Source: Rhodococcus zopfii NBRC 100606 = JCM 9919
GTDB taxonomy: Bacteria > Actinomycetota > Actinomycetes > Mycobacteriales > Mycobacteriaceae
Reading direction: 5' to 3'
Assembly: GCF_001895025.1 (NCBI RefSeq)
Contig: NZ_BCXI01000008.1
Span: 62,001-126,000 of the forward strand
Length of the DNA: 64,000 bases
This document shows positions 1 through 64,000 of the stretch, in pieces. Positions within the stretch are counted from its first letter, which is position 1. The number at the start of each line of letters is the position of its first letter. The translations under genes were made by a program, and so were the position numbers. The notes below the pieces were generated by a model that saw only the letters and a list, made by a program, of their open reading frames with translations, did not search any database and was not told the origin of the DNA.

Positions 1-265
1 CGTCGAGGACGCGCTGCGCCGCGAACTGCGCGAGGAACTCGGCGTCGAGGTCTCCGGCGGCGAACGCATCGGAGCGGCAGTGCCCCTTCCGGACGGACGG
101 ATGCTGTGCGCCTACCGCGTCCAACTGGTCGCGGGTGTTCCCGCCCCGCTCGAACACTCCGCGCTGCGATGGGTCGATGCGGCGGAACTGTCGACCGTGC
201 CGCTGGTGCCGAACGACCGCGAATGGCTACCGGACCTGCAGGAACATCTACTGCGGAGACAGTAG
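1..265 (+). CDS. NUDIX hydrolase, 3' part (MutT2-like)
   Basis: This is the C-terminal part of a NUDIX pyrophosphohydrolase; the 5' end lies outside the window. The visible frame opens with RRELREELGV, the core of the Nudix box whose glutamates bind the catalytic metal. Downstream, LRWVDAAELSTVPLVPNDREWLPDL matches in spacing the substrate-side region of small MutT/NudG enzymes that hydrolyse oxidised or cytosine nucleoside triphosphates. Position upstream of typA, lpqW and mshB is the same as mutT2 (Rv1160) in M. tuberculosis, which supports that assignment. Substrate preference (CTP, 5-methyl-dCTP or 8-oxo-dGTP) cannot be read from the fragment. Confidence 0.75.
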   Translation, partial: VEDALRRELREELGVEVSGGERIGAAVPLPDGRMLCAYRVQLVAGVPAPLEHSALRWVDAAELSTVPLVPNDREWLPDLQEHLLRRQ

Positions 266-305
266 AATCCGCGCCGCGCTCAGGCCGCGCGGGAAGTCGA
301 TGCGC

Positions 306-482
306 TCAGGCCGCGCGCGCCTTCGCGAGCCGTTTCTCGAGTTCCTTCTTGCTGAGATCCTCGTGCTCGATCTTCTTCATCCGCATGATCACCACCGGGC
401 ACTTGATGCACCGGACCTTCTTGCGGCAGCACTTCTTCTTCGGGGTGAGACGCGCGACCTTGCGCACCTTGACCTTGCCCAC
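306..482 (-). CDS. Small Lys/Arg-rich protein with four cysteines, 58 aa
   Basis: A complete small gene: GTG start at 482, TGA stop at 306-308. The protein begins GKVKVRKVARLTPKKK, then carries CC (residues 18-19) and CxxC (residues 25 and 28, in CIKCP), and ends in a basic helical tail rich in KK and EL. The four cysteines in about ten residues could hold one zinc. It resembles short conserved actinobacterial hypothetical proteins with a CCR...C..CP core; I know no function. The very basic composition would suit nucleic-acid binding, which is inference. A purine-rich stretch just upstream may be the ribosome site. It is convergent with the NUDIX gene. Confidence 0.6.
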   Translation of the reverse strand: MGKVKVRKVARLTPKKKCCRKKVRCIKCPVVIMRMKKIEHEDLSKKELEKRLAKARAA

Positions 483-551
483 TCGCGTCCCACCCTGCCT
501 TCCACGGACGTCATCGCAGTCGCCGACCGTGGAAGGCAGGTTAGCATTCCC

Positions 552-1946
552 TTATCGGGTGGGGCGAGGGCCGTGCACGGGGAAGTTCCCTCGCACGACG
601 CAACGCGGATCCGTCGATTCCTTCACGTCGCGCAGGCGGCGCAACGTGTCGGGCGCGAACGCGAGATCGACGCCGTCGTGGTGCCCGAGCATCGACAGGG
701 TCGTCGGCCCGGCGTACCACGGCTGCAGGATGTCGAGGGCCACGTCGATCGCCGCCTGTGCCGGCGCCGTCGCCTCGGGCACCGGTGCCATCGCCAGCAT
801 CATCGCGACATACTCGCCCGCGACCGGTCCAGACGCTGCCGGCAGCGTGGGATCGTCACGGAACGCGCCACCCAGATGCCGGATCTGAGCCTGCACCAGC
901 CCGCAGGCGGGATCGGACGCGTGGGTCAGCAGCGCGGTGAGTGCGTCGTCGTCCAGCGAGACCAGCGACGCGGACCCGGTCACCGCCGGTGTCGGATCGA
1001 CCGGCTCCTCGCACACGTCGCCGATCGCGCTCGGCTGCAGCGCGCCGATCGTGCTGCGCAGCAGCGTTCCGGCACCGGCGATCGGGCGCAGCAGCATCGC
1101 AAGGGTCGCGGCGCCCCCCAGCAACACCGCGTCCACCGCGCAGAACGACCGACCCCGAATCTCCTCCGGCAACTCCGGGATCGGCGGGAAATGCAGCACC
1201 GACGCGAAGAGCGTGAGCTCCCGCGGTGCCACCGTCGTGACCTCGGCGAAGGCCCGCCAGACGCGGGGAGCGTCCTCCACCGGGAACAGCAGTCGCCCGC
1301 CGGTCAGCTCCGGTGCCGGCACCAGCGCGATCTCCATTGCCGTGACGATTCCGAACTCGCCGCCGCCGCCGCGCAGCGCCCACATCAACGACGCGTCGGT
1401 GGAGTCGTCCACCCAGCGGTGGGCTCCGGTCGCGTCGACCAGCTCCACCGCCCGGATCGTGGCGGCCCCGGTGCCGTGGGCGCGACCGAACCAGGACAGG
1501 CCGCCGCTGAGACAGAAGCCCACGACCGTGACGTCGGGGCTCGAGCCGACCAGGCCGGTCAGGCCGGTGCCGTCGAGCGCGGACTGCAGTTGTCCCCACT
1601 TGACGCCGGCGCCGACCCGCGCGACGCGGGCGTCGGCGTCGATCCAGATGTCGTCCAGGGCGGCGGTGCGGATCAGCAGTGATCCGTCCGTCGCGGTCGT
1701 GGCGCCGTGCCCGCCGGGCTGCGCACTCACCGGCAGCGAATGGTCGATCGCGAAGCGCACGGCGTGCACGACGTCGGCCGCGGTCCGGGCGTGCAGCACC
1801 GCGCACGGGTGTTGCGGCACAGCCAGGTTCCAAGCCTGCGCGGCGTGGACGAACTCGTCGTCGGCGGGCAGAGTCAGGGCGCCTTCGATGCGGGCGGCAA
1901 GGTCGGGGAACGGGATCCGCGAGGCGGTCGTCGGTGTTGTGGTCAT
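552..1946 (-). CDS. FAD-linked oxidoreductase, BBE/6-HDNO-like
   Basis: 464 residues from the ATG at 1946, in the size range of berberine-bridge-type oxidases. The N-terminal half is an FAD_binding_4 (PCMH) domain. The GGH motif at residues 78-80 supplies the histidine that is usually bonded to FAD. Residues about 139-150 (DVTVVGFCLSGG) form the second flavin loop, with Cys145 where bicovalent members carry a cysteinyl link. The C-terminal residues resemble the short BBE domain. Such enzymes oxidise alcohols, amines or sugars; the substrate here is unknown. It is divergent from a LuxR-type regulator 112 bp away, which may control it. An in-frame ATG at 2051 would give 35 extra residues that look unlike the family. 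Confidence 0.8.
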   Translation of the reverse strand: MTTTPTTASRIPFPDLAARIEGALTLPADDEFVHAAQAWNLAVPQHPCAVLHARTAADVVHAVRFAIDHSLPVSAQPGGHGATTATDGSLLIRTAALDDIWIDADARVARVGAGVKWGQLQSALDGTGLTGLVGSSPDVTVVGFCLSGGLSWFGRAHGTGAATIRAVELVDATGAHRWVDDSTDASLMWALRGGGGEFGIVTAMEIALVPAPELTGGRLLFPVEDAPRVWRAFAEVTTVAPRELTLFASVLHFPPIPELPEEIRGRSFCAVDAVLLGGAATLAMLLRPIAGAGTLLRSTIGALQPSAIGDVCEEPVDPTPAVTGSASLVSLDDDALTALLTHASDPACGLVQAQIRHLGGAFRDDPTLPAASGPVAGEYVAMMLAMAPVPEATAPAQAAIDVALDILQPWYAGPTTLSMLGHHDGVDLAFAPDTLRRLRDVKESTDPRCVVRGNFPVHGPRPTR

Positions 1947-2058
1947 GTGGAGAAGCGTCGCCGGGCCGGGCCGGTGGCAACATCCCCGGAATGCGGGTAA
2001 TTCCATCCCCCAGGTTTCTGGGGTGTACCCCGTCTGGCAGGTCCTGCACACTTACCCG

Positions 2059-3195
2059 GTGAGGACCTTCCGCGCCGAGGCCGCCCGTGCCGGCATCGAG
2101 ACCCTGTCCCGTGCCGGTCTGCCGTGGGACATGTTCGGGATGGAGGCGCTCGACGTCCTGGGGAGGGCGGTGCCGTTCGAAGGGGTGTGCTTCGCCACCA
2201 TCGATCCGGCGACCACCCTCGTCACCAGCTCCATCAAGGTCGGGATCGACGATCCGTGCGAGGAGATCTTCGCGCACCACGAATACGTGGAGGATCGGGT
2301 GAGCCTGTTCACGGATCTCGCCCGCCGCGATGTGGGCGTGAGCATCCTGCACGACGAGACCGCAGGCGACCCGCACCGCAGCTCCCGGTTTCGCGAGCTC
2401 ATCGAGCCCGTCTTCGGATTCGGGCACGAGATGCGCGTCGCAATGAAGGCCGGCCGGAAGACCTGGGGTGGGATGGCCGTGTATCGGGCCCACGAATCCA
2501 GCGGCTTCAGCCCCGCCGAGGCGGATTTCGTGCGGAGCGTGTCCGGGCTGATGGCGCTCGGGGTCCGCGCCGGGCTGATCGCCACCACCGCGCAGGCGAG
2601 AACGGATTGGGCGGCACCGCTGGACGGACCTGCCGTCGTGATCTTCGACGCTGCCGGCGATGTGGAGATGGCCACACCCGGTGCCGAGCAGCGCGTCGAG
2701 GAGCTCGGGGGATCGTTGTGGACGAGTCCGCCGCCCGCGCTGACCTCCACCGTCGCAGCCGCGCGTTCGCTGCAGGCCGGCCGGACAGGCTCGGTGCCGC
2801 GACTGACCGTGCGCTCGCGGACCGGCGAGTGGCTCGTCGTGCACGCGTCGCCCCTGGCCGGTCGCGGCGAGGGCACCCGGATCGCGGTGACCATCGAGAA
2901 AGCCGGGGCCTCGGCGCTGTTTCCGCTGGTCGTGGCCGCGTTCGGGCTGACCGGTCGCGAAGGCGACGTCGTCGAGAGGGTGCTGCGCGGTGACAGCACG
3001 ACGGAGATCGCGCGACGTCTGCACCTGTCGCCCTACACCGTGCAGGACCATCTCAAGTCGGTGTTCGCCAAGGCGGGCGTCACCAGTCGCCGCGAACTGA
3101 TGTCGACGGTGTTCTTCGACCACTACGCCACCCGCAAGAACGGTGCAGTGGGCTGCGACGGATGGTTCGACGACGCCGCCCCGGACGCCGGATAG
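2059..3195 (+). CDS. LuxR-type HTH transcriptional regulator
   Basis: 378 residues from a GTG at 2059. The C-terminal 65 residues are a GerE/LuxR helix-turn-helix: LTGREGDVVERVLRG, then STTEIARRLHLSP with the recognition helix YTVQDHLKSVF. The N-terminal 300 residues contain no receiver phosphorylation motif and look like a GAF-type sensory region. The architecture fits the standalone LuxR regulators common in Rhodococcus. It is divergent from the flavin oxidase, which is its probable target. Earlier in-frame starts would run through the promoter region and the oxidase, so 2059 is preferred. The ligand is unknown. Confidence 0.8.
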   Translation: MRTFRAEAARAGIETLSRAGLPWDMFGMEALDVLGRAVPFEGVCFATIDPATTLVTSSIKVGIDDPCEEIFAHHEYVEDRVSLFTDLARRDVGVSILHDETAGDPHRSSRFRELIEPVFGFGHEMRVAMKAGRKTWGGMAVYRAHESSGFSPAEADFVRSVSGLMALGVRAGLIATTAQARTDWAAPLDGPAVVIFDAAGDVEMATPGAEQRVEELGGSLWTSPPPALTSTVAAARSLQAGRTGSVPRLTVRSRTGEWLVVHASPLAGRGEGTRIAVTIEKAGASALFPLVVAAFGLTGREGDVVERVLRGDSTTEIARRLHLSPYTVQDHLKSVFAKAGVTSRRELMSTVFFDHYATRKNGAVGCDGWFDDAAPDAG

Positions 3196-3262
3196 ACGTG
3201 GCGAACATCACGTTGTAGCGCCTGGGCTGGCATAACCGTGGTTCGTCGGCGCGGAGACGGCT

Positions 3263-3292
3263 CTGCGGCCTGTAGGATATTCGAGGCCGCAG
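3263..3292. promoter_or_regulatory. Inverted repeat around a -10-like hexamer upstream of typA
   Basis: Perfect 9-bp arms CTGCGGCCT (3263-3271) and AGGCCGCAG (3284-3292) enclose a 12-bp loop that contains TAGGAT (3273-3278), a plausible -10 box. The typA start is 136 bp downstream. A dyad laid over a -10 could be an operator. As RNA it would form a hairpin. No matching -35 is obvious. Confidence 0.35.
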
Positions 3293-3427
3293 TGCCTGCG
3301 TGGGCCGGTTCCGGTCGCGTCGGTGTTTCGCATTCGCGTCGCGGCCACCGATACGAAATGCCGTACGGGCGAGGTGCCGACCGGGTCCAGTGCCGTGTGG
3401 CCGGACTACAGCCAGGAGAGCCATCGC

Positions 3428-5314
<1,887 letters not shown>

Positions 5315-5382
5315 CAGCCCGGGTGGTGGGCCCCGGTCGATGGGGCCACCACCGAGGCCGTTTCCGACAGAGGGAGGCTCGG

Positions 5383-7290
5383 TTGTTGCGTTCGCGCGTC
5401 CGGAGACGGCGGTGGCCACTGATCATGGCCGCTGTGACCGCTCTGGCCACGGGGTTGTCCGGCTGCACTGCCGATCCGCCCCCGCCGATCGAACAGACCG
5501 AGCCGACCCAGACCCCCGCGCCCGTCCCGCAGCGCAACACCGTCGTCGTCGCGATCGACGACATCGGCGCCGGGTTCAACCCGCACCTGCTCGCCGATCA
5601 GTCGCCGGTCGGCAACGCCGTGGCCGAACTGGTGCTGCCGAGCGCATTCCGGCCGGTGCCGAACCCCGGGAACCCGGCGATCGTGGACCGGGTTCCCGAC
5701 GAGTCGGTGCTCGTGTCGGCCGAGGTGACCTCCCAGAACCCGTTCACGGTCACCTACCAGTTACGCACCGACGCCCAATGGTCGGACAGTGCCCCGATCG
5801 CCGCCGAGGACTTCCGCTACCTGTGGCAGCAGATGATCACCCAGCCCGGGGTCGTCGACCCGTCCGGGTACCGGTTGATCGAGAACATCGCCTCGTCCGG
5901 GGGCGGCAAGACCGTCACCGTGACCCTGCGCGAGCCGTATCCGGCGTGGCGGGAACTGTTCACCGATCTGCTCCCCGCGCACCTGGTCAAGGACACGCCC
6001 GGTGGGTTTGCCACCGGACTGGCCGAGTCCATCCCGGTGTCCGGGGGCCGCTTTTCCGTCGACTCGGTGGACCGCGGCCGCGGTGAGATCCTGCTCGAGC
6101 GCAACGACCGCTTCTGGGGGCTGCCCGCACGGCCCGACGAAATTCTGCTGCGCCGCGGCGGCACCGACTCGCAGCTGACCGACTCGATGCGCACCGGCGA
6201 CGTTCAAGTCGCGCAGATTCACGGCGGCTCTGCCCTGCTCGCCCAGCTGGGTGCGGTTCCCGGCGTCCGGGCCGGCACACAAATGCAGCCGCGCACCCTC
6301 GATCTGACCCTCAACGCGCGGACCCCGGAATTCGCCGATCCGCGCGTGCGCCGTGGCGTGCTGGGTCTGCTCGACCCGGACCTGCTCGCCACCGTCGCGG
6401 CGGGAACCGAATCCGCGGTCGTCCCCGCCCGCGCCCAGGTGTTCGCGCCCTCGGACCCCGGCTACGCGCCGTCGGCGCCGCCGCGACCGACCCGGGAACA
6501 GGCCCTCGGCTTGCTCGCCGAAGCGGGATATCTGCCGGTGGCACCGGCGGTTCCGGTCGACGTTCCGGACGGGCTGCCCGTGGCGACCACGGCCGCCCCC
6601 GCGACCACACCTGCCCCGGCACCCGAGACCGAAACCGAAGGACTGCTCGTCCGTGACGGGGTGCCGTTGAGCCTGGTGATCGGTGTCGCCGAGGACGCCG
6701 GGGTTCCCCTCGCGGTCGCGCGCACCGCGGCCGACGTCCTGCGCGGCGCAGGCATCCGCACGACGGTCACCGCGCTGCCCGCCGACGAGCTGTACGGCGA
6801 AGCCCTCGTGGAAGGCAGCGTGCACGCCGTCGTCGGCTGGATGCGCGCCGGGAACGATCCGGCGACCGCCGCACTGTCGCGATTCGGTTGCCTGCCCGTT
6901 CCGCCGGCCGCGAGGGATACGACCCCGCGGGACACTGCCGACGCCGACCCGGCGGCCACCCCGGCCTCGGCCGCGCAGACCACCCCCGACGCCGAGGTCA
7001 TCGAGGAGGACGCGGTGATTGCGCAGCTCGAGGCTCCCAGCAACCTGAGCTCGGTGTGTGACCCGACGCTGACCGCGGACCTCGACGCGGCGGTCCGCGG
7101 CACCGGCGACGCGCGCGAGATCCTGACGGCCGCCCAGCCGAAGCTGTGGGATCTCGCCGTGAACCTGCCGATCCTGCAGGACCGCACGGTCGTCGCGGCC
7201 GGCCCCGGAATCGACGGGGTATCGCTCGCCGGTGCGGTACCCGCGGGTGTCGTCGCGGACGCCCACGACTGGTGGAGGGCGACCCCGTGA
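5383..7290 (+). CDS. lpqW: LpqW-like lipoprotein, oligopeptide-binding (SBP_bac_5) fold
   Basis: 635 residues from a TTG at 5383, chosen because AGGGAGG lies 6-7 bases upstream and the product begins with a textbook lipoprotein signal: a basic n-region (RSRVRRRR), a hydrophobic stretch, then lipobox LSGC. The body resembles peptide-binding subunits of ABC importers, as in mycobacterial LpqW, which has no transporter partner and instead controls partition of phosphatidylinositol mannosides toward lipoarabinomannan. No ABC genes are adjacent here. Thr/Pro/Ala-rich low-complexity insertions interrupt the second half (about residues 400-425 and 510-550). Its stop overlaps the mshB start by 4 bases, so the two are translationally coupled. 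Confidence 0.82.
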
Positions 7291-8168
7291 CCGCTGCTGC
7301 CCGCCGGCTGCTGCTCGTACATGCCCATCCCGACGACGAAACCCTCACCACCGGCGGCGTCATCGCCCGATACGTGGCCGAGGGCGCCGAGGTCACCGTC
7401 GTGACCTGCACGCTCGGTGAGGAGGGCGAGGTCATCGGCGACGACTGGGCGCAGCTCGTCGCCGGTCGTGCCGATCAGCTCGGCGGCTACCGGATCCTGG
7501 AACTGACCCGCGCGCTCGCCGCGCTCGGTGTCGCCGCACCCCGCTTCCTCGGCGGTGCCGGCCGCTGGCGGGATTCCGGCATGGCCGGCACCCCGTCGGC
7601 GGAGAACCCGCGAGCCTGGGTCAACGCGAACCTCGACGAGGCGGTGTCCGCTCTCGTCGCCGTGGTGCGGGAACTGCGCCCGCACGTCGTCGTCACGTAC
7701 GACCCGGTCGGCGGCTACGGCCATCCCGACCACATCGCCGTGCACGAGCGTGTGACCGCCGCGGTCGAGGCCGCCGCCACCGATGCGTATCCGGACGCGG
7801 GGGAGCCGTGGGCCACCCCGAAGCTGTACTGGACCGTCACCGAACAGAGCGCACTGCGGGACGGGCTCGCCGCCCTCGGCGACCTCCCTGCCGGCTGGGC
7901 CGCACCGGGCGCCGGCGAGCTGCCGAGCGTGCCCGACGAGCAGGTCACCACCGCCGTGGACGTGAGCGGGGTGCTCGACGCGAAGCGGACCGCGATGGCC
8001 GCGCACGCCACCCAGGTGGTCGTCGCGCCGGGCGGCGCGGCGTTCGCCCTGTCGAATCTGATCGCGCAGCCGGTGCTCGCCGAGGAGCATTTCGTGCTCG
8101 TGCGGGGCACGCTCGGGAACGTCGACGTGTCCGGTCGAGAGCGTGACCTCTTCGCCGGTCTGACGTAG
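7287..8168 (+). CDS. mshB: Mycothiol biosynthesis deacetylase MshB
   Basis: 293 residues, GTG start overlapping the lpqW stop (GTGA). It is a PIG-L/LmbE zinc deacetylase: AHPDDE at residues 13-18 supplies a zinc His and Asp and the catalytic Asp, and [11 protein letters not shown] supplies the third zinc ligand. MshB removes the acetyl group from GlcNAc-inositol, the second committed step of mycothiol synthesis; mycothiol is the actinobacterial glutathione substitute. The length, the glycine-rich [13 protein letters not shown] segment and the gene order with lpqW separate it from the related mycothiol-conjugate amidase Mca. Confidence 0.92.
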
Positions 8169-8242
8169 TGTGACGGCTGTCGCTCCGGAGTGACTCTGCT
8201 CACATTCGTTGTCCGGGTGGCCCTGATCACGGGGAGATGTGG

Positions 8243-8401
8243 ATGTACAACTGGTCCGTCCAGAACCAGATCGTCGCGTTCGTGGATTCGTTGCGGCCCT
8301 ACGCCGATCAGATCCACGCCGACTACTACCACGCGCTGTACGGTTTCGCCGATCAGCAGAGTCACCTGCTGACGATGCTCGGCTATCCACCGGTTCCCTG
8401 A
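8243..8401 (+). CDS. Small hypothetical protein, 52 aa
   Basis: A short reading frame between mshB and the next membrane-protein gene. The ATG at 8243 has GGGGAG six bases upstream; an ATG at 8237 lies too close to that site. The product is aromatic-rich (MYNWSVQNQ, YYHALYGF) and ends in LGYPPVP. No signal peptide or known motif was recognised. The good ribosome site and a single clean frame argue for translation; homology would be needed to raise confidence. Confidence 0.45.
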   Translation: MYNWSVQNQIVAFVDSLRPYADQIHADYYHALYGFADQQSHLLTMLGYPPVP

Positions 8402-8467
8402 TCGGGCGCGCCTGCGAACCGCCCCCCGAGGTGCGCGACGACGGTCGAGAGGCGCACTATCGAAGCC

Positions 8468-8902
8468 ATGACGGTCGATCCCGCCACCGCAGCAGCCGAC
8501 GCGCCCCCCTCCGATGCCCCACCCCGGACCGGGGTCGTGGCGTTGCTCGTCGTCGACGGCCTGATCTGTGCGGTGCTGTCCGTGCTGTTCCTCGGCATGT
8601 ACATCGGCTCGGTGCCGTTCCCGATCTCGATCCTCGTGGCCGCGGTCGTGAATCTGCTGCTCGTGATGGCGGTGCGCACCGAGACCGGATCTCTGGGGAA
8701 GGCCACGTGGCCGCTCGTGGCCTGGGCCGTCGGGTTCGTGTTGTGCCTGGCCGGTGGGCCGGGCGCCGATCAGCTCGCGGTCGCGGACTGGCGGATCCTG
8801 CTGCTGCCGATCGCCGCGCTCGGCCCGGCCGGGCTGTACCTGTTCAGCGCGCGCATCAATGCCATCACGAACGCAGTCCGGCAGTCTCAGCCGCAGAAGT
8901 GA
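8468..8902 (+). CDS. Conserved four-helix membrane protein (Rv1171-like)
   Basis: 144 residues from ATG 8468. A short Pro/Ala-rich N-terminus is followed by four hydrophobic segments, approximately VALLVVDGLICAVLSVLFLGMY, FPISILVAAVVNLLLVMAV, ATWPLVAWAVGFVLCLAGG and ILLLPIAALGPAGLYLFSA. No enzymatic motif is visible. The M. tuberculosis gene in the same place, Rv1171, is a conserved hypothetical of about this size. It is convergent with the uracil-DNA glycosylase gene and overlaps its 3' end by 38 bp. Confidence 0.65.
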   Translation: MTVDPATAAADAPPSDAPPRTGVVALLVVDGLICAVLSVLFLGMYIGSVPFPISILVAAVVNLLLVMAVRTETGSLGKATWPLVAWAVGFVLCLAGGPGADQLAVADWRILLLPIAALGPAGLYLFSARINAITNAVRQSQPQK

Positions 8903-9599
8903 GCACGTCCGTCAGCATCGCCGGGGTCAGCCGCCCGGTGAACGTGTTCTGCTGACTGACGTGATAGCACCCGAACAGATGCAGCGGTTCCCGGTCCGGG
9001 GACGCCGCCGGCAGTTCGGCGTGCGCGCCGTGCCCGAACCGCGGTAGCGGTCGCGGGATCACCCAGCCGGCGGCGGCGAGGACCGGTAGCAGTGCCTGCC
9101 AGCCGAAACCCCCGAGCACGATTACCGAGCGCAGGGTCGGGGCCAGCAGTGTCAGTTCCCGGTCCAGCCAGTGGCGGCACGTGTCGCGTTCCGCGGTCGT
9201 CGGACGGTTCGCGGGCGGTGCGCAGTGCACCGGCGACGTGATCCGGGTGCCGTGCAGGACCAGACCGTCGCCGGGGCGGGTCGCGGTCGGTTGCGACGCG
9301 AGCCCCGCCTCGTACATCGCGGCGTACAGGAAATCTCCGGACCGGTCGCCGGTGAACATCCGGCCGGTGCGATTCGCGCCGTGCGCAGCCGGGGCCAGCC
9401 CCACGATGAGCAGCGCCGCGTCGGCCGGTCCGAAACCCGGCACCGGGCGGCCCCAGTACTCCTCGTCGCGGAACGCGGCGCGTTTGTCGCGCGCCACCTG
9501 CTCACGCCAGGCCACCAGCCGCGGGCAGGCGCGGCAGTGCACGAGCCGGTCGTCCATCTCGGCGAGGGTGTGCAGATCCTCGTCGGGAGGCCACGTCAT
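8865..9599 (-). CDS. udgB: Uracil-DNA glycosylase, family 5 (UdgB)
   Basis: 244 residues from ATG 9599. Motif 1 is GLAPAAHGANRTGR, diagnostic for type 5 (UDGb) enzymes, and the C-terminal motif is HVSQQNT. Cysteines in HCRACPRL plus two further cysteines (SPVHC, RDTC) fit the [4Fe-4S] cluster of family 4/5 glycosylases. The enzyme excises uracil, hypoxanthine and related deaminated bases, which matters in GC-rich genomes. Its start overlaps the stop of the upstream PH-domain gene by 4 bp, giving a three-gene minus-strand operon. Confidence 0.88.
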   Translation of the reverse strand: MTWPPDEDLHTLAEMDDRLVHCRACPRLVAWREQVARDKRAAFRDEEYWGRPVPGFGPADAALLIVGLAPAAHGANRTGRMFTGDRSGDFLYAAMYEAGLASQPTATRPGDGLVLHGTRITSPVHCAPPANRPTTAERDTCRHWLDRELTLLAPTLRSVIVLGGFGWQALLPVLAAAGWVIPRPLPRFGHGAHAELPAASPDREPLHLFGCYHVSQQNTFTGRLTPAMLTDVLTSAAETAGLRS

Positions 9600-11131
9600 C
9601 GGTGCTCCCTCGCCCACACGTCGCCGGCGCCCGGGGTTACCGCCTCGACCAGCGACCACGCCTGTTCCACCGGCAGATCCAGGACCTCGTAGTGCCCGAC
9701 GCCCGCGGGTGTCGCAGCAACGACGGTGGCGACGCCGGCCCGCCGCTGGAAGAACGACTGCCGCACGGTCCAGCCGATGATGCCGTCGGCTTCGAGGCAG
9801 ACCCGCTGCCGATCCAGCGACCCGCTGCGGGTGATCAGCCACCCGGGCAGGACGGCGTGCCCCAGACTGCGGTACCGGTCCCAGGCCAGGCCGGCCGCGA
9901 CCGGTATCAGCAGAGCGGCACCGATCCACACGGGGAGTGGAACCGTCCGTCCGGTGACCGCCGTCGCGACGGCCGCGACCGCGAGGGCGGCGAGGACGGG
10001 CAGGACGGCCCGGGTGTAACGGCGCCGCCGCGCGGCCGGGCCGTGCGGCCGCAGCGGTGTCGCCGGCAGCGCCGGGTCGCGCACCACCGCCGTCGCGACG
10101 CGGTGCGCCTCGGCGGCGGGAGCCGCGGGCAGCAGCAGCGAGGATTCACCGCGCTCGGCCGCGACACCGGTCATGATCGCGTCGAGCCGGGCCCCGCCGG
10201 CGATCCGCAGGGCGAGCGGTTCGCGCAGCACCGCGCCGCGCAGCCGCGCCCGGTCCAGCGTGGTGTGCCGCACCCGCAGCAGACCGTGACCGATGCGCAG
10301 GGTGCGGCCGTCGTCGGTGACGAGCAGATTTCCGTAGAGCAGCAGGTATCGCACGCAGGCCGCGGCACTCGCGACCGCGAGCAGCGCGGCGACCGCGACC
10401 GCGACGGCGAGGACCGGTCCGGCCGCGGTGGCCCACGAGATGCCGCGCTGCACGGTGCGGGACTCGGCGAGGCGTTCCCCGATCCCGTACTGGAATGCCA
10501 GGCCGGCGACCGCGGCGACCGCGACGAGCCCGGTCGTGGAGAACGGTGCGTACCGCACCCAGGAGGGTTGCAGCCGGGCCAGCTCGGTTTCGGTGGGGGC
10601 GGCCGCGGCGGCGGGACCGTCGCCCGGGGCGGTGTGCGCGGACAGCAGCGACTCCCGCAACGCCGGCACCGCGCCGATCGCGAGGCCGTCGAGTTCGAAC
10701 CGGTTGCGGTCGCGGCCGCCGCCGGTGGCCTGGCCGGTGCCGATCCGCACCGACGCGAGCCCGAGCAGCCGGTGCATGACGCGACGGTCGACGTCCACCG
10801 AACGGATGCGGCTGCGCGGAATCGACAGCACCTGCCGCTGGAGCAGCCCGCGCCGCAGCTCGACGTGCGCCGGCCCGATCCGGTAGGTGGTGGTGAACCA
10901 CCGCAGGACACCGATGACGACGAGCAGCCCGGCGACCGCCAGCCCCCATCCGTGATTGCCGCTGCTGCTCCCGACGACCACCGACACGGCAAGCACCGGC
11001 AGCAGGCGGAGAATCTCCTGGACGGGATGGACCAGCAGCATCCGGGGATCCAGGCGCAGCCACGGCTGTTCCGCTTCGGCGGCGAGCGCGGCGGGACTCT
11101 CCGATTCCGGGGGGACGGGGTCGATGCTCAT
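9596..11131 (-). CDS. PH domain (bPH_2/YdbT-like) membrane protein, large
   Basis: 511 residues from ATG 11131. Three bPH_2/DUF304 modules alternate with hydrophobic helix pairs: TM near residues 38-75, then PH segment TYRIGPAHVELRRGLLQRQVLSIPRSRI; TM near 195-260, then a second PH region; TM near 350-385, then a third (AWDRYRSLGHAVLPGWLITRSGS). This matches the YdbS/YdbT pair architecture, in which the larger protein carries several modules. The role in Gram-positive envelope or stress function is not established. Starts and stops overlap by 4 bp with both neighbours. Confidence 0.78.
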   Translation of the reverse strand: MSIDPVPPESESPAALAAEAEQPWLRLDPRMLLVHPVQEILRLLPVLAVSVVVGSSSGNHGWGLAVAGLLVVIGVLRWFTTTYRIGPAHVELRRGLLQRQVLSIPRSRIRSVDVDRRVMHRLLGLASVRIGTGQATGGGRDRNRFELDGLAIGAVPALRESLLSAHTAPGDGPAAAAAPTETELARLQPSWVRYAPFSTTGLVAVAAVAGLAFQYGIGERLAESRTVQRGISWATAAGPVLAVAVAVAALLAVASAAACVRYLLLYGNLLVTDDGRTLRIGHGLLRVRHTTLDRARLRGAVLREPLALRIAGGARLDAIMTGVAAERGESSLLLPAAPAAEAHRVATAVVRDPALPATPLRPHGPAARRRRYTRAVLPVLAALAVAAVATAVTGRTVPLPVWIGAALLIPVAAGLAWDRYRSLGHAVLPGWLITRSGSLDRQRVCLEADGIIGWTVRQSFFQRRAGVATVVAATPAGVGHYEVLDLPVEQAWSLVEAVTPGAGDVWAREHR

Positions 11132-11667
11132 GTCGCATCGACCCCGTTGCGGCCGGCGATCTCGGTGAGCCGCGCCGTCGTGGCGTCGGCGACCGCGACG
11201 TCGAGTGCGGCGATCTCCACGGCCCCCGCCGACGACGCGGTGGTGACGGTGACCGTCGCGAGTCCCAGCCACCGGTCGATCGGGCCGCGCTCGGTGTCGA
11301 CGGTCTGGATCCGGGAGATCGGCGCGATGCGGCGTTCCTGCGTGAACCATCCCGATCGGGTGTAGACGGCGGTGTCGCTGATCTCCCAGCGGTGCACCCG
11401 GTACCGCCACATCGGGACGATGCCGACGTGCGCGGTGGCGAGCGCGACCGTCGCGACCGCGGCCGCGACGTGCCACGGCCCGCGCCCGTGGTCGACGATC
11501 GCCCACACGATCTGCACGCCGACGATCGGAATCCACAGCAGCGCGGCGTTCACGGCCCACAGCAGACGGGCCTTCGGGCTCGGCCGCCAGGCGGGATCGG
11601 CCATCGGCACCGGGGCCGGGGGAACGGTCCGGGCGTCGGGTCTGCCCACGTCGGAATCCGGTGTCAA
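11128..11667 (-). CDS. PH domain (bPH_2/YdbS-like) membrane protein, small
   Basis: 179 residues from TTG 11667, selected because GAGGAG sits six bases upstream. Two transmembrane helices (LLWAVNAALLWIPIVGVQIVWAIV and HVAAAVATVALATAHVGIV) precede a single bPH_2 module (YRVHRWEISDTAVYTRSGWFTQERRI...IQTVDTERGPIDRWLGLATV). It is the first gene of the operon with the larger PH protein and udgB. An internal ATG, at MADPAWRP, is an alternative start. Confidence 0.75.
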   Translation of the reverse strand: MTPDSDVGRPDARTVPPAPVPMADPAWRPSPKARLLWAVNAALLWIPIVGVQIVWAIVDHGRGPWHVAAAVATVALATAHVGIVPMWRYRVHRWEISDTAVYTRSGWFTQERRIAPISRIQTVDTERGPIDRWLGLATVTVTTASSAGAVEIAALDVAVADATTARLTEIAGRNGVDAT

Positions 11668-11852
11668 TTCGTGCTCCTCGTCGCAGGGCGGGTCGTCCCC
11701 GAGTATCTCGCAGTGCTGGGGCCCGGAGTCAGGCCTTCGGTTCGGCGGGTGGTGGGAGGTGATCACGGGCCCGGATCGGTCGCAGCCGTTAGGCTCGGTC
11801 GTACCGGCAGGCCCGGCACGCGGGCCGGCCGGTCGAAACGAGGAGGACTGTG

Positions 11853-12047
11853 ATGACCGGATCAGCACGCCCCGACGAATTCGCCGGACTGCCCGAGGCC
11901 GATCGGATCGAGCAGGCCACCGACGCATACGACGACGAAGCCGCAGACGACGTGGTGCCGGACCAGGTTCCGCTCGAGGTCGATCCGGGCGATGCCGTCG
12001 AACAGAGCCTGTCCGTGCCCGAAGACGAGGACTATCCCAGGGAGTGA
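11853..12047 (+). CDS. Small acidic hypothetical protein, 64 aa
   Basis: ATG 11853 with AGGAGG six bases upstream; a GTG at 11850 is an alternative. The product is strongly acidic and lacks cysteine or hydrophobic stretches ([19 protein letters not shown], then [10 protein letters not shown]), and is likely soluble and perhaps disordered. Similar short acidic proteins are annotated as hypothetical in Rhodococcus. It precedes fbiC by 46 bp and may be cotranscribed. Confidence 0.6.
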
Positions 12048-12093
12048 ACACCCGAAGGTGGCACCCGTCGGAGTCGTGGCGCATGATCGGCCA

Positions 12094-14694
12094 ATGACCC
12101 GCTCCACTGACGACGACGCTCCCGTCACAATTCTTCCCATGCCTTCGGTTCGCCCCGGCGCCGCCGGGCGGGCCGGAGAGCGGGCTGTGCCGGGGATGCG
12201 ACGCGCGTTGCGCCGGGCTCGCGACGGGGTGACCCTCAACGTCGACGAGGCGACCGTGCTGTTGCAGGCGCGGGGCGCGGACCTGGACGATCTGTGCGCG
12301 TCCGCGGCGCGGGTGCGGGACGCGGGTCTGCTCGCGGCGGGACGTCCGGGCATCGTCACGTATTCGCGGAAGGTGTTCGTACCGATCACCCGCCTGTGCC
12401 GCGACCGCTGCCACTACTGCACGTTCGTCACCGTGCCCGGCAAGCTGCGCGCGGAGGGGCGAGGCATGTACCTCGAACCCGACGAGATCCTCGAGATCGC
12501 GCGGCAGGGAGCCGAGCTGGGATGCAAGGAAGCGTTGTTCACGCTCGGTGACCGGCCGGAGGACCGGTGGCCCGAGGCGCGGCAGTGGCTCGACGAACGC
12601 GGCTACGACTCGACCCTCGACTACGTGCGGGCCATGGCGATCCGGGTGCTCGAGGAGACCGGCCTGCTGCCGCACCTGAACCCGGGCGTGATGAGCTGGG
12701 CGGAGATCTCACGGCTCAAGCCGGTCGCGCCGTCGATGGGCATGATGCTGGAGACGACGGCCGAGCGGTTGTTCACCGAGAAGGGGCAGTGCCACCACGG
12801 TAGCCCCGACAAGGACCCGCAGGTGCGTCTGCGGGTGCTCACCGACGCCGGCCGGCTCTCGGTGCCGTTCACCACCGGCATCCTCGTCGGCATCGGTGAG
12901 ACGTTCACCGAACGTGCCGAGTCGATCGCTGCGATCCGTAAGTCGCACAAGGCATTCGGTCACATCCAGGAAGTCATCGTGCAGAACTTCCGGGCCAAGG
13001 ACGACACCGCGATGCGCGAACACGACGACGCCGGGCTCGACGAGTTCCGGGCCGCGATCGCTGTGGCCCGTCTGGTGCTCGGACCCGGGATGCGCATCCA
13101 GGCACCGCCGAACCTCGTCTCGCACGACGAGTGCCGGGCTCTGCTCGCCGCCGGTGTCGACGACTGGGGTGGGGTGTCGCCGCTGACCCCCGACCACGTC
13201 AACCCGGAGCGGCCGTGGCCGAACCTGGACACGCTCGCGCAGCTCAGCGCGGACGCCGGATTCACCCTCACCGAACGGGTCGCCGCGCAGCCGCAGTATG
13301 TGCTGGCCGGCGCGCCGTGGATCGACCCGCGCATCGCAGCCCACGTGCGCGCCCTGTCCGATCCGGCGACCGGGCTCGCGAAGGACGTGATCCCGTCCGG
13401 GCTGCCGTGGCAGGAACCGGACATCGACTGGGAGTCGTCCGGGCGTATCGACCTGAACTCCGAGATCGACGTCACCGGCCGCAACACCGAGCACCGCTCG
13501 GACCTGGGCAGCGCGTTCGGTGACTGGGAGACCGTGCGCGAACAGGTCCTCGCCCTCGGGGCGAGCGCGCCCGTGCGGGTCGACACCGATGTGCTCGCGG
13601 CCCTGCGCGCGGCCGAACGCGACCCCGCCGGCTGCTCCGACGCCGAGTACCTGGCTCTCGCGACGGCCGACGGTGCGGGCCTCGAAGCGGTCGTCGCCCT
13701 CGCGGACACGCTGCGCCGCGACACCGTCGGCGACGACGTGACGTACGTGGTGAACCGGAACATCAACTTCACCAACATCTGCTACACCGGCTGCCGGTTC
13801 TGCGCGTTTGCGCAGCGCAAGGGCGACGCCGACGCGTTCACGCTGTCCGCGAGCGAGGTCGCGGACCGGGCGTGGGAGGCGCACGTCGCCGGTGCCACCG
13901 AGGTGTGCATGCAGGGTGGCATCGACCCGGAACTGCCGGTCACCGGCTACGCGGACCTCGTACGTGCGGTCAAGGAGCGCGTTCCGTCGATGCACGTGCA
14001 CGCGTTCTCGCCGATGGAGATCGCGAACGGCGTCGCGCGCAGCGGCATCTCCACCCGCGACTGGCTGATCGAACTGCGCGAGGCCGGCCTGGACACCATC
14101 CCGGGCACCGCCGCCGAGATCCTCGACGACGAGGTGCGCTGGGTGCTCACCAAGGGCAAGCTGCCGACCGCCGAATGGATCGACGTCGTCACCACCGCGC
14201 ACGAGGTGGGGCTGCGGTCCAGTTCGACGATGATGTACGGGCACGTCGACCAGCCCCAGCACTGGGTGGGGCACCTGAACGTGCTCCGCGGCATCCAGGA
14301 CCGCACCGGCGGTTTCACCGAGTTCGTGCTGTTGCCGTTCGTGCACCAGTCGTCGCCGCTGTACCTCGCGGGCGCGTCCCGTCCCGGCCCGACGATGCGC
14401 GACAACCGCGCTGCGCACGCGCTGGCCCGCATCATGCTGCACGGGCGGATCGACAACATCCAGACGAGCTGGGTCAAGCTCGGTGTCGCCGGGACGCAGG
14501 CGATGTTGCAGGGCGGCGCCAACGACCTGGGCGGCACGCTCATGGAGGAGACCATCTCGCGGATGGCGGGCTCGCAGCACGGATCGGAGAAGACCGTCGC
14601 CGAACTCGTCGCGATCGCCGAAGGGATCGGCCGTCCGGCACGCCAGCGCACGACCGCGTACGCGCCCCGCGCGATCGGCGTCAGCGTTCGCTGA
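12094..14694 (+). CDS. fbiC: FO synthase FbiC (F420 biosynthesis)
   Basis: 866 residues from ATG 12094; ATG 12139 is an alternative start. A fused bifunctional radical-SAM enzyme. The N-terminal CofG-like half has the cluster motif CRDRCHYC (about residues 102-109) and the C-terminal CofH-like half has CYTGCRFC (about residues 563-570). Together they condense a ribityl-aminouracil intermediate with a tyrosine-derived unit to make FO, the deazaflavin chromophore of F420. Length and order (upstream of a ferredoxin) match mycobacterial fbiC. The adjacent ferredoxin could supply electrons, which is inference. Confidence 0.96.
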
Positions 14695-14864
14695 CAACCA
14701 CGTCCGGGACACTTCCACGCAGGCCTCCGGACGGGTCAGGGCACCCTAATTCGCGGGGGTGGCCGACCGGCGGGGGATACTGGACGGCGTCGGGGGCCGC
14801 GAGCAACCGATCCGGGCGGGACCGCGCAGGTCGGCGGGCACAGTGAGAGGCAGGGAGAACAGCA

Positions 14865-15188
14865 GTGACGTACACGATTGCGGAGCCGTGCGTGGACGTG
14901 ATGGACAAGGCATGCATCGAGGAATGCCCCGTCGACTGCATCTACGAGGGCGGTCGCATGCTGTACATCCACCCCGACGAATGCGTGGACTGCGGTGCGT
15001 GCGAACCGGTGTGCCCCGTCGAGGCGATCTTCTACGAGGACGACGTGCCGGACGAGTGGTCCGCGTACGTGAAGGCGAACGTCGACTTCTTCGACGACCT
15101 GGGCTCGCCCGGTGGTGCCGCCAAGCTCGGCAAGGTCGACTACGACCCGCCGTTCATCAAGGCGCTGCCTCCCATGGGCGAGGATTGA
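14865..15188 (+). CDS. fdxC: Seven-iron type ferredoxin (FdxA/FdxC-like)
   Basis: 107 residues from GTG 14865 with AGGCAGGGAG upstream. The N-terminal 60 residues hold two cluster-binding regions: C9 and C17 with ECPVDC, then [16 protein letters not shown], typical of 3Fe-4S plus 4Fe-4S (or 2x 4Fe-4S) actinobacterial ferredoxins. The acidic, aromatic C-terminal tail ([14 protein letters not shown]...PPMGED) is family-typical. It ends two bases before the dapC start, so the pair is likely cotranscribed, as in mycobacteria. Confidence 0.93.
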
Positions 15189-15189
15189 G

Positions 15190-16311
15190 TTGTCCGCTAC
15201 GGTGACCACACGCGCACGACGTTCGGTGGCGAAGACCCTGCCGGACTTCCCCTGGGACTCGCTGACCGACGCGAAGGCGAAGGCGTCGGCGCATCCGGAC
15301 GGCATCGTCAACCTCTCGGTCGGAACCCCGGTCGACCCGGTTGCCCCGGTGATCCGCGAGGCACTCGTCGCGGTCGCGGAGGAGCCGGGCTATCCGACGA
15401 CCCACGGCACCGCCGAACTGCGGGCCGCCGCCGTCGGAGCGCTGGCCCGCCGCTACGGCATCAGCGGTCTCGACGAGTCGGCGATCCTGCCGGCGATCGG
15501 GACCAAGGAAATGATCGCGTGGCTGCCGACCCTGCTCGGTCTCGGCGCCGACGATCTCGTCGTCATTCCCGAACTGGCCTACCCGACCTACGAGGTGGGG
15601 GGTCTGCTCGCCGGCGCGCGACTGATCCGTGCGGACGGCCTCAACCGGCTCGGCCCGGAGGGCGCGGCGCTGGTGTTCGTGAACTCCCCGTCGAACCCGA
15701 CCGGCAAGGTGCTCGGCCTCGACCACCTGCGCAAGGTCGTCGACTGGGCCCGCAGCCGCGGCGCGATCGTCGTGTCCGACGAGTGCTACCTGGGTTTGAC
15801 CTGGGAAGGCGAAGCGCTGTCGATCCTGCACCCGAGCGTGTGCGACGGCGACCACACGGGCCTGCTGGCCGTGCACTCGTTGTCGAAGACCTCGAACCTG
15901 GCCAGCTACCGCGCCGGGTTCGTCACCGGAGACGCCGACCTGGTCGCGGACCTGCTCGAGGTGCGTAAGCACTCGGGCATGATGCTGCCGCTGCCGATCC
16001 AGTCCGCGATGACCGCGGCGCTGCTCGACGACGAGCACGAGAACGTTCAGCGCGAAAGGTATCGCGCGCGACGTGAGGTGCTGCTCGCGGCGGTGCGCGG
16101 CGCCGGCTTCACCGTCGACCATTCGGAGGCCGGGCTGTACCTGTGGGCGACGCGCGGCGAGGAGTGCCGCGCGACCGTCGACTGGTTCGCCGACCGCGGA
16201 ATTCTGGTGGCGCCGGGCGAGTTCTACGGTCCCGGCGGTGTACAGCACGTGCGGATCGCGCTGACCGCGACGGACGAGAGGATCGCCGCGGCCGCATCCC
16301 GACTCGGCTGA
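15190..16311 (+). CDS. dapC: Succinyldiaminopimelate transaminase DapC
   Basis: 373 residues from TTG 15190, the first start after the ferredoxin stop and six bases after GCGAGG; GTG 15202 is the alternative. Fold-type I PLP aminotransferase: NSPSNPTGK at the middle, SDECYLG, and the lysine of HSLSKTSN that forms the aldimine, followed by YRAGF. DapC transfers the amino group from glutamate to N-succinyl-2-amino-6-ketopimelate in the lysine/meso-DAP pathway. dapD and dapE, the flanking pathway steps, occur 8 kb downstream in the same window. Confidence 0.88.
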   Translation: MSATVTTRARRSVAKTLPDFPWDSLTDAKAKASAHPDGIVNLSVGTPVDPVAPVIREALVAVAEEPGYPTTHGTAELRAAAVGALARRYGISGLDESAILPAIGTKEMIAWLPTLLGLGADDLVVIPELAYPTYEVGGLLAGARLIRADGLNRLGPEGAALVFVNSPSNPTGKVLGLDHLRKVVDWARSRGAIVVSDECYLGLTWEGEALSILHPSVCDGDHTGLLAVHSLSKTSNLASYRAGFVTGDADLVADLLEVRKHSGMMLPLPIQSAMTAALLDDEHENVQRERYRARREVLLAAVRGAGFTVDHSEAGLYLWATRGEECRATVDWFADRGILVAPGEFYGPGGVQHVRIALTATDERIAAAASRLG

Positions 16312-16361
16312 ACGGGCTCGGTAACCCGAACAACCGGTCACCCGCAGGTAGATTGGCGCCC

Positions 16362-17036
16362 GTGAGCACCTCAGGCGACGATCCGCGATCTGTGGTGCTC
16401 TATGTCCTGTTCGTGATGCTCGCGACGCTGCTTGCGCTGCGGTGGTCCGGCGCACGGGATTTCCGGACGTTCCTGTGGCCACCGCCCCTGGCCGCGACGG
16501 TGCTGTGGCTCGTCGTCGCGGTGCCGTCGCTGCTGCAGCTCGCCGTGCCCGCGCTGAACGAGATCTTCCGGCGCAACCCCGTGCAGATCCGCGACGACGG
16601 CGAATGGTGGCGGGTCGTGACATCGGCGTTCGTCCAGGACGGGGGAGTGGCCGCGACCTTCGCGAACCTGATGTTGCTCGCTCTGCCGGCCGTCGCGGGC
16701 GTGCGCGTGTGGGGGCCCGGCCGTGCGATCGCATTGTTTGCCGCCGGGCAGTTGCTGTGGGGGTTGTTCACGTCGTTCGTGTCGCCGTCCGCCGGGGCCG
16801 GTTGCTCCGCGGCGGCGTTCGCACTGGCGGCCGCGACCGCGGGACTGTGGTTGGCGGTCGGTGCGCGCCGGATCGAGCTGGCGATGTCGCTGGCGATCCT
16901 TTCGATGGGCGCGTTGCTGCTGCTGATCGACGACGCGCACGGTGTGGCCGTGCTGTGCGGAATGCTGCTCGGTGCGGTGCTCGGCACCGTGATGCCGCCG
17001 ACTCGTCAGGTCCCGGCAGCGGCGGTCGGCGCCTGA
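16362..17036 (+). CDS. Rhomboid-like intramembrane protein
   Basis: 224 residues from GTG 16362. Six or seven hydrophobic segments and a rhomboid-like layout: a cytoplasmic/loop segment with EWWRVVTSAFVQDGG and ANLMLLALP resembles the WR and HxxxN region, though that His is absent. The segment GAGCSAAAFAL provides a GxS-type serine, and DDAHGVAVLCGMLLGAVLG provides a helix with the potential catalytic histidine. Proteolytic activity is plausible but unproven because flanking consensus residues deviate. It lies between dapC and an acyl-CoA ligase. Confidence 0.6.
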   Translation: MSTSGDDPRSVVLYVLFVMLATLLALRWSGARDFRTFLWPPPLAATVLWLVVAVPSLLQLAVPALNEIFRRNPVQIRDDGEWWRVVTSAFVQDGGVAATFANLMLLALPAVAGVRVWGPGRAIALFAAGQLLWGLFTSFVSPSAGAGCSAAAFALAAATAGLWLAVGARRIELAMSLAILSMGALLLLIDDAHGVAVLCGMLLGAVLGTVMPPTRQVPAAAVGA

Positions 17037-17063
17037 GCGTGCGGGCTGTGGGAAGGTGATGCG

Positions 17064-18494
17064 GTGTCTGCACTCCTGTCCTCGCTGAACCCCCTCGCCG
17101 TCGCGCGCGGCGACGACCTGCCCGACGCCGTCCGCATCGACGGGCACACCCTGTCCCGCAGCGACATCCTCGGCGCTGCGACCGCCGTCGCGGCGCGGGT
17201 TGCGCGGGCCGAGCGGGTTGCCGTGCTCGCGACCCCCACCGCGGCGACGGTCGTCGCGATCGTCGGCGCGCTGCTGGCGGGGGTGACGGTCGTTCCGGTG
17301 CCGCCGGATTCCGGTCCGGCCGAGCGCGCCCACATCCTGAACGATTCCGGTGCGCAGGCGTGGCTGGGTGCGGCACCCGAACCGGACGGAGCCGGCCCGC
17401 AGCTGCCGGTGATCGCGGTGCGGCTGCACGCACGGGACTGGCACGCGCTGCCCGAGCCGGACCCGGCCCGTATCGCGTTCGTGCTCTACACCTCGGGCAC
17501 GACCGGAGCGCCCAAGGGTGTGCTGCTGAGCCGTCGCGCAATCGCCGCGGGTATCGATGCGCTCGCGGAGGCGTGGGAGTGGACGGGCCGGGACACCCTG
17601 GTGCACGGGCTGCCGCTGTTCCACGTGCACGGGCTGATCCTCGGTGTTCTGGGGCCGCTGCGAGTGGGCAGTCGATTGATCCACACCGGCAAGCCGACTC
17701 CGCAGGCGTACGCGGAGGCGCAGGGAACCTTGTACTTCGGGGTGCCGACGGTGTGGTCGCGGGTCGTCGAGGACGAGGAGGCGGCACGGGCGCTGAGCGG
17801 GGCGCGGCTGCTGGTGTCCGGAAGCGCCCCGTTGCCGGTGCCGGTGTTCGAACGGCTGCGCGAGCTGACCGGTCTGACCCCGATCGAGCGGTACGGGATG
17901 AGCGAGACGATGCTGACGTTGAGCACCCGCGTCGACGGGGAACGTCGTCCCGGATGGGTGGGGACGCCGGTGCGCGGAGTGCAGACCCGGTTGCGGGACG
18001 AGCACGGTGCCGGGGTGCCGCACGATGGCGAGAGCATCGGAGTACTGCAGGTTCGCGGGCCGATGCTGTTCGACGGCTACCTCAACCGCCCCGACGCGAC
18101 CGCGGAATCACGAACCGACGACGGCTGGTTCGTGACCGGCGACGTGGCTGTGATCGATCCCGACGGCTTCCACCGCATCGTGGGGCGCGAATCGACCGAT
18201 CTGATCAAGTCGGGCGGGTTCCGGGTCGGGGCCGGCGAGATCGAGACGGTTCTCCTCGGGCACCCCGCGGTGCGTGAGGTCGCGGTCGTCGGGGTGCCCG
18301 ACGACGACCTGGGGCAGCGCATCGTCGCGTTCGTCGTACCGCGTCCCGGTGGTCCGGCGGTCGACGAAGGAGAACTCATCAATCTTGTAGCGCAACAACT
18401 TTCGATCCACAAGCGACCGCGCGAAGTGCGGGTGGTGCGGGACCTTCCCCGCAACGCGATGGGGAAGGTGCAGAAGAAGCTGCTGAGCGGGTAG
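17064..18494 (+). CDS. fadD36: Acyl-CoA synthetase, FadD36-like
   Basis: 476 residues from GTG 17064 with GGAAGG upstream. AMP-forming ANL ligase with P-loop YTSGTTGAPKG, the motif ERYGMSETM, adenosine-site DGWFVTGDVA, hinge GRESTDLIKSGGFRVGAGEIE and terminal lysine in PRNAMGKVQKKLL. It is short for a fatty acyl-CoA ligase and fits malonyl-CoA-synthetase-like FadD36 of mycobacteria, which sits downstream of dapC in the same order. Substrate remains inference; a short-chain or dicarboxylic acid is likely. Confidence 0.82.
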   Translation: MSALLSSLNPLAVARGDDLPDAVRIDGHTLSRSDILGAATAVAARVARAERVAVLATPTAATVVAIVGALLAGVTVVPVPPDSGPAERAHILNDSGAQAWLGAAPEPDGAGPQLPVIAVRLHARDWHALPEPDPARIAFVLYTSGTTGAPKGVLLSRRAIAAGIDALAEAWEWTGRDTLVHGLPLFHVHGLILGVLGPLRVGSRLIHTGKPTPQAYAEAQGTLYFGVPTVWSRVVEDEEAARALSGARLLVSGSAPLPVPVFERLRELTGLTPIERYGMSETMLTLSTRVDGERRPGWVGTPVRGVQTRLRDEHGAGVPHDGESIGVLQVRGPMLFDGYLNRPDATAESRTDDGWFVTGDVAVIDPDGFHRIVGRESTDLIKSGGFRVGAGEIETVLLGHPAVREVAVVGVPDDDLGQRIVAFVVPRPGGPAVDEGELINLVAQQLSIHKRPREVRVVRDLPRNAMGKVQKKLLSG

Positions 18495-18566
18495 GGTCCG
18501 CTGCCGGGGATGGGCCCCGACGGTGGCGGAGTTCCGTGAGAAATCTGTGACTCGGGGTTGCGCATT

Positions 18567-18582
18567 CCGCCCCCGAGGGCGG
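18567..18582. terminator. GC-rich hairpin between the acyl-CoA ligase and pucR-type genes
   Basis: CCGCCC and GGGCGG pair across a CCGA loop (18567-18582), followed by ATTGTTCTC. It may end fadD36 transcription, or form a structure in the leader of the next gene, 47 bp downstream. The T-run is weak. Confidence 0.35.
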
Positions 18583-18629
18583 ATTGTTCTCTGCACAGTA
18601 GGTTCGTCTACTCATTGGGGGGTTGAAAC

Positions 18630-19910
18630 ATGTCTGTGACCGATCACGTGCGTCCGACGGTTCCGGGGGGAGGCGAACCCGCCTTCGTCGTCGACGGGAA
18701 GCCGGCATCGATACCGCTGCGTGATCTGCCGGCGGTCGCGCGGAAACTCGTGGCGCACTTCGCCGACCACGTCGCGCCGTGCTCGTTGCGGCCCGGCGAC
18801 TCGCTGCGCGGCGACGTCACCGACGTCACCGTTCGATGCCTGCGCATCGCGATCCACCTGCTCGACGCGGGCGAACTGCCGTCGGACGCGGACCTGGCCG
18901 AGCTGCGCAGCAGCGCCGCTCAGTGGGCGCGCGCCGGTTTCCGGCTCGAGTACATGCTGCGCATCTACCACGAGGGCATCCGCCTCGGCTGGGAACTCGT
19001 GACCGACCGCGCCGGTGAGGGCGACATCGAGTCCGTCGCCGCCGCATCCCGGTTGTGGATGGCGCTGCTCGAGCGTGTCACCGTCGCGGCCACCACCGGT
19101 TTCGTCGCCGAACTCGACGCGATCAAGCGGGAACGGGACGTCGCCGCACAGGAACTGGTCACCGCCCTGATCAGCGGGCAGGACGCGGCCGCGGTCGCAC
19201 GGCGGTCCGGGCTCGAGCTGGCCGACGGATATACGGTGCTCGGCCTGGCACTGGCCCGGCACCCCGACGCCCGCAATCCGCACGTGCGGCAGGACGTCGT
19301 CGCCCGTCGTACTCTGCGTCGCGTCGAGGTCGAACTGGAGGCGGCGTGCGAGGGGCGGCAGTTGTCGCTGCTCGGGCCGGAGGGCGGCACGGTGCTGCTC
19401 GCGGGTGCGCGCAGCGACGAGGCCATCGCGATGCTGCGCGAGCGTATCGAGGTGGTCGCGGGTGTACCGGTGACGATCGTGCTGGTTCACTCGACGGTCT
19501 CCGAGGTGCCGGTGGGGGCGCAGCAGGCTCACGAACTGCTCGATCTGGTCCGTCAGCTCGGGCGCCCGGCCGGGGTGTACCGCATGCAGGACCTCGCGCT
19601 CGAATACCAGCTCACCCGCCCCGGCCCGGCGCGCGAGTACCTCGCGCGGGTGCTCGAGCCGCTCGACGAGACCCCGGAACTCGTCGAGACTCTCGAGACG
19701 CACATCGCCCACGATCTCAGCCGGCAGCTCACCGCCCGCACACTCCACGTGCACGCCAACACCGTCGACTACCGGCTCAAGCGCATCGCGCAGCTGACCG
19801 GGTTCGACCCCACCCGGCCGTCCGGGCTGCGGCAGTTGCAGGCAGCGATCGTGGCTCGCAGGCTGGAGGGCATTGTCGCAGAACAGACGACCGGCCTCAC
19901 GATCTTGTAA
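18630..19910 (+). CDS. PucR/CdaR-family transcriptional regulator
   Basis: 426 residues from ATG 18630. The N-terminal and central parts have a RsbT co-antagonist/GGDEF-like layout, and the C-terminus is an HTH_30 domain: LSRQLTARTLHVHANTVDYRLKRIAQLTGFDP, the signature helix-turn-helix of PucR regulators. M. tuberculosis has a similar protein, Rv1186c, in this neighbourhood. These regulators sense metabolites and control transport or catabolic genes. The target may be adjacent (VWA protein or amino-acid permease), which is inference. Confidence 0.82.
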   Translation: MSVTDHVRPTVPGGGEPAFVVDGKPASIPLRDLPAVARKLVAHFADHVAPCSLRPGDSLRGDVTDVTVRCLRIAIHLLDAGELPSDADLAELRSSAAQWARAGFRLEYMLRIYHEGIRLGWELVTDRAGEGDIESVAAASRLWMALLERVTVAATTGFVAELDAIKRERDVAAQELVTALISGQDAAAVARRSGLELADGYTVLGLALARHPDARNPHVRQDVVARRTLRRVEVELEAACEGRQLSLLGPEGGTVLLAGARSDEAIAMLRERIEVVAGVPVTIVLVHSTVSEVPVGAQQAHELLDLVRQLGRPAGVYRMQDLALEYQLTRPGPAREYLARVLEPLDETPELVETLETHIAHDLSRQLTARTLHVHANTVDYRLKRIAQLTGFDPTRPSGLRQLQAAIVARRLEGIVAEQTTGLTIL

Positions 19911-19926
19911 CGATTGCATTTCGTGA

Positions 19927-19955
19927 CCGATATAGTGTGACTGGCGTCATATCGG
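19927..19955. promoter_or_regulatory. Inverted repeat with an embedded TATAGT before the VWA gene
   Basis: Arms CCGATAT (19927-19933) and ATATCGG (19949-19955) are perfect complements. TATAGT overlaps the left arm and could serve as a -10. The VWA-protein start is 43 bp downstream. It is a candidate operator or promoter; no -35 at good spacing is visible. Confidence 0.35.
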
Positions 19956-19998
19956 GGGGTATAGCCCTCCACGTCGAATCGGTCTCGGGAGGAGTCGT

Positions 19999-21636
19999 AT
20001 GGCGGTGCCCGACGCACGGAAGCGTCGCCCCACGAGGCGGGCCGCGGCGTATCTCGTGGTCGTTGCGGTCCTGCTCGGGCTCGGTGCCGGTGTGGCGGGA
20101 GCCGTCCGCTCCTGGCAGGACCGGTGCGAAGTCGTCGACCGATACGCCCTCGCGGTGGCTCCCGGGATCGCGGACGCGGTCACCGACGTGCTCGCCCGTG
20201 CCGACACCGGATGCACGAGCTTCACCGTCTCGGTCGCCGAACCCGGCGACGTCACCGGCCTGCTCGGCACCGGCGAAGGGGCACCCGACCTGTGGATTCC
20301 GGATTCGGGCTCGTGGGCGACCCGCGCGTCGGCAATCGCGTCCGGTCCGGTGCAGACGATCCTCACCCCGATCGCGACCACGCCGGCGGTTCTGGTCGCC
20401 CGCGTCGGGCAGGTGCCCGAGGTGGCGACCTGGCGCGCCGCTCTCGCCCTGCCGAACCTGCGTCCGGGCAATCCGTTGCGCACCGGGATCGCGGCGTCCG
20501 CGATCCGCGCGGCACTGGCCGAAACCGAGGACGATGCCGTCGCGATCGGAACCGTCCGCACCGCGATGGCACCTCTCGCCCAACGCGAGAGCGACCGCGT
20601 CGACGAGCCGCCGGCCGGATCTGTGCTGTTCGACCTGATCGCGTCGGACGGGGGTGTCGGCGTCGGAACCGAGCAGCAACTGCAGGAGTACATCGCGAGC
20701 CACGCGCCCGAAACGGCAGCGCCCGGAACCGTCGCGCTCGAGGCCGTGGTGCCGGACAACGGAAGCATCCTGCTCGACTACTCCCTGGTGGTGACGTCCC
20801 CGGAGCCGGAGCGACACCGCGCGGCGACCGCTGCGGCGCGGGTGCTTGCGGATGTGTTCGCAACCCAGTGGGCGCGGGATGTCTTCGTCGAGCACGGATT
20901 CCGCGATCCGGCCGGTCACGCCCTGCCCGACGGTGCCGGACTCGGGGAGATCACCACGATGACCCTCACCGACGAGAGCATCGCCCAGGAGACGCTGCGA
21001 GCCTGGGCAGTGCTGGCTCTGCCGATCCGCACGCTGGTCGCCGTCGACGCCTCCGCCTCGATGAACACATCGGTCGGCGGATCCACCCTCCTGCAGCTCA
21101 CGGAACAGGCGGCGCGCTCCGGAACCGCGATGTTCCCGGGCAGCGTGCAGGCCGGTCTGTGGGTGTTCGCCGACGACCTCGGCGAGAACGGGCAGGACCA
21201 CCGCGAGGTACTGCCCATCCGGCGGCTCGACGCCACGGTGGGCGGGCACACGCAGCGGGAACTGATGAACTCGCTCAGCACGGCGGTGGGCTCGACGGCC
21301 GGCGACCGCAGCGCCGTCTACGACACGACTCTCGCGGCGTTCCGGCAGATGCAGGCCACGTACGATCCGCGCGCGATCAACAGCGTCATCGTCCTGACCG
21401 ACGGTGAGGACGACGAACCGGACGGCATCAGCGAGGAAGACCTGATCGCGACCCTCGAACGCGAGCAGAACCCGGCCCGGCCCGTCATCGTCGTCACGGT
21501 CGGCATCACGGCCGGTGCCGACGCGGAGGCGCTCGCGGCGATCTCCCACGCCACCGGCGGTACGAGCTACATCGCGCAGGAACCCGGCGACATCTCCGCG
21601 ATCTTCGTCAGTGCCCTCGCGGACCGGGCCGGTTAG
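19999..21636 (+). CDS. Exported substrate-binding and von Willebrand A domain protein
   Basis: 545 residues from ATG 19999. The N-terminus is basic then hydrophobic (RRAAAYLVVVAVLLGLGAGVAGAV), a signal anchor. Residues about 45-320 resemble a periplasmic binding protein (DLWIPDSGSWATR, then QWARDVFVEHGFRDP). Residues about 345-540 are a VWA domain with MIDAS motif DASASMNTS, a conserved threonine and later LTDGEDDEPDG. Similar secreted proteins are common in actinobacteria, without assigned function; the MIDAS suggests metal-dependent adhesion. The 3' end overlaps the convergent permease gene by 29 bp. Confidence 0.75.
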   Translation: MAVPDARKRRPTRRAAAYLVVVAVLLGLGAGVAGAVRSWQDRCEVVDRYALAVAPGIADAVTDVLARADTGCTSFTVSVAEPGDVTGLLGTGEGAPDLWIPDSGSWATRASAIASGPVQTILTPIATTPAVLVARVGQVPEVATWRAALALPNLRPGNPLRTGIAASAIRAALAETEDDAVAIGTVRTAMAPLAQRESDRVDEPPAGSVLFDLIASDGGVGVGTEQQLQEYIASHAPETAAPGTVALEAVVPDNGSILLDYSLVVTSPEPERHRAATAAARVLADVFATQWARDVFVEHGFRDPAGHALPDGAGLGEITTMTLTDESIAQETLRAWAVLALPIRTLVAVDASASMNTSVGGSTLLQLTEQAARSGTAMFPGSVQAGLWVFADDLGENGQDHREVLPIRRLDATVGGHTQRELMNSLSTAVGSTAGDRSAVYDTTLAAFRQMQATYDPRAINSVIVLTDGEDDEPDGISEEDLIATLEREQNPARPVIVVTVGITAGADAEALAAISHATGGTSYIAQEPGDISAIFVSALADRAG

Positions 21637-23014
21637 GGACCGGCCGGGTGCGCCGTTGCCACATCCATCCGATCGCGGCGATCACCAGGAACAGCACGAG
21701 CGTCGACAGCAGTTGGACGCGTGCGGTGTCGTCGAACAGCATCAGGACGATGAACATCCCGAGCAGGGCGAGCGTGACCCAGCTCAGGTAGGGGAACGCC
21801 CACATGCGGACCGTGAGGACGCCCTCGCGCTCGAAGCGGGGCCGCAGACGCAACTGTGCCACGACGATGAAGATCCAGATCGCGAGCAGTGCGGAGCCGA
21901 CCGCGTTGAGCAGGACCTCGAGCAGCGTCTCCGGGAGCAGCCAGTTCAGCAGCACGCTGACGAATCCGAAGAACACCGACAGCAGCACCGCGTTGCGCGG
22001 CACCCCCGTCCGGGATAGCCGGCCCAGGGCGGCGGGACCGTCACCGCCGCGGGACAGAGCGAACGCCATCCGCGACGTTCCGTAGACGTTCGCGTTGAAC
22101 GCCGACAGCAGCGCCACCACCACGACCAGTTCCATGAACCCGGACACGTACGGGATGCCCGCCATGTCGAGCACGGACACGAACGGCGAATCCTCGTTGC
22201 TGCCCGCGACGGTCCACGGCAGTACCAGCACCATGATCGCGATGGAACCCAGATAGAACAGGCTGATGCGCCAGACCACGGTGCGCACCGCGGTCGCGAT
22301 GGACCGTTCCGGGTCGCGGGATTCGGCGGCGGCGATGGTGACGATCTCGATGCCGCCGAACGCGAACGCGACCGCGAGCAGACCCGCGGCGATCCCGGCT
22401 ATACCGTTGGGCGCGAATCCGTCGCCGTCGCCGAGCAGATGTGTCAGCCCGACCGGTTCGGTCCCGGGCAGCAGGCCGAACACCAGCAGCACACCGATGA
22501 CGAGGAACCCGATGATCACCGCGACCTTCAGTGCGGCGAACCAGAATTCGAACTCGCCGAAGTTCGCGACCTTCGCGAGGTTGACGACAGCGAAGAACGT
22601 GACGAACACCAGGGCGACGACCCACTGCGGCACCCCGGGCATCCACGAGCTCACGATGCTCGAGGCGCCGGTGATCTCGACGCCGAGCACCATGATCAGC
22701 ATGAACCAATAGAGCCAGCCCATCACGAAGCCCGCCCACCCGCCGATGCCGATGCGCGCGTAGTGGGAGAACGAGCCGCTGGCGGGCAGTGCGGCACCCA
22801 TCTCGCCGAGCATCCGCATCACGAAGATGATCATGATGCCGGCGAGGACGTACGAGACGATCACCGCGGGACCGGCGGCGGCGATGCCGACACCGGACCC
22901 CAGGAACAGTCCCGCGCCGATCGCCGAACCGAGCCCCATCATCGTCAGGTGCCGGACCTTCAGGCCGGTACCGAGATCCTCGATGTCCGTTCGCGATCGA
23001 CCGGCTTCCGTCAC
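21608..23014 (-). CDS. Amino-acid permease, APC/AAT family
   Basis: 468 residues from GTG 23014. Twelve hydrophobic helices can be traced. Helix 1 contains the unwound substrate-binding motif GLGSAIGAGLFLGSG, and helices 2-3 carry GEMGAALPASGSFSHYAR, the family signature. The sequence places it near AnsP/CycA/GabP-like proton symporters. A final hydrophobic segment is followed by an Arg/Pro-rich tail. Substrate is not predictable with confidence. It is isolated on the minus strand downstream of dapD. Confidence 0.88.
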   Translation of the reverse strand: MTEAGRSRTDIEDLGTGLKVRHLTMMGLGSAIGAGLFLGSGVGIAAAGPAVIVSYVLAGIMIIFVMRMLGEMGAALPASGSFSHYARIGIGGWAGFVMGWLYWFMLIMVLGVEITGASSIVSSWMPGVPQWVVALVFVTFFAVVNLAKVANFGEFEFWFAALKVAVIIGFLVIGVLLVFGLLPGTEPVGLTHLLGDGDGFAPNGIAGIAAGLLAVAFAFGGIEIVTIAAAESRDPERSIATAVRTVVWRISLFYLGSIAIMVLVLPWTVAGSNEDSPFVSVLDMAGIPYVSGFMELVVVVALLSAFNANVYGTSRMAFALSRGGDGPAALGRLSRTGVPRNAVLLSVFFGFVSVLLNWLLPETLLEVLLNAVGSALLAIWIFIVVAQLRLRPRFEREGVLTVRMWAFPYLSWVTLALLGMFIVLMLFDDTARVQLLSTLVLFLVIAAIGWMWQRRTRPVPNRPGPRGH

Positions 23015-23039
23015 GGTTCTACTCGACGATGGGTGCGAA

Positions 23040-23993
23040 TCAGTCGTTGGCGTGCAGGGCAGCGTTCAGCTCGACTCCGGTGCCCTTGTTGGGGACGACC
23101 TCGACCGCACCGCTGACCGAGTTGCGGCGCAGCAGCAGGTTCGACGCGCCACTGAGGTCCTTGGCCTTGATAACGGTGCCGTCCGGGCCGGTGACCTTGG
23201 TGCCTGCGGTGACGTACAGCCCGGCCTCGACGATGCAGTCGTCGCCGAGCGAGATGCCGACACCGGCATTGGCGCCGAGCAGGCAGCGCTTGCCGACCGA
23301 GATGACTTCCTTGCCGCCGCCGGAGAGCGTGCCCATGATCGACGCGCCGCCGCCGACGTCGGAGCCGTCGTCGACGACCACCCCGGCCGAGATCCGGCCC
23401 TCCACCATCGAGCTGCCGAGCGTGCCGGCGTTGAAGTTCACGAAGCCCTCGTGCATGACGGTGGTGCCGGGCGCGAGGTGCGCACCGAGGCGCACGCGGT
23501 CGGCATCGGCGATGCGCACACCGGACGGCACGACGTAGTCCACCATGCGGGGGAACTTGTCGACCCCGAACACGGTGACGTGACCGCGGATGCGCAGACG
23601 GGAGCGGACGATCTCGAAGTTCTCGACGGCGCACGGGCCGAAGTTCGTCCACACGACGTTGGCGAGGAGACCGAAGATGCCGTCCATGTTCTGCCCGTGG
23701 GGCTGAACCAGGCGGTGCGAGAGCAGATGCAGGCGCAGGTACGCGTCGTGGGCGTCGACCGGAGCCCGGGAGAGGTCCGCGATCGTGGTGCGCACCACGA
23801 CCTGGGTGACCTCGCGGGCCTCGTCGGTGCCGACCAGCAGCGCAAGGTCCGACGGGATGTCGGTTCCTTCGAGTCGCTGCGTGCCCGTCTCGCCGTATTC
23901 ACCCAGCGTGGGGGCCGGGTACCAGGTGTCGAGGACGGTGCCGTCCGCCGCGATGTTCGCGATGCCTACTGCTGATGCTCCCTGTGCACTCAC
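23040..23993 (-). CDS. dapD: Tetrahydrodipicolinate N-succinyltransferase DapD
   Basis: 317 residues from GTG 23993, exactly the M. tuberculosis DapD length. The C-terminal half is a left-handed beta-helix with hexapeptide-repeat rhythm ([53 protein letters not shown]). It succinylates tetrahydrodipicolinate from succinyl-CoA, the first branch step toward meso-DAP and lysine. It is divergent from dapE with 76 bp between starts, so the two probably share a promoter region. Confidence 0.95.
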
Positions 23994-24069
23994 GGTCGAG
24001 AAGATTACGCGAGGGCATCGTCCTGCTGCGCCTGCCCTGTGAAAATCAGGCGTTCCGTATCGTGCATCT

Positions 24070-25146
24070 ATGCCCGTACCGCGTCTGAACCTGCACGCCG
24101 ATCCCGTCGAGTTGACCGCTGCCCTGGTGGACATTCCCAGCGTGTCGCAGGACGAGGCGGTGATCGCCGACGCGGTCGAGACCGCTCTGCGCGAGCAGAC
24201 CGCCGGGTTCGAGGTGGTGCGCTGCGGCAACGCGGTGCTCGCCCGCACGAATCGCGGTCTGGGCAGCCGCGTCATGCTCGCCGGGCACCTGGACACCGTG
24301 CCCATCGCCGACAACGTCCCGTCCCGCCGCGACGGTGATCTGCTGTGGGGCTGCGGCACCGTCGACATGAAATCGGGCGACGCGGTGTTCCTGCATCTGG
24401 CGGCGACGGTCACGGACCCCGCGCACGACCTGACGCTCGTCTTCTACGACTGCGAGGAGATCGCGGCGCAGTTCAACGGCCTCGGCCGGATCGAGAAGGA
24501 ACTGCCGGACTGGCTGGCTGCGGACGTCGCGATCCTCGGTGAGCCGACGGCCGGCCAGATCGAGGCGGGTTGCCAGGGCACGCTGCGGGTACGGCTGACC
24601 ACGTCCGGGGTGCGGGCGCACTCGGCCCGGTCATGGCTGGGGGACAACGCGATCCACCGGCTCGCCCCGGTGCTCGAGCGGCTGTCGCGGTACGCCGCGC
24701 GGTCGGTGGACATCGACGGTTGCGTGTACCGGGAAGGGTTGTCGGCGGTGCGCGTCACCGGCGGTGTCGCCGGGAACGTCGTGCCCGACGCCGCCGACGT
24801 CGACGTGAACTTCCGGTTCGCGCCGGATCGCACGGTCGAACAGGCGCTCGCTCACGTGCGGGAGGTGTTCGACGGTCTCGACGTCACGCTCGAACTGACC
24901 GACGCCTCGCCCGGTGCGCTGCCCGGCCTGTCGGATCCGGCGGCGGCCGCGCTGGTCGAGGCCGCCGGCGGCCGGTTCCGCGCCAAATACGGCTGGACCG
25001 ACGTCTCGCGGTTCGCTGCGTTGGGCATTCCCGCCGTGAACTACGGGCCGGGCGACCCGAATCTCGCGCACAAGCGTGACGAACATGTCCCGGTCCAGCA
25101 GATCACCGATGTGGCCGCGGTGCTGCGCGCCTACCTGTCCCGATAG
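24070..25146 (+). CDS. dapE: Succinyl-diaminopimelate desuccinylase DapE
   Basis: 358 residues from ATG 24070. M20 zinc peptidase fold with the expected ligands: [17 protein letters not shown], catalytic Glu pair in [14 protein letters not shown] and C-terminal AHKRDEHV. The lid/dimerisation domain lies at about 170-280. It hydrolyses N-succinyl-LL-DAP to LL-DAP and succinate. Divergent from dapD and about 10 bp upstream of two LOG-family genes. Confidence 0.93.
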
Positions 25147-25156
25147 CGTGGCCCCC

Positions 25157-25960
25157 ATGTCAGGCGACTCCGAATCCGAGCGGCGGAAGTCCCGCGCCAA
25201 GATCGTTCAACGCGGACCCGTGCAGTTGCGCGGTGATCGCGCGGTCGAGACCACCACGATGGACCAGCGTCTGCTGGACCGTCGCGGACCGACCGACTGG
25301 GTGCACACGGATCCGTGGCGGGTGCTGCGCATCCAGAGCGAATTCATCGAAGGATTCGGGTCGCTCGCCGAGGTGCCGCGCGCGGTCGCGGTATTCGGGT
25401 CGGCGCGCACGCCGGAGGACCATCCCGAGTACGCGCTGGGGCGGAAGCTCGGCGCGGCGCTGGTCGAGGCGGGATATGCGGTCGTCACCGGTGGTGGTCC
25501 GGGTGCGATGGAGGCCGCGAACCGCGGTGCCAGCGAATCCGGCGGGTTCTCGATCGGTCTCGGTATCGAGCTGCCGTTCGAGCAGGCCCTCAACGAATGG
25601 GTCGATCTGGGCCTGAACTTCCGGTACTTCTTCGCCCGCAAGACCATGTTCGTCAAGTACTCGCAGGCGTTCATCTGCCTTCCCGGCGGGTTCGGGACGC
25701 TCGACGAGCTGTTCGAGGCGGTGACCCTCGTGCAAACCCACAAGATCACCCGGTTCCCGATCGTCCTGCTCGGCTCCGGCTACTGGTCGGGACTGCTCGA
25801 CTGGATCCGCGACGTCATGGTGCACGACGGCAAGATCTCGCCCGGCGACCTGGATCTGCTGTCGGTCACCGACAGCGTCGAGGAGGCGGTGCGCATCGTC
25901 GTCGAGGCTCACCGCGGGGACGAGGCGGAGTCGGTGTACGAGGAGAACGTCTCGTGGTGA
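25157..25960 (+). CDS. LOG-family Rossmann protein (TIGR00730), long form
   Basis: 267 residues from ATG 25157. Core LOG motif is split as GGGPGAMEAANRGASESGG and PGGFGTLDELFEAVTL; the LOG consensus is PGGxGTxxE. An N-terminal 70-residue extension (ESERRKSRAKIVQRG...) distinguishes it from the adjacent short paralogue. LOG proteins remove ribose 5'-phosphate from nucleotides and release cytokinin-type or purine bases; some members are pyrimidine/purine nucleotide monophosphate nucleosidases. The physiological substrate is unknown. Confidence 0.85.
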   Translation: MSGDSESERRKSRAKIVQRGPVQLRGDRAVETTTMDQRLLDRRGPTDWVHTDPWRVLRIQSEFIEGFGSLAEVPRAVAVFGSARTPEDHPEYALGRKLGAALVEAGYAVVTGGGPGAMEAANRGASESGGFSIGLGIELPFEQALNEWVDLGLNFRYFFARKTMFVKYSQAFICLPGGFGTLDELFEAVTLVQTHKITRFPIVLLGSGYWSGLLDWIRDVMVHDGKISPGDLDLLSVTDSVEEAVRIVVEAHRGDEAESVYEENVSW

Positions 25961-26520
25961 GCGGGGCGCCGATCGCGCTGTCGGTATGCGTGTACTGCGC
26001 GTCCGGACCCGTCGACGAGCAGTACCTGGAGCTGGCCGCGGCCGTGGGGACCGAGATCGGCCGGCGCGGCTGGCAGCTCGTGTCCGGCGGCGGCAACGTG
26101 TCGATGATGGGCGCGGTCGCCGAGGCCGCCCGTGAGGCCGGTGCACACACCGTCGGGGTGATCCCGAAGGCGCTGGTGCATCGCGAGGTCGCCGACATCG
26201 ACGCGGACGAGCTGATCGTCACCGAGACCATGCGTGAACGCAAACAGGTGATGGAGGATCGGGCGCACGCGTTCATCGCGTTGCCCGGCGGGATCGGCAC
26301 CCTCGAGGAACTGTTCGAGACGTGGACGGCCGGATACCTGGGCATGCACGACAAGCCGGTGGTGCTGCTCGATCCGGTGGGACACTACACGGGACTGCTC
26401 GAGTGGCTCCGATCGATGGTCGGCACCGGATTCGTCGCACAGCGCGCACTCGACGGGCTGCAGGTCACGGCGGATGTTGCGGAGGCTCTGGATCGCTGCG
26501 CGGCCGGTGTTGTGAGTTAG
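25954..26520 (+). CDS. LOG-family nucleotide 5'-monophosphate phosphoribohydrolase, short form
   Basis: 188 residues, GTG 25954 (AGGAGA seven bases upstream) or GTG 25957; both overlap the end of the preceding LOG gene. GGGNVSMMGAVAEAAREAGA and PGGIGTLEELFETWT are the two catalytic/ribose-binding motifs, and the length matches Rv1205 of M. tuberculosis, where accumulation of cytokinins and aldehydes affects nitric-oxide sensitivity when it is not degraded by the proteasome. It is translationally coupled to its long paralogue. Confidence 0.9.
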   Translation: MVSGAPIALSVCVYCASGPVDEQYLELAAAVGTEIGRRGWQLVSGGGNVSMMGAVAEAAREAGAHTVGVIPKALVHREVADIDADELIVTETMRERKQVMEDRAHAFIALPGGIGTLEELFETWTAGYLGMHDKPVVLLDPVGHYTGLLEWLRSMVGTGFVAQRALDGLQVTADVAEALDRCAAGVVS

Positions 26521-26610
26521 CGCACCTTCGCCCCTCGCCAGCGTGCTTACTCTCAAGTAGGTTGGGTGGCCGACGCTGCCCTTCGACGCCTGTGCGGCCC
26601 CTCCGAGAGG

Positions 26611-28410
26611 ATGTCAGTGACCACCGAGCACAAATCGACGATCTCCCTGCTGGGCCTTGCCGGCCAGCTTCCGGCGATGCTGCCGGACCTGCCCAGCTTG
26701 CTACGCGGTGCGCTGGGCCTGACCCGACGTCCCGACGCCCGAGAATCGATCGGTCTGGTCTTCCAGCGCGTCGCCGACCGCCGGCCGGACCGGCCGTTCC
26801 TGCGGTTCGAAGGCGACACGCTCAGCTACGGAGACGCCAACGCCCAGGTCAACCGCTACGCAAGCGTCCTGGCGCAGCGAGGAGTGCAGACCGGCGACGT
26901 CGTCGGCATCCTCATGCAGAACCGGCCCGAGGCCCTGCTGATAACACTCGCCGCCGTCAAACTCGGTGCCGCCGCGGGCATGCTCAACCACCACCAGCGC
27001 GGCGACGTCCTCGCCCACAGCCTCGGCCTCCTCGACAGTCGGGTGCTCGTGGTCGGCGAGGAATGCGAGGACGCCGTGTCTTCGATCGACTCGGCATCCC
27101 TCGGCACGTCCCCGCACGCCGTCGACGTGCTGCGGGTCGGCGAACTCGACGCCCTGGCTGTCGGCGCCGACGCCGCGAATCCCGCGGTCACCGAGCGTCT
27201 GCAGGCGCACCACATCGCGTACTACATCTTCACCTCCGGCACGACCGGCCTGCCCAAGGCCAGCCGGATGAGCCACTTCCGCTGGCTCAAATCGATGTCC
27301 GGTCTCGGCAGCCTCGGCGTCCGGTTGCGCCGCGACGACACCCTGTACTGCTGCCTGCCGCTGTACCACAACAACGCCCTGACGGTCGCGCTGTCGTCGG
27401 TCCTCGCGTCCGGTGCGACGCTCGCGCTCGGCCGTAAGTTCTCGGCCTCCGGGTTCTGGGCGGACGCGAAACGCAACGGCTCGACCGCGTTCATCTACAT
27501 CGGCGAAATCTGCCGCTACCTGCTCAACCAGCCGCCCCGCCCCGACGACCGCGACAACGACATCCGGCTCGTCGTCGGCAACGGGCTGCGCCCCGAACTG
27601 TGGAACGAGTTCACCGAACGGTTCGGGATCGACCGGGTCGCCGAATTCTACGGCGCCAGCGAATGCAACATCGCCTTCATCAACGCCCTCAACCAGACGC
27701 ACACCGCGGGGGTGTGCCCGCTGCCGTACGCCGTCGTCGACTACGACCACGACACCGGCAAGGCCCGCCGCGGCCGGGACGGCCGACTCCGCCGTGTCGG
27801 CAACGGCGAGGTGGGGCTGCTGCTCGCGAAGGTCACCGACCGGGCACCGTTCGACGGCTACACCGATCCCGACGCCACCGAAGCCAAACTGGTCCGTAAC
27901 GGATTCGCCGACGGCGACACCTGGTTCGACACCGGCGATCTCGTGCGCAGTCAGGGCTTCATGCACGTCGCGTTCGTCGACCGCCTCGGCGACACCTTCC
28001 GGTGGAAGGGCGAGAACGTCGCGACCACCGAGGTCGAAGCCGCGGTCTCCGGGCACGTCGCGATCTCCCAGGCCGTCGTCTACGGCGTCGAGGTCCCCGG
28101 CACCGACGGCCGGGCCGGAATGGCCGCCGTGACGTTGCATCCCGGCGCCGAATTCGACGGCGGGCGGCTCGCCGACGAGCTGTTCGCCTCGCTGCCGGCG
28201 TACGCGGTGCCGCTGTTCGTGCGGATCGTCGACGAGCTCGAGCACACCAGCACGTTCAAGAGCCGCAAGGTGGATCTGCGCGACGAAGGATTCAGCAAGA
28301 CCGGAGACGACCCGCTGTACGTCCTCGAAGGGCGGTCCGGGGGATACCGGCGCGCCTACGACGGGTACACCGAGGCCGTCGCGCGAGGAGAGCTGCCTTC
28401 CTCGCGCTGA
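26611..28410 (+). CDS. fadD6: Long-chain/very-long-chain acyl-CoA synthetase FadD6
   Basis: 599 residues from ATG 26611. GTG 26617 is at better distance (six bases) from GAGAGG and may be the real start. AMP-binding P-loop FTSGTTGLPKA, FATP-type motif IGEICRYLLNQPP, adenosine-site DGDTWFDTGDL, and LGDTFRWKGENVATTEVE, a hallmark of the FATP/very-long-chain subfamily. It activates long-chain fatty acids to acyl-CoA. Position between the LOG gene and folP2 is identical to mycobacterial fadD6. Confidence 0.93.
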   Translation: MSVTTEHKSTISLLGLAGQLPAMLPDLPSLLRGALGLTRRPDARESIGLVFQRVADRRPDRPFLRFEGDTLSYGDANAQVNRYASVLAQRGVQTGDVVGILMQNRPEALLITLAAVKLGAAAGMLNHHQRGDVLAHSLGLLDSRVLVVGEECEDAVSSIDSASLGTSPHAVDVLRVGELDALAVGADAANPAVTERLQAHHIAYYIFTSGTTGLPKASRMSHFRWLKSMSGLGSLGVRLRRDDTLYCCLPLYHNNALTVALSSVLASGATLALGRKFSASGFWADAKRNGSTAFIYIGEICRYLLNQPPRPDDRDNDIRLVVGNGLRPELWNEFTERFGIDRVAEFYGASECNIAFINALNQTHTAGVCPLPYAVVDYDHDTGKARRGRDGRLRRVGNGEVGLLLAKVTDRAPFDGYTDPDATEAKLVRNGFADGDTWFDTGDLVRSQGFMHVAFVDRLGDTFRWKGENVATTEVEAAVSGHVAISQAVVYGVEVPGTDGRAGMAAVTLHPGAEFDGGRLADELFASLPAYAVPLFVRIVDELEHTSTFKSRKVDLRDEGFSKTGDDPLYVLEGRSGGYRRAYDGYTEAVARGELPSSR

Positions 28411-28498
28411 CGCCGGACGCGGCGCGGGCACAGCCGGTTCGCGCCGCGGCGGCCGGTCCTCGGCTCCGTGCGTTTCCGGTGCGTGCCAGGATGGGGTC

Positions 28499-29452
28499 AT
28501 GATCGGCCCTGCCACCTCCGGTGACACTCGTCCCGTCTCCCAGCGCACCCGCCCGGCATCCGCCGCCCCCGCGCAGTCGCCGGTGGGCCCGCTGCCGACG
28601 CTCTGTGGCCGGCCCGTGGCGACCGATCGGGCACTGGTGATGGCCATCGTCAATCGCACCCCGGACTCGTTCTACGACCGTGGTGCCACGTTCACCGACG
28701 AGGCGGCACTGGCCGCGGTCGACCGCGCAGTCGCCGAGGGCGCGGACCTCGTCGACATCGGCGGGGTCAAGGCAGGACCGGGCGAGGTCGTCGACACCGC
28801 GGAGGAGATCCGGCGTGTGGTGCCGTTCGTCGCCGCGATCCGGGCGCGCTACCCCGAGGTGATCATCAGCATCGACACATGGCGCGCGGACGTGGCCCGG
28901 CGCGCGGTCGCCGAAGGCGCAGACCTGATCAACGACACGTGGGCGGGCGCCGACCCGGGCCTCGTCGCGGTCGCCGCCGAGCTCGGTGCCGGCATCGTCT
29001 GCTCGCACACCGGCGGCGCGGTGCCGCGGACGCGTCCACACCGCGTGCGCTATCCCGACGTCGTCGGGCAGGTGACCAGCGAGGTGGTTGCCGCGGCCGA
29101 GAACGCTGCCCGGACCGGTGTCGCGGCGGACTCGATCCTCATCGATCCGACCCATGATTTCGGAAAGAACACCTATCACGGGCTCGAGTTGTTGCGGCAC
29201 GTGGACGTTCTCGTGAATACCGGGTGGCCGGTGCTGATGGCGCTGAGCAACAAGGACTTCGTCGGGGAGACTCTGGGGGTGGAACTCGCCGACCGGTTGG
29301 AGGGCACCTTGGCAGCGACAGCATTGGCCGCCGCGGCAGGCGCGCGGATGTTTCGAGTTCACGAGGTCGCAGCGACCCGCCGGGTCGTCGACATGGTCGC
29401 CGCGATCGCGGGCACCCGCCCCCCGGCCCGTACGACCCGGGGCCTGGCATGA
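28499..29452 (+). CDS. folP2: Dihydropteroate synthase homologue FolP2
   Basis: 317 residues from ATG 28499. TIM-barrel DHPS fold with MAIVNRTPDSFYDRG, ADLVDIGGVKAGPGE, SIDTWRADVA and DPTHDFGKNTYHGL. Compared with true DHPS, the pterin and sulfonamide loops differ (SHTGG instead of the usual MH-containing loop). In mycobacteria FolP2 does not complement DHPS loss and FolP1 makes folate, so a non-folate role is likely. The stop overlaps the gpgS start (ATGA), suggesting a link to glucosylglycerate/methylglucose polysaccharide synthesis. Confidence 0.9.
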   Translation: MIGPATSGDTRPVSQRTRPASAAPAQSPVGPLPTLCGRPVATDRALVMAIVNRTPDSFYDRGATFTDEAALAAVDRAVAEGADLVDIGGVKAGPGEVVDTAEEIRRVVPFVAAIRARYPEVIISIDTWRADVARRAVAEGADLINDTWAGADPGLVAVAAELGAGIVCSHTGGAVPRTRPHRVRYPDVVGQVTSEVVAAAENAARTGVAADSILIDPTHDFGKNTYHGLELLRHVDVLVNTGWPVLMALSNKDFVGETLGVELADRLEGTLAATALAAAAGARMFRVHEVAATRRVVDMVAAIAGTRPPARTTRGLA

Positions 29453-30402
29453 GCGCCCCGGCCCGCACCGGAACGGGCGCGCCGGCCCCCGCGTGGAACG
29501 AGACGAACAGCTGGGATCAACCGGGCTGGACGGTCGCCGAGCTCGAGCGCGCGAAGGCCGGCCGCACCGTGTCGGTGGTGCTGCCGGCGTTGAACGAGGA
29601 GAAGACGGTAGGCGGTGTCGTGGACACGATCCACCCGCTCCTCGGCGGCCTCGTCGACGAACTGATCGTGCTCGATTCGGGGTCCACCGACGCCACCGCC
29701 GAGCGCGCACGGGCCGCGGGTGCGCGCGTGCTGTCCCGCGAGGAAGCCGTGCCGGGCGTCGACCCCGTTCCGGGCAAGGGCGAGGTGCTGTGGCGTTCCC
29801 TGGCTGCCACCACCGGCGACCTGATCGTCTTCGTCGACTCCGATCTGATCAAGCCGGACCCGGCGTTCGTGCCGAAACTGCTCGGCCCACTGTTGCTCGG
29901 CGACGGCGTCCATCTCGTCAAGGGCTACTACCGGCGACCGCTGCGGGTGAGCGGCACCGAGGACGCGAACGGCGGCGGTCGCGTCACCGAACTGGTGGCG
30001 CGTCCGCTGCTGGCTGCGTTGCGCCCGGAACTCACGTGCGTGCTGCAGCCGCTCGGCGGCGAGTACGCCGGTACCCGTGAACTGCTGACGGCGGTGCCGT
30101 TCGCACCCAGCTACGGGGTCGAGATCGGGTTGCTCCTCGACACCTACGACCGCCTGGGGCTCGGCGCGATCGCGCAGGTCAACCTGGGGGTCCGCAAACA
30201 CCGGAACCGGCCGCTGTCGGATCTGGGGGTCATGAGCAGGCAGATCATCGGCACCATGCTGCGCCGCTGTGGCATCCCCGATTCCGGCGCGCCGCTGACC
30301 CAGTTCCTCGTCGACGGGGATTCGTTCGTGCCGGTCGCCCGACACGTCGAGCTGACCGATCGGCCACCGATGAACACCGTGATCGGCAGCCCCGGGGCTT
30401 GA
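29449..30402 (+). CDS. gpgS: Glucosyl-3-phosphoglycerate synthase GpgS
   Basis: 317 residues from ATG 29449. GT-A/GT81 glycosyltransferase with VVLPALNEEKTV, DSGSTDATAERA, metal-binding DSD in VFVDSDL (about residues 135-137), and PLGGEYAGTRELL of the GpgS family. It transfers glucose from a nucleotide sugar to 3-phosphoglycerate, the first step of methylglucose lipopolysaccharide synthesis in mycolata. Translationally coupled to folP2. Confidence 0.95.
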   Translation: MSAPARTGTGAPAPAWNETNSWDQPGWTVAELERAKAGRTVSVVLPALNEEKTVGGVVDTIHPLLGGLVDELIVLDSGSTDATAERARAAGARVLSREEAVPGVDPVPGKGEVLWRSLAATTGDLIVFVDSDLIKPDPAFVPKLLGPLLLGDGVHLVKGYYRRPLRVSGTEDANGGGRVTELVARPLLAALRPELTCVLQPLGGEYAGTRELLTAVPFAPSYGVEIGLLLDTYDRLGLGAIAQVNLGVRKHRNRPLSDLGVMSRQIIGTMLRRCGIPDSGAPLTQFLVDGDSFVPVARHVELTDRPPMNTVIGSPGA

Positions 30403-30430
30403 TGTCGGTGGTCCGTGCCAAGATCGGACC

Positions 30431-30889
30431 ATGCTGACGGTTCTGCTGTACGTCGTCGTCATGGTGGTCGTCGGCGCGGTGTTGTTCGCGACCGCGAGCG
30501 CGGTGTTCGGTCGGGGAGAAGTCCTGGCGCCGATCCCTCCGGGGACCACGGCGACGGTGCTGCCCGCCACCGACGTCACGGGCGTCGACGTTCGCGACCT
30601 GCGTTTTCAGCAGGTGGCCCGGGGTTACAAGACGTCCGAGGTGGACTGGGCACTGGACCGCCTGGCCCGGGAGATCGACGGTCTGCGCGCCCGTGTCGCC
30701 GAGTACGAGAACGCCGCCGAATACGAGAACGCCGCCGAATACGAGAACGCCGGGGAGTCGGGGACCGACGACGGTAGCGTCGACGCGGACGCCGAGACCG
30801 AAGCGATCGCCACCGACGCCGTTGCCGCCAGAGCGGAGGCGGCCCGAGCCGAGAAAGCGGGTTCCGAACCGGGGGAGGAGAATCCGTGA
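30431..30889 (+). CDS. DivIVA-domain membrane-anchored protein (Rv1209-like)
   Basis: 152 residues from ATG 30431. An N-terminal transmembrane helix (LLYVVVMVVVGAVLFATASAVFG) is followed by a short DivIVA-type segment, DLRFQQVARGYKTSEVDWALDRLAREI, matching the family's consensus of gly-Tyr plus coiled coil. After that comes EYENAAEYENAAEYENAG, a threefold repeat, and an acidic/alanine-rich helical tail. It probably localises at membranes. Position between gpgS and tagI matches Rv1209. Confidence 0.8.
   Translation: MLTVLLYVVVMVVVGAVLFATASAVFGRGEVLAPIPPGTTATVLPATDVTGVDVRDLRFQQVARGYKTSEVDWALDRLAREIDGLRARVAEYENAAEYENAAEYENAGESGTDDGSVDADAETEAIATDAVAARAEAARAEKAGSEPGEENP
30698..30751 (+). repeat. 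18-bp tandem repeat, three copies, inside the DivIVA-like gene
   Basis: Three consecutive copies start at 30698, 30716 and 30734. Copies 2 and 3 are identical and copy 1 differs by one base (GAG for GAA). Each encodes AEYENA. The unit is a multiple of three bases, so copy-number change would keep the frame. Confidence 0.9.
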
Positions 30890-31455
30890 GCGACAACCTC
30901 GTGCGGTGCCCCTGGGCGATCGACACGCCCGGCTCCACCCTCTACCGCGAATACCACGACACCGAATGGGGCCGGGAGCTGCACGGCCGCGACGCACTGT
31001 TCGAACGTCTGTGCCTCGAGGCGTTCCAGTCCGGGTTGTCGTGGCTGACGATCCTGCGCAAGCGGGAGGCGTTCCGGCAGGCCTTCGCCGGTTTCGACGT
31101 CGACGTGGTCGCGGGCTTCGGTGGCGCCGACGTCGATCGCTTGCTCGGCGATGCCGGAATCGTCCGGAACCGCCGCAAGATCGACGCTGTGATCGCCAAC
31201 GCCCGCGCCGTGCTGGATCTGTCCGGGACGGACCTGGACACGCTGCTGTGGTCGTTCGCGCCGCCGCGACGCACGGCACGGTTCGCGACGATCGCGCAGG
31301 TACCTGCCGTCACCGACGAATCCATCGCGATGGCCCGTGAGCTCAAGCGTCGCGGGTTCCGGTTCGTCGGCCCGACCACGGCATATGCGCTCATGCAGGC
31401 CACCGGAATGGTCGACGACCACCTCGCGGACTGCTGGGTCCAAGTGGACGCTTGA
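30886..31455 (+). CDS. tagI: DNA-3-methyladenine glycosylase I
   Basis: 189 residues from GTG 30886 overlapping the previous stop. TagI family: RCPWAIDTPGSTLYREYHDTEWG near the N-terminus (Cys and His zinc ligands), EAFQSGLSWLTILRKREAFR, FVGPTTAYALMQATGMVDDHLADCW at the end, the last with additional zinc-binding His/Cys. It excises 3-methyladenine from alkylated DNA. Confidence 0.93.
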   Translation: MSDNLVRCPWAIDTPGSTLYREYHDTEWGRELHGRDALFERLCLEAFQSGLSWLTILRKREAFRQAFAGFDVDVVAGFGGADVDRLLGDAGIVRNRRKIDAVIANARAVLDLSGTDLDTLLWSFAPPRRTARFATIAQVPAVTDESIAMARELKRRGFRFVGPTTAYALMQATGMVDDHLADCWVQVDA

Positions 31456-31564
31456 TCAGAAATTGTGATGTGACCGAGGAGTCAGCTACCCGGTCGATGC
31501 CCGGATAGGGAAGAATGGGAAGGCGAGCCCGCCGATAAACTGTCCGGGCACAACGGTAACCCAG

Positions 31565-31583
31565 GCGCTCGGTAGTCGAGCGC
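31565..31583 (+). promoter_or_regulatory. Stem-loop in the leader of the DUF3117 gene
   Basis: GCGCTCG (31565-31571) pairs with CGAGCGC (31577-31583) around GTAGT. The ribosome site GGAGGG follows eight bases later and the ATG is at 31604. A leader hairpin so close to the ribosome site could affect translation; function is unproven. Confidence 0.35.
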
Positions 31584-31603
31584 AGATTTGGAGGGAGCAG
31601 AGG

Positions 31604-31771
31604 ATGGCGGCCATGAAGCCCCGGACCGGGGACGGTCCCCTCGAAGCAACCAAAGAGGGACGAGGAATCGTCATGAGGGTTCCACTCGAGGGAGGCGGAC
31701 GTCTGGTCGTCGAGCTCACGCCGGAAGAGGCCGCGGCCCTCGGTGACGAACTCAAGAGTGTTACCAGCTGA
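31604..31771 (+). CDS. DUF3117 family protein, 55 aa
   Basis: A complete 55-residue gene starting ATGGCGGCCATG at 31604 with GGAGGG upstream. The sequence starts MAAMKPRTGDGPLEATKEG, continues RGIVMRVPLEGGGRLVVEL and ends TPEEAAALGDELKSVTS, matching the actinobacterial DUF3117 family (Rv1211 in M. tuberculosis). It is near-invariant across mycolata, so it is probably functional, but no activity is known. Confidence 0.92.
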   Translation: MAAMKPRTGDGPLEATKEGRGIVMRVPLEGGGRLVVELTPEEAAALGDELKSVTS

Positions 31772-31864
31772 TCTGTCCGATTGCGGACGATCCGGGCCCT
31801 GCGCTCCACGGTGCGCGGGGCCCGGTCGCGTATCCCGGACCCATCGACCCTGTGAGGAGCGCCG

Positions 31865-32716
31865 GTGCTCGACGCGGTGACCGATCTGCTTGCGTGCCCA
31901 CAGTGCGGACTCGGTATGGATCTCGACGGCTCCGCCCTGTTGTGCGAGAGCGGACACAATTTCGATGTTGCGAAACAGGGCTATGTCACGCTCCTCACCG
32001 GCGCCGCGACCCGATTCACCGGCGACAGCGCCGACATGATCGCCGCGCGCGGCGATTTTCTCTCTGCGGGTCATTACGACCCCATCCGTGACGCCGTCGC
32101 CCGGGCCTGCGCCGACACGGTTTCCGGCGACAGCCCCGTCCCGCCTCGGATCCTCGAGGTGGGGGCGGGCACCGGCCAGTACCTCGCCACCGTCCTCGAC
32201 GCCCTGCCCGGCTCGCGTGGCATCGGACTCGACGTCTCGAAGCCCGCGGTGCGCCGCATCGCCCGCAGTCACCCGCGCGTCGGCGCCGTGCTCGCCGACG
32301 TGTGGCGACAACTCCCGGTGCGGTCCGGATCCCTCAGTCACGTCCTGTCGATCTTCGCGCCGCGCAACGCCGACGAAACCCACCGCGTGCTCGAACCCGG
32401 CGGGCGGCTCGTCGTCGTCACGCCGACGAGCGAGCATCTGCGGGAACTGGTCGCGTTGCCGGGCATGGTGCAGGTCGACGACCGGAAGACCGAACGTCTC
32501 GGTGCGGCCCTGTCCGGCGCCTTCGACCGCACGGCTCGCCGCGAGGTCCGGTTCCCGATGGCGCTGCCGCACCCCGCGCTCGCGCTGCTCGCGGGGATGG
32601 GGCCCTCTGCCCATCACGTCACGGCCGATCGCCGTGCGGCGCTCCTGGCGGACCTGCCGGAACCGTTCCCGGTGACGGCGTCGGTCGTCGTCTCGGTGTG
32701 GACTCGGCGTGACTGA
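31865..32716 (+). CDS. 23S rRNA (guanine-N1) methyltransferase, RlmA-like
   Basis: 283 residues from GTG 31865 with GAGGAG upstream. An N-terminal zinc finger CPQC...C...H (CPQCGLGMDLDGSALLC, then SGHNFD) precedes AKQGYVTLL, a family signature. Class I SAM motif is ILEVGAGTGQYLATVLD. This layout is RlmA/TlrB, which methylate G745 or G748 of 23S rRNA; TlrB members confer tylosin resistance. Whether the host enzyme is housekeeping or resistance is not decided by the sequence. Confidence 0.85.
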   Translation: MLDAVTDLLACPQCGLGMDLDGSALLCESGHNFDVAKQGYVTLLTGAATRFTGDSADMIAARGDFLSAGHYDPIRDAVARACADTVSGDSPVPPRILEVGAGTGQYLATVLDALPGSRGIGLDVSKPAVRRIARSHPRVGAVLADVWRQLPVRSGSLSHVLSIFAPRNADETHRVLEPGGRLVVVTPTSEHLRELVALPGMVQVDDRKTERLGAALSGAFDRTARREVRFPMALPHPALALLAGMGPSAHHVTADRRAALLADLPEPFPVTASVVVSVWTRRD

Positions 32717-32731
32717 CACCGGCCCTACGGC

Positions 32732-33901
32732 TCACCGCCGCGCGGTCACATCCTGATAGACGGCGAGTGTCTGCCGCGCGATCTGCGCCCACGAGAACTC
32801 GGCGATCGCGCGATCGCGGCCGGCGTGACCCAACCGGGCGGCGAGATCCGCATCGAGCGCGATTTCGTCGACGGCCGCTGCGAGCGCACGCTCGTAGACC
32901 TGCGGCTCGTACGAGTTGTAGTGCACGAGGCGTCCCGTGACACCGTCCTCGACGACCTCCGGGATCCCGCCGACATCGGATGCGACCACCGCGGTTTCGC
33001 AGGCCATTGCCTCGAGGTTCACGATCCCGAGCGGTTCGTACACCGACGGGCACACGAACACCCTTGCCGCCGAGAGGATCTCGCGGACCGATTCGGTGGG
33101 CAGCATCTCCTGTACCCAGAACACGCCGCCGCGCCGCTCTCGCAGTTCGGCGACCGCGCGTTCGGTCTCGGCGGCGATCTCCGGCGTGTCCGGGGCGCCG
33201 GCGCACAGCACCAGCTGGATGTCCGGATCGAGATGGTGCGCCGCCGCCACCAGATGGCCGACACCCTTCTGCCGGGTGATGCGGCCGACGAACGCGACGA
33301 TCGGCCGGTCCGGGTCGACACCGAGCCGTTCGAGCGCCGACTCGGAGCCTCTCGCCGGGCCCGGATGCCACACCCCGGTGTCGATGCCGTTGCGAACCAC
33401 ATGCACCCTCGCCGGATCGACGAACGGGTATGCGTCGAGGACATCGAGCCGCATCCCGGCGCTGACCGCGATGATCGCGTCGGCGTATTGCACGGCATTG
33501 CGTTCGGACCATGAGGAGATGCGGTAGCCACCGCCGAGTTGCTCGGCCTTCCACGGCCGCCGCGGTTCGAGCGAGTGGGCGGTGAGCACGTGGGGCACGT
33601 CGTACAGTTCGGCCGCGAGGTGCCCGGCCAGGCCCGAATACCAGGTGTGCGAATGCACGACGTCGACGCCGCTCGCCGCCTGCGCCATCCGCAGTTCCGC
33701 CGACAACGTCGTCAGCGCGGCATTCGCGCCGGCGAGCGCCGGATCCGGGTCGTGGACGAAAGCGCCCTCGCGGGGCGCGCCCATGCAGTGCACGTCGACT
33801 TCGCACAGCCTGCGCAGCTGCGCGACCAGCTCGGTGACGTGCACTCCGGCGCCGCCGTAGACCTCAGGCGGGTACTCCCGCGTCATCATTGCCACCCGCA
33901 C
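32732..33901 (-). CDS. glgA: Glycogen synthase GlgA (GlgM, maltose-1-phosphate synthase)
   Basis: 389 residues from GTG 33901. GT4 fold: N-terminal MMTREYPPEVYGGAGVHVTEL, HSHTWYSGL, FVGRITRQKGV in the C-terminal domain and the E-x7-E motif EPLGIVNLEAMACE. In mycobacteria this enzyme uses ADP-glucose to make alpha-maltose 1-phosphate for the GlgE pathway. Divergent from glgC, which makes ADP-glucose, with 105 bp between starts. Confidence 0.92.
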   Translation of the reverse strand: MRVAMMTREYPPEVYGGAGVHVTELVAQLRRLCEVDVHCMGAPREGAFVHDPDPALAGANAALTTLSAELRMAQAASGVDVVHSHTWYSGLAGHLAAELYDVPHVLTAHSLEPRRPWKAEQLGGGYRISSWSERNAVQYADAIIAVSAGMRLDVLDAYPFVDPARVHVVRNGIDTGVWHPGPARGSESALERLGVDPDRPIVAFVGRITRQKGVGHLVAAAHHLDPDIQLVLCAGAPDTPEIAAETERAVAELRERRGGVFWVQEMLPTESVREILSAARVFVCPSVYEPLGIVNLEAMACETAVVASDVGGIPEVVEDGVTGRLVHYNSYEPQVYERALAAAVDEIALDADLAARLGHAGRDRAIAEFSWAQIARQTLAVYQDVTARR

Positions 33902-34006
33902 CCGCCCAAACTATCGGTCCCGCGATGTTCCGGCCACCGGGGTGTTCCCGCGTGTCGATGTGCCGCATCGCTGGCGGCGCTGTGGGGTGGCGGATAGGTT
34001 GACTGT

Positions 34007-35221
34007 GTGAGGAGCCAGCCCCATGTGCTTGGAATCGTGCTCGCCGGCGGCGAGGGCAAACGCCTGTACCCGCTCACGGCGGACCGGGCCAAGCCCGCCG
34101 TGCCGTTCGGCGGCGCCTACCGCCTGATCGACTTCGTGTTGAGCAACCTGGTGAACGCAGGCTATCTGCGCATCTGTGTGCTGACGCAGTACAAGTCCCA
34201 TTCGCTGGACCGGCACATCTCCCAGACGTGGCGGCTGTCCGGCTTCACCGGCGAATACATCACGCCGGTCCCGGCGCAGCAGCGGCTCGGTCCGCGCTGG
34301 TACACCGGCAGCGCCGATGCGATCCTGCAGTCGCTGAACCTGGTGTACGACGAGGATCCCGAGTACATCGTCGTGTTCGGCGCCGACCACGTCTACCGCA
34401 TGGATCCCGAGCAGATGGTCCACCAGCACATCGAATCCGGCGCCGGAGTCACCGTCGCCGGTATCCGGGTGCCGCGCAGCGAAGCATTCGCGTTCGGGTG
34501 CATCGACAGCGACGAACAGGGCCGCATCACCCAGTTCCTGGAGAAGCCGGCGCACCCACCCGGCACCCCCGACGACCCGAACGTGACGTTCGCGTCGATG
34601 GGCAACTACGTGTTCACCACCAAGGTGCTCGTGGAGGCGCTGCGCGCCGACTCCGAGAACCCCGACTCCGACCACGACATGGGCGGTGACATCATCCCGG
34701 CGCTGGTCGCGCAGGGTGCCGCGCACGTCTACGACTTCAACGACAACGTCGTGCCCGGAGCCACCGAACGCGACCGCGCCTATTGGCGGGACGTGGGGAC
34801 ACTCGACGCCTTCTACGACGCGCACATGGACCTGGTGTCCGTGCACCCGATCTTCAATCTCTACAACAAGCGCTGGCCGATCCGCGGCGCCGCCGAGAAC
34901 CTGCCGCCCGCGAAATTCGTCCAGGGCGGGCTCGCGCAGGAATCGATCGTCGGGGCCGGCAGCATCCTGTCCGCCGCGACCGTCCGCAACTCCGTGCTCA
35001 GCTCGAACGTCATGGTCGAGGACGGCGCGACCGTCGAGGGCAGCGTGCTCATGCCGGGCGTGCGCATCGGCAAGGGCGCGGTGGTGCGCCGCGCGATCCT
35101 CGACAAGAACGTCGTGGTCGGCGACGGCGAGATCATCGGTGTCGACCTCGAACGCGACCGTCAGCGGTTCGCGGTCAGCAACGGCGGGGTCGTCGCCATC
35201 GGCAAGGGCGTGTGGATCTGA
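34007..35221 (+). CDS. glgC: Glucose-1-phosphate adenylyltransferase GlgC
   Basis: 404 residues from GTG 34007. N-terminal pyrophosphorylase motif [34 protein letters not shown] (metal-binding), a glucose-1-P binding [13 protein letters not shown] region, and a C-terminal left-handed beta-helix ([20 protein letters not shown]). It makes ADP-glucose from ATP and Glc-1-P for alpha-glucan synthesis together with glgA. Confidence 0.95.
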
Positions 35222-35236
35222 CGGTGCTGGTCCCGG

Positions 35237-35873
35237 TCAGCTGATCCGCACCGCGCACAGCAGTCCGTCGCCGAGGGGCAGCACCACCGGTGCGAGGCGG
35301 TCGTCCGCCGACACGGCGCGCGCCGCATCCCGGACCGACAGAACTGTCGCGTCCCGTTCGGCGGGATCGGCGACGCGGCCGCCGAGCAGCGCGTTGTGCA
35401 GGACAAGGACGCCCCCCGGGCGCAGCAGGCGCACGCCTTCGCGCACATAGTGCGGATGATCGGCGGGGGTCGCGTCGACGAAGATCAGGTCGTATCCGGA
35501 ATCGGCGAGCCGCGGCAGCACGTCCAGGGCCCGGCCGTTGATGAGCCGGGTACGCGACGCCGTGATCCCGGCTTCGCGGAACGCCTCCTTGGCCGCCCGC
35601 TGATGCTCGGGCTCGCTGTCGATCGTGGTGAGCACGCCGTCCTCACGCAGGCCGTGCAGCAGCCACAGCCCGCTCACCCCGGCGCCGGTCCCGATCTCGA
35701 CGACGGTCTTGGCGTCGAGCATCCGGGCGAACAGTGCGAGCGTGGCGCCGACAGACGGGGGGGATCGGATCGGCACCCAGGTCGAGGGCACGTTCCCGCG
35801 CCGCGACGAGCTGCTCGTCCTCGACGACGACATTCTCGGCGTGGGCCAGGATCCGTTCGGCATTGGTCTGCAC
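35237..35873 (-). pseudogene. O-methyltransferase with a frameshift (Rv1220c-like)
   Basis: The expected protein, about 211 residues from GTG 35873, is split between two frames. The first frame reads [20 protein letters not shown] and continues to ADPIPP; the second starts [20 protein letters not shown] and continues with [27 protein letters not shown] and DLIFVDAT, a complete SAM-binding O-methyltransferase_3 core. The frame changes in a run of seven G on the + strand (35757-35763); six would restore the frame. Either a sequencing indel or a real inactivation. In M. tuberculosis the gene lies next to sigE, as here. The frame change excludes a normal product as read. Confidence 0.8.
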
Positions 35874-36048
35874 GCGTCGAGGCTAGCGTCGAGAAGACGT
35901 TCACGCAGGCAGGCGCGCACGACCGGGGGAAGGATTCTCAGGTCCGCCTCAGGCTACTCATAGGGCCGGCACATGGCGAAGGGGGAGGGTGAAGACACGG
36001 CACACAGCAGACCGCGCTGAAACGGTCGACGGTTGTCACGCGCCGGCC

Positions 36049-36075
36049 GGGAACAATCCGGCTGTCCCGGGCGTT
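36049..36075 (+). promoter_or_regulatory. ECF-type (SigH/SigE-like) promoter upstream of sigE
   Basis: GGGAACA begins at 36049 and CGTT lies at 36072-36075, with 17 bases between GGGAAC and CGTT. This matches the actinobacterial ECF promoter consensus (GGGAAY, 16-17 bases, CGTT) recognised by SigH and close to SigE's own. It is 62 bp upstream of the sigE ATG. Autoregulation or SigH control of sigE after heat and oxidative stress is known in mycobacteria; by analogy it is probable here. Confidence 0.6.
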
Positions 36076-36136
36076 GCCCGGGATACGTGGCAGTTCTCAG
36101 ATCGGCGGTCCCGAAGAGGAGGATCCAGCGATCCAC

Positions 36137-36817
36137 ATGGTCGAAACCCACACGAGCGACACCCGCACCCTTCCCGGCGTCGACCTGCTCGACGGCAGTG
36201 CCCTCGGCGGTGCCGAAGCCGTTGACGGTGGCGAAGCCGTTGCAGAGCTGACCGGCACCGCGGTGTTCGACGCCACCGGTGATCGCGGGTCGATGCCGTC
36301 ATGGGACGAGCTGGTCCGTGAACACGGCGACCGTGTGTACCGGCTCGCCTACCGGCTGTCCGGCAACGCCCAGGACGCCGAAGACCTCACCCAGGACACG
36401 TTCATCCGAGTCTTCCGGTCCCTCCAGAACTACCAGCCCGGCACGTTCGAGGGCTGGCTCCACCGCATCACCACCAACCTCTTCCTCGATATGGTGCGCC
36501 GCCGTAACCGCATCCGCATGGAGGCGCTGCCCGAGGACTACGACCGGGTCCCGGCCGAGGGCCCGAACCCCGAGGAGATCTATCACGACGCGCGTCTCGA
36601 CGCGGACCTGCAGTCCGCGCTCGATGCGCTGGCGCCGGAGTATCGTGCGGCAGTGGTGCTGTGTGACATCGAAGGACTCTCGTACGAGGAGATCGGTGCC
36701 ACACTCGGCGTCAAGCTCGGAACGGTGCGCAGCCGCATCCACCGAGGTCGCCAGGCGCTGCGTGAGCATCTCCGCGAGAATGCGGAGATCGAGTCCGGTC
36801 GAGTCCGTGCGGGGTAG
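36137..36817 (+). CDS. sigE: ECF RNA polymerase sigma factor SigE
   Basis: 226 residues from ATG 36137. A roughly 55-residue acidic N-terminal extension precedes sigma region 2 ([27 protein letters not shown]), the linker, and region 4 with recognition helix [26 protein letters not shown]. Long N-terminus and operon order with rseA and htrA identify SigE, the envelope-stress sigma factor. The ribosome site GAGGAGG is 15 bases upstream of this ATG, so a downstream start is possible; SigE has alternative translational starts in mycobacteria. Confidence 0.93.
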
Positions 36818-36833
36818 CCGCCAGGAGGGTTTG

Positions 36834-37202
36834 ATGACGATGGCGTACCCGCCCCGACAGTTCGGCTCCACCGAGCATCTCGCCAGCGAGGCCGTCGCGG
36901 CGTATGTCGACGGCGAACTCCGGATGAACGCGTACCTGCGCGCGTCGCAGCACCTGTCGATGTGCCCGGAGTGCGCAGCCGAGGTCGAGGCCCAGCAGCA
37001 GGCCCGGCACGCACTGCGCAACGCCGCCCAGCGAGCCCCGCAGATGCCGAGTTCCCTGCTCGGCGCCCTCAGCAGCATCCCCACCCACCTCCAGGACACC
37101 GCCCTCCAGGACACGGCCGGGCAGAGCCCGCAGCCGCTGTGGCCCGGTCAGGACCAGATTTGGCCCGGGGGCCGGCGCTGGTCGATCCGCCGGCGCCGTT
37201 GA
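36834..37202 (+). CDS. rseA: Anti-sigma factor RseA (zinc-associated ASD)
   Basis: 122 residues from ATG 36834 with AGGAGGG upstream. The N-terminal helix pair LASEAVAAYVDGEL leads to the ZAS motif HLSMCPEC (HxxxCxxC), the redox-sensitive zinc site that holds SigE. No transmembrane helix is visible, as in mycobacterial RseA, which is a cytosolic protein degraded by ClpC1P2 after phosphorylation. The C-terminus is short and basic. It follows sigE by 16 bases. Confidence 0.92.
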   Translation: MTMAYPPRQFGSTEHLASEAVAAYVDGELRMNAYLRASQHLSMCPECAAEVEAQQQARHALRNAAQRAPQMPSSLLGALSSIPTHLQDTALQDTAGQSPQPLWPGQDQIWPGGRRWSIRRRR

Positions 37203-37270
37203 CCCACCCGTGCACGAGTCCGCCCGCCGCGACCGGCCGGGCGGAGTCGGTAGCTCGGAGACCGGGGCCG

Positions 37271-37303
37271 TCGGTGATACTGGGCTCATCGGTGATACTG
37301 GGC
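37271..37303 (+). repeat. 15-bp direct repeat upstream of htrA
   Basis: TCGGTGATACTGGGC occurs at 37271-37285 and again at 37289-37303, an 18-bp period. The second copy is 36 bases upstream of the htrA start. Each copy contains GATACT, a possible -10 element. It could be a duplicated promoter or a pair of regulator sites. Confidence 0.5.
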
Positions 37304-37338
37304 ACCGTGACTGACCACGACGGGGGAGACGGACACGC

Positions 37339-38880
37339 GTGACCGCGGAATCAGTGAAGCAGCCCGGGTGGCGAGCCACCGACACCGACGGTGAGCCGGC
37401 CGCCCGCGCCGCCGCCTCCCCGTCGATCGAACGTCCGGCGGACGCGCCGCGCCTGGAACCGCGACCGGTGTACCGGCCCGCGGTCGACCCTGCCGCGGCC
37501 CGTGTGTTCGGCCGGCCCTCGGGAACGGCCGGATCGTTCACCGACGCCGCCCGCGCCCGAGCCGCCGAACCCGCCGTCGAGCACGTCGCGCCGACCGACC
37601 CGGTCCTCGCCGAGGCGTTCGGCCGGCCCGAGGACGCCGACGACACTCTGCAGCGACCGCCCACCGGATCGGACACCGACGCCGGGGACGAGGCTCCCGA
37701 ACCCGACCCGTGGCGCGATCCGTCGACGCCGGTACGGCTCGGACCCGCCGCGCAGCAGACCGGCGAGCAGGTGCTGCCGCCCGGCCGGAAGCTGACCCTG
37801 CGGGAAGTGCTGTTCGACCGTCGCATCGAGCCCCGCGCCCTTGCGACCCTCGCCGCGGTCGCGGTCGCGATCGGCATGGTGGGTGGCTTGATCGTCGCGC
37901 TGGTGACGTCCGACAACGGATCGCTCACCAGCCGGGGTGTGGCGCTGTCGCAGATCGCGGGAGACGACGAACTCCCGACCGGGCAGGTCGCGCGGGTCGC
38001 CGACGCGGTGCTCCCGGCGGTCGTGTCGATCCAGGTGACGCTCGGCGACGAGGCCGGCACCGGTTCCGGTGTCGTGATCGACGGCGCCGGCTACATCGTC
38101 ACCAACAACCACGTGGTGTCGATGGCGGCGACAAGTCCCGACGCGAAGATCCAGGTGACGTTCAACGACGGCACCAAGATGCCCGCCTCGATCGTCGGCC
38201 GCGACATCCACACCGACCTCGCGGTGCTGGCAGTCGAGGACGTCGACAACCTGACGGTCGCCGAACTCGGACGGTCCGCCGACGTGCAGGTCGGTGAGGA
38301 TGTCATCGCGGTCGGCTCGCCGCTCGGTCTGAGCAAAACCGTCACGCGCGGCATCGTCAGCGCCCTGCATCGGCCGATGCGTCTGGGTGGGCAGGGCACC
38401 GACACCGACGCCGTGATCGATGCGGTGCAGACCGATGCCTCCATCAACCCCGGTAATTCCGGTGGCCCCCTCGTCGACGCGGACGGTCGCGTCATCGGTA
38501 TCAACTCGGCGATCAAGACCGAGACCGGCGGTTCGGTCGGGCTCGGTTTCGCGATCCCCATCGACACCGTCACGCAGGTTGCGCAGGAACTGATCCGCAA
38601 CGGCGAGATGCGTCATCCGGAGATCGGGGTGAACGCCCGCACGGTCGTCAACGACACCGCCAGCGGAGCAGAGGTCGCGAACGTCCAGGCGGACAGTCCG
38701 GCCCAGCGTGCCGGGATCGTCGAGGGCGATGTGATCGTCAAGGTCGGCGACCGCACCGTGACCAGTGCCGATGAGCTGGTCGTGGCGGTTCACGAGCAGC
38801 GGATCGGGGAACCGGTCACCGTCCAGCTCGTGCGCAGCGGCCGCCTCGTCGACGTGCAGGTGACGCCGGAATCCGATTAG
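37339..38880 (+). CDS. htrA: Membrane-anchored serine protease HtrA
   Basis: 513 residues from GTG 37339. About 165 cytosolic residues, low-complexity and acidic/proline-rich, precede one transmembrane helix (about 167-191). The extracytoplasmic trypsin-like domain has His258 (TNNHVV), Asp293 (IHTDLAVL) and Ser374 (PGNSGGPL). A PDZ domain follows (GVNARTVVNDTASGAEV to the C-terminus). It degrades or refolds misfolded envelope proteins. Linked to SigE-RseA regulation by position, as in M. tuberculosis. Confidence 0.94.
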   Translation: MTAESVKQPGWRATDTDGEPAARAAASPSIERPADAPRLEPRPVYRPAVDPAAARVFGRPSGTAGSFTDAARARAAEPAVEHVAPTDPVLAEAFGRPEDADDTLQRPPTGSDTDAGDEAPEPDPWRDPSTPVRLGPAAQQTGEQVLPPGRKLTLREVLFDRRIEPRALATLAAVAVAIGMVGGLIVALVTSDNGSLTSRGVALSQIAGDDELPTGQVARVADAVLPAVVSIQVTLGDEAGTGSGVVIDGAGYIVTNNHVVSMAATSPDAKIQVTFNDGTKMPASIVGRDIHTDLAVLAVEDVDNLTVAELGRSADVQVGEDVIAVGSPLGLSKTVTRGIVSALHRPMRLGGQGTDTDAVIDAVQTDASINPGNSGGPLVDADGRVIGINSAIKTETGGSVGLGFAIPIDTVTQVAQELIRNGEMRHPEIGVNARTVVNDTASGAEVANVQADSPAQRAGIVEGDVIVKVGDRTVTSADELVVAVHEQRIGEPVTVQLVRSGRLVDVQVTPESD

Positions 38881-38974
38881 CCCGGATGGGAGGGCGATCC
38901 GGATTCGCCATGGACCGACTGTGACCTGCGCACGTCACCGCCCAACCCGGCCGCCGACCACGTAGGCTGGGGCG

Positions 38975-39346
38975 GTGTTCGGCAACATCGGTTGGGGCGA
39001 GTTCATGGTCCTCCTCGTCGCGGCGCTCGTGGTTCTGGGACCCGAGCGTCTGCCCGGCGCGGTCTCGTGGGTGACGAAGTCGCTGCGTCAGGTGCGGGAC
39101 TACGCGTCCGGTGCCCGGCAGCAGCTCAAGGACGAACTCGGACCGGACTTCGAAGACCTGCGCAAGCCACTGTCCGAGCTCAACGAGCTGCGGGGGATGA
39201 CCCCGAAGGCCGTCATCACCAAGCATCTGCTCGACGGCGACGATTCGATCCTCACCGGAAACTTCGACAAGCCGGCACAGAAGCCGCCGGCGTCGAACCC
39301 TCTCGGGGTGGGGGAGCGGCCCCCGATCGACACCGACGCCACCTGA
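38975..39346 (+). CDS. tatB: Twin-arginine translocase subunit TatB
   Basis: 123 residues from GTG 38975. N-terminal hydrophobic helix [24 protein letters not shown] with the family's G-P hinge, then an amphipathic helix ([26 protein letters not shown]) and a Pro-rich tail. TatB and TatC form the receptor for folded twin-arginine precursors. No tatA or tatC lies nearby; in mycolata they are elsewhere. Same location as in M. tuberculosis after htrA. Confidence 0.92.
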
Positions 39347-39378
39347 TCGTCCGATCGCCGACCCGGCAGGGCCGTGCG

Positions 39379-40512
39379 CTAGAGGTGACGGGTCGTGTCG
39401 ATTCCCAGGGACATCCCGGCCAGGCCGCGGCGCCGCACCGCGAGCTTCTCGGCGATCTCGCGCAATGCCGTGCCGGCGGCTGAGTCCGGTGCACTGAGCA
39501 CGATCGGGGTTCCGGCGTCGCCGGCCTCCCGGACCGCCGGATCGAGCGGGATCTGCCCGAGCAGCGGGACCTGGGCGCCGACCGCGCGGGTGAGACGCTC
39601 GGAGACGGCCTGGCCGCCGCCGGAGCCGAACACGTCCATGCGGGTGCCGTCGGGCAGCTCGAGCCACGACATGTTCTCCACGACACCGGCGATGCGCTGA
39701 CGAGTCTGCAGCGCGATCGAGCCGGCCCGCTCGGCTACCTCCGCGGCGGCCTGCTGGGGAGTGGTGACGACGAGGATCTCGGCGCCCGGGATCAACTGGG
39801 CCACGGAGATCGCGACGTCGCCGGTGCCGGGCGGCAGGTCGAGCAGCAGCACGTCCAGATCGCCCCAGAACACGTCGGCTAGGAACTGCTGCAACGCCCG
39901 GTGCAGCATGGGCCCGCGCCACACGACGGGTGTGTTGCCCTGCGTGAACTGGGCGATGGAGATCATCTTCACGTCGTGCGCGATCGGCGGCATGATCATG
40001 CGCTCGACCTGCGTCGGCTTCGCGTCGGTGCCGAGCATGCGCGGGATCGAGTGGCCGTAGATGTCGGCGTCGAGGACACCGACGGACAGGCCGCGCGCGG
40101 CCATCGCGGCGGCGAGGTTGACCGTCACCGACGACTTACCGACACCACCCTTGCCCGACGCCACCGCGTAGACGCGGGTCAGCGATCCGGGCTGGGCGAA
40201 CGGGATGACAGGTTCGCTGGAGTCGCCGCGCAGCGACTTGCGCAGTTCGGTGCGCTGTTCGTCGCTCATCACGTCGAGGGTCACGTCGATTGCGCCGACA
40301 CCGGCGACGTCGGCGACGGCCTTGGTGACGCGTTCGGTGATCTCGGTGCGCAGGGGGCACCCAGCGGTGGTGAGGTAGACGGCGACGGCGACGTTGCCGT
40401 CGGCGTCGATGTCGATGCTCTTGACCATCCCGAGTTCGGTGATGGGTTTGCGGATCTCCGGATCCTGCACTCGCGCGAGTGCGTTGCGGATGTCGGATTC
40501 ACTCACTGCCAT
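39379..40512 (-). CDS. mrp: Mrp/NBP35-family iron-sulfur carrier ATPase
   Basis: 377 residues from ATG 40512; ATG 40521 is nine bases upstream. Residues 1-90 are a MIP18 (DUF59) domain (LARVQDPEIRKPITELGMV, AGCPLRTEI). The P-loop GKGGVGKS is at 120-127, with later DADIYGHSIPRMLG and LPPGTGDVAISVAQ of the deviant-Walker ParA/MinD-type fold. It scaffolds and transfers Fe-S clusters. Highly similar in visible motifs to the M. tuberculosis orthologue, Rv1229c. Confidence 0.94.
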   Translation of the reverse strand: MAVSESDIRNALARVQDPEIRKPITELGMVKSIDIDADGNVAVAVYLTTAGCPLRTEITERVTKAVADVAGVGAIDVTLDVMSDEQRTELRKSLRGDSSEPVIPFAQPGSLTRVYAVASGKGGVGKSSVTVNLAAAMAARGLSVGVLDADIYGHSIPRMLGTDAKPTQVERMIMPPIAHDVKMISIAQFTQGNTPVVWRGPMLHRALQQFLADVFWGDLDVLLLDLPPGTGDVAISVAQLIPGAEILVVTTPQQAAAEVAERAGSIALQTRQRIAGVVENMSWLELPDGTRMDVFGSGGGQAVSERLTRAVGAQVPLLGQIPLDPAVREAGDAGTPIVLSAPDSAAGTALREIAEKLAVRRRGLAGMSLGIDTTRHL

Positions 40513-40537
40513 GGCGCCCATCGTAGGCGGGCGCGGG

Positions 40538-41410
40538 TCAGTGGATGCGCGGCAGGTCCACGGGGCTGGGCTCGATACCGGTCGAATAGGCCGCGGACCA
40601 GGCGAGGACGTTCGCGACGTACGCCATCGAATTGTTGTAACGATGGATGGCTTTGGTGGCCTGTGCGACATTACGCATGTCGAGGCCGCCGTCGCACAGG
40701 TACTTGGCGGTCGTCAGGGTGGAGTCGAACAGATTCTGCGGATCGGCGACGCCGTCGCCGTTGCCGTCCCCCGCGTACTGGTTCCACGTGGTGGGGATGA
40801 ACTGCATCGGACCGACCGCGCGGTCGTAGACGGTGTCGCCGTCGAGGGCGCCGCCGTCGGTGTCACGGATGGTGGCCTGTCCGCGCAGGCTGCCGTCGAG
40901 CGGAAGCCCGATGACGGGCTCGAAGAGGTTGCCGTCGTCGGCGGCGCGGCCGCCGTTGGCGTGGCCGGATTCGACGCGGCCGATGCCGGCGAGCAGCGTC
41001 CAGTACATGCCACAGCCCGGATTCTCGGCGGCGAGAATGCGTTCGGCGTTCTGGTAGGCGGCGAAGTTGACGGCGGGGATCCCGAGCGGCCCTTGCTGCC
41101 GGACGGCGGGGGCGGCCGGTTCGGGCTCGGGCGCGGCCTTCGGGGCGGGGGCGGCGGCCGGTTCCGGCGCGGTCATCAGGTCGGCGACCGGCGCGACGGA
41201 CTGGATTGCCTTGGGGTTCCCGGCGCCGGTGCCTGCGGCGGCTTCGGCGTCGGCAGTCTCGGCGGTCCGATGGATCCCCAGGATGCTCTTCGAGGCCGCA
41301 CCCGCGGTGGTGGCGGCCGCGGCGACCAGGCCGACGGGCACGAGTCCTGTTACGGCGATGACGGAGTTTCGTCGCAGCTTGGACGTCGTAGCTTTGTTGT
41401 GCCGGCCCAC
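40538..41410 (-). CDS. Secreted lytic transglycosylase (SLT_2-like)
   Basis: 290 residues from GTG 41410, chosen for GGGAGG seven bases upstream. A basic N-terminus and a hydrophobic stretch (VIAVTGLVPVGLVAAAATTAGAAS) form a signal peptide, followed by an Ala/Pro-rich linker. The catalytic region has GRVESGH (catalytic Glu), DRAVGPMQFIPTTW and DGVADPQNLFDS, the marks of SLT_2 murein transglycosylases. It cleaves peptidoglycan glycan strands. M. tuberculosis has a related gene, Rv1230c, in this position. Confidence 0.85.
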   Translation of the reverse strand: MGRHNKATTSKLRRNSVIAVTGLVPVGLVAAAATTAGAASKSILGIHRTAETADAEAAAGTGAGNPKAIQSVAPVADLMTAPEPAAAPAPKAAPEPEPAAPAVRQQGPLGIPAVNFAAYQNAERILAAENPGCGMYWTLLAGIGRVESGHANGGRAADDGNLFEPVIGLPLDGSLRGQATIRDTDGGALDGDTVYDRAVGPMQFIPTTWNQYAGDGNGDGVADPQNLFDSTLTTAKYLCDGGLDMRNVAQATKAIHRYNNSMAYVANVLAWSAAYSTGIEPSPVDLPRIH

Positions 41411-41425
41411 TCGATACCTCCCTCG

Positions 41426-41444
41426 GGCATCTCGTCGAGATGCC
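41426..41444 (-). promoter_or_regulatory. Perfect 8-bp inverted repeat in the leader of the transglycosylase gene
   Basis: GGCATCTC (41426-41433) and GAGATGCC (41437-41444) flank GTC. It falls a few bases before the GGGAGG ribosome site of the transglycosylase transcribed leftward. A strong hairpin there could sequester the ribosome site or bind a regulator. A second inverted repeat, GTTATC/GATAAC, lies just upstream (about 41448-41475). Confidence 0.4.
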
Positions 41445-41589
41445 TCCGTTATCTGGCGGACCGACGATAACACGAGCCGAGACGCTTCCGTTATTCAACT
41501 GTGATGTAACGCGCCGCGCGGGGCGCCGCGTTTCCTCCGGGTGACCGGCCTTTTCCGAGGGGATATTGCGAGGGTGTGGAGGCGGCGTT

Positions 41590-42543
41590 CTACTGTCCGC
41601 AGAGGGCCGGGACCAGGCAGGGAATCTCCGGCAGCGCCGGCGGAACGGGACCCGCAGGCACCGGTGTGGACTCGGCGTGAGCAGGCTCGGGGGCCTGTTC
41701 CTCTACGGTGACCGGGTGGGGCGACCCGGGCTCGGGCGCTGCGACGTCCGCGGCGCCGGGAACCGGTCGCGCGGTGGGCGTGGGGACCGGCGGCGGGCTG
41801 ATCACACCCGGCGAGGTCGCCGCGCCCTTCTCGTAGGCGGCCGACCACGCCTCGACGTTCTTCAGGTACTCCGGTCGGGTGTCGAACAGCGCGACGGCCC
41901 GAGTGCGACCGTCAGGTTCCCGCAGGTCGGCTTCGTTTGCGCACATCCAGTGGCCCGCGGCCAAGGACTGGTCGAACACGTTCTGCGGATCGGCGTGTCC
42001 GTCGGCATTGCCGTCCGCCGAATACTGTTCCCACACGGCCGCCGGAAGCTGCAGGGGCCCGAGTTCGCCGTTCGGTGACACCTTCGGGGTGCTCAGTGTG
42101 CCGAGCACGTCGGTCCGCCCTCCGCCCGCGTGCCCGGATTCGAGCCGGCCGACCGCGGCAAGCAGATTCCACTGCAGTCCACATCCGGGGGTGTCGATCT
42201 GCAGCTGCATCTCCGCCGCGCGATACGCGTAGTAGACAAGTTCGGGCACCGCGAGCGGACCCTCGGCCGCGAGGACCGGAGACGGTTCCCCGGGCGGGAC
42301 CGTGACGTCCGGCGGGAACTGTGCCAGCGGGTCGGCCGGGTTGCCCGTCGGCGTGGTCGCCGGGCCACGCGGGACGGCACCCGGTGCAGGGGTGAACGGG
42401 ACGATCCCGACCGATGCGGCCGTCGCGGCCACCGCGTCGCCGGGCGCGGCAGGGGCGGGGCCGGCCGGCGGCGCTGCCGACGCCGCGGCCGCATATCCCG
42501 CTGCGAGAATCACCGGCACCGCGATCAGACCCTGCCACCGCAC
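41590..42543 (-). CDS. Second secreted transglycosylase-like protein
   Basis: 317 residues from GTG 42543, with AAGGGG upstream and a signal peptide VRWQGLIAVPVILAAGYAAAASAA. A proline-rich linker leads to GRLESGHAGGG and GPLQLPAAVWEQY, and then GHADPQNVFDQS, homologous to the preceding gene's SLT_2 domain. After the catalytic part comes a Pro/Ala/Glu-rich tail (about 80 residues) that the other protein lacks; it ends with cysteines in IPCLVPALCGQ. The two are paralogues in tandem. Confidence 0.75.
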   Translation of the reverse strand: MRWQGLIAVPVILAAGYAAAASAAPPAGPAPAAPGDAVAATAASVGIVPFTPAPGAVPRGPATTPTGNPADPLAQFPPDVTVPPGEPSPVLAAEGPLAVPELVYYAYRAAEMQLQIDTPGCGLQWNLLAAVGRLESGHAGGGRTDVLGTLSTPKVSPNGELGPLQLPAAVWEQYSADGNADGHADPQNVFDQSLAAGHWMCANEADLREPDGRTRAVALFDTRPEYLKNVEAWSAAYEKGAATSPGVISPPPVPTPTARPVPGAADVAAPEPGSPHPVTVEEQAPEPAHAESTPVPAGPVPPALPEIPCLVPALCGQ

Positions 42544-42664
42544 ACGACCACCCCTTGCCTTGCCCCGCACACCGTCACGAACAACAGACACATGCCGCCC
42601 ATCCCGGGGCAGGTCTGTGACGGAGATTACAGAACAACCGAGCCGAGCGCCCGCTCGGGTGACG

Positions 42665-43192
42665 TCAGCGTCGTGCGGTGCGGGCCTTGGCCTGGGTCCC
42701 CGCCTTCGCGGACTCGTCCTCCGAGTCGACGAGCAGGGCGCGCAGGTCGTCGAGTTCGCGGCGCAGATAGTCGCGGGTCGCGACCTCACCGACAGCGAGC
42801 CGCAGGGCGGCGAGCTCCCGCGCGAGGAACTCGGTGTCCGCCTTCGTCTGTTCGGCCCGCGCCCGGTCCTCCTCGAGCGAGACCCGGTCGCGGTTCTCCT
42901 GACGGTTCTGTGCGAGGAGGATCAACGGCGCCGCGTACGCAGCCTGGGTCGAGAACGCCAGGTTGAGCAGGATGAACGGATACGGATCCCACTGCAGTTC
43001 GACGGCCACGACGTTCAGGAAGATCCACACCACCACGATGACGGTCTGGATCAGCAGATAACGACCGGTGCCGAGGAACCGGGCGATCGACTCGCTGACC
43101 CGGCCGACGGCCTCGACGTCGAAATTGACCCGGAACCGGGAGGACCGGGGCGTGTCGAGACGCTGGCTGGCCAGAGCGGTGCGGTCACTCAT
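42665..43192 (-). CDS. DUF1003 family membrane protein
   Basis: 175 residues from ATG 43192. Two transmembrane helices (YLLIQTVIVVVWIFLNVVAV and YPFILLNLAFSTQAAYAAPLILLAQ) are framed by the DUF1003 signature: GTGRYLLIQ, WDPYPFILLNLAFS and NRQENRDR. A charged coiled-coil C-terminus follows. Function is unknown. Its start overlaps the end of the MgtE-like gene by 8 bp and it lies next to it as in mycobacteria. Confidence 0.85.
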   Translation of the reverse strand: MSDRTALASQRLDTPRSSRFRVNFDVEAVGRVSESIARFLGTGRYLLIQTVIVVVWIFLNVVAVELQWDPYPFILLNLAFSTQAAYAAPLILLAQNRQENRDRVSLEEDRARAEQTKADTEFLARELAALRLAVGEVATRDYLRRELDDLRALLVDSEDESAKAGTQAKARTARR

Positions 43193-44459
43193 CGTCTGTC
43201 TCCTCTTCACGCCAGTCCTCGGGCAGCAGGTGATCGAGCACGTCGTCGACCGTGACGGCTCCGAGCAGGTGCTGCTCGGCGTCGACCACCGGCCCGCACA
43301 CCAGGTTGTACGTTGCGAAGTATCGGGTGACGGCCGTCAGCGAGTCGTCGGGATCCAGCCGCGGCAGGTCGTTGTCGACGATGCCGCCGACCAGGCTCGC
43401 GGGGGGCTCGCGCAGCAACTGCTGCAGGTGCACGCAGCCCAGGTATCGGCCCGTGGGGGTAGCGGTGGGGGCACGCACCACGAACAGCATCGACGCCAAC
43501 GCCGGCGTCAGATCCGGGTTGCGGGCCCGCGCCAGCGCCTCGGCGACCGTCGTGGCGGGGGTGAGCACCACCGGCTCGGGGGTCATCAGACCGCCGGCGG
43601 TGTCGGGGGAGTGTTCGAGCAGGCGGCGAACCGGCTCCGAATCCTCGGGGTCCATCAACTGCAACAGCGATTCGGCTTCGGTCTCGGGCAGCTCGCCGAG
43701 GAGGTCGGCCGCATCGTCCGGGTCCATCGCCTCGAGCACGTCGGCCGCGCGGTCGACACCGAGACTGGTGAGCAGATCGGTCTGGTCGTCGGCGGGAAGC
43801 TCCTGCACGACGTCGGCGAGGCGTTCGTCGTCGAGCGCGACCGCGACCTCGTTGCGTCTCTTCTCGGGCAGTTCCCGCAACGCCAGCGCGACGTCCGCGG
43901 CGCGCATGTCCTCGAACTGCAGCAGCAGCTGCGAGACGCCCTGCCCCGGCATCGCCAGCGCAGCCGCGGTGAGCCCGGAAATGTGCTGCCACTGCACGAC
44001 GTGGATCGCCGAGCGTCGCGCGAGCCGTCCCCGGTGCTGGCGCACCGCGACCCGTGCCACCAGCCAGTCGCGGGTGCGGGTGAGCTCGATGCCCAGATCG
44101 ACGACGACCGCGTCGACCCCGGCAAGTTCGGGCAGTTCGGGGTCGTCGACCCGGACCTTCGAATCGAGCACCTGGGCCAGGGCGAGGATCTCGGTCGGGC
44201 GCTGATTGAAACGGCGCAGACTGACATTGCCGGTCGTGAGGGTCACCGCGCCCGGCTCGATCGCCGTGACGCGCAGCATCGGCACGAAGATCCGTCTCCG
44301 GGTCGGCAATTCGACGACGAGGCCGATGACCCTCGGCTGCTGGCGACCCATCCTGATGGTGAGCACGACATCGCGGACGCGACCGATCGATTCCCCGTCG
44401 GGTCCGAGTACGACCAGGCCCGCAAGCCTGGCCGCGAATACCTTGCTCACTGCCGCCAA
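43185..44459 (-). CDS. MgtE-N/CBS domain protein without channel (Rv1232c-like)
   Basis: 424 residues from TTG 44459 (GGGAG seven bases upstream) or GTG 44450. A PRC-barrel-like N-terminus (LVVLGPDGESIGRVRDVVL) is followed by an MgtE N-domain: repeated LP/D-rich helices (LPEKRRNEVAVALDDER, LPADDQTDLLTSLG, MDPDDAADLLGELP), then two CBS domains (TPEPVVLTPATTVAEALAR, AVTVDDVLDHLLPEDW). The five-helix magnesium channel of MgtE is absent. It probably senses Mg2+ or nucleotide and regulates a partner, perhaps the adjacent DUF1003 protein. That is inference. Confidence 0.85.
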   Translation of the reverse strand: MAAVSKVFAARLAGLVVLGPDGESIGRVRDVVLTIRMGRQQPRVIGLVVELPTRRRIFVPMLRVTAIEPGAVTLTTGNVSLRRFNQRPTEILALAQVLDSKVRVDDPELPELAGVDAVVVDLGIELTRTRDWLVARVAVRQHRGRLARRSAIHVVQWQHISGLTAAALAMPGQGVSQLLLQFEDMRAADVALALRELPEKRRNEVAVALDDERLADVVQELPADDQTDLLTSLGVDRAADVLEAMDPDDAADLLGELPETEAESLLQLMDPEDSEPVRRLLEHSPDTAGGLMTPEPVVLTPATTVAEALARARNPDLTPALASMLFVVRAPTATPTGRYLGCVHLQQLLREPPASLVGGIVDNDLPRLDPDDSLTAVTRYFATYNLVCGPVVDAEQHLLGAVTVDDVLDHLLPEDWREEETDDE

Positions 44460-44517
44460 GTGATCACTCCCTGCCGAGTCGCGTTCCGGTCGAGCCAAGC
44501 ATAAGAGCGGCTCCGGG

Positions 44518-44533
44518 CGGTGCACGTGCACCG
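44518..44533. promoter_or_regulatory. 16-bp perfect palindrome between divergent genes
   Basis: CGGTGCACGTGCACCG at 44518-44533 is a perfect dyad in the 309-bp gap between the MgtE-like gene and the CitE-like gene. Apart from this I see no feature in 44,460-44,768. It could be an operator for either gene. Confidence 0.45.
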
Positions 44534-44768
44534 TCCGTCGGACTCGCGCGTTTCGGCCCGCCCTCACGAGCCCGCCCCGCACGGCGGCCGTCCTCGGGTT
44601 CGCCGGGATCGATCGACGTATCGGCCGTATCGGCGGCCGTGGAGTAGCCGCGCACCCCGCCCGATCGCGTGCGTGGGCCTCGGCAGCGCTTTGTTACGGT
44701 CGTCACGCACGGTTGCCAGGAGCAATCGCCGCGTCGCCGAATCCGGAACACGGAGGTCCGTCCAGCTC

Positions 44769-45725
44769 ATGTCGCTCTCGTACAAGCCCCGCCGATCCGT
44801 ACTCGCCGTCCCCGGCAGCAGCCGCAAGATGATCGAGAAGGCGAAGGGGCTGCCCGCCGACGAGATCTTCCTGGACCTCGAGGACGCGGTGTCACCGCTG
44901 GCGAAGGAGGGGGCCCGCACGAACATCGTCGAGGCCCTGGCGGAGGACGGCTGGGGCGAGCAACTCAAGGTTGTGCGCGTCAACGACTGGACCACCGACG
45001 CCACCTATCTCGACGTCACGTCCGTCGTCGGCGGCGCAGGCGCCCACCTCGACGCGATCCTGCTCCCCAAGGTGCCCGACGCAAGCCACGTCAAGGCCCT
45101 CGACCTGCTGCTCACGCAGGTCGAGAAGGCGCACGGTCTCGAGGTCGGCCGGATCGGCATCGAACCGCAGATCGAGAACGCCATCGGCCTGACCAACATC
45201 AACGAGATCGCGACCGCCAGCCCGCGTGTGCAGACGCTCGTGTTCGGCCCCGCCGACTTCATGGCGAGCATCAACATGCGCACCCTCGTCGTCGGCGAAC
45301 AGCCCGACGGCTACGACCGCGGCGACGCGTACCACCACATCCTGATGACGATCCTGATGGCCGCGCGCGCCCACGGACTGCAGGCCATCGACGGTCCGTA
45401 CCTGCAGATCCGCGACGTCGACGCGTTCCGCCGGTCGGCGCAGCGCACCGCCGCGCTCGGTTTCGACGGCAAATGGGTGCTGCATCCGAGCCAGATCGAC
45501 GCGGCCAACGAAGTGTTCAGCCCGCGGCAGGACGACTACGACAAGGCCGAGATGATCCTCGACGCCTACGAGTGGCACACCTCCGATGCCGGTGGTGCAC
45601 GGGGTGCGGCGATGCTCGGTGACGAGATGATCGACGAGGCCAGCCGGAAGATGGCGCTGGTGATCTCCGCGAAAGGCCGCGCGGCCGGCATGACGCGCAC
45701 CACCGTGTTCGACCCGCCGCAGTAG
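44769..45725 (+). CDS. HpcH/HpaI aldolase, CitE-like lyase
   Basis: 318 residues from ATG 44769. TIM barrel of the citrate lyase beta-subunit group: RRSVLAVPGSSRKM, DEIFLDLEDAVSP (metal-binding Glu/Asp), RVNDWTT, IEPQIENAIGL and WVLHPSQIDAANEVFSP. The standalone form, with no citD or citF near, fits malyl-CoA/methylmalyl-CoA or citramalyl-CoA lyases of actinobacteria rather than citrate lyase. The exact substrate is not decided by sequence alone. Confidence 0.85.
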   Translation: MSLSYKPRRSVLAVPGSSRKMIEKAKGLPADEIFLDLEDAVSPLAKEGARTNIVEALAEDGWGEQLKVVRVNDWTTDATYLDVTSVVGGAGAHLDAILLPKVPDASHVKALDLLLTQVEKAHGLEVGRIGIEPQIENAIGLTNINEIATASPRVQTLVFGPADFMASINMRTLVVGEQPDGYDRGDAYHHILMTILMAARAHGLQAIDGPYLQIRDVDAFRRSAQRTAALGFDGKWVLHPSQIDAANEVFSPRQDDYDKAEMILDAYEWHTSDAGGARGAAMLGDEMIDEASRKMALVISAKGRAAGMTRTTVFDPPQ

Positions 45726-45751
45726 TTCGGACTCGCCGCAGTAGTCCGAAC
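45725..45751 (+). terminator. Stem-loop downstream of the CitE-like gene
   Basis: GTTCGGAC (45725-45732) pairs with GTCCGAAC (45744-45751) across an 11-base loop, just after the TAG of the lyase. No T-run follows, as is common in actinobacteria. The loop belongs to a short imperfect repeat, GCCGCAGTAG / GCTGCAGTAG, seen three times (45716-45762). Confidence 0.5.
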
Positions 45752-45872
45752 CGCTGCAGTAGCCACACGGGAGTCGTCAACCGGGCAGAATGGACAGGTG
45801 CGCACCGCTCGAGCTGTGCGCTGCCCTGGAAGGCGCGGCGACTCGTCGCGCCGCGAAAAGGAGTTCATGCCC

Positions 45873-46361
45873 ATGACGAACCCTCTCGGACAGCCCGGCC
45901 GGCCCGCCCCGGGCCTGCCGACCCCGCCGAGCGGTTGGCCGGTCGGCTCGTACACGACCTATGCCGAGGCCCAGCGCGCCGTCGACTTCCTGTCCGACGA
46001 GAACTTCTCGGTCCAGGACGTCACGATCGTCGGTGTCGATCTCATGCAGGTCGAGCGCGTCACCGGCCGGTTGACATGGCCGAAGGTGATCGGTGGGGGA
46101 ATCGTGTCGGGTGCCTGGCTCGGTCTGTTCTTCGGCCTGCTGCTGGGAATCTTCTCCACCGATTTCCTCGGCCCGCTGCTCGTGGGTCTGGTCGGCGGCA
46201 TCGTGTTCGGTCTGATCTCGGCGTCGATCCCGTATGCCGCGACGCGCGGCCAGCGGGACTTCTCGTCGACGATGCAGCTGGTCGCGGGCCGCTACGACGT
46301 GCTGTGCGAACCGAAGACCGCCGAACGCGCCCGCGATCTGCTCGCCAAGCTGGCCCTGTAG
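45873..46361 (+). CDS. General stress membrane protein (Rv1234-like)
   Basis: 162 residues from ATG 45873, nine bases after AAAAGGAG; ATG 45867 is an alternative. The sequence SYTTYAEAQRAVDFLSDENFSV, then QDVTIVGVDLMQVERVTGRL and WPKVIGGGIVSGAWLGLFFGLLLGIF, resembles the actinobacterial general stress protein/glycine-zipper family. Two hydrophobic glycine-rich segments follow, then a conserved C-terminal RYDVLCEPKTAERARDLLA. Role unknown; stress-linked. Confidence 0.8.
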   Translation: MTNPLGQPGRPAPGLPTPPSGWPVGSYTTYAEAQRAVDFLSDENFSVQDVTIVGVDLMQVERVTGRLTWPKVIGGGIVSGAWLGLFFGLLLGIFSTDFLGPLLVGLVGGIVFGLISASIPYAATRGQRDFSSTMQLVAGRYDVLCEPKTAERARDLLAKLAL

Positions 46362-46380
46362 CACCGCAGAGGCGGCCACC

Positions 46381-47229
46381 GTGGATCCGGGCGAGATCGC
46401 CGACGAGCTGTACGGACTCGACCCGAACGAGTTCGTCGCGGCGAGGGACGAGCGCATCGCGCGGGCCCGCAAGGCCGGTGACCGGGACTCGGCGGCGGCG
46501 ATCGGCAAGCTGCGCAAGCCGACGGTCGCGGCGTGGCTGGTGAACCTGCTCGCCCGCGACCGCGCCGACGAACTCGCCGCGCTGCTCGACCTCGGCGCTG
46601 CCCTGCGTACCGCGCAGCGCCGGCTGTCAGGCCGCGATCTGCGCAGACTCTCGGGGCAGCGTCGTCAGGCGGTCGGGGCGCTCGAACGTGAGGCGGGCCG
46701 GCTCGCCGTCGCGCACGGACGACGAGTGAGCGAGGCAGCGTTGCGCGAGGTCGGGCAGACCCTCAATGCCGCTCTCGCCGATCCGGACATCGAGGAGCGA
46801 GTGCGGGCCGGCCGGCTCGAAACCTCCTTGGAATACAGCGGATTCGGAGATGCGGGCACGGCTCCGCTGTCCGTCGTCCGCGACCGGGCGAAGGACATCG
46901 GCGCCGAATCGGGAGCGGAGGACGAGCAGGCACGCGCGGCCGCGAAGGAGAAGGAACGGGCCCGCGCGGCCGAGCTGGAACACGCGGTCGCCGAAGCGGA
47001 AGCCGCCCGCGCAGCCGCCGACGAAGCCCGGGCCGCGGCCGAACGAGCCGAACAGGAACTCCCCCGCCACGATGCGCGGGTGCGGGAGCTGCGCGAGCGA
47101 CTCGCGCATGCCGAACAGCAACGCGAGTTCGCGCGCAGCGCAGCCACTGCAGCGGCGCAGGACAGGACGGCCGCGGAGCGCGCATTGTCGGCGGCGAATG
47201 CGGCCGTCGCGCGGCTGCGTGGCGAGTGA
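46381..47229 (+). CDS. Coiled-coil hypothetical protein
   Basis: 282 residues from GTG 46381, 19 bases after the stress-protein stop. A conserved N-terminal helical part (IADELYGLDPNEFVAARDERIARARKAGD) is followed by about 100 residues of alanine/glutamate/arginine coiled coil (about 185-275). It has no signal sequence. It looks like the transmembrane-free actinobacterial proteins annotated only as hypothetical. I cannot assign a function. Confidence 0.6.
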   Translation: MDPGEIADELYGLDPNEFVAARDERIARARKAGDRDSAAAIGKLRKPTVAAWLVNLLARDRADELAALLDLGAALRTAQRRLSGRDLRRLSGQRRQAVGALEREAGRLAVAHGRRVSEAALREVGQTLNAALADPDIEERVRAGRLETSLEYSGFGDAGTAPLSVVRDRAKDIGAESGAEDEQARAAAKEKERARAAELEHAVAEAEAARAAADEARAAAERAEQELPRHDARVRELRERLAHAEQQREFARSAATAAAQDRTAAERALSAANAAVARLRGE

Positions 47230-47264
47230 CTGCGCGACCGGGGTTGCCTTCGAGCGGTGATCCT

Positions 47265-47587
47265 CTACGGAACCTCGCCGCCGGCGGCGTCCCCGGCCGG
47301 TTCCCGCAGCCAGCGTCGCCGGTGTTCGCGCAGCTCGGTGTCGCGGCGGGCGCGGTAGTGCGCCAATGCCGCGGACAGTAGATCCCCGAGATGGTGCCGG
47401 TGGTTGACCCGCGGTGTCCGTTCCGGGTCGATGTGCGGGGGCGGGATCCAGTCGGTGCGGCCCGGATACTCCCACTCTGTTGGTGCGACTCTCGTTTGCC
47501 GGCCGCCGGGTCCCTCGTGCACCAGCGCGTGGCAGGCGTCGCAGGCCGGGTCCTCGTGCTGATGTCGGTGGGGCCGCCGTCCTTCCA
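47265..47587 (-). pseudogene. 3' remnant of a DUF222/HNH (13E12-type) endonuclease gene
   Basis: Reading leftward from the element border, one frame gives WKDGGPTDI, the HNH continuation after His-His-x-x-Glu. A one-base frame change about 20 bases later gives DPACDACHALVHEGPGG, then TDWIPPPHIDPERTPRVNH, the usual C-terminus of DUF222/HNH proteins, and a stop at 47265. The frameshift shows decay. Together with the piece at 58,937-59,150 it reconstitutes a single gene interrupted by the element. Confidence 0.75.
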
Positions 47588-47610
47588 GACAAAGTATCCC
47601 AAACAGTACA
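47585..47610. repeat. Left attachment site (attL) of the integrative element
   Basis: CCA (47585-47587) marks the junction; element sequence begins with GA and then the 21-base arm at 47590-47610 (starts CAAAGTATCC). The arm is the imperfect inverse of 58915-58935 at the right end, with 18 of 21 positions identical. Left of CCA lies host HNH sequence. Confidence 0.75.
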
Positions 47611-47656
47611 CCACCGAGCTCATAATCTACGCTGGTCAAGGCCCGATTACACAGAA

Positions 47657-47690
47657 CTCGCCCCCGGCATTAGACCGCACCGGGGGCGAG
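47657..47690 (-). terminator. Terminator hairpin of the capsid gene
   Basis: Perfect 11-bp arms CTCGCCCCCGG (47657-47667) and CCGGGGGCGAG (47680-47690) with a 12-base loop, 21 bases beyond the capsid stop. In the leftward direction the hairpin is followed by TTCTGTGT. Confidence 0.7.
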
Positions 47691-47710
47691 TGTTGCGCGC
47701 TGGCCGCGCG

Positions 47711-48811
47711 TCAGAAGATCGACGGGCTGGTGTACTCCGCCGCCTCCGTGATTTGGAGGACAGCAGCAGCGCCGCGACGCTTGACGCCGACGCCGAAGCC
47801 GCGCGAGTAGTAGGACTCGATCAGCGGGTACGCGTTATCGGAGCCGGGGAACAACTGCAAGCCACGCAGCCCCGGCTGGGTGTGCTCGCGGAATCCCAAC
47901 GGTGCAGACTGCGCGCCCGACGCAATCGCTGTCACGTACCCCGACGGCACGAAGTGGTTCGTCACGACGTACGCCTCGCCGTACGAACCGAGGACCTTGA
48001 GGCCCTCATACGATGCGGGAGCGCGATCACCGATGATCGCCTCATTGCTGAGGAACGCAGGGGCATTGGCCGCAGGGATGAAGTCATTCGCCGCTTTGCC
48101 GCCGTCTGCTGCGACCTGGCCGGCTCGGAACGTCGTGATGATGTCCGCGTCATCCGGGTGGGCGAGAATGACGATCTGCGAACCGAAGTCAGCCCCGTAG
48201 CCGTGCTCGGTCACGTTGCGGATCAGGTAGTCGAGATCGACTGCCTCGAACGCTCCGCTGGTCGTGGCGTAGTGGTTGTGACCAGGAGCGAACGACTTGC
48301 CCGCATAGCTCGGCGGTGTCGAATCCGCTTCACCGTCCCAGAGTGAGTACACGGGGACGTTGTACTCGTTGACCGGGCGCGTGAGGGGGCCGGTCTTGGT
48401 CATCAGCGCGCCCATGACGTGCTGGAAGATCAGACGGTTGTCACCTTCGAGCACCGAAGCGTGGAGAGTTTCGAGCTGCCCAGCCTCAACCTGCGCAAGG
48501 TACATCCGAGTCCACGACTTGCGAATGTCGTACCAGCGCAACGGGTACCCGACTTCGAGCAGCGACGGCGATACCCTCGTGCTCTTCGGAACGCCGAACT
48601 CGCTGGCCTCCTCGAAGTCTGCTCCGCCTGTCGCCTGTTCGGTGTCGTCCTGCGCTCGGGTCGTGTTCTCCGTGAAGAGGTTCACGACCGCGCTACGGTT
48701 CGTGTTCAGCAGTTCCAGTGTCGTCTGGAACTCGGACCAGATTGTCCCCCAGTCTTTTCCGTCCTTGGTGGTATGAACGTCGCCGACTGTTGAGTAGCCT
48801 TGTGCGGCCAT
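47711..48811 (-). CDS. Phage major-capsid-like protein
   Basis: 366 residues from ATG 48811 with GGGAGG five bases upstream. The C-terminal third contains YVVTNHFVPSGYVTAIASG, GFREHTQPGLRGLQLFPGSD and YPLIESYYSRGFGVGVKRRG, a block I recognise from phage major capsid proteins of the HK97-fold type. Assignment rests on those motifs, not on a search. It has no adjacent scaffold, protease or portal. It is divergent from the gene at 48946. A capsid-only element would need a helper or could redirect another phage's particles; this is inference. Confidence 0.62.
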   Translation of the reverse strand: MAAQGYSTVGDVHTTKDGKDWGTIWSEFQTTLELLNTNRSAVVNLFTENTTRAQDDTEQATGGADFEEASEFGVPKSTRVSPSLLEVGYPLRWYDIRKSWTRMYLAQVEAGQLETLHASVLEGDNRLIFQHVMGALMTKTGPLTRPVNEYNVPVYSLWDGEADSTPPSYAGKSFAPGHNHYATTSGAFEAVDLDYLIRNVTEHGYGADFGSQIVILAHPDDADIITTFRAGQVAADGGKAANDFIPAANAPAFLSNEAIIGDRAPASYEGLKVLGSYGEAYVVTNHFVPSGYVTAIASGAQSAPLGFREHTQPGLRGLQLFPGSDNAYPLIESYYSRGFGVGVKRRGAAAVLQITEAAEYTSPSIF

Positions 48812-48868
48812 GAGAGCCTCCCTCTCGAAGTGGTTCGTAGGACCTTCCAGCAGCGACGATACGCGGAT

Positions 48869-48909
48869 TACGTTGCGTAACAGACGATTTGCGGTACCTA
48901 GCGCGCTAG
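48869..48909. promoter_or_regulatory. Two palindromes between the divergent capsid and ORF 48946 genes
   Basis: TTACG-TTG-CGTAA (48869-48881) and CTAGCGCGCTAG (48898-48909, a perfect 12-bp dyad) lie between the two divergent starts. GGTACC also occurs twice here (48893-48898 and 48920-48925). Likely operators of the element's regulator. Confidence 0.45.
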
Positions 48910-48945
48910 ACTGGACGCAGGTACCCAACACCAAGGGAGAGCAAC

Positions 48946-49407
48946 ATGATTGACGCCATCATCCGATCCGAAGCGCTGTGGCCGTACAACGCTCACCTGC
49001 TGGAACATCCACGCATTGAGGATTACGTACGGTTCGTGCTGCGCGGTCGGGGAGACGCGACCTACGACGGTCCAGCATTGATTACCCCTATCGGACTTGG
49101 TGATACGCCGAGCCGAGGTCACCGCGATCTACCGGGGTTCGCAGATGTCGAGTGCCTGACCGACCTACAGACGAACGTGGCGATGTATCCCGTCGATGAT
49201 CCGGCCGTGATGATCGCGAAGATGGCGTACATCATCAGCAAGGGGAACGCGTGCAACGCTTCGGGATTCGCCTGCGCGACCTGTTCTCATCCGCTGTCGG
49301 ACTTCGAGATCCTGTGGGTCAGCGCGCCACCGAGCATTATCGGCGTCCCCCTGTGCTCGACCTGCGCACCGGCGATCATCCTCGATTACAACCCAGTGAG
49401 GATCTGA
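48946..49407 (+). CDS. Hypothetical protein with two CxxC pairs
   Basis: 153 residues from ATG 48946 with AGGGAGAG upstream. No family was recognised. The C-terminal third holds ACATCSHPLSDFEILWV and PLCSTCAPAI, two CxxC knuckles about 35 residues apart that could bind one zinc. It is the first gene of the rightward late group, two bases before the next start. Confidence 0.6.
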   Translation: MIDAIIRSEALWPYNAHLLEHPRIEDYVRFVLRGRGDATYDGPALITPIGLGDTPSRGHRDLPGFADVECLTDLQTNVAMYPVDDPAVMIAKMAYIISKGNACNASGFACATCSHPLSDFEILWVSAPPSIIGVPLCSTCAPAIILDYNPVRI

Positions 49408-49408
49408 C

Positions 49409-50104
49409 GTGCCAAAGTGCAACGCAACCACGCAGTTCGACAACCGAGGCAGAGGCGGCAAGCCGTGCACCCGGTGGGCCGTGAACGGTAGCACCAAGTG
49501 CTTTGCGCACGGAGGTACCAAGGACACCACCACGCCGGAGGCTGTGGCGACTCGCCCCGACAACACTCGACAGCCGTGCAACGCTCGACGGGCGGACGGT
49601 GAACCCTGCGGCAACTACGCCATGCAAGGGGGCACCGTCTGCGTCAAGCACGGCGGACGAGTGCCCCTGACGAGGCAGTCCGCAGCAGCACGACTGCTCG
49701 ACCTGCGCCTGCGCGCCATCGGCGTTGTAGACGGAATGCTCGATGACGAATCACTCGAGCCTGCCGTACGACTGCGCGCAGCCCAGCTCGTGCTCGACCG
49801 CACCGGGCTGGGGCCGACCAGCCGCATCGAGCACGAGGTAGGCGACATCAAGCCCTACGAGCGACTGCTGACCGAGGTGAAGCGAGACGTAGCGCTCCCT
49901 CCCGGCGAGTCGGACGCGGACGAACCCCAACACGAGATCATCGACGCCGAAGTGGTCGAACCTACGGAGTCAGCGCAGGACTGGCCCGTGGGTAAGCCGG
50001 CCTGGGACCCGAACAGGAAGTACACCGAACCTGAGCCAGAGCCCGAACCCGAGGAGAACCACGTGGTCGTGGCGTTCCCGCGACCACCGAGGAACCATTA
50101 CTAA
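49409..50104 (+). CDS. Phage-type HGG zinc-knuckle protein, terminase-small-like
   Basis: 231 residues from GTG 49409. Two copies of a cysteine/HGG motif, KCFAHGG and TVCVKHGG, each preceded by a C...C pair (KPCTRWAVNGSTKC, EPCGNYAMQGGTVC), precede a helical segment (SAAARLLDLRLRAIGVVDGML). Proteins of this type lie near small terminase genes in actinophages. A Pro/Glu-rich tail (EPEPEPEPEE) follows. Whether it acts in packaging is inference. Confidence 0.6.
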   Translation: MPKCNATTQFDNRGRGGKPCTRWAVNGSTKCFAHGGTKDTTTPEAVATRPDNTRQPCNARRADGEPCGNYAMQGGTVCVKHGGRVPLTRQSAAARLLDLRLRAIGVVDGMLDDESLEPAVRLRAAQLVLDRTGLGPTSRIEHEVGDIKPYERLLTEVKRDVALPPGESDADEPQHEIIDAEVVEPTESAQDWPVGKPAWDPNRKYTEPEPEPEPEENHVVVAFPRPPRNHY

Positions 50105-50157
50105 CAGCCTGTGGATAACTTCCTGCACCTCGTCGCCCGGACCGGTAGGTTCGGGCG

Positions 50158-50334
50158 ATGACGTTCTCTCGGGAGTTCCTTGCTGAGTTCCACGCTGGCG
50201 TCCATCCGGACGATCCCCAGCTACTCGCTCGCATCTACGCAGATGAGCGCGCTGTCGCCTATCTGGAGGCCCTGGAGGGCGTGACTGATCTGTTGCGCCA
50301 GTACGGGCGCGGCCCGATCTCCCGATCAGGCTGA
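50158..50334 (+). CDS. Small hypothetical protein, 58 aa
   Basis: ATG 50158 to TGA 50334, 58 residues: MTFSREFLAEFHAGVHPDDP at the start and VTDLLRQYGRGPISRSG at the end, with a helical middle. No family known. It fits the gap between the zinc-knuckle gene and the HNH array gene in one clean frame, but its ribosome site is weak. Confidence 0.5.
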   Translation: MTFSREFLAEFHAGVHPDDPQLLARIYADERAVAYLEALEGVTDLLRQYGRGPISRSG

Positions 50335-50365
50335 GCTGTCGCACCCTGTCGATACCATCACGAAC

Positions 50366-51973
50366 GTGACAAGCACGGACAGCCGCATCAATACCTGCAA
50401 AGTGGACGGCTGCGCCCGTAAGGTCTCGATTAAGAGGCATGCACTATGCGAGAAGCACTACCAAGCCTTCTGGAAGTACGGCGACCCGAACGGCAGCGAC
50501 AAACGCGTTCAAGGAGGCCCGTGCGCAGTACCCGACTGCGGACAACCCCGGAGTAGCCGCGAGGGGTACTGCCAGAAGCACAGACTCCGGTTCCTCCGCA
50601 CGGGCTCGCTCGAAAAGCGGAAGCCACTCGACTGCGCGCAACCACACTGCGCACAGCCCGCGAAAGTTAAGGGCCTATGCCAGCGGCACTATGACAAGGC
50701 ACGAGGGTCCGCTAGGAATACCACGCGTATCTGCACCGTGGAGGGGTGCGATAGACCTACCAAAGCGCGCGGTCGGTGTCCTCGTCACTACTCGGAGTTG
50801 CAGCGGGCTGGAGCACTTGACTCCGCGCCCCTATTGTCCGACGAGCGGACCTCCTCCTCCCCCGCGGAGTGCGTAGAGTCCAACTGCACCCGGACGCCCA
50901 CCAAAGATGGGCGCTGCGTGATCCACCACAACCGGTTTCGCGCAGGCCACCGTATCGACCGGCTGTGCAGAGGTTGTGGTGCGGATCTCACGGGTAAGCC
51001 CAGCGGCCAGCGGTACTGCACCAGGGACTGCAAGCCTCGATGCTCTGGTCCCGAATGTGACCGCATCGCGATCGGACGTGGACTCTGCTCCTCACACCTG
51101 AAGCAAAAGAATGCGGGGGAGGTTCTACGCCCAATTGGGACTCGTGTCGCGAGGCCGTCCAATGCCCCCTGCGATTGGTGCGACGATCCGGTCGGGGAGA
51201 ACAACACCGGTAGGTTTTGCTCTGTTGTGTGCCGAAATCTAGCTAGAAGGCATGCAGCGGCTGCTATTTCAGGAGAATGCGCACAGTGCGGAACGACTAT
51301 CGACTATCTCGCTCCAGCCAACGGAGGAAAGAGACTAACCCCTGTCTCCAAGCGCCTATGTGACGATTGTCGACACCGGAGCGCATCGTTGTACATGTCC
51401 GCTGAGGCGCTTCGCGAACGAGACGGCGACGACTGCTCCCTGTGCGGTCTACCCGTTCCGAAAGATGCAGTAAGGCCGCACCCGCTGGCACCTGAGGTAG
51501 ACCACGTGCTGCCGATTTCGCGCGGTGGAACGCACGACCCAGAGAACCTCGCGCTGGCTCACAAGACTTGCAATATCACGAAGGGCAACAAGCCCGCTCG
51601 ATGGAAGCGCAACCCCGACGAGGTCGCACCACTCCTCGCCGAATGGGAAGCAAGCGGCATGATACCAACGCGAACCGAGTGCTCCGTCGATGACTGTGAC
51701 CGTCGCGCCGAGTCGTATGGGATGTGCCAGAAGCATCGGCGTCGATTCCTCAAACACGGCACAACTGAGCTACCACCGAAACCCACGATCTGTTCCGAAG
51801 ACGGTTGCACGAAACCCATACGCGCTCGCGGCCTTTGCAAGCCTCATTACCAACGCGGTCTCAACAGAGGGAAGACCTGCTCAGAGGACGGATGCGAAAA
51901 GGAATCCAACACACGGGGACTCTGCAAACCGCACTATAACCGGTGGTTGCGCGACCGACCCGCTCGCACGTAA
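50366..51973 (+). CDS. HNH nuclease embedded in a zinc-knuckle array
   Basis: 535 residues from GTG 50366. Residues about 10-245 hold six repeats of the form C(x4)C...G(x)C(x2)H(Y), e.g. CTVEGCDRPTKARGRCPRHY and CSGPECDRIAIGRGLCSSH, plus a different C4 ribbon. Further C-x2-C pairs lead to an HNH domain: CSLCGLPVPKD, EVDHVLPISRGGTHDPENL, AHKTCNITKGNK. Three more knuckles (CSVDDCDRRAESYGMCQKH, CSEDGCTKPIRARGLCKPHY, CSEDGCEKESNTRGLCKPHY) finish the chain. I know no named family with this architecture. HNH proteins near capsid genes often aid packaging; here it could also be defensive. Confidence 0.7.
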   Translation: MTSTDSRINTCKVDGCARKVSIKRHALCEKHYQAFWKYGDPNGSDKRVQGGPCAVPDCGQPRSSREGYCQKHRLRFLRTGSLEKRKPLDCAQPHCAQPAKVKGLCQRHYDKARGSARNTTRICTVEGCDRPTKARGRCPRHYSELQRAGALDSAPLLSDERTSSSPAECVESNCTRTPTKDGRCVIHHNRFRAGHRIDRLCRGCGADLTGKPSGQRYCTRDCKPRCSGPECDRIAIGRGLCSSHLKQKNAGEVLRPIGTRVARPSNAPCDWCDDPVGENNTGRFCSVVCRNLARRHAAAAISGECAQCGTTIDYLAPANGGKRLTPVSKRLCDDCRHRSASLYMSAEALRERDGDDCSLCGLPVPKDAVRPHPLAPEVDHVLPISRGGTHDPENLALAHKTCNITKGNKPARWKRNPDEVAPLLAEWEASGMIPTRTECSVDDCDRRAESYGMCQKHRRRFLKHGTTELPPKPTICSEDGCTKPIRARGLCKPHYQRGLNRGKTCSEDGCEKESNTRGLCKPHYNRWLRDRPART

Positions 51974-52041
51974 CGCATACGCAGAATGCGGCGCGACAGC
52001 CGGCCGCCCTTGTAATGGACGGTCGGCCACGTCATCTGAAC

Positions 52042-52701
52042 CTACCCCGGCTTCGGCACGCGTACCCAATAGCTCGACCTTGCGTCGCCAGCGAGCATTA
52101 GGCCAACGGGTAGCGACAGCTCTCGTCCTTTCCGATGGTCTACGACCTTGACCGCCTTCATCAGGGCCTCGTCCCACAAGGGGCCACCCGAACGACGCTC
52201 GGACGTCTTCACGTACGTCACCTCCACAGTCCCCGACCTTTCCACCACCTCGTTGGGTGGCTCTGGAACTTCATCCGGCACCAATATTTTCCGCTCCCTG
52301 GATGGCTGGGATTTGGGCGGTTCGCTTGCGTTGGCAAGCAACGCTTTACGTGTTTCCACGATGGCGTTGTAGAACGCATCCGATACGGTGATCCGGTCCA
52401 GATCGGTCAACCCCAGTGCGTCCAGATCGATCATGGCCGCGATGGTGTAGTCATCGACTGCACTGTCGTCCTCGTCCCACTCATCGAAGTAGCGCCGCCG
52501 AATGTCATGGGAGTTGCCACCCCTCGCGACATAGGTGACGTGGCTGTCCATCGCACGACCGGACGCACTGATGGCGCGAACCTGTAAACAGTCGCGATCA
52601 CTTAGCTCCTGCCAGATCCGCTGCGCCAACTGCTCGGCACCGTGGCGATCGTGGTGAGTCTTGAACAGCCGGAAAGCAAGTGGCTTGCGTCTGGCGCTCA
52701 T
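52042..52701 (-). CDS. Unknown protein, second gene of an element operon
   Basis: 219 residues from ATG 52701, which overlaps the stop of the upstream gene (ATGA). I recognise no domain. The N-terminus is basic (MSARRKPLAFRLFKTHHDRH); an acidic block YFDEWDEDDSAVDDYT is followed by helical residues and a charged middle region (EPPKSQPSRERKILVPDEVP). No signal or membrane segment. The coupled partner and isolated position inside a mobile element suggest a cargo function. Confidence 0.55.
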   Translation of the reverse strand: MSARRKPLAFRLFKTHHDRHGAEQLAQRIWQELSDRDCLQVRAISASGRAMDSHVTYVARGGNSHDIRRRYFDEWDEDDSAVDDYTIAAMIDLDALGLTDLDRITVSDAFYNAIVETRKALLANASEPPKSQPSRERKILVPDEVPEPPNEVVERSGTVEVTYVKTSERRSGGPLWDEALMKAVKVVDHRKGRELSLPVGLMLAGDARSSYWVRVPKPG

Positions 52702-53072
52702 GGCAGGGCCTCACGTCCGAGAAATGACAACTGGGTGTCATAGGTGACGTCGATGTCTACGGCTTCGACGTCACCGACCCAAACCTGCGTACGGATGAAC
52801 TCGACCGACGCGACACTCGTGTGTAGTGCGTCAGCGATTGCTTTCCCGATCGTCACCGCTTCGGAGACGTGGTCATAGCGCGGATTGTCGTGGGCAAAAA
52901 CGAGGTCCATCGTGTTCCCACCGCATAGGTACACATCGTGGAAATGCGGGGTGGCCTCGAACTGCTGCATGCCCAGACCGTCGATCCACTGGTCAAGTAT
53001 CGCACCGGGAAGGCGGTTCGGCGAGTTGAACTCGAAGGAGACAGCATAGGTGCTGTCGTAGCGATCGTTCAT
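52698..53072 (-). CDS. Unknown protein, first gene of an element operon
   Basis: 124 residues from ATG 53072, with AAGGGG seven bases upstream; an in-frame GTG/ATG further upstream is less likely. Sequence such as HFHDVYLCGGNTMDLVFAHD and IRTQVWVGDVEAVDIDVTYD suggests a beta-rich small fold. No family was recognised. It is coupled by a 4-bp overlap with the 219-residue protein. Confidence 0.55.
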   Translation of the reverse strand: MNDRYDSTYAVSFEFNSPNRLPGAILDQWIDGLGMQQFEATPHFHDVYLCGGNTMDLVFAHDNPRYDHVSEAVTIGKAIADALHTSVASVEFIRTQVWVGDVEAVDIDVTYDTQLSFLGREALP

Positions 53073-53433
53073 AGGTTGCGCCCCTTGGGTCGGGAACCAA
53101 TCCGAACCTGGGCACGAACGAACCCAGCTCGGATTCGTTCGGTACGTGCAGCGGAGCAGTGCTGCGCCGTCCATGATGCACGCCGAGACGGGCCAGGTCA
53201 AACCCTGAAACCTATTGACAAGCGCAGCCTAACCTCACGAACCGCGCCGACCAGCGGGGTCGTTGTCTGACGGGCCTCGCTCGGCTAACGTGGCGTCTGG
53301 TCGAACGATTTCGACCCCTACGCGTTCTCCGTCCAAGTGCGGAGAGGCAACCACGGATCACTTCGCCTGCTCGTAGCGAAGAACCGAGAGTGGCGCGACG
53401 GTACGGGCTTCCATTTCGCTCTGGGAGCACCCT
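53073..53433. promoter_or_regulatory. 361-bp divergent intergenic control region of the element
   Basis: Between the leftward unknown operon and the rightward HTH operon. It contains TTGACA (53215-53220), an 18-bp dyad GGTCGAA-CGAT-TTCGACC (53299-53316) and a 6-bp stem TCTCCG/CGGAGA (53326-53345). The dyad is a good candidate operator for the HTH protein encoded 118 bp downstream. Confidence 0.45.
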
Positions 53434-53709
53434 ATGCCTCGCGCAGTCACTACCTTTGGCCCTCATGGTCGGCAACCCCTCGCCGACTTCATCGCCCGCG
53501 ATAGGTGGACGTACGTCCTACTCGGCGATGAACTCGGCGTCAGCGAGCGCCACGTCCGAAACACCGTCAACGGGTGGACGCGTCCGAATGCGATACTTCG
53601 CGAACGCCTTCCGGAACTCTTCGAGGTTCCGCTGTCGGGCCTGTTCACCGAGTCGGCCATCGCCGAAGCTTTTGCGACCCGCCCGAAGCGCACGGCGTCG
53701 GCGTCATGA
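53434..53709 (+). CDS. HTH DNA-binding protein
   Basis: 91 residues from ATG 53434 with GGGAG upstream. The middle reads RDRWTYVLLGDELGVSERHVRNTVNGWTRPN, a helix-turn-helix of the Cro/XRE type. It is first in a rightward operon whose next genes overlap by 4 bases. Could be the element's repressor, activator or a recombination directionality factor; the order gives no way to choose. Confidence 0.65.
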   Translation: MPRAVTTFGPHGRQPLADFIARDRWTYVLLGDELGVSERHVRNTVNGWTRPNAILRERLPELFEVPLSGLFTESAIAEAFATRPKRTASAS

Positions 53710-53852
53710 CCGCCGAAGAGTTCGCACAACGTGCCCGTGAGTCCGCCCTCGCAGGTGCAGCAGCGCAAGGGTTCTCGCCTACGGTCAGCGACCCGGACGC
53801 GGTGCGTCTGCTGCGCACACTGCTGCGTGGGGGTGAGCATGTCCGGACATGA
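53706..53852 (+). CDS. Small hypothetical protein, 48 aa, coupled to the HTH gene
   Basis: ATG 53706 overlaps the stop at 53709 (ATGA). The product is 48 residues, MTAEEFAQRARESALAGAAA at the start and LLRTLLRGGEHVRT at the end, probably helical. Size and place suit a directionality factor, but no motif supports that. Confidence 0.5.
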   Translation: MTAEEFAQRARESALAGAAAQGFSPTVSDPDAVRLLRTLLRGGEHVRT

Positions 53853-53991
53853 ACAATGGGCCCCTCACCGAAGCGAGAGACCCAATGCCCAAGGGGGATA
53901 CAACACCGAACGGGGATCCAATCCGCTCGATCTCGATTTTATCGGGCGAACTCCCCTGAACGACTGCGCCTCGCAGGAGTGGTCACTATGA
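53839..53991 (+). CDS. Small hypothetical protein, 50 aa, coupled to the primase
   Basis: ATG 53839 overlaps the preceding gene and its TGA (53989-53991) overlaps the primase ATG (53988). The 50-residue product begins MSGHEQWAPHRSERPNAQGG. The double coupling is the reason for listing it; sequence alone does not show homology. It could instead be non-coding filler. Confidence 0.4.
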   Translation: MSGHEQWAPHRSERPNAQGGYNTERGSNPLDLDFIGRTPLNDCASQEWSL

Positions 53992-56012
53992 CGGAAACCA
54001 TGCGGGGCGCGACAGACTCGGTACGCACAGGCGATGATACCGAGCCTGCCGCTGACTCGAACAATATTCGGCTGCAATCGCTTCTGTCTCTCACCCAACG
54101 CGGATGGCTACTGTTCCCGTGTCATTCGATGAACCGAGGCCGGTGCTCCTGCGGGAAGGGAGACGACTGCACGAGCCCCGGCAAGCACCCGCGAACAGCA
54201 CGCGGAGTCAAGGACGCCACCAATGACGTTGACCGTCTGCGTGCTTGGCACAGCGCCTACGGTGACAGCGCGAACTGGGCACTGGCAACAGGCCGTGAGT
54301 CCGGGGTGTTCGTTGTCGATGTCGACAGAAAGCACAACGGCTTCGAGTCCTTCGCAGCATGGGAGGCCGAGCACGGGGAGCTGACGACTCCGCTGCGCTC
54401 CCTCACGGGAGGCGGCGGTAAGCACTTGTTCTTCGAGCCCCCCGATGACGTCGTGATCGGCAACCGGACAGGCTGGCTTCCCGGCGTCGATGTTCGAGGT
54501 GAGGGCGGGTACGTTCTCCTGCCTCCGTCGAATCACCAGTCTGGCGGAGCGTACTGCTGGCAGAGCGACGGAGAGCCCGCGAAAGCGCCGCTGACGCTCA
54601 CGCAGAGCATCGCAAAGCGCGAGCGCGACAACTCGACTGCCAGCGCAGAAACGGACCTCTACGCGCCCGTTCTCGAAGGAAACCGTAATGACGAGGTGTT
54701 CAAGCGCGCGTGCCGGCATTTTCGGGAACTCGGCCAGAGCCGGGACGAGCAATGGCGACGTGACGAGGTATTTCGCAGAATCACGAGCTGCGAGATCGAG
54801 TCTCGTAAGACGTTCCCAGACGACGAGATCATGCGGACCGTCCAGAGTGCGCAGGACGCTGTGCGTGCGAAAGGCGAGGATCTCCCGAGCACCAAGCGGG
54901 ACAAGCTCATCCAGGATCGACTGGACTGGCACGAGGCCAATAAGGAAGCACTGCGCCTGATCAGCGAGCGCGACGCACAGGACAGCAAAGGACGAGTCGG
55001 TCGCTTCTCCCGCGGCGGATCGTTCATTCTGGACCAACCCGAGGTCCCCACCGCTGTCTGGGGTTCAGGTGAGCAAGTGCTCTGGGCAGAGGGTGAGGCC
55101 CTGATGCTCACCGGTCATCAAGGAACCGGGAAGACCACCCTTGCGCAACAAGTCATTCTGCACAGGCTGGGTATCCGCTCCGGCCCGTTCCTGGGGTTCG
55201 ACGTTCCCGTCGTGATGCGGCCCGTCCTGTACCTCGCAATGGACCGGCCAACCCAGGCTGCTCGCAGCATGCGGCGCATGGTCGGCGAAGAACACCGGGC
55301 AGTCCTCGATGAGTACGTGGTCGTGTGGTCTGGGCCGTTACCGTTCGATCCGCTTGGGTCGCCGTCCATCGTCGCCGACTGGGCCACGGAGTACGTCCCC
55401 GACCTTTCGGTCGTCGTCGTGGACTCGGTCAAGGACTACGCAGCCATGCGCAGCCTCTCGGATGACAGCATCGCGTCGGGCCTCAACTCGTCGTGGCAGG
55501 AGTTGATCGCCCGCAAGATCGAGGTCGTGTTGCTCCATCATGAGCGCAAGGCAGCCAACGGCGAGAAGCGACGCATCGCACTCGACAACGTGTTCGGGTC
55601 CACTCTGCTGACCTCGGGCACAGGAAGCGTCTTCGGCATCGAAGGCAACCCCGGCGATGAGGTCGTCACGCTGCACCATCTGAAGCAACCCGCCGAGACG
55701 CTGCCTCCGTTGGAGGTCCACCACGATCACCCGTCGGGTACGAGCACCGTCCACAGCGGTCCTCGCACTGTGCGCGAAGTTCTGGCACTCGCAGGCGACA
55801 ACGGCGCGACCGCAGCAGAGATCATCGCACGACTCGGCCTGAAGGACACGGAGAACAACCGCCGCAAGGTCCGCAAGGAGATCAGCGACATGGCCGATAC
55901 GGCAGTTATTCCAGGGGGTCAGAACCCCGACGGACGCGGCAAACTCCCCGACCGTTATCGGTTGATCGCACCAACGACCACGCGACAGACCACGCGACAA
56001 CCCGACTTGTGA
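53988..56012 (+). CDS. Primase-polymerase/RepA-like ATPase replication protein
   Basis: 674 residues from ATG 53988, overlapping the preceding stop. N-terminal prim-pol (AEP) domain: zinc-type cluster CHSMNRGRCSCGKG...C...GKHP (about 45-67), catalytic D111xD113 in FVVDVDRKHNG, GGKHLFF and WLPGVDVRGEGGYVLLPPS. The second part is a RecA/RepA-like ATPase with P-loop GHQGTGKT (376-383) and LSVVVVDSVKD (Walker B). The C-terminus holds a winged-helix-like TAAEIIARLGLKDTENNRRKV. In satellites and phiRv1-type elements such proteins initiate element replication. The downstream iterons fit that. Confidence 0.85.
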   Translation: MTETMRGATDSVRTGDDTEPAADSNNIRLQSLLSLTQRGWLLFPCHSMNRGRCSCGKGDDCTSPGKHPRTARGVKDATNDVDRLRAWHSAYGDSANWALATGRESGVFVVDVDRKHNGFESFAAWEAEHGELTTPLRSLTGGGGKHLFFEPPDDVVIGNRTGWLPGVDVRGEGGYVLLPPSNHQSGGAYCWQSDGEPAKAPLTLTQSIAKRERDNSTASAETDLYAPVLEGNRNDEVFKRACRHFRELGQSRDEQWRRDEVFRRITSCEIESRKTFPDDEIMRTVQSAQDAVRAKGEDLPSTKRDKLIQDRLDWHEANKEALRLISERDAQDSKGRVGRFSRGGSFILDQPEVPTAVWGSGEQVLWAEGEALMLTGHQGTGKTTLAQQVILHRLGIRSGPFLGFDVPVVMRPVLYLAMDRPTQAARSMRRMVGEEHRAVLDEYVVVWSGPLPFDPLGSPSIVADWATEYVPDLSVVVVDSVKDYAAMRSLSDDSIASGLNSSWQELIARKIEVVLLHHERKAANGEKRRIALDNVFGSTLLTSGTGSVFGIEGNPGDEVVTLHHLKQPAETLPPLEVHHDHPSGTSTVHSGPRTVREVLALAGDNGATAAEIIARLGLKDTENNRRKVRKEISDMADTAVIPGGQNPDGRGKLPDRYRLIAPTTTRQTTRQPDL

Positions 56013-56088
56013 AAACCACCCGACGACCACGCGATACCACGCGACGACAGATCCGAAAAGCGCTGGTAGACCACGCGACGACCACCAG
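55976..56088 (+). repeat. Iteron cluster, probable replication origin
   Basis: GACCACGCGAC-type 10-11-mers occur at 55976-55986, 55988-55998, 56025-56034, 56036-56045 and 56069-56079, the first two inside the primase 3' end, and GACCACCAGA at 56079-56088. Direct orientation and spacings of 11-37 bases suit Rep-bound iterons. They lie next to the primase gene and a long hairpin, followed by an AT-rich stretch near 56,205-56,225. Confidence 0.6.
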
Positions 56089-56105
56089 ATTTCACGAGAT
56101 GCGCT

Positions 56106-56158
56106 GACCACCAGACAAAAGCGCGCGCTTTAACAGCGCGCTTTGACTGGTGGTGGTC
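56106..56158 (+). promoter_or_regulatory. Large hairpin downstream of the iterons
   Basis: GACCACCAG and GCGCGC at 56106-56126 can pair with GCGCGCTTTGAC and the TGGTGG tract up to 56158. AAAGCGCGCGCTTT at 56118-56131 is itself a perfect palindrome. It may be a terminator for the primase operon or an origin structure. The arms carry the same GACCACC core as the iterons. Confidence 0.55.
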
Positions 56159-56308
56159 GGTTGGTGAAGGGATGCATCACACGTACCTATCGACCGAACC
56201 GACTGTTGAACAAGTTATTTCGCGAGGATAGCTCCGATACGACTGCTCCCGCGTACACCACAAGGCCCAGTGGCCGGCCAGGTAACCCAATCCCGAACGG
56301 AGACGCCA

Positions 56309-56512
56309 ATGATCACCTGCTTCCTCTGTAAGCGCCAGTGGCCGAAGAGTAGGTCCGTCCACGTCGAGCGAGGCCACTGGGTCTGTGGAGAACCACGCCA
56401 CTGTCGCGAGTACGCGCATACTCCCGCCGCACGCCAACTCATTCGAGATCCCCGCCCGCTGTGGCAGCGCGACCGTCAGGAGTACGAATCGCAGCGCCGA
56501 GAGGCTCCCTGA
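56309..56512 (+). CDS. Small zinc-finger protein, 67 aa
   Basis: ATG 56309, with CGGAGA upstream. The sequence CFLCKRQWPKSRSVHVERGH, then WVCGEPRHC, holds C-x2-C and C...C pairs plus His residues, suitable for a zinc ribbon, followed by a basic helix (AARQLIRDPRPLWQRDRQ). No match known. It lies between the origin region and the resolvase. Confidence 0.5.
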   Translation: MITCFLCKRQWPKSRSVHVERGHWVCGEPRHCREYAHTPAARQLIRDPRPLWQRDRQEYESQRREAP

Positions 56513-56668
56513 CGGACGTTCTGGCTTGCGTCGATAGTTGGTTGGCTGATCACGCTAGGCGCATCTGAGGGCATCTGAGTCCGCCTGTTTGCGTTCGTCA
56601 CCGTCGCCTTTTTCAATCAATCGCTCGATGGTTTACATGCCATTGGTTGACGACAGGAGGATGGGCAG

Positions 56669-57295
56669 ATGAAGGTGATTGGATACGGCCGCGTTTCGAC
56701 TGGCCGACAAGAGGTTTCGCTTGACGTGCAGCGCGCAGCGGTCTAGTCGGAGGCGGCGCGTCGCGGGTGGGATGACCTGATGTGGCTGGAGGACAAGGGC
56801 ATCAGCGGCGCGACGGTCAACCGAGCTTCCTTGCGGGCAGCACTGGCACTGCTCGAAGCCGGGCAAGCGGAGGCGCTGGTCTGCACGAAGGTGGACCGTC
56901 TGTCGCGCACGGTGGCAGACTTCGCCGATCTGCTCTCTACCGCGCAACGGCAGGGATGGAACCTGATCGTGCTGGACCTGGGCATCGACCTTGCGACACC
57001 GATGGGACGCGCAATGGCGCAGGTCGCAGCGGTGTTCGCCGAGCTGGAACGATCGATGATCGGGCAGCGAACGCGAGAAGCGCTGGCCGTCAAGCGGAGT
57101 CAAGGAATCCGGCTCGGCAGGCCAGCGACGACGCCCTCCGACGTGATCGCCCGCGTCCTGCGCGAACGGGCGAGCGGAGCGACGCTGCAAGCCATTGCGG
57201 ACGGGTTGAACGCTGACGACGTGCCGACCGCGCAAGGGGGAGCGAGTTGGAAGCCTGGGACAATTGCTGCGCTACTCAGACGCGCCGCTGCCTGA
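56669..57295 (+). pseudogene. Small serine resolvase/invertase with an in-frame amber codon
   Basis: The frame opens MKVIGYGRVSTGRQEVSLDV with catalytic Ser10 and continues QRAAV, then TAG at 56744-56746, then SEAARRGW and 170 residues of a normal resolvase domain (KVDRLSRTVADFADLL, AQVAAVFAELERSMI) and a HTH tail. A GAG or CAG codon would fit at the TAG. An alternative start at 56780 would lack Ser10. So it is a nonsense pseudogene, unless a suppressor tRNA reads it. Confidence 0.8.
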
Positions 57296-57308
57296 CTCAT
57301 GCCACGAC

Positions 57309-57342
57309 AAAGGTCCGCTACTCGCTTGAGTGGCGGACCTTT
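57309..57342. terminator. Bidirectional terminator between convergent recombinase genes
   Basis: AAAGGTCCGCTACTC (57309-57323) pairs with GAGTGGCGGACCTTT (57328-57342), 14 of 15 positions, across a GCTT loop. A-rich and T-rich flanks give it polarity in both directions. It separates the resolvase and the integrase, which are convergent. Confidence 0.85.
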
Positions 57343-57360
57343 GCGTTGCGCGCGAGCGGT

Positions 57361-58893
57361 TTACGCCCGCCATAGGATCGTCACGCGCGCCTCGAGGACC
57401 GCGAGTTGATGCGCTCGCTTGCGATCAGCGAACTCCTCGGCGGTCTCCGACTTGCGATGGTGCAGCGTGTAGGGCATACCCTCGGGGTAAGGCCCAATGA
57501 CGATTCTGTCGATCACCGCGCCGAGGATGGCGTTGCGCCGGGCGACGGTCTCGTCCTCCCAGTTGGCGCGCAACTGCTCGACCGACTCGATACCAGCGAG
57601 GACGGATGAGCGTGCCGCGTCGAGGAGTTGAGCCTCGTTGGAGGCGATCCGGCTGGTGATCCGCTCGCGCTGACGAACGTATCCCGTCTTATCGCCGTCG
57701 AACAGGCCGTCATAGTAGTCGTCCTCGAGTCGTCGCAGCGCGTGGTGATCCTTGTCGATGGTTGCGCGTAGCGCCACGTGTTCGTCGCTGACCTGCTCGT
57801 CGGGTTCAAGCGCGGGAGTGTCGAGGCGGGCAAGTGCGCCCTCGACCACCCAGGTTTCCAACGGCTCGCGGGCGATTCGCGAACTGTTCGTGCAGCCCTT
57901 GGTGCGCGACATGGCACAGACCCAACCACGCGTGCCGCGCCCACCGCTGTAGACCGAAGCGACCATTGACCGACCACAGCCACCGCAGCGCACCAAACCG
58001 GACAGCACGTACTTGCCTTTGCCTGGTCCTTCGCCGAACCCCTTGCCTGTGCGGGCGGGATCCGAGAGCAGTGTCCGCAGTTTGTCCCAGTCGTCCTTGG
58101 AGACCAGGGCGGGCCAGTCCGCAGGGTACAGCTGGCCGTCATACTCGCGCATCGCGATGATCGTTGGCGTCATCAGCGCACGCTTGAGCGGTGAGCTGCG
58201 CCACGCGTTGCCGCGGTTGGTCTTGCGCCCTTCCTCGTTCCAGCGCTTGACAATCGAGTTCAGGCTGCCGCCGCTGAGTAGGTGCGCGTATGCGTCCCGT
58301 AGCATCGCCGCGTGCTCGGGATGCTCGCGCAAGGTCAGGACTTTACCGTCCTCGTCCTTGACCAATTCATAGCCGAACGCTGCGCCTGCTCCGTGGTACT
58401 TCCCTTCCTGCGCACGTTGTTTCGCTGCGCGCTTCACGCGACGGCTCGTGTCCCGACTCGACTTGTTCGCATGTGCGACCTCGCCGCGCGCCGAGTAGAT
58501 GCCGTGGTCGGTGTCCAACTGCATGTTGCCCGTCGAGGACTTGATCGCCCGCCCGAATTGCTCGGCGATTTCGATAAGGTTCTCCAGGTCACGCGGTTCG
58601 CGTGCGACCCTGTCGAGGTCATACGCGATCAGACCGTCGTGCTCGCCGCGGCGTAATGCTGTGAGCATCTGCTCGAACACAGGCCGTACGTTGCGACGGA
58701 CCTTGGACCCGTCGGGTAACTCGACGGTGGTTTTCCTCCATGCGGAGGTGTCGTTGTCCACGTACACGTGGGTGACAGTCCAGCCCAGATCAGCGGCGAG
58801 TTCCCGGCAGTCCTGCTCCTGGCGCTCGACGCCGACCATACGGTCGTCGCGGTCCGAGCTGATGCGCACGTAGATGGCGGTTCGTTCGTTCAT
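57361..58893 (-). CDS. Large serine recombinase (site-specific integrase)
   Basis: 510 residues from ATG 58893. The resolvase domain has AIYVRISSD with Ser12 or Ser13 as nucleophile, VERQEQDCRELA and YDLDRVAREPRDL. The middle is a Recombinase domain (GKYHGAGAAFGYELV...). A zinc ribbon follows: RCGGCGRSMVASVYS and WVCAMSRTKGCTNSS. Then a coiled coil (LRATIDKDHHALRRLEDDYYDG) and a C-terminal tail. It is adjacent to attR, as expected for an integrase of its element, and the host target is a DUF222/HNH gene as for phiRv1. Confidence 0.93.
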   Translation of the reverse strand: MNERTAIYVRISSDRDDRMVGVERQEQDCRELAADLGWTVTHVYVDNDTSAWRKTTVELPDGSKVRRNVRPVFEQMLTALRRGEHDGLIAYDLDRVAREPRDLENLIEIAEQFGRAIKSSTGNMQLDTDHGIYSARGEVAHANKSSRDTSRRVKRAAKQRAQEGKYHGAGAAFGYELVKDEDGKVLTLREHPEHAAMLRDAYAHLLSGGSLNSIVKRWNEEGRKTNRGNAWRSSPLKRALMTPTIIAMREYDGQLYPADWPALVSKDDWDKLRTLLSDPARTGKGFGEGPGKGKYVLSGLVRCGGCGRSMVASVYSGGRGTRGWVCAMSRTKGCTNSSRIAREPLETWVVEGALARLDTPALEPDEQVSDEHVALRATIDKDHHALRRLEDDYYDGLFDGDKTGYVRQRERITSRIASNEAQLLDAARSSVLAGIESVEQLRANWEDETVARRNAILGAVIDRIVIGPYPEGMPYTLHHRKSETAEEFADRKRAHQLAVLEARVTILWRA

Positions 58894-58914
58894 AACCTCG
58901 AAAATACGCGGCGC

Positions 58915-58939
58915 TGTACTGTCTGTGACACTTTGACCA
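58915..58939. repeat. Right attachment site (attR) of the integrative element
   Basis: The 21-base arm at 58915-58935 begins TGTACTGTCTGTG and ends CACTTTG, followed by A and the shared CCA (58937-58939). Host HNH sequence continues to the right. Joining 58936 to 47588 through CCA makes a 48-bp site with two inverted arms separated by ACCAGA, the shape of a serine-integrase attP with CA as central dinucleotide. Confidence 0.75.
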
Positions 58940-59150
58940 TTCGGTGATGTGATGCACCGCGGTCAAGGTGGCCGGTGCGTCGCAGCCGGGTCGGGTGCAG
59001 CCATGCGAGGCGGCGTGCCACCCCGACCTTCCGGGCGCCGTTGACGCGGCGGGCGGCGTCGGCGGCGGAGATCGGCAGGGTGCCGATGAGGAAGTCGTTG
59101 ATCGAGCGGCACCCACCGACATTCAGGTTCGGGGAATCACCGTCCAGTCC
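58937..59150 (-). pseudogene. 5' remnant of the same DUF222/HNH gene
   Basis: One frame reads LNVGGCRSINDFLIGTLPIS then AADAARRVNGARKVGVARR, a DUF222 N-terminal motif. After a frame change, CTRPGCDAPATLTAVHHITEW is the first half of an HNH domain, ending at the element's border. Because about 200 residues expected between the two are missing, the target gene has also suffered an internal deletion. The HNH half here continues as KDGGPTDI on the other side of the element. Confidence 0.75.
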
Positions 59151-59311
59151 GCCGCGCCCCGGTCCTCGCTGCCGGGCTGCTTTCACTGTCACCTTCCCGG
59201 TTTCCGAATCGTCATACAGGTGACGGGACGGAGTTCGGTGCCCGGCTCTCGTCGCCGCGTCCCGACCTACCAACCCGTTCCGATTCCCAGGACTGTCGGA
59301 CGGAGAGACTC

Positions 59312-59677
59312 ATGGTCACCACATACATCGCAGTCACCGTCGTCGCCGCCATCGTGATGGCGAGTGCTGCCGGGCTGAGCTTGCTTCAGCACAACTCGGT
59401 CCTGGCCGCAGCCGACGTCGTGGAGGTACCTCGGTCGTGGATGCCCCGATTGGGTGTACTCCTCGGGGCAGGTGCAGTCGGACTGATCGCGGGGTTCGCG
59501 GTCCCCGTGCTCGGCGTGGCCGCGGCGGTCGGTCTCGTGCTTTACTTTCTCGCAGCCGCCGGGGCCCACATGCGGGTGCGCGACCACGATCCGCGGCGGA
59601 TTGCGAACGTCCTCACGTTCCTCGGACTCGCGATCGCTGCCCTCGTCTCGGGCCTGCTGTACCACGCCCCGTGGTGA
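59312..59677 (+). CDS. DoxX-like small membrane protein
   Basis: 121 residues from ATG 59312. Four hydrophobic helices: VTTYIAVTVVAAIVMASAAG, LGVLLGAGAVGLIAGFAV, LGVAAAVGLVLYFLAAAGA and VLTFLGLAIAALVSGLLY, with the DoxX-like motif HMRVRDHDP. Homologues are annotated DoxX family or hypothetical. No adjacent gene suggests a role. Confidence 0.7.
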   Translation: MVTTYIAVTVVAAIVMASAAGLSLLQHNSVLAAADVVEVPRSWMPRLGVLLGAGAVGLIAGFAVPVLGVAAAVGLVLYFLAAAGAHMRVRDHDPRRIANVLTFLGLAIAALVSGLLYHAPW

Positions 59678-59778
59678 TTCGCCGGTCCGTCCTCGGGCCG
59701 GAGATCGGCCTCGATTGCAGAGCCTGGTCCGGCGCGGTCGCCACCGGTCGGATCGTTCGGTGAGAGACCTACTGGCGC

Positions 59779-61320
59779 CTACACCGGGAATTCCCGTTTC
59801 GGGAGCTCTGCCGTGCCCGCGAGATCAGCTCTCCCGACGGTGGCTGTCCGGCCGCCCGCGAGCCCGCCGACTGCGGCCCATTCCGCGGCCAGCGCAGTCG
59901 CATCGACCTCGTCTTCCTCGGCGTCGGTGAGCGTTCGCGTGGGTGTGCGCACGGTGGCGAACACCAGGAACGCGGCTACCGTGGCGGCGACCGCGGCGAG
60001 CCCGAACGCCGCGACATAGGCGGTCTGTTTCACGAAGCCGCCCGCGGTGACTTGCGTCGCAAGCAGAGTGGTGACCAATGCGCTGCTCAGCGAGCTGCCG
60101 ACGGTGCGCGCGATGGAGTTGATGCTGTTGGCGACGCCGGTTTCGTCGGCCCGGACCTCCGCGACGAGCAGTGCCGGGAGCGCTGCGTAGGCGAGGCTGA
60201 CGAAGATCGAGACGAGAATCCCCGAAACGATGATGTGCCAGCTGCGGTCGTGCAGCACGGCGATGAGCACGAACCCGGCCGTGCCGATCACACAGGACAC
60301 ACCGAGCACTCGCTTCGCGGTGAAACGGTGCACGAGGCGGCCCGCGAGCGCCGCTGCAGCCACCCCGACCAGTGCGCCCGGCAGCATGTACACGGCGGTC
60401 GCTTCGAGCACCGTCGAACCGAATCCGTAGCCCGCGGCGGAAGGTGTCTGAACGAAGTACGAGGTCGCGAGGAAGTTCACGAACATCGCGACTCCGACGA
60501 GCAGCGCCGCCAGATGCAGCACGAGCACGGGCCGGTGGGTGAGCATGCGCGGCGGCACGAGTGGCTCGTCGACGCGGAGTTCGAACGCGAACCAGCCGGC
60601 GAGCACGGCCAGGCCGCCGGCCGCGCACAGCAAGGTCGCCGGTGAACCCCAGCCCCACGTGCCGCCCTCCGACAGAGCCAGCAGCGCGAGGGCCAGACCG
60701 ATCGACAACAGAACCGCGCCGGCCCAGTCGATCCGTCCGTGTGCGGCCGCGGCGCGTTTCGGGACGACGACCAGCGCCAGCACCAGCCCGACGATGTTGA
60801 ACACCACCACCAGCCAGAACACCCGCCGATAGTCGGTGTCGCCGGAGACGGTCGCGCCGGTGAGAACCATGCCGACCGCTCCGCCGACCCCCATCGTTCC
60901 GGACAGCAGACCCATCGCGCCGACGAGCCGATCCGGTTCCATCTCCTCGCGGAGCACCGCGATCCCGACGGGGAACAGCGCGAACGACGCACCCTGCAAT
61001 ACGCGTCCGGCGACGAGCAGTGCGAACGAATCGGTGACGGCGCACAGCAGCGAACCGGCGAGCACTACGCACAGGATCCCGACGAGGACGGCGCGTTTGC
61101 CGCGCAGGTCGGCGAGGCGCCCGAGTACCGGGGTTGCGACCGCCGCGGCGAGCAGATTCGCGGTGAGTAGCCAGCCGGAGGCGGTGGTGCTCACGTCGAG
61201 CTGGTCGCGGATGGTGCCGACGATCGGCACCACTACGGTCTGCATCACCGCGACGGTGGTGACGACCAGGCACAGCGCGGGCAGCAACAGTCGGGTGCGC
61301 ACAGCGCCGGGTCGTTCCAT
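59779..61320 (-). CDS. MFS transporter, DHA2-type (14 TM)
   Basis: 513 residues from ATG 61320. Motif A is present between TM2 and TM3 (GRLADLRGKRAVLVG), and motif C-like residues in TM5 (GGAVGMVLTG). Fourteen hydrophobic segments can be traced, followed by a charged tail. DHA2 proteins export drugs or antiseptics by proton antiport. No regulator gene (for example TetR) is adjacent, so the substrate is unknown. Confidence 0.88.
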   Translation of the reverse strand: MERPGAVRTRLLLPALCLVVTTVAVMQTVVVPIVGTIRDQLDVSTTASGWLLTANLLAAAVATPVLGRLADLRGKRAVLVGILCVVLAGSLLCAVTDSFALLVAGRVLQGASFALFPVGIAVLREEMEPDRLVGAMGLLSGTMGVGGAVGMVLTGATVSGDTDYRRVFWLVVVFNIVGLVLALVVVPKRAAAAHGRIDWAGAVLLSIGLALALLALSEGGTWGWGSPATLLCAAGGLAVLAGWFAFELRVDEPLVPPRMLTHRPVLVLHLAALLVGVAMFVNFLATSYFVQTPSAAGYGFGSTVLEATAVYMLPGALVGVAAAALAGRLVHRFTAKRVLGVSCVIGTAGFVLIAVLHDRSWHIIVSGILVSIFVSLAYAALPALLVAEVRADETGVANSINSIARTVGSSLSSALVTTLLATQVTAGGFVKQTAYVAAFGLAAVAATVAAFLVFATVRTPTRTLTDAEEDEVDATALAAEWAAVGGLAGGRTATVGRADLAGTAELPKREFPV

Positions 61321-61394
61321 TCGCTGACCGTAGCAGTGCTAAAGACCTGTGCGCCTACGGAAATCCGGCAGGCAGGACGTGGCGGTGCCAAGGT

Positions 61395-62513
61395 ATGTCC
61401 GTGACACCGCGCATTCTCACGACCCGGGAGCTCGGCCGCGCCACCCTCGCGCGCCAGCACCTGCTGCGTCGCAGCGACCTCGAGCCGCTGCCGATGATCG
61501 AGCACCTGCTGGGTTTGCAGGCGCAGGCACCCGTCCCGCCCTATCTCGCGTTGTGGACCCGGATCCGCGGCTTCTCCGCCGATTTCCTGTCCGAGCTGAT
61601 CGCCTCCCGCGCGGTCGTGCGGATCGTGCTCATGCGCGGCACGATCTTCGCGGTCTCGGCGGCCGACGCGGCTGCGCTGCGTCCGTGGGTGCAGCCGCTG
61701 CTCGATCGCGACCTCGACGTCAACACCGCCTATGCGTCCGCGCTGGCCGGGGTGGACCGCGACGCCCTCGCCGCGGCCGGCCGCGACCTGGTCCGCGACG
61801 TGCCGCGCAGCCAGCAGGAGCTGCAACCGCTGCTCGCCGAACGATTCCCGGGCCGCGACCCGAAAGCCCTCGCGCACGGGGTGCGCGGGCTGGTGCCGAT
61901 GGTGCAGGTGCCGCCGCGCGGTCTGTGGGGCCGGTCCGGACAGCCGCGGCTGGCCGCGCTCGACGAGTGGACCGGTCGCCCGCAGGCAGTGCCCGACCCG
62001 GACTCGTTGCTGCTGCGCTACCTCGGGGCGTTCGGTCCGGCGAGTGTGCGGGACGCGCAGGCGTGGTGCGGGCTCACCCGGCTCGACGAGGTGTTCGAGC
62101 GGCTGCGTCCGCGGCTCGAGGTGTTCCGCGACGAGCGCGGCGTCGAACTGTTCGACCTGCCCGACGCCCCGCGCCCCGACCCCGCGACCCCCGCCCCGGT
62201 GCGCATTCTCGCGCCCTACGACAACGTGTTGCTCTCGCACGCCGATCGGTCCCGGCTGATCTCCGACGAGAATCGGCGCCGCATCATGACGCAGAACGGC
62301 ATCGTCAAGCCGGCGGTACTCGTCGGCGGGACCGTCGCCGGTATCGCCGATCTGAACGTCACGAAACACGCTGCGGCACTGAATATCACACCGTGGCGGA
62401 GATTGACGGCATCGAACCGGTCCGCCCTCGAAACCGAAGGGCTTCGGTTGCTGGACTTCACGGCGCCGACGACCGGCGACCATCGGGTGCGATTCGTCGG
62501 CGACGACCACTGA
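61395..62513 (+). CDS. AlkZ-like winged-helix (HTH_42) protein
   Basis: 372 residues from ATG 61395. Tandem winged-helix architecture of the HTH_42/YcaQ family: ILTTRELGRATLARQHLLRR, then GLQAQAPVPPYLALWTRI, in which QAQ matches the QxQ catalytic motif of AlkZ-type DNA glycosylases that unhook interstrand crosslinks. The C-terminus includes VRILAPYDNVLLSHADRS and LVGGTVAGIADL. Related actinobacterial paralogues differ in substrate (azinomycin or alkyl adducts), so the real substrate is unknown. Confidence 0.78.
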   Translation: MSVTPRILTTRELGRATLARQHLLRRSDLEPLPMIEHLLGLQAQAPVPPYLALWTRIRGFSADFLSELIASRAVVRIVLMRGTIFAVSAADAAALRPWVQPLLDRDLDVNTAYASALAGVDRDALAAAGRDLVRDVPRSQQELQPLLAERFPGRDPKALAHGVRGLVPMVQVPPRGLWGRSGQPRLAALDEWTGRPQAVPDPDSLLLRYLGAFGPASVRDAQAWCGLTRLDEVFERLRPRLEVFRDERGVELFDLPDAPRPDPATPAPVRILAPYDNVLLSHADRSRLISDENRRRIMTQNGIVKPAVLVGGTVAGIADLNVTKHAAALNITPWRRLTASNRSALETEGLRLLDFTAPTTGDHRVRFVGDDH

Positions 62514-62554
62514 CCGGGCACAGGACACCCATCGCGCGGGCGTAGATTGCAGGA

Positions 62555-63151
62555 GTGACCGACGCCGTGCTCCCCGCAGTCCGAGCCCACCTGACCGGCC
62601 ATGTCTCCGGATCGTCCGGCACCGAACCGGAATCGGCATCGGTGACGTTCCTGGGCCTCGAACCCATCGAGGTGCTGCGCTACCGATCGGACGACTCCGG
62701 GGTCACCCGGTTCGTCACGCTCGGCTGTTCCCGGCACCCCATGGGCGATCCCGCGGCGATGGTCGCCGATCCGACGCGGGGACCGCGCGCCGAGCTGATC
62801 CTGAGTCTGCGCCACGCGGAGGGTCTCACTGCCGGCGTGCACCGCACCCTCGCGATCCTGGCGGCGCTGCCCGCCGTCGAGGGTGTCGTGCTGACCGATG
62901 ACGCACTGCTCGATCTCGGCGAACCGCTGTGGGAGAACGCGCCGTTCACCGCGGTGCTGCTCGGCCCCAGCGACGTTCCCGACCTGGTGTTGCCCGAGCC
63001 CGCCGATCCGGTCCGGTTCTTCGACGCCGTGCCGCTGACCGGGACCGAGGCGGCGTGGAAGCGACTGCGCGGCGCCGGCGCGCTGCGCGATGCGTGGACC
63101 GAAGCCGGTATCGACGTGCGCGACCCGAACCGCGGGCAACCTGCGATGTGA
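62555..63151 (+). CDS. Suppressor-of-fused domain protein
   Basis: 198 residues from GTG 62555. The pattern VTRFVTLGCSRHPMGDP, then RAELILSLRHAEG, PFTAVLLGPSDVPDLVLP and FFDAVPLTGTEAAWKRLRGA corresponds to the bacterial SUFU domain family found across actinobacteria. Some members are polymorphic-toxin immunity proteins, but no toxin is adjacent here. Function unknown. Confidence 0.75.
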   Translation: MTDAVLPAVRAHLTGHVSGSSGTEPESASVTFLGLEPIEVLRYRSDDSGVTRFVTLGCSRHPMGDPAAMVADPTRGPRAELILSLRHAEGLTAGVHRTLAILAALPAVEGVVLTDDALLDLGEPLWENAPFTAVLLGPSDVPDLVLPEPADPVRFFDAVPLTGTEAAWKRLRGAGALRDAWTEAGIDVRDPNRGQPAM

Positions 63152-63234
63152 CCCGATCCACTCCCGGCAGGGGATGTGATCCGGCTCGCCGCTGCTCTAC
63201 AGTCGCGTCCATCCGATCATCACGGGAGGTACGG

Positions 63235-64000
63235 ATGGACAAGGACGTCGTCGTCGTCATCGGCGTGGGCGGCATGGGGCTGGCGATCGCTCGCCGGCTG
63301 GGCAGCGGCCGGAAGGTTCTGCTCGCCGATTTCAACGAAACCACCCTCGCGGCGGCGGGCGAAACACTGCGCGGTGAGGGCCACGACGTCACGGAGCAGA
63401 CCGTCGATGTCTCCGAACGTGATTCGGTCGTGGTCCTGGCGGACGCCGCGGCCGGCCTCGGGCGCGTCACCCACATCGCGCACACCGCGGGACTGTCGCC
63501 GGTGCAGGCGTCCACCAAGGCGATTCTGCGCGTCGACCTGCTCGGTGTCGCGCTCGTCCTCGAAGAGTTCGTACGCGTCGTGGCGTCCGGCGCTGCGGGT
63601 GTCGTCATCGCCAGCATGGCCGGGCACATGTCGGGCGGCCTGCCCGCCGACCAGGAGAAGGCGCTCGCGACCACCCCGACCGACGATCTGCTCGACCTGC
63701 CGTTCCTGGCGCCCGAGACACTGGGGCATCCGGCGATGGCGTATGTGGTCGCCAAGCGCGCGAACGCGCTGCGGGTCCAAGCGGCCGCCGCCGCATGGGG
63801 CGCGCGTGGCGCCCGCATCAACTCGATCAGCCCCGGCGTCATCTCCACCCCGATGGGACAGGAGGAACTCGCGGGCGAATCCGGCGCGAACATGCGCGCG
63901 ATGGTCGAGATGTCCGCGACCGGTCGTCTCGGCACCCCGGACGACATCGCCGCCGCGGCCGCGTTCCTGCTCGATCCGCAGGCCGGTTTCGTCACCGGCA
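63235..64000 (+). CDS. Short-chain dehydrogenase/reductase, 5' part
   Basis: 255 codons visible from ATG 63235 with GGGAGG upstream; the 3' end is outside the window. The Rossmann motif is VVVIGVGGMGLAIARRLG, a variant of GxxxGxG with a Gly-Val start, and the catalytic YxxxK is YVVAKR (about residue 165). ARINSISPGVISTPMG and ATGRLGTPDDIAAAAAFLL are typical SDR C-terminal features. Cofactor and substrate are not predictable. Confidence 0.88.
   Translation, partial: MDKDVVVVIGVGGMGLAIARRLGSGRKVLLADFNETTLAAAGETLRGEGHDVTEQTVDVSERDSVVVLADAAAGLGRVTHIAHTAGLSPVQASTKAILRVDLLGVALVLEEFVRVVASGAAGVVIASMAGHMSGGLPADQEKALATTPTDDLLDLPFLAPETLGHPAMAYVVAKRANALRVQAAAAAWGARGARINSISPGVISTPMGQEELAGESGANMRAMVEMSATGRLGTPDDIAAAAAFLLDPQAGFVTG

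Follow-up and report, generated by a model that had tools for sequence, protein, structure and literature searches.

The 64-kb window (the whole stretch of DNA analysed here) carries an 11,352-bp element at 47585-58936 which is probably an integrated phage satellite. As is general for phage satellites, it is a small integrated element that has integration and replication genes and an incomplete virion set. A core comprising a major capsid protein (MCP), a small-terminase-like protein (TerS), an HTH protein, a Prim-Pol/helicase and an integrase is common to its sisters, which come from Rhodococcus sp. G-MC3 (where the locus ends at a contig edge), Rhodococcoides kroppenstedtii and R. kyotonense, with MCPs 72-75% identical and no other virion gene found. 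The features of the element and its borders are as follows.

47265..47584, - strand: C-terminal remainder of the split DUF222/HNH host gene, beyond the element border; very similar to the text of paralogue L193
47585..47587: attachment core, left end (CCA; TGG on the gene strand), adjoining the C-terminal part of the DUF222/HNH gene
47656..47691, - strand: predicted terminator-like hairpin 3' of the capsid gene, 14-bp stem
47711..48811, - strand: MCP, 366 aa, capsid family of phages Patience and Adjutor (phrog_3990, PDB matches)
48812..48945: divergent MCP/orfA intergenic region, putative promoter/operator, conserved blocks in four sisters
48946..49407, + strand: orfA, 153 aa, no assigned function, found in four sister elements
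49409..50104, + strand: TerS-like protein, 231 aa, N-terminal Cys/HGG zinc-type motifs (phrog_10899, profile matches)
50366..51973, + strand: HNH endonuclease, 535 aa, repeated zinc-finger units, in the cargo slot (PF01844, phrog_1271)
52042..52701, - strand: orfC, 219 aa, no assigned function, in the cargo slot
52698..53072, - strand: orfD, 124 aa, no assigned function, partial relative in L035
53434..53709, + strand: HTH protein, 91 aa, perhaps a regulator or an excision factor, relatives in L047 and L048
53706..53852, + strand: 48-aa ORF, ATGA overlap with the HTH stop (side-by-side reading by eye)
53988..56012, + strand: Prim-Pol / PriCT / RecA-like helicase fusion, probable start 53988 (Pfam, PHROG)
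55976..56078, + strand: iteron array, four exact GACCACGCGA plus near copies, overlapping the Prim-Pol 3' end
56106..56158: hairpin adjoining the iterons, GACCACCA...TGGTGGTC arms with an inner AAAGCGCGC stem
56309..56512, + strand: Cys-rich ORF of 67 aa with conserved counterparts in L048 (58%) and L047 (53% over 43 aa)
56669..57295, + strand: small serine recombinase of the resolvase/invertase type, interrupted by a TAG stop at 56744
57361..58893, - strand: large serine integrase, 510 aa (Resolvase, Recombinase and Zn-ribbon domains)
58937..58939: attachment core, right end (CCA), the same 3 bp as the left end
58940..59273, - strand: what is left of the N-side of the DUF222/HNH host gene, apparently truncated in its own right and not part of the element

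The TerS-like ORF, the broken small serine recombinase and the ORFs at 53706-53852 and 56309-56512 had gone unnamed in the preliminary description of this DNA.

The frame of the DUF222/HNH gene is interrupted at a TGG (CCA on the + strand) that is found at both ends of the element, lies within the HNH motif and is all that the two ends have in common. The same core and position are seen in sister L047 (Rhodococcoides kroppenstedtii; element of 11,391 bp), and the HNH motif is uninterrupted in the DUF222 paralogues L187, L190 and L192 of the same genome. The frame split and the intact paralogues bear out the insertion inside a DUF222/HNH target put forward in the preliminary description, whose limits of 47588-58936 are correct within the 3-bp core. 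The predicted attP junction centre is ...ACTTTGTC-TGG-TCAAAGT.... GC content is 62.5% in the element versus 70.1% in the remaining window. Related elements occupy different sites in the sisters, which shows movement.

The domains of the large integrase agree with the earlier serine-integrase call, and the protein is 80% identical in L047. Its dN/dS there is 0.155, and values of 0.10-0.32 for MCP and 0.15-0.29 for TerS (dS up to 1.7) show, at the level of sequence comparison, purifying selection on the core genes, Prim-Pol being compared between L047 and L048 only. In the small serine recombinase the TAG stop falls after the N-terminal serine motif; the L047 counterpart is unbroken and 76% identical, so the window copy may be partly decayed.

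The MCP assignment rests on phrog_3990 (E 1.2e-92) and on PDB entries 8SAJ and 8GIU (E 1e-117). MCP relatives occur in 153 phage records at identities of at most 40.4%, with no Rhodococcus-named phage among them, and the phages concerned are commonly 56-72 kb. Single-protein scans with the capsid in viral contigs and with Prim-Pol in genome contigs gave no relative; alignment-based scans succeeded. No portal, protease, large terminase (TerL), tail or lysis match was obtained among the 10 element ORFs scanned against Pfam and PHROG, so that the single capsid-like gene of the preliminary description, unaccompanied by these functions, is confirmed. The same scans recognised no capsid-remodelling gene, such small proteins being hard to recognise. 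The intergenic region at 48812..48945 may have a regulatory (promoter/operator) role.

The TerS-like ORF matches phrog_10899 (E 1.2e-9), and a profile built from 26 of its relatives retrieves the small terminases 7JOQ (E 4e-10) and 6W7T (E 7e-9). The window protein itself matches nothing in the phage collection at 1e-5 and gave a weak match (4e-5, in a small search) to Nocardia phage P3.1. Its AlphaFold model is poor (mean pLDDT 50).

The Prim-Pol/helicase matches PF09250 (E 4e-37), PF13481 (E 1e-17) and the helicase family phrog_6012 (E 6e-67). All four exact copies of GACCACGCGA in the 64-kb window lie within 55976-56078, and at least four copies occurred in 0 of 100 shuffles; allowing one mismatch there is no window-wide enrichment (13 observed against 19.9 expected). 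Different iterons stand at the corresponding place in L047 and L048, and the array at the Prim-Pol end is a probable origin of replication, judging from the sequence. The replication module with probable origin noted previously thus holds, by virtue of the Prim-Pol/helicase, the clustered iterons and the hairpin. SaPI-type PICIs and P4, which are integrated like the window element, have their own replication modules with origin repeats. A Prim-Pol/helicase with iterons would also suit an integrative, self-replicating plasmid-like element that had recruited capsid and TerS for another use, which we judge very unlikely: no relaxase or transfer gene was matched among the 10 ORFs scanned, a near-mode search, sensitive down to about 85% identity, of 72,556 plasmid records gave no match to the element DNA, and no portal or TerL for filling a particle was found.

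orfA has no Pfam or PHROG match at 0.1 and a dN/dS of 0.25-0.46. orfD is 57% identical to L035 over 54 aa, the HTH protein is 70% identical in L047 and 51% in L048, and the 48-aa ORF resembles L047 6983-7129 and L048 10654-10797.

The content of the slot after TerS varies among four sisters, two of which hold restriction-modification type genes: a C5 methylase with an HNH protein in L048 and an 834-aa N6 methylase in L035. In the window element the slot holds the HNH endonuclease (PF01844, E 5e-11; phrog_1271, E 2e-52), for which tblastn gave no match in the sister loci (L035 ends at a contig edge). Such cargo, and the fact that satellites interfere with their helpers, would fit an anti-phage island, whose MCP and TerS would serve chiefly to poison assembly and packaging in invading phages, mobility being rare or lost. 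We regard this as unlikely given the purifying selection on integrase and Prim-Pol (the latter from the L047-L048 comparison only), the retained iterons and the different sites occupied by the sisters; the two roles, island and transferring satellite, are not exclusive and can coexist.

The recurrence of the core was followed in the best 80 of 99 actinobacterial MCP loci. TerS-like genes are present in 63 of these 80, Prim-Pol in 60, the small serine recombinase in 62 and a tyrosine integrase in 58; at least one other core gene accompanies MCP in 75, the remaining five ending at contig edges. Integrase, recombinase, Prim-Pol and TerS occur together in 37 of the 55 loci, drawn from the same best 80 of 99, that have 9.5 kb on either side. 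None of 32 phage head/tail-region queries matched in these 80 loci, nor in the 48 loci of a second, partly overlapping set. Duplicates (L034, L036, L039, L040 and L046) were excluded from the locus queries; the satellite queries were drawn from the overlapping second set, so part of their matches arises by construction. As a positive control, a structural query besides MCP matched in 79 of 80 IMG/VR contigs with MCP (best 80 of 284), the one exception being satellite-like; these contigs were covered within 10 kb of MCP, and more distant core genes would be missed. A PHROG tally over 84 ORFs of nine elements contains no TerL, portal or tail family among the best 25 of 47 families. The check proposed earlier, of the element proteins against actinobacterial genomes and phages, thus returned a core that recurs in relatives without other virion genes.

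Phylogeny of the capsid is consistent with this picture. In a first MCP tree, after removal of 4 of 98 rows (L145, with a stop; L167, with a stop and short; L169 and L171, short), the window copy and three sisters group together (100/100); for a second tree the long phage rows PodoMan and Triscuit were removed too. In this second tree, of 173 rows and obtained by a quick search without bootstrap, one branch divides 78 satellite from 95 phage rows (SH-aLRT 94).

These data bear on whether the element is what decay has left of an ordinary large prophage, one head gene and TerS having outlasted the other structural genes. The broken small recombinase would fit, as would the frequency of MCP relatives in 56-72 kb phages, one of which, Micrococcus phage Kurnik, has both an MCP relative (40.4%) and a related primase (39.8%), so other core genes are not absent from phages. 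However, the absence of structural-gene matches in the 80 loci, the recurring core (whole in 37 of 55 uncut loci) and the MCP branch argue against a recent remnant and for a phage satellite, and the genes are under purifying selection and the ends exact. MCP also stands alone and opposite in direction to TerS, whereas the four annotated phages have it in the same direction as TerL and portal. A remnant is therefore highly improbable: the MCP is not nested in one phage lineage (as far as a tree of MCP only can tell), and the descent from one ordinary large prophage that the preliminary description had named as part of its refutation is contradicted by tree, gene content and positive control.

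A candidate signal of MCP-TerS coevolution (rho 0.67) was rejected: once near-copies and the sister clade had been taken out, which left 29 of 42 loci, rho was 0.25, a value reached in 91 of 999 permutations. In this retest MCP-recombinase gave a rho of 0.32 (8 of 999) and Prim-Pol-TerS 0.34 (38 of 999); as these are two of ten comparisons, no coevolution is claimed.

A replicating satellite with a helper had been suggested before, and its gene content is upheld by the recurrence of integration, replication, MCP and TerS genes without other virion genes, together with the positive control; dependence on a helper, excision and packaging are what we infer from it. On entry of a helper phage the element would excise, and its Prim-Pol/helicase would replicate it from the iterons. 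Its TerS would then mark element DNA for the helper large terminase, while its MCP would build shells, or co-build them with helper scaffold, protease and portal, and helper tails and lysis would release the packaged element. The shells might be small, or full-size with several copies (6 x 11.35 = 68 kb, inside the 56-72 kb phage range). Portal (PF04860) and TerL (PF03354) models had no match in four host genomes, hence neither family is known to supply a resident helper.

Kinship to phiRv1 was also proposed, and it holds as an analogy: both are small serine-integrase elements in a 13E12/DUF222-type repeat, 13E12 repeats being, we take it, DUF222/HNH genes. phiRv1 presumably carries capsid and primase-type genes and, we assume, a prohead protease, for which the window element gave no match in ORF scans or structural queries. 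Set beside phiRv1 by its published description, 9.3 kb with a serine recombinase inside a REP13E12 repeat (PMC9317374, PMC3986857), the element is alike in size, recombinase and target. The repeat reported for phiRv1, GGTTGGCCGTGG (PMC3986857), is absent on both strands at 47401-59100, in contrast to the TGG core here, and this part of the relationship falls. phiRv1 is a good analogue. A prohead protease is listed for phiBN42_1 (PMC3986857).

The closest published class is that of the integrase plus capsid candidate PICIs of Mycobacterium (Gauthier et al. 2023, PMC10654092), small integrated elements whose integrases are of the tyrosine or the serine type and which in some cases also have helicase, terminase or scaffold genes; phiRv1 and phiRv2 are counted among them. 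The window element has the defining integration and major capsid genes in one small region, in a different host genus; compared by description, that class covers one genus with diverse capsids. The available text of PMC10654092 yielded no description of a set of MCP, TerS, Prim-Pol and small serine recombinase, nor of iterons, a cargo slot, an MCP clade confined to satellites or other orders of actinobacteria. No description of the recurring core was found in the open-licence literature, a coverage with subscription journals mostly outside it. According to PMC10690885, cf-PICIs carry a full head and packaging set (MCP, protease, portal, connectors, TerL, TerS, HNH); the window element shares an own capsid gene, TerS and an HNH gene, but of that set's portal, protease and TerL none was found. 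The Streptomyces phage satellites MulchRoom and MiniFlayer are likewise actinobacterial with own capsid genes, yet they have TerL, portal and scaffold and no recognisable primases (PMC10690885), whereas Prim-Pol is present and TerL, portal and scaffold were not found here. Some SaPIs redirect packaging by their own TerS, and SaPI-type PICIs and P4 shrink the helper capsid via scaffolding proteins (PMC10690885); the window element instead carries a complete MCP of its own.

We tentatively propose, as a view that could well prove wrong, a single old satellite lineage in several Actinomycetota orders, whose MCP was gained once from, or shares an ancestor with, Patience/Adjutor type phages and has been separate since, mostly alongside TerS; exchange would have affected Prim-Pol, the defence cargo and the integrase, which is of the tyrosine or the large serine type. 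Capsid-carrying satellites are already known (cf-PICIs, those of Streptomyces and the Mycobacterium candidates). If the proposal is true, MCP and TerS would replace two helper assembly parts only, the shell subunit and the DNA selector, a third route of capsid piracy between shell remodelling (SaPI, P4) and the whole head (cf-PICI). The recognisable core and the satellite-only MCP clade serve as a simple marker for similar elements in other actinobacteria and place phiRv-like "prophages" beside a testable mechanism. They also open to experiment, in a harmless host, the sharp question of whether a satellite can win packaging with a shell protein and a small terminase alone, and the variable slot with its restriction-modification type genes is a place to seek new anti-phage systems.

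The element spans positions 47585-58936 of the window (11,352 bp) and is built like a mobile element; its GC content is 62.5%, compared with 70.1% for the remaining window. Its left flank is the C-terminal part of a DUF222/HNH gene and the right flank resumes the N-side in the same motif, H-H-I-T-E-W-x-x-G-G-x-T-D-I, which is unbroken in three DUF222 paralogues of the same genome (L187, L190, L192); TGG (CCA on the + strand) is common to both junctions. The same motif is split at the same TGG by the 11,391 bp sister element of Rhodococcoides kroppenstedtii DSM 44908 (L047, also L094). Large serine integrases are expected to use a roughly symmetrical attP, and the two inner ends give such a site, ACTTTGTC-TGG-TCAAAGT. 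The shared TGG, the unbroken paralogues and the large serine integrase gene bear out the preliminary description of an 11.35-kb serine-integrase element in a DUF222/HNH target, and the junctions themselves indicate integration. At 58940-59273 the N-terminal side of the host gene seems reduced to ~100 aa, an unrelated gene starting at 59312, so the target either was a remnant already or became one later.

The 366-aa capsid protein (MCP) matches phrog_3990 ('major head protein'), a model matching none of 14 control genomes, and by profile the capsid structures of phages Patience (8GIU) and Adjutor (8SAJ). T=7 shells are indicated by the seven chains in each entry and by PMC10635136, which sets Adjutor beside other T=7 phages. 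The 231-aa TerS-like protein corresponds to phrog_10899, matched at 1e-3 by 17/26 relatives; a profile of the four sisters reaches the small terminases 6W7T (1e-4) and 7JOQ (3e-4), and a profile of 26 relatives reaches them at 7e-9 and 4e-10. Prim-Pol, PriCT and a RecA-like helicase are also present. The large serine integrase shares 80% identity with its L047 counterpart and 39% with the one in L048 (R. kyotonense JCM 23211, also L092); the integrases at window:57361-58893 and L048:14506-16035 share a near-identical C-terminal tail, RKRAHQLAVLEARV..WRA, unusually conserved relative to the rest. The small serine recombinase is interrupted by TAG at 56744, with intact copies in relatives. Among 56 matches only L114 likewise carries a stop, and the gene was not found in L048; the stop may mean that this clade can do with the large integrase. 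L114 (also L044), a second satellite with a stop in this gene, lies in Gordonia asplenii and has TerS, recombinase and integrase on the opposite side of MCP. A short frame upstream of Prim-Pol (53848-53993), in a different phase, is similar to the N-terminal end of the sister Prim-Pols, and the Prim-Pol start in the window may thus have been shifted.

Three sister loci have MCPs 72-75% identical to that of the window: L047, L048 and L035 (Rhodococcus sp. G-MC3), the last being truncated by the end of its contig. All sisters have the order MCP (opposite strand), orfA, TerS, and HTH and then Prim-Pol come after the TerS region in the two complete ones, L047 and L048. After TerS each sister has different content:

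Content of the cargo slot in the window and its three sisters
Window: HNH protein, orfC, orfD
L047: 304-aa protein and 117-aa protein
L048: DUF3800, 153-aa protein, C5 methylase, HNH protein matching a type II restriction-enzyme model, 100-aa protein
L035: 834-aa N6 methylase and two short ORFs

No sister locus had a match to the window's HNH protein or to its orfC, and orfD matched partially in L035 only. Restriction-modification type genes occupy the slot at L048:7436-9624 and L035:13945-16449. Uncharacterised genes of the slot (for the DUF3800 protein of L048 and the 304-aa protein of L047) are candidates for novel phage-defence genes. Both L048 and L035 are inserted elsewhere, beside what we read as Flp/Tad-pilus-like genes. 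Between the divergently oriented capsid gene and orfA (window:48812-48945), all four sisters retain shared sequence blocks, a possible operator for a common regulator. Values of dN/dS were 0.10-0.32 for MCP, 0.15-0.29 for TerS, 0.155 for the integrase, 0.25-0.46 for orfA and 0.165 for Prim-Pol (L047 vs L048), with dS ranging from 0.30 to 1.69 across comparisons.

At E 1e-10 the MCP is present in 46/401 genomes of the host family, own genome included, and in 99 loci of a species-level genome collection, 80 of which were analysed. Their hosts are mostly Mycobacteriales, together with Micrococcales (Cryobacterium, Demequina, Microbacterium, Rathayibacter, Piscicoccus), Micromonospora, Nocardioides and Quadrisphaera. 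These 80 loci, and 48 partly repeating them, were searched with satellite core proteins and with 32 head/tail-region proteins from four MCP-bearing phages (Kurnik, LilyPad, Nocardia phage P3.1, Riparian). The 32 phage queries, which match all four source phages, also across phages, matched 0/80 and 0/48 loci. Within 13 kb of MCP, TerS was found in 63 of the 80 loci, Prim-Pol in 60, the small serine recombinase in 62 and a tyrosine integrase in 58; the satellite queries came from the second locus set, in which many of the elements in the first set recur. Some of these matches therefore arise by construction, the structural-gene absence being unaffected. The large-serine-integrase query matched 18/80 loci, some of these matches being truncated where the locus ends or perhaps cross-matches. 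At least one core gene occurs in 75/80 loci, the other 5 lying on contigs that cut the locus, and integrase, recombinase, Prim-Pol and TerS occur together in 37/55 loci with 9.5 kb on both sides.

As a control, the same queries were applied to 80 of the 284 IMG/VR contigs with this MCP, at most 10 kb on each side. Of these, 69/80 have large terminase, portal, major tail or tape measure; another 10, all short, have other head genes, and the remaining one, L203, is satellite-like. None of the 69 had a small recombinase, Prim-Pol or tyrosine-integrase match in the stretch searched, and 2/69 had a TerS match. In phages, core genes can occur farther from MCP, as do the Kurnik primase (related to that of the element, 39.8% identical) and the weak TerS match of P3.1. 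Unrelated terminase or portal families could evade the 32 queries; no sign of them was seen among the 10 ORFs of the window or, in the 25 of 47 families listed, the 84 ORFs of nine elements. The described lack of portal, large terminase and tail genes holds for the 10 ORFs scanned in the element and, for the structural queries, in all 80 relatives.

A careful tree of 95 MCPs places 17 actinophage MCPs in one clade (100/98), the distant PodoMan row apart, and groups the window with its three sisters (100/100). Adding 79 phage-type viral contigs and L203 by a quick method (173 rows, two long phage rows omitted) leaves 78 satellite and 95 phage MCPs on two sides of one branch (SH-aLRT 94), with L203 among the satellites; the tree is unrooted, giving no direction of transfer, and its rows were picked by similarity to this MCP family. 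Alone among the 80 viral contigs in being satellite-like, L203 (IMGVR_UViG_2802429070_000003) has an MCP that shares 87% identity with the one in Mycolicibacterium iranicum L108. The one-branch split and the recurring core argue against a recent deletion remnant, and with 0/80 structural matches the element does not appear as the remains of one ordinary large prophage.

MCP and TerS distances correlate (rho 0.67, 23 loci), falling to 0.25 once near-copies and the sister clade are removed (16 loci; 91 of 999 permutations as high). The strongest of ten pairs are then MCP-recombinase (0.32; 8 of 999) and Prim-Pol-TerS (0.34; 38 of 999), while integrase distances are uncorrelated with those of Prim-Pol, recombinase and TerS. 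From these correlations we conclude solely that the elements are mosaic.

A 103-bp stretch around the end of Prim-Pol contains GACCACGCGA four times exactly, besides near copies. Within the window the exact word is confined to this stretch, and 0/100 shuffles reached four copies; with one mismatch it is not enriched over the whole window (13 found vs 19.9 expected), and the notable feature is the clustering. At the same place the repeat words of L047 and L048 are different, being built around CCAGAACAGCTC and GAACGGCTC, and the two have a palindrome in common, TCTGGTCTCTAGAGACCAG. Their Prim-Pols are 80% identical to each other and 42-44% to that of the window, over 354-363 residues only. Since words and Prim-Pol both differ between the window and these sisters, iteron and protein seem to change together.

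Kinship with phiRv1, proposed earlier, stands as a good analogy, short of membership: the reported phiRv1 core sequence differs from the TGG core of the element. phiRv1 has a prohead protease, which may be a further difference. A 2023 Mycobacterium prophage survey takes regions with integrase and MCP as candidate PICIs; helicase, terminase and scaffold genes are present in some, and phiRv1 and phiRv2 are included (PMC10654092). A 2023 survey of prophages in actinobacteria supposes elements <15 kb to be possible satellites (PMC10023795). By these descriptions the kind of element is already known. The open-licence literature searched did not yield the recurring core, its occurrence outside Mycobacterium, the separation of satellite from phage MCPs by a single branch, the iterons or the cargo slot.

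Portal (PF04860) and large terminase (PF03354) models, which match 4/14 and 3/14 control genomes and do not cover all phages, had no match in the window's genome or in those of the three sisters; a resident helper of those families is therefore not known in these four hosts. Prim-Pol/helicase would replicate the element from the iterons, TerS would select its DNA for the large terminase of a helper, and MCP would form shells for which the helper supplies portal, scaffold, protease and tail. Packing could be of a single copy in small heads or of several copies in normal heads; six copies amount to 68 kb, which falls in the range of 56-72 kb that most listed phages with this MCP have. Micrococcus phage Kurnik (L088, 56 kb), with the nearest phage MCP (40.4%) besides its related primase, is a possible lead to ancestor or helper-type phages.
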